Below are positions 1-10,205 of a stretch of DNA of 10,205 bases, one piece after another. Origin of the DNA: Clostridia bacterium. GTDB lineage: Bacteria; Bacillota; Clostridia; Oscillospirales; CAG-272. Made by a program: the position numbers and the translations under genes. The notes below the pieces were generated by a model, which searched no databases, was not told the DNA's origin, and was given only the letters and a program-made list of their open reading frames with translations. The stretch spans positions 1 through 10,205 of the forward strand of contig JAFQPC010000034.1 of NCBI GenBank assembly GCA_017411935.1. Reading direction: 5' to 3'. Within the stretch, counting starts at the first letter, position 1, and each line of letters opens with the position of its first letter.

Positions 1-609
1 AATCGTGAAAATCCCATCACTCCGATTATGAAGGGCGGACGTGTTGCCGTGGTCGGCGGCGGAAACGTTGCGATGGACGCGGCAAGAACGGCACTTCGCC
101 TTGGGGCGGAGAAGGTTTACATCGTATACCGCCGTTCCTTGGAGGAGCTTCCCGCACGCCGTGAGGAAGTCGAGCACGCGATGGAGGAGGGTATTGAATT
201 TATGCTTCTCCACAATCCCGTGGAAATTCTGGGATATGAGAATCCCGAGGATCACCGCGACCCGAAAAACGGATTTGTTTGCGGTATGAAATGTATTAAA
301 ATGGAGCTTGGCGAGCCCGACGAGCGCGGACGTCGCAGACCGATTCCAATCGAGGGAAGCGAGTTTGTACTTGATGTAGACACCGTGATTATGTCGATCG
401 GTACGTCGCCGAATCCCTTGATCAAAATGACGACCGAAGGACTTGAGGTCAATAAGCGCGGCGGTATTATCGTCGAAGAATCGACGGGAGAGACGACGCG
501 CAAGGGCGTGTATGCGGGCGGTGACGCCGTCACGGGCGCCGCAACCGTCATTTCCGCGATGGGTGCAGGCAAGCTTGCCGCAAAGTCGATTGATGAATAT
601 CTATCATAA
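1..609 (+). CDS. gltA: Glutamate synthase small subunit-like flavoprotein (GltA/NfnB type), 5' truncated
   Basis: The frame is open from the first base, so the N-terminal Fe-S and FAD-binding part lies outside the window; about 202 residues are visible of a family usually near 460. Visible signatures are the NADPH-binding glycine motif GGGNVAMDAART (about 22 codons in), the family motif YRRSLEELPAR followed by an acidic stretch, the segment VDTVIMSIGTSPNP, and the C-terminal FAD-binding GGDAVTGAATVISAMGAGK. By family this is an NAD(P)H-dependent oxidoreductase that passes electrons to glutamate synthase, or the paralogous NfnB subunit of the electron-bifurcating ferredoxin:NADP transhydrogenase. 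The visible part cannot separate these, and the deciding neighbour (an NfnA-like gene) would lie upstream. The gene ends 7 nt before a strong hairpin terminator and converges on the next gene. Confidence 0.87.
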   Translation, partial: NRENPITPIMKGGRVAVVGGGNVAMDAARTALRLGAEKVYIVYRRSLEELPARREEVEHAMEEGIEFMLLHNPVEILGYENPEDHRDPKNGFVCGMKCIKMELGEPDERGRRRPIPIEGSEFVLDVDTVIMSIGTSPNPLIKMTTEGLEVNKRGGIIVEESTGETTRKGVYAGGDAVTGAATVISAMGAGKLAAKSIDEYLS

Positions 610-615
610 AAAAAT

Positions 616-650
616 AACGCAGAAGCAATTGCTTCTGCGTTGTTTTTTTA
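616..650. terminator. Bidirectional intrinsic terminator between convergent genes
   Basis: A perfect 26-nt palindrome (616-641, half-site AACGCAGAAGCAA) is followed by seven T on the plus strand (643-649) and preceded by seven A (608-614), which read as a T-run on the minus strand. It can therefore end both the glutamate synthase-like gene and the UPF0371 gene, whose stop codon (648-650) touches the plus-strand T-tract. Confidence 0.92.
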
Positions 651-2132
651 TTTGTGGTAAAGCTTTTTGCTTTCGTAAACGGGTTCGCAGGTCAGGTCAA
701 TGCCGAGCTTACGGTAGATCGTTTTATCAACGTTGGAGACGATGACGCTGACGTGTGCTTGCGCGCCTTTGAGCTTAGGAAGCTGTTCCATTGCGTGTGC
801 CGCCATCGGATTGGTGGTTGCCGAAATCGCAAGTGCCATCAGGATCTCATCAGCGTGAAGTCGCGGGTTCTGGTTTCCAAGATTTTCGATCTTCAGCTTT
901 TGCAGAGGCTCAATGACCACGGGGGGGAGCAGGAGAAATTCGTCATTGATACCACCCAGCTTTTTGAGAGCATTCAAGAGCACTGCGGCGACCGATCCCA
1001 TCAGATTTGAGGTCTTTCCCGTAACGATCGTTCCGTCGGGAAGCTCAAGGGCAGCGGCGGGCTCGCCCGTTTCTTCTGCCTTGTCCAGTGCTGCTTTTAC
1101 TACCGAACGGAACTTGGTATCAATGCCCGCTTGATTCATAATGAGCTCGGCTTTATATACCTCATCGGCATCGGCAAGACCGTTTCTCTTGCGTGCGAGC
1201 GTATCATAATAACGTCGAATGATCTCCATTTTGGACGCTTTGAATACAACCTCGGGATCGGTGATACAGTATCCTGCCATATTGACACCCATATCGGTCG
1301 GAGACTTATAAGGGCATTCGCCGTAGATCTTTTCAAAAATTGCTTTGAGAACAGGGAAGATCTCAATATCTCTGTTGTAATTGACAGTGGTAATTCCCGT
1401 TGCTTCCAGGTGGAAGGGGTCGATCATATTGACATCGTTAAGGTCGATCGTTGCCGCTTCATACGCCAAATTGACAGGGTGCTTTAAGGGGAGATTCCAA
1501 ACGGGGAAGGTCTCAAACTTTGCGTAACCTGCTTTGATTCCGCGCTTATGGTCATGGTAAAGCTGAGAGAGACAGGTTGCCATCTTTCCGCTTCCGGGAC
1601 CGGGAGCGGTAACGACGACGAGAGATTTTGTCGTTTCAATATAGTCGTTCTTTCCGTATCCGTCGTCGCTAACGATTTTGCGAACGTTCGTCGGATATCC
1701 CTCAATGGGGTAGTGGCGGTATACCTTGACTCCGAGGTTTTCGAGACGCTTGATAAAAGCATCGACGGAAGATTGTTGCGTATACTGAGTAATAACGACA
1801 CCGCTGACGTACATACCGATGTCAGAGAAGGTATCGATCAAACGAAGGGTGTCCATATCGTAAGAAATGCCAAGATCCCCACGGATTTTATTTTGTTCAA
1901 TGGAAGTTGCTGATACCACGATAATGACTTCGGTATCTTCCTTCATATGAAGCAACATTTTTATTTTATTGTCGGGATAAAAGCCGGGAAGCACTCGGGC
2001 AGCGTGATAGTCGTCAAAGAGTTTTCCGCCAAATTCCAGATAGAGCTTTCCGCCAAAGCTCGAAATTCTTTCCTGAATTTTTTGAGACTGCAATTGAATA
2101 TATTTATTACTGTCAAAACCGATTGCGTTCAT
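648..2132 (-). CDS. UPF0371 (DUF1846) family protein
   Basis: This 494-residue protein matches the conserved UPF0371/DUF1846 family of Firmicutes and Actinobacteria in length and in landmark segments. The N-terminus starts MNAIGFDSNKYIQLQSQKI. A P-loop-like APGPGSGKM lies at about residues 176-184, the segments KFETFPVWNLPLKHPVNLAYEAA and DPFHLEATG at about 205-246, and SPTDMGVNMAG at about 277-287. Structures exist for the family, but as far as I know its biochemical role is not established, so no function is assigned. The glycine-rich GPGSGK suggests phosphate or nucleotide binding, which is inference. No signal peptide or membrane segment is visible, so it is presumably cytoplasmic. The start is well supported by GGAGAGGA upstream of the ATG, and the gene has its own promoter, indicating a single-gene unit. 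Confidence 0.93.
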   Translation of the reverse strand: MNAIGFDSNKYIQLQSQKIQERISSFGGKLYLEFGGKLFDDYHAARVLPGFYPDNKIKMLLHMKEDTEVIIVVSATSIEQNKIRGDLGISYDMDTLRLIDTFSDIGMYVSGVVITQYTQQSSVDAFIKRLENLGVKVYRHYPIEGYPTNVRKIVSDDGYGKNDYIETTKSLVVVTAPGPGSGKMATCLSQLYHDHKRGIKAGYAKFETFPVWNLPLKHPVNLAYEAATIDLNDVNMIDPFHLEATGITTVNYNRDIEIFPVLKAIFEKIYGECPYKSPTDMGVNMAGYCITDPEVVFKASKMEIIRRYYDTLARKRNGLADADEVYKAELIMNQAGIDTKFRSVVKAALDKAEETGEPAAALELPDGTIVTGKTSNLMGSVAAVLLNALKKLGGINDEFLLLPPVVIEPLQKLKIENLGNQNPRLHADEILMALAISATTNPMAAHAMEQLPKLKGAQAHVSVIVSNVDKTIYRKLGIDLTCEPVYESKKLYHK

Positions 2133-2172
2133 AAAATCCTCTCCAATTTGTATTTGAAAACCAATTAATTAT

Positions 2173-2201
2173 ATTTTAATACATTTTGCGAATTTTTTCA
2201 A
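2173..2201 (-). promoter_or_regulatory. Sigma-A promoter of the UPF0371 gene
   Basis: Read on the minus strand, TTGAAA (-35, plus positions 2196-2201) is separated by 17 bp from TAAAAT (-10, plus positions 2173-2178). It lies about 40 nt upstream of the UPF0371 start codon, and the surrounding DNA is AT-rich. Confidence 0.75.
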
Positions 2202-2257
2202 GTGTTTCTTGCAAATATCTTTGATTATTTTTGGAAAAAACCAAGCTTTTCTCTCGA

Positions 2258-2286
2258 TTGTCAAAATTTGTTTTATGGCATACAAT
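2258..2286 (+). promoter_or_regulatory. Sigma-A promoter of the cysteine-rich gene
   Basis: TTGTCA (-35, 2258-2263), a 17-bp spacer and TACAAT (-10, 2281-2286) lie about 50 nt upstream of the start codon at 2339. It is divergent from the UPF0371 promoter, with about 57 bp between the two -35 elements. No obvious operator palindrome is seen between them. Confidence 0.72.
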
Positions 2287-2321
2287 AAGAAAGAAAGGCC
2301 GATGGCTTTGATTATTGATTC

Positions 2322-2328
2322 AGGAGGA
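2322..2328 (+). promoter_or_regulatory. Ribosome binding site that fixes the start of the cysteine-rich gene
   Basis: AGGAGGA lies 10-11 nt before ATG 2339. An upstream in-frame TTG (2315) would place this site inside the coding region and lacks its own site, so ATG 2339 is preferred. Confidence 0.8.
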
Positions 2329-2338
2329 GAATTATTCT

Positions 2339-3193
2339 ATGTCAGATAACAGATTTTCTTGCGGTCCCTCTGATAGAAGTGAGAAAACTTCGGCAAGAAA
2401 TGAGATGGTAAGTATTGAGACCAATCGAATTTTGGATTCTTGCCGTGATAGGGATTGTTTTGAGGATGTCAAGGTACTTTTGACCGACTTCGGAAACGAA
2501 ATTTTGGAGCATACCACAAATATTCGAGCAAAAAACGCTTGTATTACCTGGACGTATATCGGAATTGATCCCGTGAAATTCAATCGCGGTTTTTATTCCG
2601 TAACGATCAAATTTTATGTAAAGATCACCTTTGAAGCATGTCTCTGTGGCGGTCGCAGTCAGGAATTTGAAGGTGTTGCGGTTCTCGAAAAGAAAGTCGT
2701 TCTTTACGGTAGCGAGAGCAACGTCAGCATTTTCAAGAGTAATCCCGACGCTTCGGACTACTGCACGGTGCCCGAGCCTTGTTGCTCTACGAAAAACGTA
2801 CCGATTGCCATTGTCGAAGTGGTCGACCCCATTATTTTGAACACCAAGGTACGTGAGGCAGACGACGGTTGCTGTAATTGTTGCTGTTGTGGCTGTAACG
2901 ATATTCCGCAGACGGTGGCAAGTCGCCTGAACGGTTCGTTACACGATACCGACGGACGCTATATTACCGTATCGTTTGGAATTTTCTCGGTAGTAAGAAT
3001 CGTTCGTCCCGCACAGTATCTCATTCACGCGACCGAATATTGCGTGCCCGATAAGGAATGTATTTCGAACGAGGATGACAATCCCTGCGCCCTTTTCCGT
3101 TCGATGGCATTCCCGACGGCAGAATTTTGCCCTCCCGGATATACCCCGAGTTCATCCGAGCATCACGGTGGAAAGTGTGGTTGCGGTAGCTGA
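2339..3193 (+). CDS. Cysteine-rich conserved hypothetical protein (284 aa)
   Basis: I cannot assign a function; it resembles conserved hypothetical proteins I recall from Clostridia. It has 22 cysteines in 284 residues. They include CRDRDC (residues 35-40), CLC (101-103), a CC pair (148-149), a dense cluster CCNCCCCGC (178-186), CVPDKEC (235-241) and a terminal CGCGS. Between them are beta-rich, low-cysteine blocks: an aromatic/charged region (70-100), EKKVVLYGSESNVSIFKS (117-134), IAIVEVVDPIILN (156-168) and FSVVRIVRPAQYL (216-228). IVEVVDPIILN and IVRPAQYL look like repeated strand-rich elements. There is no signal peptide or transmembrane segment. It could bind metal or form a disulfide-linked assembly such as a spore-coat or other structural layer, but nothing here proves either. 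It is a single-gene unit with its own promoter and terminator. The downstream neighbour is an Fe-S carrier, which may be coincidental. Confidence 0.85.
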   Translation: MSDNRFSCGPSDRSEKTSARNEMVSIETNRILDSCRDRDCFEDVKVLLTDFGNEILEHTTNIRAKNACITWTYIGIDPVKFNRGFYSVTIKFYVKITFEACLCGGRSQEFEGVAVLEKKVVLYGSESNVSIFKSNPDASDYCTVPEPCCSTKNVPIAIVEVVDPIILNTKVREADDGCCNCCCCGCNDIPQTVASRLNGSLHDTDGRYITVSFGIFSVVRIVRPAQYLIHATEYCVPDKECISNEDDNPCALFRSMAFPTAEFCPPGYTPSSSEHHGGKCGCGS

Positions 3194-3198
3194 TGAAC

Positions 3199-3230
3199 AA
3201 AAGCCGTTGCTTGCAACGGCTTTTTTATTT
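3199..3230 (+). terminator. Intrinsic terminator after the cysteine-rich gene
   Basis: AAGCCGTTGC (3201-3210) pairs with GCAACGGCTT (3213-3222), followed by a T-rich tail (3221-3230 and beyond). The hairpin begins a few bases after the stop codon at 3191-3193. Confidence 0.9.
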
Positions 3231-3251
3231 TTGAGAAAATCTTGAAATCTA

Positions 3252-3280
3252 TTGAAAAATTCGACAAAAGGGTGTATAAT
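3252..3280 (+). promoter_or_regulatory. Sigma-A promoter of the mrp-dus-regulator operon
   Basis: TTGAAA (3252-3257), a 17-bp spacer and the consensus TATAAT (3275-3280) lie about 42 nt upstream of the mrp start codon. A purine-rich site, AGGAAAGGA, precedes ATG 3322. Confidence 0.85.
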
Positions 3281-3321
3281 AAAAAGAGTAAAAAAACTTC
3301 TTCAGGAAAGGAAATTATAAA

Positions 3322-4161
3322 ATGGCAGAAGGATGTACGCACAACTGTTCGACGTGTAGCTCGAACTGCGATTCGAAAGAAAAAAACAGCTTAATGGAAC
3401 AGCCCAATCCTCTGAGCAGTGTTAAGCATATTATCGCCGTCGTCAGCGGCAAGGGAGGTGTCGGTAAGTCGCTTGTGACCTCGATGCTTGCTGTCAATAT
3501 GCAACGTTTGGGCTATAAGACAGCCATTCTTGATGCCGACGTTACGGGTCCCTCGATCCCGAAGGCATTTGGCTTGAAGGCAGGCGTGGATGGAGATGAG
3601 CACGGTATGATCCCGCCCACGACGACCTCGGGGATTGACATTATGTCGGTCAATCTGATGCTTGACGACGAAACCAAGCCCGTTGTTTGGCGCGGACCTG
3701 TGATCGCAGGTGTGGTAAAGCAGTTCTGGACCGATACGATCTGGCACGATATTGACTATATGTTTATCGACTGTCCTCCCGGAACGGGTGACGTTCCGCT
3801 GACGGTCTTCCAGTCGATTCCGATCGACGGTATCGTTATCGTCAGCAGCCCTCAGGAGCTTGTTTCGATGATCGTTGCCAAGGCGGCAAATATGGCACAG
3901 TTGATGAATATTCCCGTATACGGTCTGATTGAGAATATGAGCTACGTGAAGTGCCCTGATTGCGGTAAGGAGATCAAGGTCTTTGGCGAAAGCCATATTG
4001 ACCAGATCGCAGAAAACTTTGGGTACGATCTTTTGGCACAGATTCCGATGGACCCCAAGCTTACGGCACTCGTGGATAAGGGTTGGATCGAAATGATGGA
4101 CAACAACTACCTCGAAAGTGCGGCAGAAGTTTTGGTAAACAGAACGCAAAATAACAAATGA
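3322..4161 (+). CDS. mrp: Mrp/NBP35-family Fe-S cluster carrier ATPase (ApbC type)
   Basis: This 279-residue P-loop ATPase is of the Mrp/NBP35 class, whose members bind and transfer 4Fe-4S clusters to apoproteins in the cytoplasm. Visible motifs are the deviant Walker A KGGVGKS (44-50), the Walker A' strand AILDADVTGPSIP (68-80), the switch motif DCPPGTGD (150-157), and the conserved cluster-bridging CPDC (211-214) within IENMSYVKC. The N-terminus also has four cysteines spaced CX3CX2CX3C (residues 5, 9, 12, 16), reminiscent of the extra N-terminal cluster site of NBP35. It lacks the N-terminal MIP18/DUF59 domain found in many bacterial Mrp proteins. The stop codon overlaps the start of the dus gene (ATGA, 4158-4161), implying translational coupling. 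Confidence 0.95.
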   Translation: MAEGCTHNCSTCSSNCDSKEKNSLMEQPNPLSSVKHIIAVVSGKGGVGKSLVTSMLAVNMQRLGYKTAILDADVTGPSIPKAFGLKAGVDGDEHGMIPPTTTSGIDIMSVNLMLDDETKPVVWRGPVIAGVVKQFWTDTIWHDIDYMFIDCPPGTGDVPLTVFQSIPIDGIVIVSSPQELVSMIVAKAANMAQLMNIPVYGLIENMSYVKCPDCGKEIKVFGESHIDQIAENFGYDLLAQIPMDPKLTALVDKGWIEMMDNNYLESAAEVLVNRTQNNK

Positions 4162-5180
4162 GCTTGAAAATAGGAACTGCTACTTTAGAGCACGGGCTGA
4201 TGCTTGCGCCGATGGCAGGGGTGACCGACCGAAGCTTTCGGTTACTCTGCCGAGAAAAGGGCGCAGAGTATCTCGTGAGCGAAATGGTATCCGCCAAAGC
4301 ACTTTGTTACGAGCAAAAAGCAAAACGTAGGGAAGCGGCGCTGATGGGTACAGCGCCGCTTGCCGCGATTTCTGTCGGGGAAGCGCCAATGGCAATTCAG
4401 ATCTTCGGTAGTGAACCCGATTTTATGGCAGAAGCGGCGAGAATGCTTGAAGCATCCTCGTATCGGGGGTGTGTTTCGGAGCTCCCACCCGTGGCAATCG
4501 ACGTGAATATGGGGTGTCCCGTACGCAAGATCACTTCGAACGGCGAAGGCAGTGCGCTGATGAAAAATCCCCGTTTGGCGGGGGAGATCGTGTCGGCAAT
4601 GACCAAAGCCGTGAAACTTCCTGTGACGGTGAAAATCCGCGCAGGATGGGACTCTGATTCGATCAATGCGCCCGAGATGGCGAAGATTTTGGAACAGAGT
4701 GGTGCGTCCTTGATCTGTGTTCACGCGCGAACCAAGGAACAACTGTATACGCCGGGAATTGATCTTCGTGTGATCGAGCAGGTCAAGCGTGCGGTGTCGA
4801 TCCCCGTGATTGGGAACGGAGATATTACGTCAGCGGAAGATGCGCTGACTATGATCGAGCAAACGGGTTGTGACGGTGTGATGGTTGGTCGTGGGGCGAT
4901 GGGAAATCCATGGCTCTTTGCGGAAATTGCCGCACGAATGGAGGGGCGCGAATTCTATGCTCCTACGATAGATGACCGCTTGCAAACGGCGCTTGCTCAC
5001 CTCGATCAAATGATTGCACATAAGGGCGACCGTGTTGGACTTGCTGAGGGCAAAAAGCATGTTTCTTGGTATCTGAACGGTCTCCGCGGAGCGGCTTCTG
5101 CTCGTGCCGCAATTATGACGGCAGATTCCCCCGATGCGATTCGTAGGGTATTGGAAACGATTTTAAAGGAAAACGAGTAA
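4158..5180 (+). CDS. dusB: tRNA-dihydrouridine synthase (DusB-like)
   Basis: This 340-residue FMN-dependent TIM-barrel enzyme reduces specific uridines in tRNA to dihydrouridine with NAD(P)H. Motifs seen are the N-terminal LAPMAGVTDRSFR (16-28), SEMVSA (41-46), QIFG (81-84), the catalytic-loop NMGCP with proposed general-acid Cys120, KIRAGW (159-164), HARTKEQ (189-195), and the phosphate/FMN-binding NGD (220-222) and GRGAMGNPW (244-252), plus a helical C-terminal tRNA-binding domain. About ten residues around RGCVSELPP (103-111) appear inserted before the catalytic strand compared with Escherichia coli DusB. The start overlaps the mrp stop by 4 nt. The exact Dus subfamily is by overall resemblance and less certain than the enzyme class. 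Confidence 0.95.
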   Translation: MSLKIGTATLEHGLMLAPMAGVTDRSFRLLCREKGAEYLVSEMVSAKALCYEQKAKRREAALMGTAPLAAISVGEAPMAIQIFGSEPDFMAEAARMLEASSYRGCVSELPPVAIDVNMGCPVRKITSNGEGSALMKNPRLAGEIVSAMTKAVKLPVTVKIRAGWDSDSINAPEMAKILEQSGASLICVHARTKEQLYTPGIDLRVIEQVKRAVSIPVIGNGDITSAEDALTMIEQTGCDGVMVGRGAMGNPWLFAEIAARMEGREFYAPTIDDRLQTALAHLDQMIAHKGDRVGLAEGKKHVSWYLNGLRGAASARAAIMTADSPDAIRRVLETILKENE

Positions 5181-5190
5181 CGTAAGAAAA

Positions 5191-5832
5191 ATGAAAGATC
5201 AGATGGAAAATAAAAAAAGAATCGCCGTGATTTCTTCCGATCATGACCTTGCTTTGTTTTTTGAATTGGAAGCAATGGCGTGTGGTTGTTCCGTTCGCGT
5301 GTTTTCTTCGCCTCCGCAGGAGCTGTCGGAGTTTGATTTCGTCGTTTTGGATCTTGCGGCAGGATATTGTTTTGCAGAAGAAGACTCTTGTCAGATTGCC
5401 GCCGTTTGTAGGGACGGAAGAAAAACAGAACACCTCGGTTTTGATTACGTATGGGAGTGGCCCATATCGGTTCAAACGGTCAGAGAGGCATACGAAAATA
5501 CGGTAGTTCTAAAAAAGTCGATCGTTGAATCTTCTGTAGTAAACAATATCCTCTATTTTCTTTCCGATCCTATCTATACCGTAGTTTATCGCAACCGAAC
5601 GATCTCCTTGACGCAAAGTGAATGGCTTGTGTTAGATCTGCTCGCAAAGGCAGGAGGTCAAATTGTCGACCGTGCTGCTATTTCGGATCTTTTTGCGGGA
5701 ACGAAGGGAAATCTTGCGGACGTACATATCTGTCATCTTCGAAAAAAACTTGAGGCGCCGTTTGGCATTCGTCTGATTGAAACGGTGCGCGGAAACGGAT
5801 ATATCTTGAAAGCGAAAATCGTATATTTATGA
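5191..5832 (+). CDS. Winged-helix (OmpR/PhoB-type) regulator with degenerate receiver domain
   Basis: The C-terminal half (about residues 135-207) is an OmpR/PhoB-type winged helix. It has the pattern ISLTQSEWLVLDLLAKAGGQIV, then DVHICHLRKKL as recognition-helix region, then IETVRGNGYIL as the wing. The N-terminal half looks like a response-regulator receiver fold: strand IAVISSD, and VVLDL with Asp54 at the phosphorylation-site position. However, the usual acidic pair after strand 1 reads Ser-Ser, the conserved Lys before Pro near the end is Trp (EWPIS, 89-93), and the region is shorter than normal. It is therefore probably not phosphorylated canonically (inference). No histidine kinase is adjacent. 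It begins 10 nt after dus with only a weak ribosome binding site, so coupling to dus is likely; the in-frame ATG at 5203 is an alternative start. The target is unknown. Confidence 0.85.
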   Translation: MKDQMENKKRIAVISSDHDLALFFELEAMACGCSVRVFSSPPQELSEFDFVVLDLAAGYCFAEEDSCQIAAVCRDGRKTEHLGFDYVWEWPISVQTVREAYENTVVLKKSIVESSVVNNILYFLSDPIYTVVYRNRTISLTQSEWLVLDLLAKAGGQIVDRAAISDLFAGTKGNLADVHICHLRKKLEAPFGIRLIETVRGNGYILKAKIVYL

Positions 5833-5869
5833 AATATTGCCGAATGTAAGAGCATTCGGCAATATTTTT
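5832..5869 (+). terminator. Intrinsic terminator of the mrp-dus-regulator operon
   Basis: A perfect 15-bp stem (5832-5846 with 5853-5867) has a 6-nt loop and ends in a T-run (5865-5869). It starts at the stop codon of the regulator gene. Confidence 0.92.
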
Positions 5870-5890
5870 ATGAAATTTTTCAGAAAACTC

Positions 5891-5919
5891 TTGACAAAAC
5901 TGTATCAACTGTGTATAAT
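5891..5919 (+). promoter_or_regulatory. Consensus sigma-A promoter of the gntR-ABC operon
   Basis: A perfect TTGACA (5891-5896), a 17-bp spacer and a perfect TATAAT (5914-5919) form the strongest promoter in the window. A second TATAAT overlaps it at 5919-5924. Such a strong promoter suggests dependence on repression by the first gene product. Confidence 0.93.
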
Positions 5920-5934
5920 ATAATATATACAGTT
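5907..5934. promoter_or_regulatory. Probable GntR (YtrA-type) operator over the -10 region and start site
   Basis: This 28-bp imperfect palindrome has half-sites AACTGTGTATAATA and TAATATATACAGTT that match at 12 of 14 positions when one is reverse-complemented. It covers the -10 element and the expected transcription start, where bound repressor would block RNA polymerase. A further copy of the half-site, AACTGTAT, sits at 5898-5905 in direct orientation, 9 bp upstream. Assignment to the adjacent GntR protein is inference from position. Confidence 0.65.
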
Positions 5935-5937
5935 AAT

Positions 5938-5947
5938 GGAGGTGATC
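5938..5947 (+). promoter_or_regulatory. Ribosome binding site with extended anti-Shine-Dalgarno match
   Basis: GGAGGTGATC is complementary to ten consecutive bases at the 3' end of 16S rRNA. It is placed ideally for GTG 5950 and rules out the in-frame GTG at 5911, which lies inside the -10 element. Confidence 0.88.
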
Positions 5948-5949
5948 GA

Positions 5950-6327
5950 GTGACGATTTTTATTGACAATAAGAACGGAGAGCCGATTTATAATCAGATT
6001 TATTCTCAGATCAAATATCAAATTCTTAGCGGTAGTTTAAAGCCTGATGAAATGCTTCCGTCGATCCGAGGACTTGCCAAGGATCTTCGCATCAGCTTTA
6101 TTACGACCAAACGAGCCTACGAGGAGCTTGAAAAGGAAGGGTTCATTTATACCATTCCTGCGAAAGGATGCTATGTTTCGCCTCAAAATTTGGAGCTTGT
6201 GCGCGAAGAAAATCTCAAAAAGATCGAGGGATACCTCTCAGAGATCAAAAGGCTCTCGGTGTCGTGTAACCTGAAAAAAGAAGACTTGATCGAGATGATT
6301 CAATTTGAATGGGAGGAAGAAGAATGA
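5950..6327 (+). CDS. GntR-family transcriptional repressor, YtrA subfamily
   Basis: Starting at GTG 5950, this is 125 residues, typical of the short YtrA subfamily. The N-terminal winged helix is complete: GEPIYNQIYSQIKYQILSG, then LPSIRGLAKDLRISFITTKRAYEELEKEG containing the helix-turn-helix, then the wing ending in KGCYVS. The remaining roughly 50 residues are charged and helical (EENLKKIEGYLSEIKRL), matching the small YtrA dimerisation region without a large effector domain. Such proteins commonly repress adjacent ABC exporter genes, often those induced by cell-wall-active peptides, although the inducer cannot be read from sequence. The stop overlaps the ATPase start by 4 nt. It probably autoregulates the operon through the palindrome over its promoter. 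Confidence 0.93.
   Translation: MTIFIDNKNGEPIYNQIYSQIKYQILSGSLKPDEMLPSIRGLAKDLRISFITTKRAYEELEKEGFIYTIPAKGCYVSPQNLELVREENLKKIEGYLSEIKRLSVSCNLKKEDLIEMIQFEWEEEE
6311..6317 (+). promoter_or_regulatory. Ribosome binding site that fixes the ABC ATPase start
   Basis: GGGAGGA lies 6-7 nt before ATG 6324. The in-frame ATG at 6309 would overlap this site and lacks one of its own, so ATG 6324 is preferred. The site lies within the 3' end of the gntR gene. Confidence 0.8.
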
Positions 6328-7163
6328 ACGCATTGGAAATTAAAGATTTAAAATTAAAAAACGGTAGTTTCGAATTTGGAGAGATGACGCTGACGCTCCC
6401 CGGCGGTTGTATTATGGGACTTGTAGGGGAAAACGGCGCAGGGAAGACGACGCTGATTTATTTGATTCTGGATATTTTTCATAAAGATCGCGGAAGTGTT
6501 TTGATTTTTGGACGAAAAAAGAATTTGAATTTAACAAAGCAAGAGATCGGTGTAGTTACCGACGAAGTGGGGATTCCCCAATGTATGACGGCAAAGCAGG
6601 TGGGGAAGATGATGAAACATACCTTTTCTCATTGGAATGACGCCGAATATACACGCCTGCTTCAAAAGCTCTCTGTCCCGGAAAATACTGCTTTTGAGCG
6701 CTTTTCTCGCGGAATGAAGACCAAGCTTGGCATTGCGATTGCGCTGTCTCACAACGCAAAATTATTGATTCTGGACGAACCGATGAACGGTCTTGATCCG
6801 ATCGCTCGTGATGAGGTATTGACGCTCCTATATGAATTTACCAGAGATGAAACGCATTCGGTTCTGATTTCCTCGCATCTTGTGGGCGATCTCGAAAAGC
6901 TCTGCGATTATATTGCGTTTTTACACAAAGGAAAATTGTTGCTTTGTGAAGAAAAAGATGCGCTTTTGGAAGAATACGGAATGATCCATTGTTCGGCAGA
7001 GGAGCTTTCCGCGATGGATCAGAATACGGTCAAATACAAAAGAGAAACGCCTTACGGAATGGACGTGATTATGGCGCGCCGTGAGATTCCGTCGGAATAT
7101 ACGGTCACCCCGATCACCATTGAGGAACTGTTCGTATTTATGGCAAAGGAGGAAGTACAATGA
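6324..7163 (+). CDS. ABC transporter ATP-binding protein (YtrB/BcrA-like)
   Basis: This 279-residue ABC ATPase has Walker A GENGAGKTT (35-43), the signature FSRGMKTKL (127-135), Walker B LLILDEP (147-153), D-loop GLDP (156-159) and switch histidine in SSH (183-185). The signature differs from LSGGQ in the way usual for ABC-2-type exporter ATPases. The C-terminal 70 residues are a less conserved extension. Its partner is the ABC-2 permease that follows with a 4-nt overlap, and its regulator precedes it with a 4-nt overlap. The gntR-ATPase-permease order is typical of small Firmicutes export or resistance modules (YtrAB-like), so export or sensing of a peptide or lipid-targeting compound is plausible. 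The substrate is unknown. Confidence 0.95.
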   Translation: MNALEIKDLKLKNGSFEFGEMTLTLPGGCIMGLVGENGAGKTTLIYLILDIFHKDRGSVLIFGRKKNLNLTKQEIGVVTDEVGIPQCMTAKQVGKMMKHTFSHWNDAEYTRLLQKLSVPENTAFERFSRGMKTKLGIAIALSHNAKLLILDEPMNGLDPIARDEVLTLLYEFTRDETHSVLISSHLVGDLEKLCDYIAFLHKGKLLLCEEKDALLEEYGMIHCSAEELSAMDQNTVKYKRETPYGMDVIMARREIPSEYTVTPITIEELFVFMAKEEVQ

Positions 7164-7786
7164 AGGGGCTTTTGTATAAAGATTTTTTGATGGCTTGGAA
7201 ATATTGCAAACTCTATTTGGTGATTGCAGTCATTTTTTTAGCATTGTTCTTTTTCGTGACGGATTATTGGTTTTTCTTTATCTATCCCGGGATTCTTTTT
7301 GGAATGATTCCTGTCAATCTTTTGGCGTATGATGAGCATAGCCGATGGAAAATCTTTGGTTTAACCTTGCCTTTTTCCCGAGCGCAGCTTGTTTCGGTAA
7401 AATATTTGATGGGGCTTCTTCCGGTCACGGCATTTACGGTGTTTGGTTCGGTTGCCTTTGGAATTGTAAAGCTTGCACGGAATAGCTTTTCTTGGTCGGA
7501 TATTGGATTCTTTGCTTTTGGTGTTTTCTTCTTTCCGCTTTTGTGTTCCATGATTTCTTTGCCGATTTCTTTCAGATTCGGAGTGGAAAAGGGAAGAACG
7601 ATTTCGCTTTTCATCGTGGGTGGAGCTTGCGGAATCAGTGTTGTGTACAATGTGTTTTTGAAAGATTACTTCACCGTTTCTATGCCAAGCATTACACTGA
7701 CAATTCTTGTAATTGTTGGAGTAATTATTCTTGCGCTCTATGCGCTGTCTTGGAAACTTTCGATTATGTTTTATCAAAAAAGATAA
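7160..7786 (+). CDS. ABC-2 type transporter permease
   Basis: This 208-residue, strongly hydrophobic protein starts MKGLLYKDFLMAWKY, a typical ABC-2 permease opening with a cytoplasmic amphipathic segment. About six membrane spans are visible, at roughly residues 17-34, 36-56, 82-104, 114-136, 147-167 and 177-198. The first cytoplasmic loop, AYDEHSRWKIFGLTLPFSRAQLVSVKY (56-82), is the conserved element of ABC2_membrane_5-like proteins and probably contacts the ATPase. It would dimerise and pair with two copies of the upstream ATPase. AAAGGAGG ends 7 nt before ATG 7160, and the start overlaps the ATPase stop (ATGA). Membrane topology is estimated by eye. Confidence 0.9.
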   Translation: MKGLLYKDFLMAWKYCKLYLVIAVIFLALFFFVTDYWFFFIYPGILFGMIPVNLLAYDEHSRWKIFGLTLPFSRAQLVSVKYLMGLLPVTAFTVFGSVAFGIVKLARNSFSWSDIGFFAFGVFFFPLLCSMISLPISFRFGVEKGRTISLFIVGGACGISVVYNVFLKDYFTVSMPSITLTILVIVGVIILALYALSWKLSIMFYQKR

Positions 7787-7788
7787 AG

Positions 7789-7826
7789 AAAAATGGCACG
7801 GAGATTTCTCCGTGCCATTGGTTTTT
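7789..7826. terminator. Bidirectional intrinsic terminator between convergent operons
   Basis: A perfect 13-bp stem (7792-7804 with 7807-7819) encloses a very tight loop. It is followed by five T (7822-7826) on the plus strand and preceded by five A (7789-7793), giving a T-run on the minus strand. It can end both the gntR-ABC operon and the amino-acid transporter operon. Confidence 0.9.
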
Positions 7827-7829
7827 GAA

Positions 7830-8618
7830 TTAAAAGCTTTCCAATGATTTATTAAGGAAAGCGCGGGTCAGGGGAGACTGCGGATTTCCGAAGAGTTCTT
7901 CGGGCGTTCCTTGTTCCTCAATGACTCCGTTTGCCATAAAGATGACTTCGTCAGAGACGTTCTTGGCAAATTCCATCTCGTGTGTAACCACGATCATCGT
8001 ACTGTCTGCCGATTTCAGACTCTTAATGACTCGCAAAACCTCTCCTGTGAGCTCTGGGTCGAGCGCCGAGGTGGGTTCGTCAAAGCAGAGAATATCGGGA
8101 GAGAGCGCCAGTGCGCGTGCGATAGCTACACGCTGTTGCTGTCCGCCCGAAAGCTGACAGGGATAAAAATCCGCTTTGTCGGTAAGTCCGACTTTTTCCA
8201 AGAGTTCCCACGCGTTTTTCGTGATCTCTTCGGTTTTTTCCTTGATTTCTTCTTTTGAAAGCTTTTGCTCGGACAGACGCATCAAGGGAGCAAGCGTGAT
8301 GTTATCCAATGCGGTATACTGCGGGAAAAGATTAAAGGATTGGAAAACAAGACCGAAATGCAAACGGTTGTTTCGGATCTCGGCTTCTTTCATCGCTTTA
8401 TCTTTGGTCGCATCAAAAATCACTTTTCCGTCGATCGACATCCTTCCCTCATCGGGAGTTTCCAAGAAGTTCAAGCAACGGAGCAGGGTCGTTTTACCGC
8501 TTCCCGACGATCCGATGATCGAGAGGACACTGCCTTTTTCGAGAGAAAAATCAATTCCTTTTAAGACTTCGGTTTTTCCGAAGCTTTTTTTAATATTTGA
8601 AACTTCAAAAAACGCCAT
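7830..8618 (-). CDS. Polar amino-acid ABC transporter ATP-binding protein (GlnQ type)
   Basis: This 262-residue ATPase of the polar amino-acid uptake (PAAT) family energises import with the neighbouring permease. Motifs are Walker [10 protein letters not shown] (36-44), a Q-loop glutamine in VFQSFNLFP (91-99), signature [15 protein letters not shown] (156-170), Walker B ILCFDEP (176-182), D-loop SALD (184-187), the switch histidine in VTHEM (211-215), and the typical C-terminal [13 protein letters not shown]. Length is close to the usual 240-255, with a slightly longer charged helical region at about 114-136. It starts only 2 nt after the permease stop, with AAGGTG as ribosome binding site, and is the last gene of the operon. 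Substrate specificity cannot be taken from the ATPase. Confidence 0.95.
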
Positions 8619-8620
8619 AG

Positions 8621-9310
8621 TTACACCTTAAAATATCCCAATTTTTTCTCGAGCTTTCCAAGTAAGATCGTGAGCAGACCGTTAATGAGCAGGTAGAAAA
8701 GACCTGCATAGAAGATCGGCCACAAAATTGCCTTGGTATTCACGATGCCTTTTGCTACGGTAAAGAGGTCAAGACGGATAACGACACTCGCGAGTGCGGT
8801 ATCCTTGACAAGGGTGATGATCTCGTTGGACATCGGAGCGACGATTCTCTTGACGACCTGCAAGAAAATGACTTTCGAGAAGGTCTGTGACTTGGTCATG
8901 CCAAGCACTTGCGCCGCCTCGTACTGTCCTGCGGGAATGCTTTGAATTCCGCCTCGATAGATCTCCGAAAAGTAGCAGGCATAGTTGATGCTGAACGCGA
9001 CGCAGACCATAATGAGAAGGGCAACTTCGCCGCGAAGCGCAACGTCAAGCGGAATGCCTATTTTTTGCGCTACGTTGGAAATGCTCGTTGGGAGAAAGAG
9101 GAAGAAAATGATTTGAAGCATCAAAGGTGTTCCTCGGATCACCCAAACGAAAGCGCGAGTGATTGCACTGATGATTTTGAACTTGGATTTAGAACCAAAG
9201 GCAATCAAAAGTCCTAAGGGTAACGCTACTAAGAGCGTTACCCCAAAGATCAACAGGGTATAAAGCAGTCCCTCCAAAAGTTGGAGAGTTACGTTAAAAA
9301 ATAATGACAT
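8621..9310 (-). CDS. Polar amino-acid ABC transporter permease (GlnP/HisM type)
   Basis: This 229-residue membrane protein belongs to the PAAT permease family. It shows RGTPLMLQ (59-66), the ATPase-coupling EAA loop [21 protein letters not shown] (131-151) preceded by [15 protein letters not shown], and about five membrane spans (roughly 12-38, 53-75, 95-117, 157-190, 195-218). It probably forms a homodimer, since only one permease gene is present. It follows the binding-protein gene by 38 nt. No clear Shine-Dalgarno site is visible before ATG 9310 (only an AAAAAGAT-like stretch), so translation may depend on coupling or be weak; the start still fits the family N-terminus best. A perfect hairpin in the mRNA lies at codons 23-31. 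Confidence 0.94.
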
Positions 9311-9348
9311 AAGTGGATATCTTTTTCAGATCTTTGATGTAAGAAGAA

Positions 9349-10205
9349 TTATTCCTCTTCTTCTTCGATCTTTACGCAAGCTTCACCGGCAGATCCTGCC
9401 TCAGCACCGATGATGGCTCTGGACATCGAATCGAGGTCGGTGTACTTATCCTTATCCTCAACACGAATGACAGCAACCTGCTTGTTGTTCAGGTAAGGCA
9501 TCGAGATCTCCATATTCGCCTGTCTTTCCTCGGTAATCGTCATACCGTTCCAGATGCAGTCGATGTTCTTGTTCTTCAAAAGGCTTTCCTTGGAATCCCA
9601 GTCGATCTCCTTAAACTCTACTTCAAGATCGAGGACCTCGGCGACAGCCTTCGCAAGCTCAATATCAAAGCCGATCAGCTTGCCGCTATCGTCCTTGTAT
9701 GCGATGGGAGCAAAGAGCGTGTAACCAACGATGAATTTTCCTTGTTCCAAGATATATTCGATGTCTTCCATTTCGGATTCGGTCATTTCTTCAATTTCCA
9801 TATCCTCGTCAATGCAAACCTCGGAGGCGATTCCGTACTTTTCTGCGATTTCCTCAACCGTTCCGTCCTTTGCCAGCACGATCAGCGCGGAGTTGATCGC
9901 TTTTGCGAGTCCGCTGCCTTTTCTTGCAGCAATACCGTACTGTTCTGCTTCGAAATCTACATCTTCTACGATCATAAGCTTGCCGTAGTAGTCAGAATCT
10001 TCCTGACTCAAGTAGTATCCTGCCATGATGCTGTCCATAATGCCGACGTCGATCGACTTGGAGTTCAGCTGTGCAAGAACGTCCATCTGAGCGGAAAGAG
10101 GGGTGTACTTCTTACCGAACTGAAGCTTTTCACCACACGAGGTGAACGAAAGGGTTGCGCCAACCAGCAGAAGCAGAGCAAGCGCCATTGCGAGAATTTT
10201 TTTCA
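9349..10205 (-). CDS. Circularly permuted family-3 solute-binding lipoprotein (amino-acid uptake), start just outside window
   Basis: The frame is open to the window edge, whose last two bases fit NTG, so the start is probably one base outside. Full length would be 285 residues beginning MKKILAM (numbering used here). A hydrophobic signal peptide ends in SFTSC, with Cys24 the likely lipidated residue; Phe at -3 is unusual. The mature blocks are in permuted order. Residues 34-126 match the normal C-terminal half (LSAQMDVLAQLNSKSIDVGIMDS, EQYGIAARKGS, KDGTVEEIAEKYGIA). Residues 127-155 are an acidic linker, and 156-285 match the normal N-terminal half (GKFIVGYTLFAPIAYKD, LIGFDIELAKAVAE, NGMTITEER, GAEAGSAGEA). 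The protein ends in a short Glu run. Expected amino-acid-contact residues are kept: Arg228 (as GlnH Arg75) and Asp58 (as GlnH Asp157). It should deliver amino acids to the adjacent permease. Confidence 0.9.
   Translation of the reverse strand, partial: KKILAMALALLLLVGATLSFTSCGEKLQFGKKYTPLSAQMDVLAQLNSKSIDVGIMDSIMAGYYLSQEDSDYYGKLMIVEDVDFEAEQYGIAARKGSGLAKAINSALIVLAKDGTVEEIAEKYGIASEVCIDEDMEIEEMTESEMEDIEYILEQGKFIVGYTLFAPIAYKDDSGKLIGFDIELAKAVAEVLDLEVEFKEIDWDSKESLLKNKNIDCIWNGMTITEERQANMEISMPYLNNKQVAVIRVEDKDKYTDLDSMSRAIIGAEAGSAGEACVKIEEEEE

Follow-up and report, generated by a model that had tools for sequence, protein, structure and literature searches.

The gene at the end of the window (the whole stretch of DNA that we analyzed, 10,205 nucleotides) encodes a class A protein, as we call its order, that is very probably a naturally permuted binding protein of a polar-amino-acid-type ABC importer, and one member of an SBP_bac_3 radiation that has been recurrently re-cut, most likely by way of tandem fusion. 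The predicted product begins with a signal peptide ending in Cys23, continues through a short spacer, and then carries its C-terminal half ahead of its N-terminal half, the reverse of the usual family-3 order. Features of family 3 are nonetheless present: a significant match to PF00497 (SBP_bac_3; E 2.8e-30, 105.2 bits against a cut-off of 26.4, best stretch 9-95 of the 132 profile positions), an arginine in the motif NGMTxTxER and an aspartate in the motif IMD, which we take to be the ligand residues by analogy with GlnH and HisJ. The PF00497 match is confined to the second block of the protein, and this is the only Pfam family that it matches. Judged by its sequence, the protein is a permuted variant of family 3 by descent; linear order is not part of the definition of homology in this family.

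The source contig (G000:C3), from a gut Clostridia bacterium, belongs to a genome assembly of 1.30 Mb in 217 contigs that is 67% complete, and it ends 2 bases upstream of the gene, such that the TG of the presumed ATG forms its final bases and the first base of the codon lies off the contig. The features of the gene and its operon are as follows.

9349..10203, minus strand: circularly permuted family-3 solute-binding lipoprotein gene (284 visible codons plus stop)
10135..10203, minus strand: signal peptide, with lipobox Cys23 as its last residue (from the sequence; C23 invariant in alignment A1 of 95 rows; helix 2-21 in the model)
9820..10116, minus strand: moved block, approximately core columns 128-228 (remaining lobe 2, second crossover and C-terminal helices; inner boundary approximate)
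10033..10035, minus strand: putative ligand residue Asp57, core column 155 (from the alignment)
9754..9819, minus strand: junction linker from the old C terminus to the old N terminus (boundaries approximate)
9364..9753, minus strand: normally N-terminal block, core columns 1-126 (from lobe 1 strand 1 to the GSAGE helix, lobe 2; from the doubled profile)
9523..9525, minus strand: putative ligand residue Arg227, core column 73 (from the alignment)
9352..9363, minus strand: acidic C-terminal tail EEEE (low model confidence)
8621..9310, minus strand: permease of the same operon (Pfam BPD_transp_1)
7830..8618, minus strand: ATPase of the same operon (Pfam ABC_tran)

The Pfam matches bear out an earlier reading of this DNA from its letters alone (the sequence-only reading), which had placed an ordinary permease and ATPase next to the binding-protein gene; both lie downstream of it on the same strand. 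Elsewhere in the window, positions 5911-7786 carry, on the strand opposite the importer operon, a regulator (presumably GntR-like from its look) followed by an ABC ATPase (Pfam) and a membrane protein, and a large open frame of 494 aa occupies positions 648-2132 on the minus strand.

To place the blocks, we made a core profile of 228 columns from 26 relatives of normal order and joined two copies of it head to tail (the doubled profile), which lets a start and an end column be read for any cyclic order. Normal-order relatives run from about column 1 to about column 225 of this profile, and the window protein aligns to columns 128-228, then the junction, then columns 1-126, giving a start at 128 and an end at 126. 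This result agrees with the sequence-only reading, which had proposed that the C-terminal blocks precede the N-terminal ones and that each block is present once. At the junction the two profile matches do overlap briefly. The cut, in lobe 2, separates the GSAGE helix from the following strand, and the structural model places the termini where that reading had put them, between the GSAGEACVK helix (H272-277 in the model) and the KKYTPLSAQ strand (E32-36). At the junction, which in class A proteins has a median of about 20 residues beyond the core, the residues past the old C terminus, EKYGIASEVCID, continue into EMEDIEYILEQGKFIVGYT, which looks like the mature N terminus of normal-order relatives. 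Reading through the window gene, we found at the junction no stop, frameshift or second signal peptide, such as a misjoin would be likely to leave behind, and the frame is intact, as had been claimed.

A gene at the very end of a contig, in a genome that is 67% complete, could be the product of a misjoin between tandem binding-protein genes, or of binning, and the homologues do include one probable chimera. However, among homologues of 61-92% identity, 119 of the 120 listed (3821 matched in all) share both the permuted order and the junction; the remaining one, P0117, is a multi-domain protein. The window's gene also occurs in the same order, at 67-86% identity, in 6 of 29 congeneric genomes (G027, G017, G014, G003, G004 and G019). 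As homologues of the same order come from several sources, chance and misjoining are excluded, and we give an assembly or binning artefact practically no weight. The outcome in which all close homologues have normal order is likewise contradicted, and the suggestion of a natural permutation is upheld. One class A gene, L004, is found in a record titled Bacilli bacterium; this placement could be a transfer or a binning error. Pairwise dN/dS, where dS is unsaturated, ranged from 0.09 to 0.34 among nine class A genes and from 0.06 to 0.35 among seven class B genes (a second permuted order, described below), values that are rough because dS is high. By these estimates the window gene is under purifying selection along its length, again unlike the expectation for a misjoin.

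We used an AlphaFold model of the window protein to ask whether the permuted chain closes into one domain. The model is a confident single domain (pLDDT 92.3, pTM 0.83), and the protein is predicted to fold as the usual two-lobed clamp (Type II). In order-dependent structure searches the model aligns chiefly over its N-lobe part, and the handful of longer Foldseek matches are of low quality (for example 4h1x, TMq 0.43, 6.7 A), so closure of class A rests on this AlphaFold confidence. The top VIA match, 5jkq (PfVFT1 of Plasmodium; 179 residues, 4.4 A, 12% identity), is the only one of the 50 matches listed to reach the class A C-terminal helices and linker, and it may itself be of B-like order, which we regard as a lead. 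Among the structure matches listed there was no family-3 structure of permuted order, an absence that proves nothing. R227, D57 and C23 are invariant in alignment A1, which holds 95 diverse class A sequences, and a lipobox pattern is present in 211 of 212 class A rows. The arginine and aspartate are those that the sequence-only reading had reported as kept under the numbers Arg228 and Asp58, the difference being the missing Met.

Relatives of the window protein, as aligned to the doubled profile, exhibit at least three cut sites beyond that of class A, which we designate B, C and D; neither these nor the end of the contig could be seen by the sequence-only reading. Class B proteins mostly start near columns 161-173 and end near 164, at the end of lobe 2 and just ahead of the second crossover; class C proteins start near 17-21 and end near 16, past strand 1 of lobe 1; and class D proteins start near 97-121 and end near 91-100 as far as the profile reaches, in the hinge ahead of lobe 2 (the divergent L192 ends at column 70). 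The 364 proteins that we classed, a biased set made up of 360 that three permuted-query searches listed and four that we translated, comprised 199 of class A, 39 of class B, 113 of class C, 6 of normal order, 3 multi-domain proteins and 4 fragments. On the basis of their end columns, we assigned seven proteins labelled "other" and nine labelled "partial" to class A; a strand-1 motif at the C terminus put 26 proteins with the labels "normal", "other" or "multi" into class C; and L010 and P0269 (class B), L073 (class D), and L069 and L030 (normal) were assigned by hand. Class D was initially represented by a single gene, L073, which has a permease after its stop, and was then found in five more genomes (L091, L095, L096, L097 and L098), in a PF00497 census described below (L151, L155 and L156), elsewhere in the phylum (L188 and L192) and in the window's genus (L201).

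The conserved residues, the operon context and purifying selection together point to a working receptor, with lipid attachment probably next to lobe 2. A permease and an ATPase related to those of the window adjoin the gene at 24 of 24 permuted loci in our first set, where L001 and L062 were counted once and a named and an unnamed locus may in some cases come from the same genome. Among 17 further permuted loci, 13 have both genes, two have the permease only and two, in short stretches, have neither. These last two, L094 and L099 (both class B, from G188), could be seen as favoring a decaying or neofunctionalized protein that has lost its role in uptake, as could the absence of the arginine from 22 of 57 class B rows and 34 of 63 normal-order rows. 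We consider such a loss of function very improbable given the low dN/dS, the invariant ligand residues of class A and the transporter genes at every locus of the first set. Because the arginine is missing from so many class B and normal rows, the ligands probably differ among the groups.

The position of the anchor raises a separate question, as cuts may have been selected for shifting the tether off lobe 1 and onto lobe 2, similar to the tethering idea put forward for TpMglB-2 (see below). Classes A and D do place the anchor next to lobe 2, and the median linkers from the cysteine to the core (12 residues in A, 9 in B and 7 in C, versus 16 in normal proteins) are in line with this idea, although these medians are rough and the reference columns differ. 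On the other hand, no single anchor position is favored, because class C keeps its anchor at lobe 1 and that of class B lies near the crossover; L094 has an apparent membrane helix in place of a lipobox, and P0185 and L011 are possible reversals to normal order. An adaptive relocation of the anchor therefore strikes us as unlikely to be the cause of the cuts. The L094 frame (102-1109, the same as L118) has a long acidic spacer as well as the apparent N-terminal membrane helix.

To assess how common permuted genes are, we searched 391 genomes of the window's taxonomic class with the window protein (E <= 1e-40). Besides its own genome, 19 matched, 16 with a permuted gene (4 class A, 7 class B, 5 class D) and 3 with normal order, and the 16 span eight families other than the window's. 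In f23, the family of one of these genomes, searched with a class B query (E <= 1e-50), 12 of 16 genomes matched (8 class B, 1 class D, 3 normal). A census that was not seeded by a permuted protein used PF00497 on 31 genomes of the same taxonomic class, one per family (75 matches, with 30 loci returned and ten further regions, mostly partial matches, examined); unexamined matches were taken as normal if collinear over most of the profile, and a few short ones were left unclassed. Counted in this way, eight permuted genes occur in 5 of the 31 genomes, including the window's own: one class A gene in G000, two class B and one class D in G188, one class B and one class D in G200, one class B in G177 and one class D in G181. 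The second class B gene of G188, L094, was classed within the E <= 1e-40 survey, and several of the census genes are of subfamilies other than the window's. When PF00497 was applied likewise to 41 genomes of the phylum, 87 matches, with 11 examined regions, yielded besides the gene of G000 two permuted lipoproteins, L188 and L192, and a frame, L190, that is cut by its contig end and has C and N blocks continuing into a permease. Both PF00497 samples are small. Within the window's genus, we examined 12 further genomes, and in 9 of them the weaker matches turned out to be permuted paralogues from other subfamilies, eight of class B (L199, L200 and L202-L207) and one of class D (L201). Together with the six genomes that have the window's gene itself, this makes at least 15 of 29 congeneric genomes with a permuted binding protein; five of the 29 gave no match in the search, and the classed matches of the remainder are of normal order, their weak matches having been classed in part.

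We next consider whether each order arose once. In a binding-protein tree of 101 rows and 210 columns, the five orders require 10 changes, and a tree of 93 rows that draws on more loci requires 14 against a minimum of 4, with its starred branches forcing at least four changes for A, four for B, five for C and two for D. No single origin of A, B, C or D was recovered in any of 200 bootstrap trees, and AU tests rejected both class B as one clade (p 1.1e-39) and all permuted forms as one clade (p 1.1e-5). Trees built from each half give the same kind of result (N half, 16 changes; C half, 13) and resolve few branches. As the cut of class C falls in columns 1-18, these were omitted from the binding-protein trees. 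Near-duplicates, the fragments P0217, P0219, P0234 and P0275, the multi-domain proteins P0117, P0218 and P0270, and the outliers L031 and L032 were dropped ahead of the counts; the careful trees are without the long branches L030 and L074; and all trees exclude the nine permuted genes found late in the genus and those first found in the two PF00497 looks.

The permease, which is not itself permuted, is a separate witness to these changes. A tree of 84 permeases labelled by the order of their binding proteins (without L002, L003, L030-L032, L062 and loci lacking a nearby permease) requires 10 changes and puts class B in five places (bootstrap range 5-5). Some branches of this tree are long and flagged as meeting, and its starred branches alone force only two changes each for A, B and D. 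That last count, the weak deep forks of trees built on 210-217 columns and the fact that transfer of transport operons is common would fit a history in which every cut has a single origin and was carried further by horizontal transfer of entire operons, with the interleaving due to transfer and tree error. Yet an operon that moves takes its own binding protein with it, which leaves unexplained how one cut class comes to lie beside different normal proteins. Class D L098, for example, is nearest to normal L026 (62%), and the nearest normal protein to class D L091 is L079 (66%). Taken with the AU tests and the five places of class B, this makes single origins followed by transfer improbable in our estimation.

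Closer pairs of unlike order exist: over shared core columns, normal P0185 and class C P0180 are 82% identical, and normal P0236 and class B P0239 are 72% identical over the core. The normal protein P0185 (on a contig of only 1016 bases) lies inside class C and normal L011 beside class A and C rows, and both may be returns to normal order, gain and loss being inseparable in these trees. Repeated re-cutting is the reading that we prefer, as the interleaving of normal and permuted forms in the sequence trees suggests that the same family has been re-cut repeatedly at about four places.

We propose that the likely route to permutation is tandem fusion. In-frame fusion of tandem copies would yield an N-C-N-C array, which would then shed leading and trailing pieces while the signal peptide is retained. 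Several fused forms argue for such a route. P0218, of 505 residues, has the order N-C-N-C with copies that are 75% identical, and L083, of 627 residues, has the order C-N-C-N-C. An array related to L083, L082 (G027:C47), ends in C-N fused to a permease and contains an in-frame TAG around 2851-2853, between two otherwise continuous frames of a multi-domain binding-protein/permease gene. In L084 (238-1833) and L085 (1675-3300), a binding domain of class B order is fused directly to a permease, unlike the GlnPQ fusions, which have normal-order binding domains. In the solved GlnPQ tandem 6h30, too, a single match to the class A profile spans two domains (query 26-278, chain 127-358). Counting against the fusion route, half-way forms are scarce in the window's own subfamily. 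P0270 (C-N-C plus strand 1, with C copies 39% identical) makes a weak case as an intermediate and may be cut by its contig end. P0117, at first sight the clearest candidate for an intermediate (C-N-C), was rejected; it has a class A front and is probably a chimeric contig, because its rear part and the normal protein L079, from another genome, are 100% identical.

The resulting model is of a lipid-anchored class A protein with new termini in lobe 2 and the old termini joined by a linker. An amino-acid-like ligand would be held between the lobes by the conserved Arg and Asp and handed to the permease encoded next to the binding-protein gene. The radiation to which this protein belongs is centered on Clostridia, and its chain would have been re-cut at a few loops (A, B, C and D), sometimes perhaps reverting. 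We lean, with less assurance than for the class A protein itself, towards a broader picture in which family-3 proteins of Bacillota, above all Clostridia, are in continual circular flux among normal, A, B, C and D orders, with about a dozen permutations having passed through fused arrays.

Natural circular permutation is usually regarded as a rare event and an old one in the history of a family. Because several cut sites occur here together with fairly close normal relatives (72-82% identity in two pairs), it becomes possible to test directly how permutation comes about, what it costs and which cut points are tolerated. The set is a natural experiment in re-wiring a chain without loss of function, and if the circular flux is true, it displays the chain breaks that a two-lobed receptor tolerates in evolution. 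These natural cut sites are on offer for the engineering of permuted amino-acid sensors. For annotation, a Pfam profile reports part of a permuted domain only. The set also bears on how anchor position affects delivery to an ABC importer, a question left by TpMglB-2.

In the open-access literature that we searched, neither permuted family-3 proteins nor recurrent permutation turned up, and the only natural permuted binding protein that we found is TpMglB-2 (Tp0684) of Treponema pallidum. TpMglB-2 has a solved structure and binds glucose, its relatives occur in treponemes and in Gram-positives, many of them gut commensals, and its authors proposed a permuted subclass, "Type Ic / Cluster Bc", with tethering as a possible reason (PMC4990184). 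The window protein resembles it in being a naturally permuted, lipid-anchored binding protein of an ABC importer. It falls outside that subclass by its Pfam match to PF00497 and no other family. Engineered binding-protein sensors and switches share the scaffold and use circular permutation or domain insertion, but are designed rather than natural. The Type I/Type II domain dislocation (Fukami-Kobayashi 1999, as cited in PMC9815098) also rearranged chain connectivity in binding proteins, but as an ancient exchange of elements between lobes and not as circular permutation of a recent protein. GlnH, HisJ, ArgBP and AncQR (PF00497) are homologous to the window protein in both halves and share the ligand Arg and Asp. 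Solved family-3 proteins differ in order, with the window's second block at the front of the chain (in the best 60 of 105 and the best 60 of 310 matches; 4zv1 alone was viewed residue by residue), the exception being the tandem 6h30 in the best 60 of 310. This GlnPQ tandem, SBD1-SBD2, is alike in that its fused array contains a C-then-N register; however, it presumably consists of two complete domains of normal order, with no stand-alone permuted unit. TpMglB-2 itself has a Type I/Cluster B sugar fold, a single described permutation and a fourth hinge crossover, whereas the permuted set described here belongs to family 3, with at least four cut sites and repeated origins (PMC4990184). Natural permuted binding proteins were already known; what appears to be new is their occurrence in the family-3 fold class, at several cut sites and recurrently.
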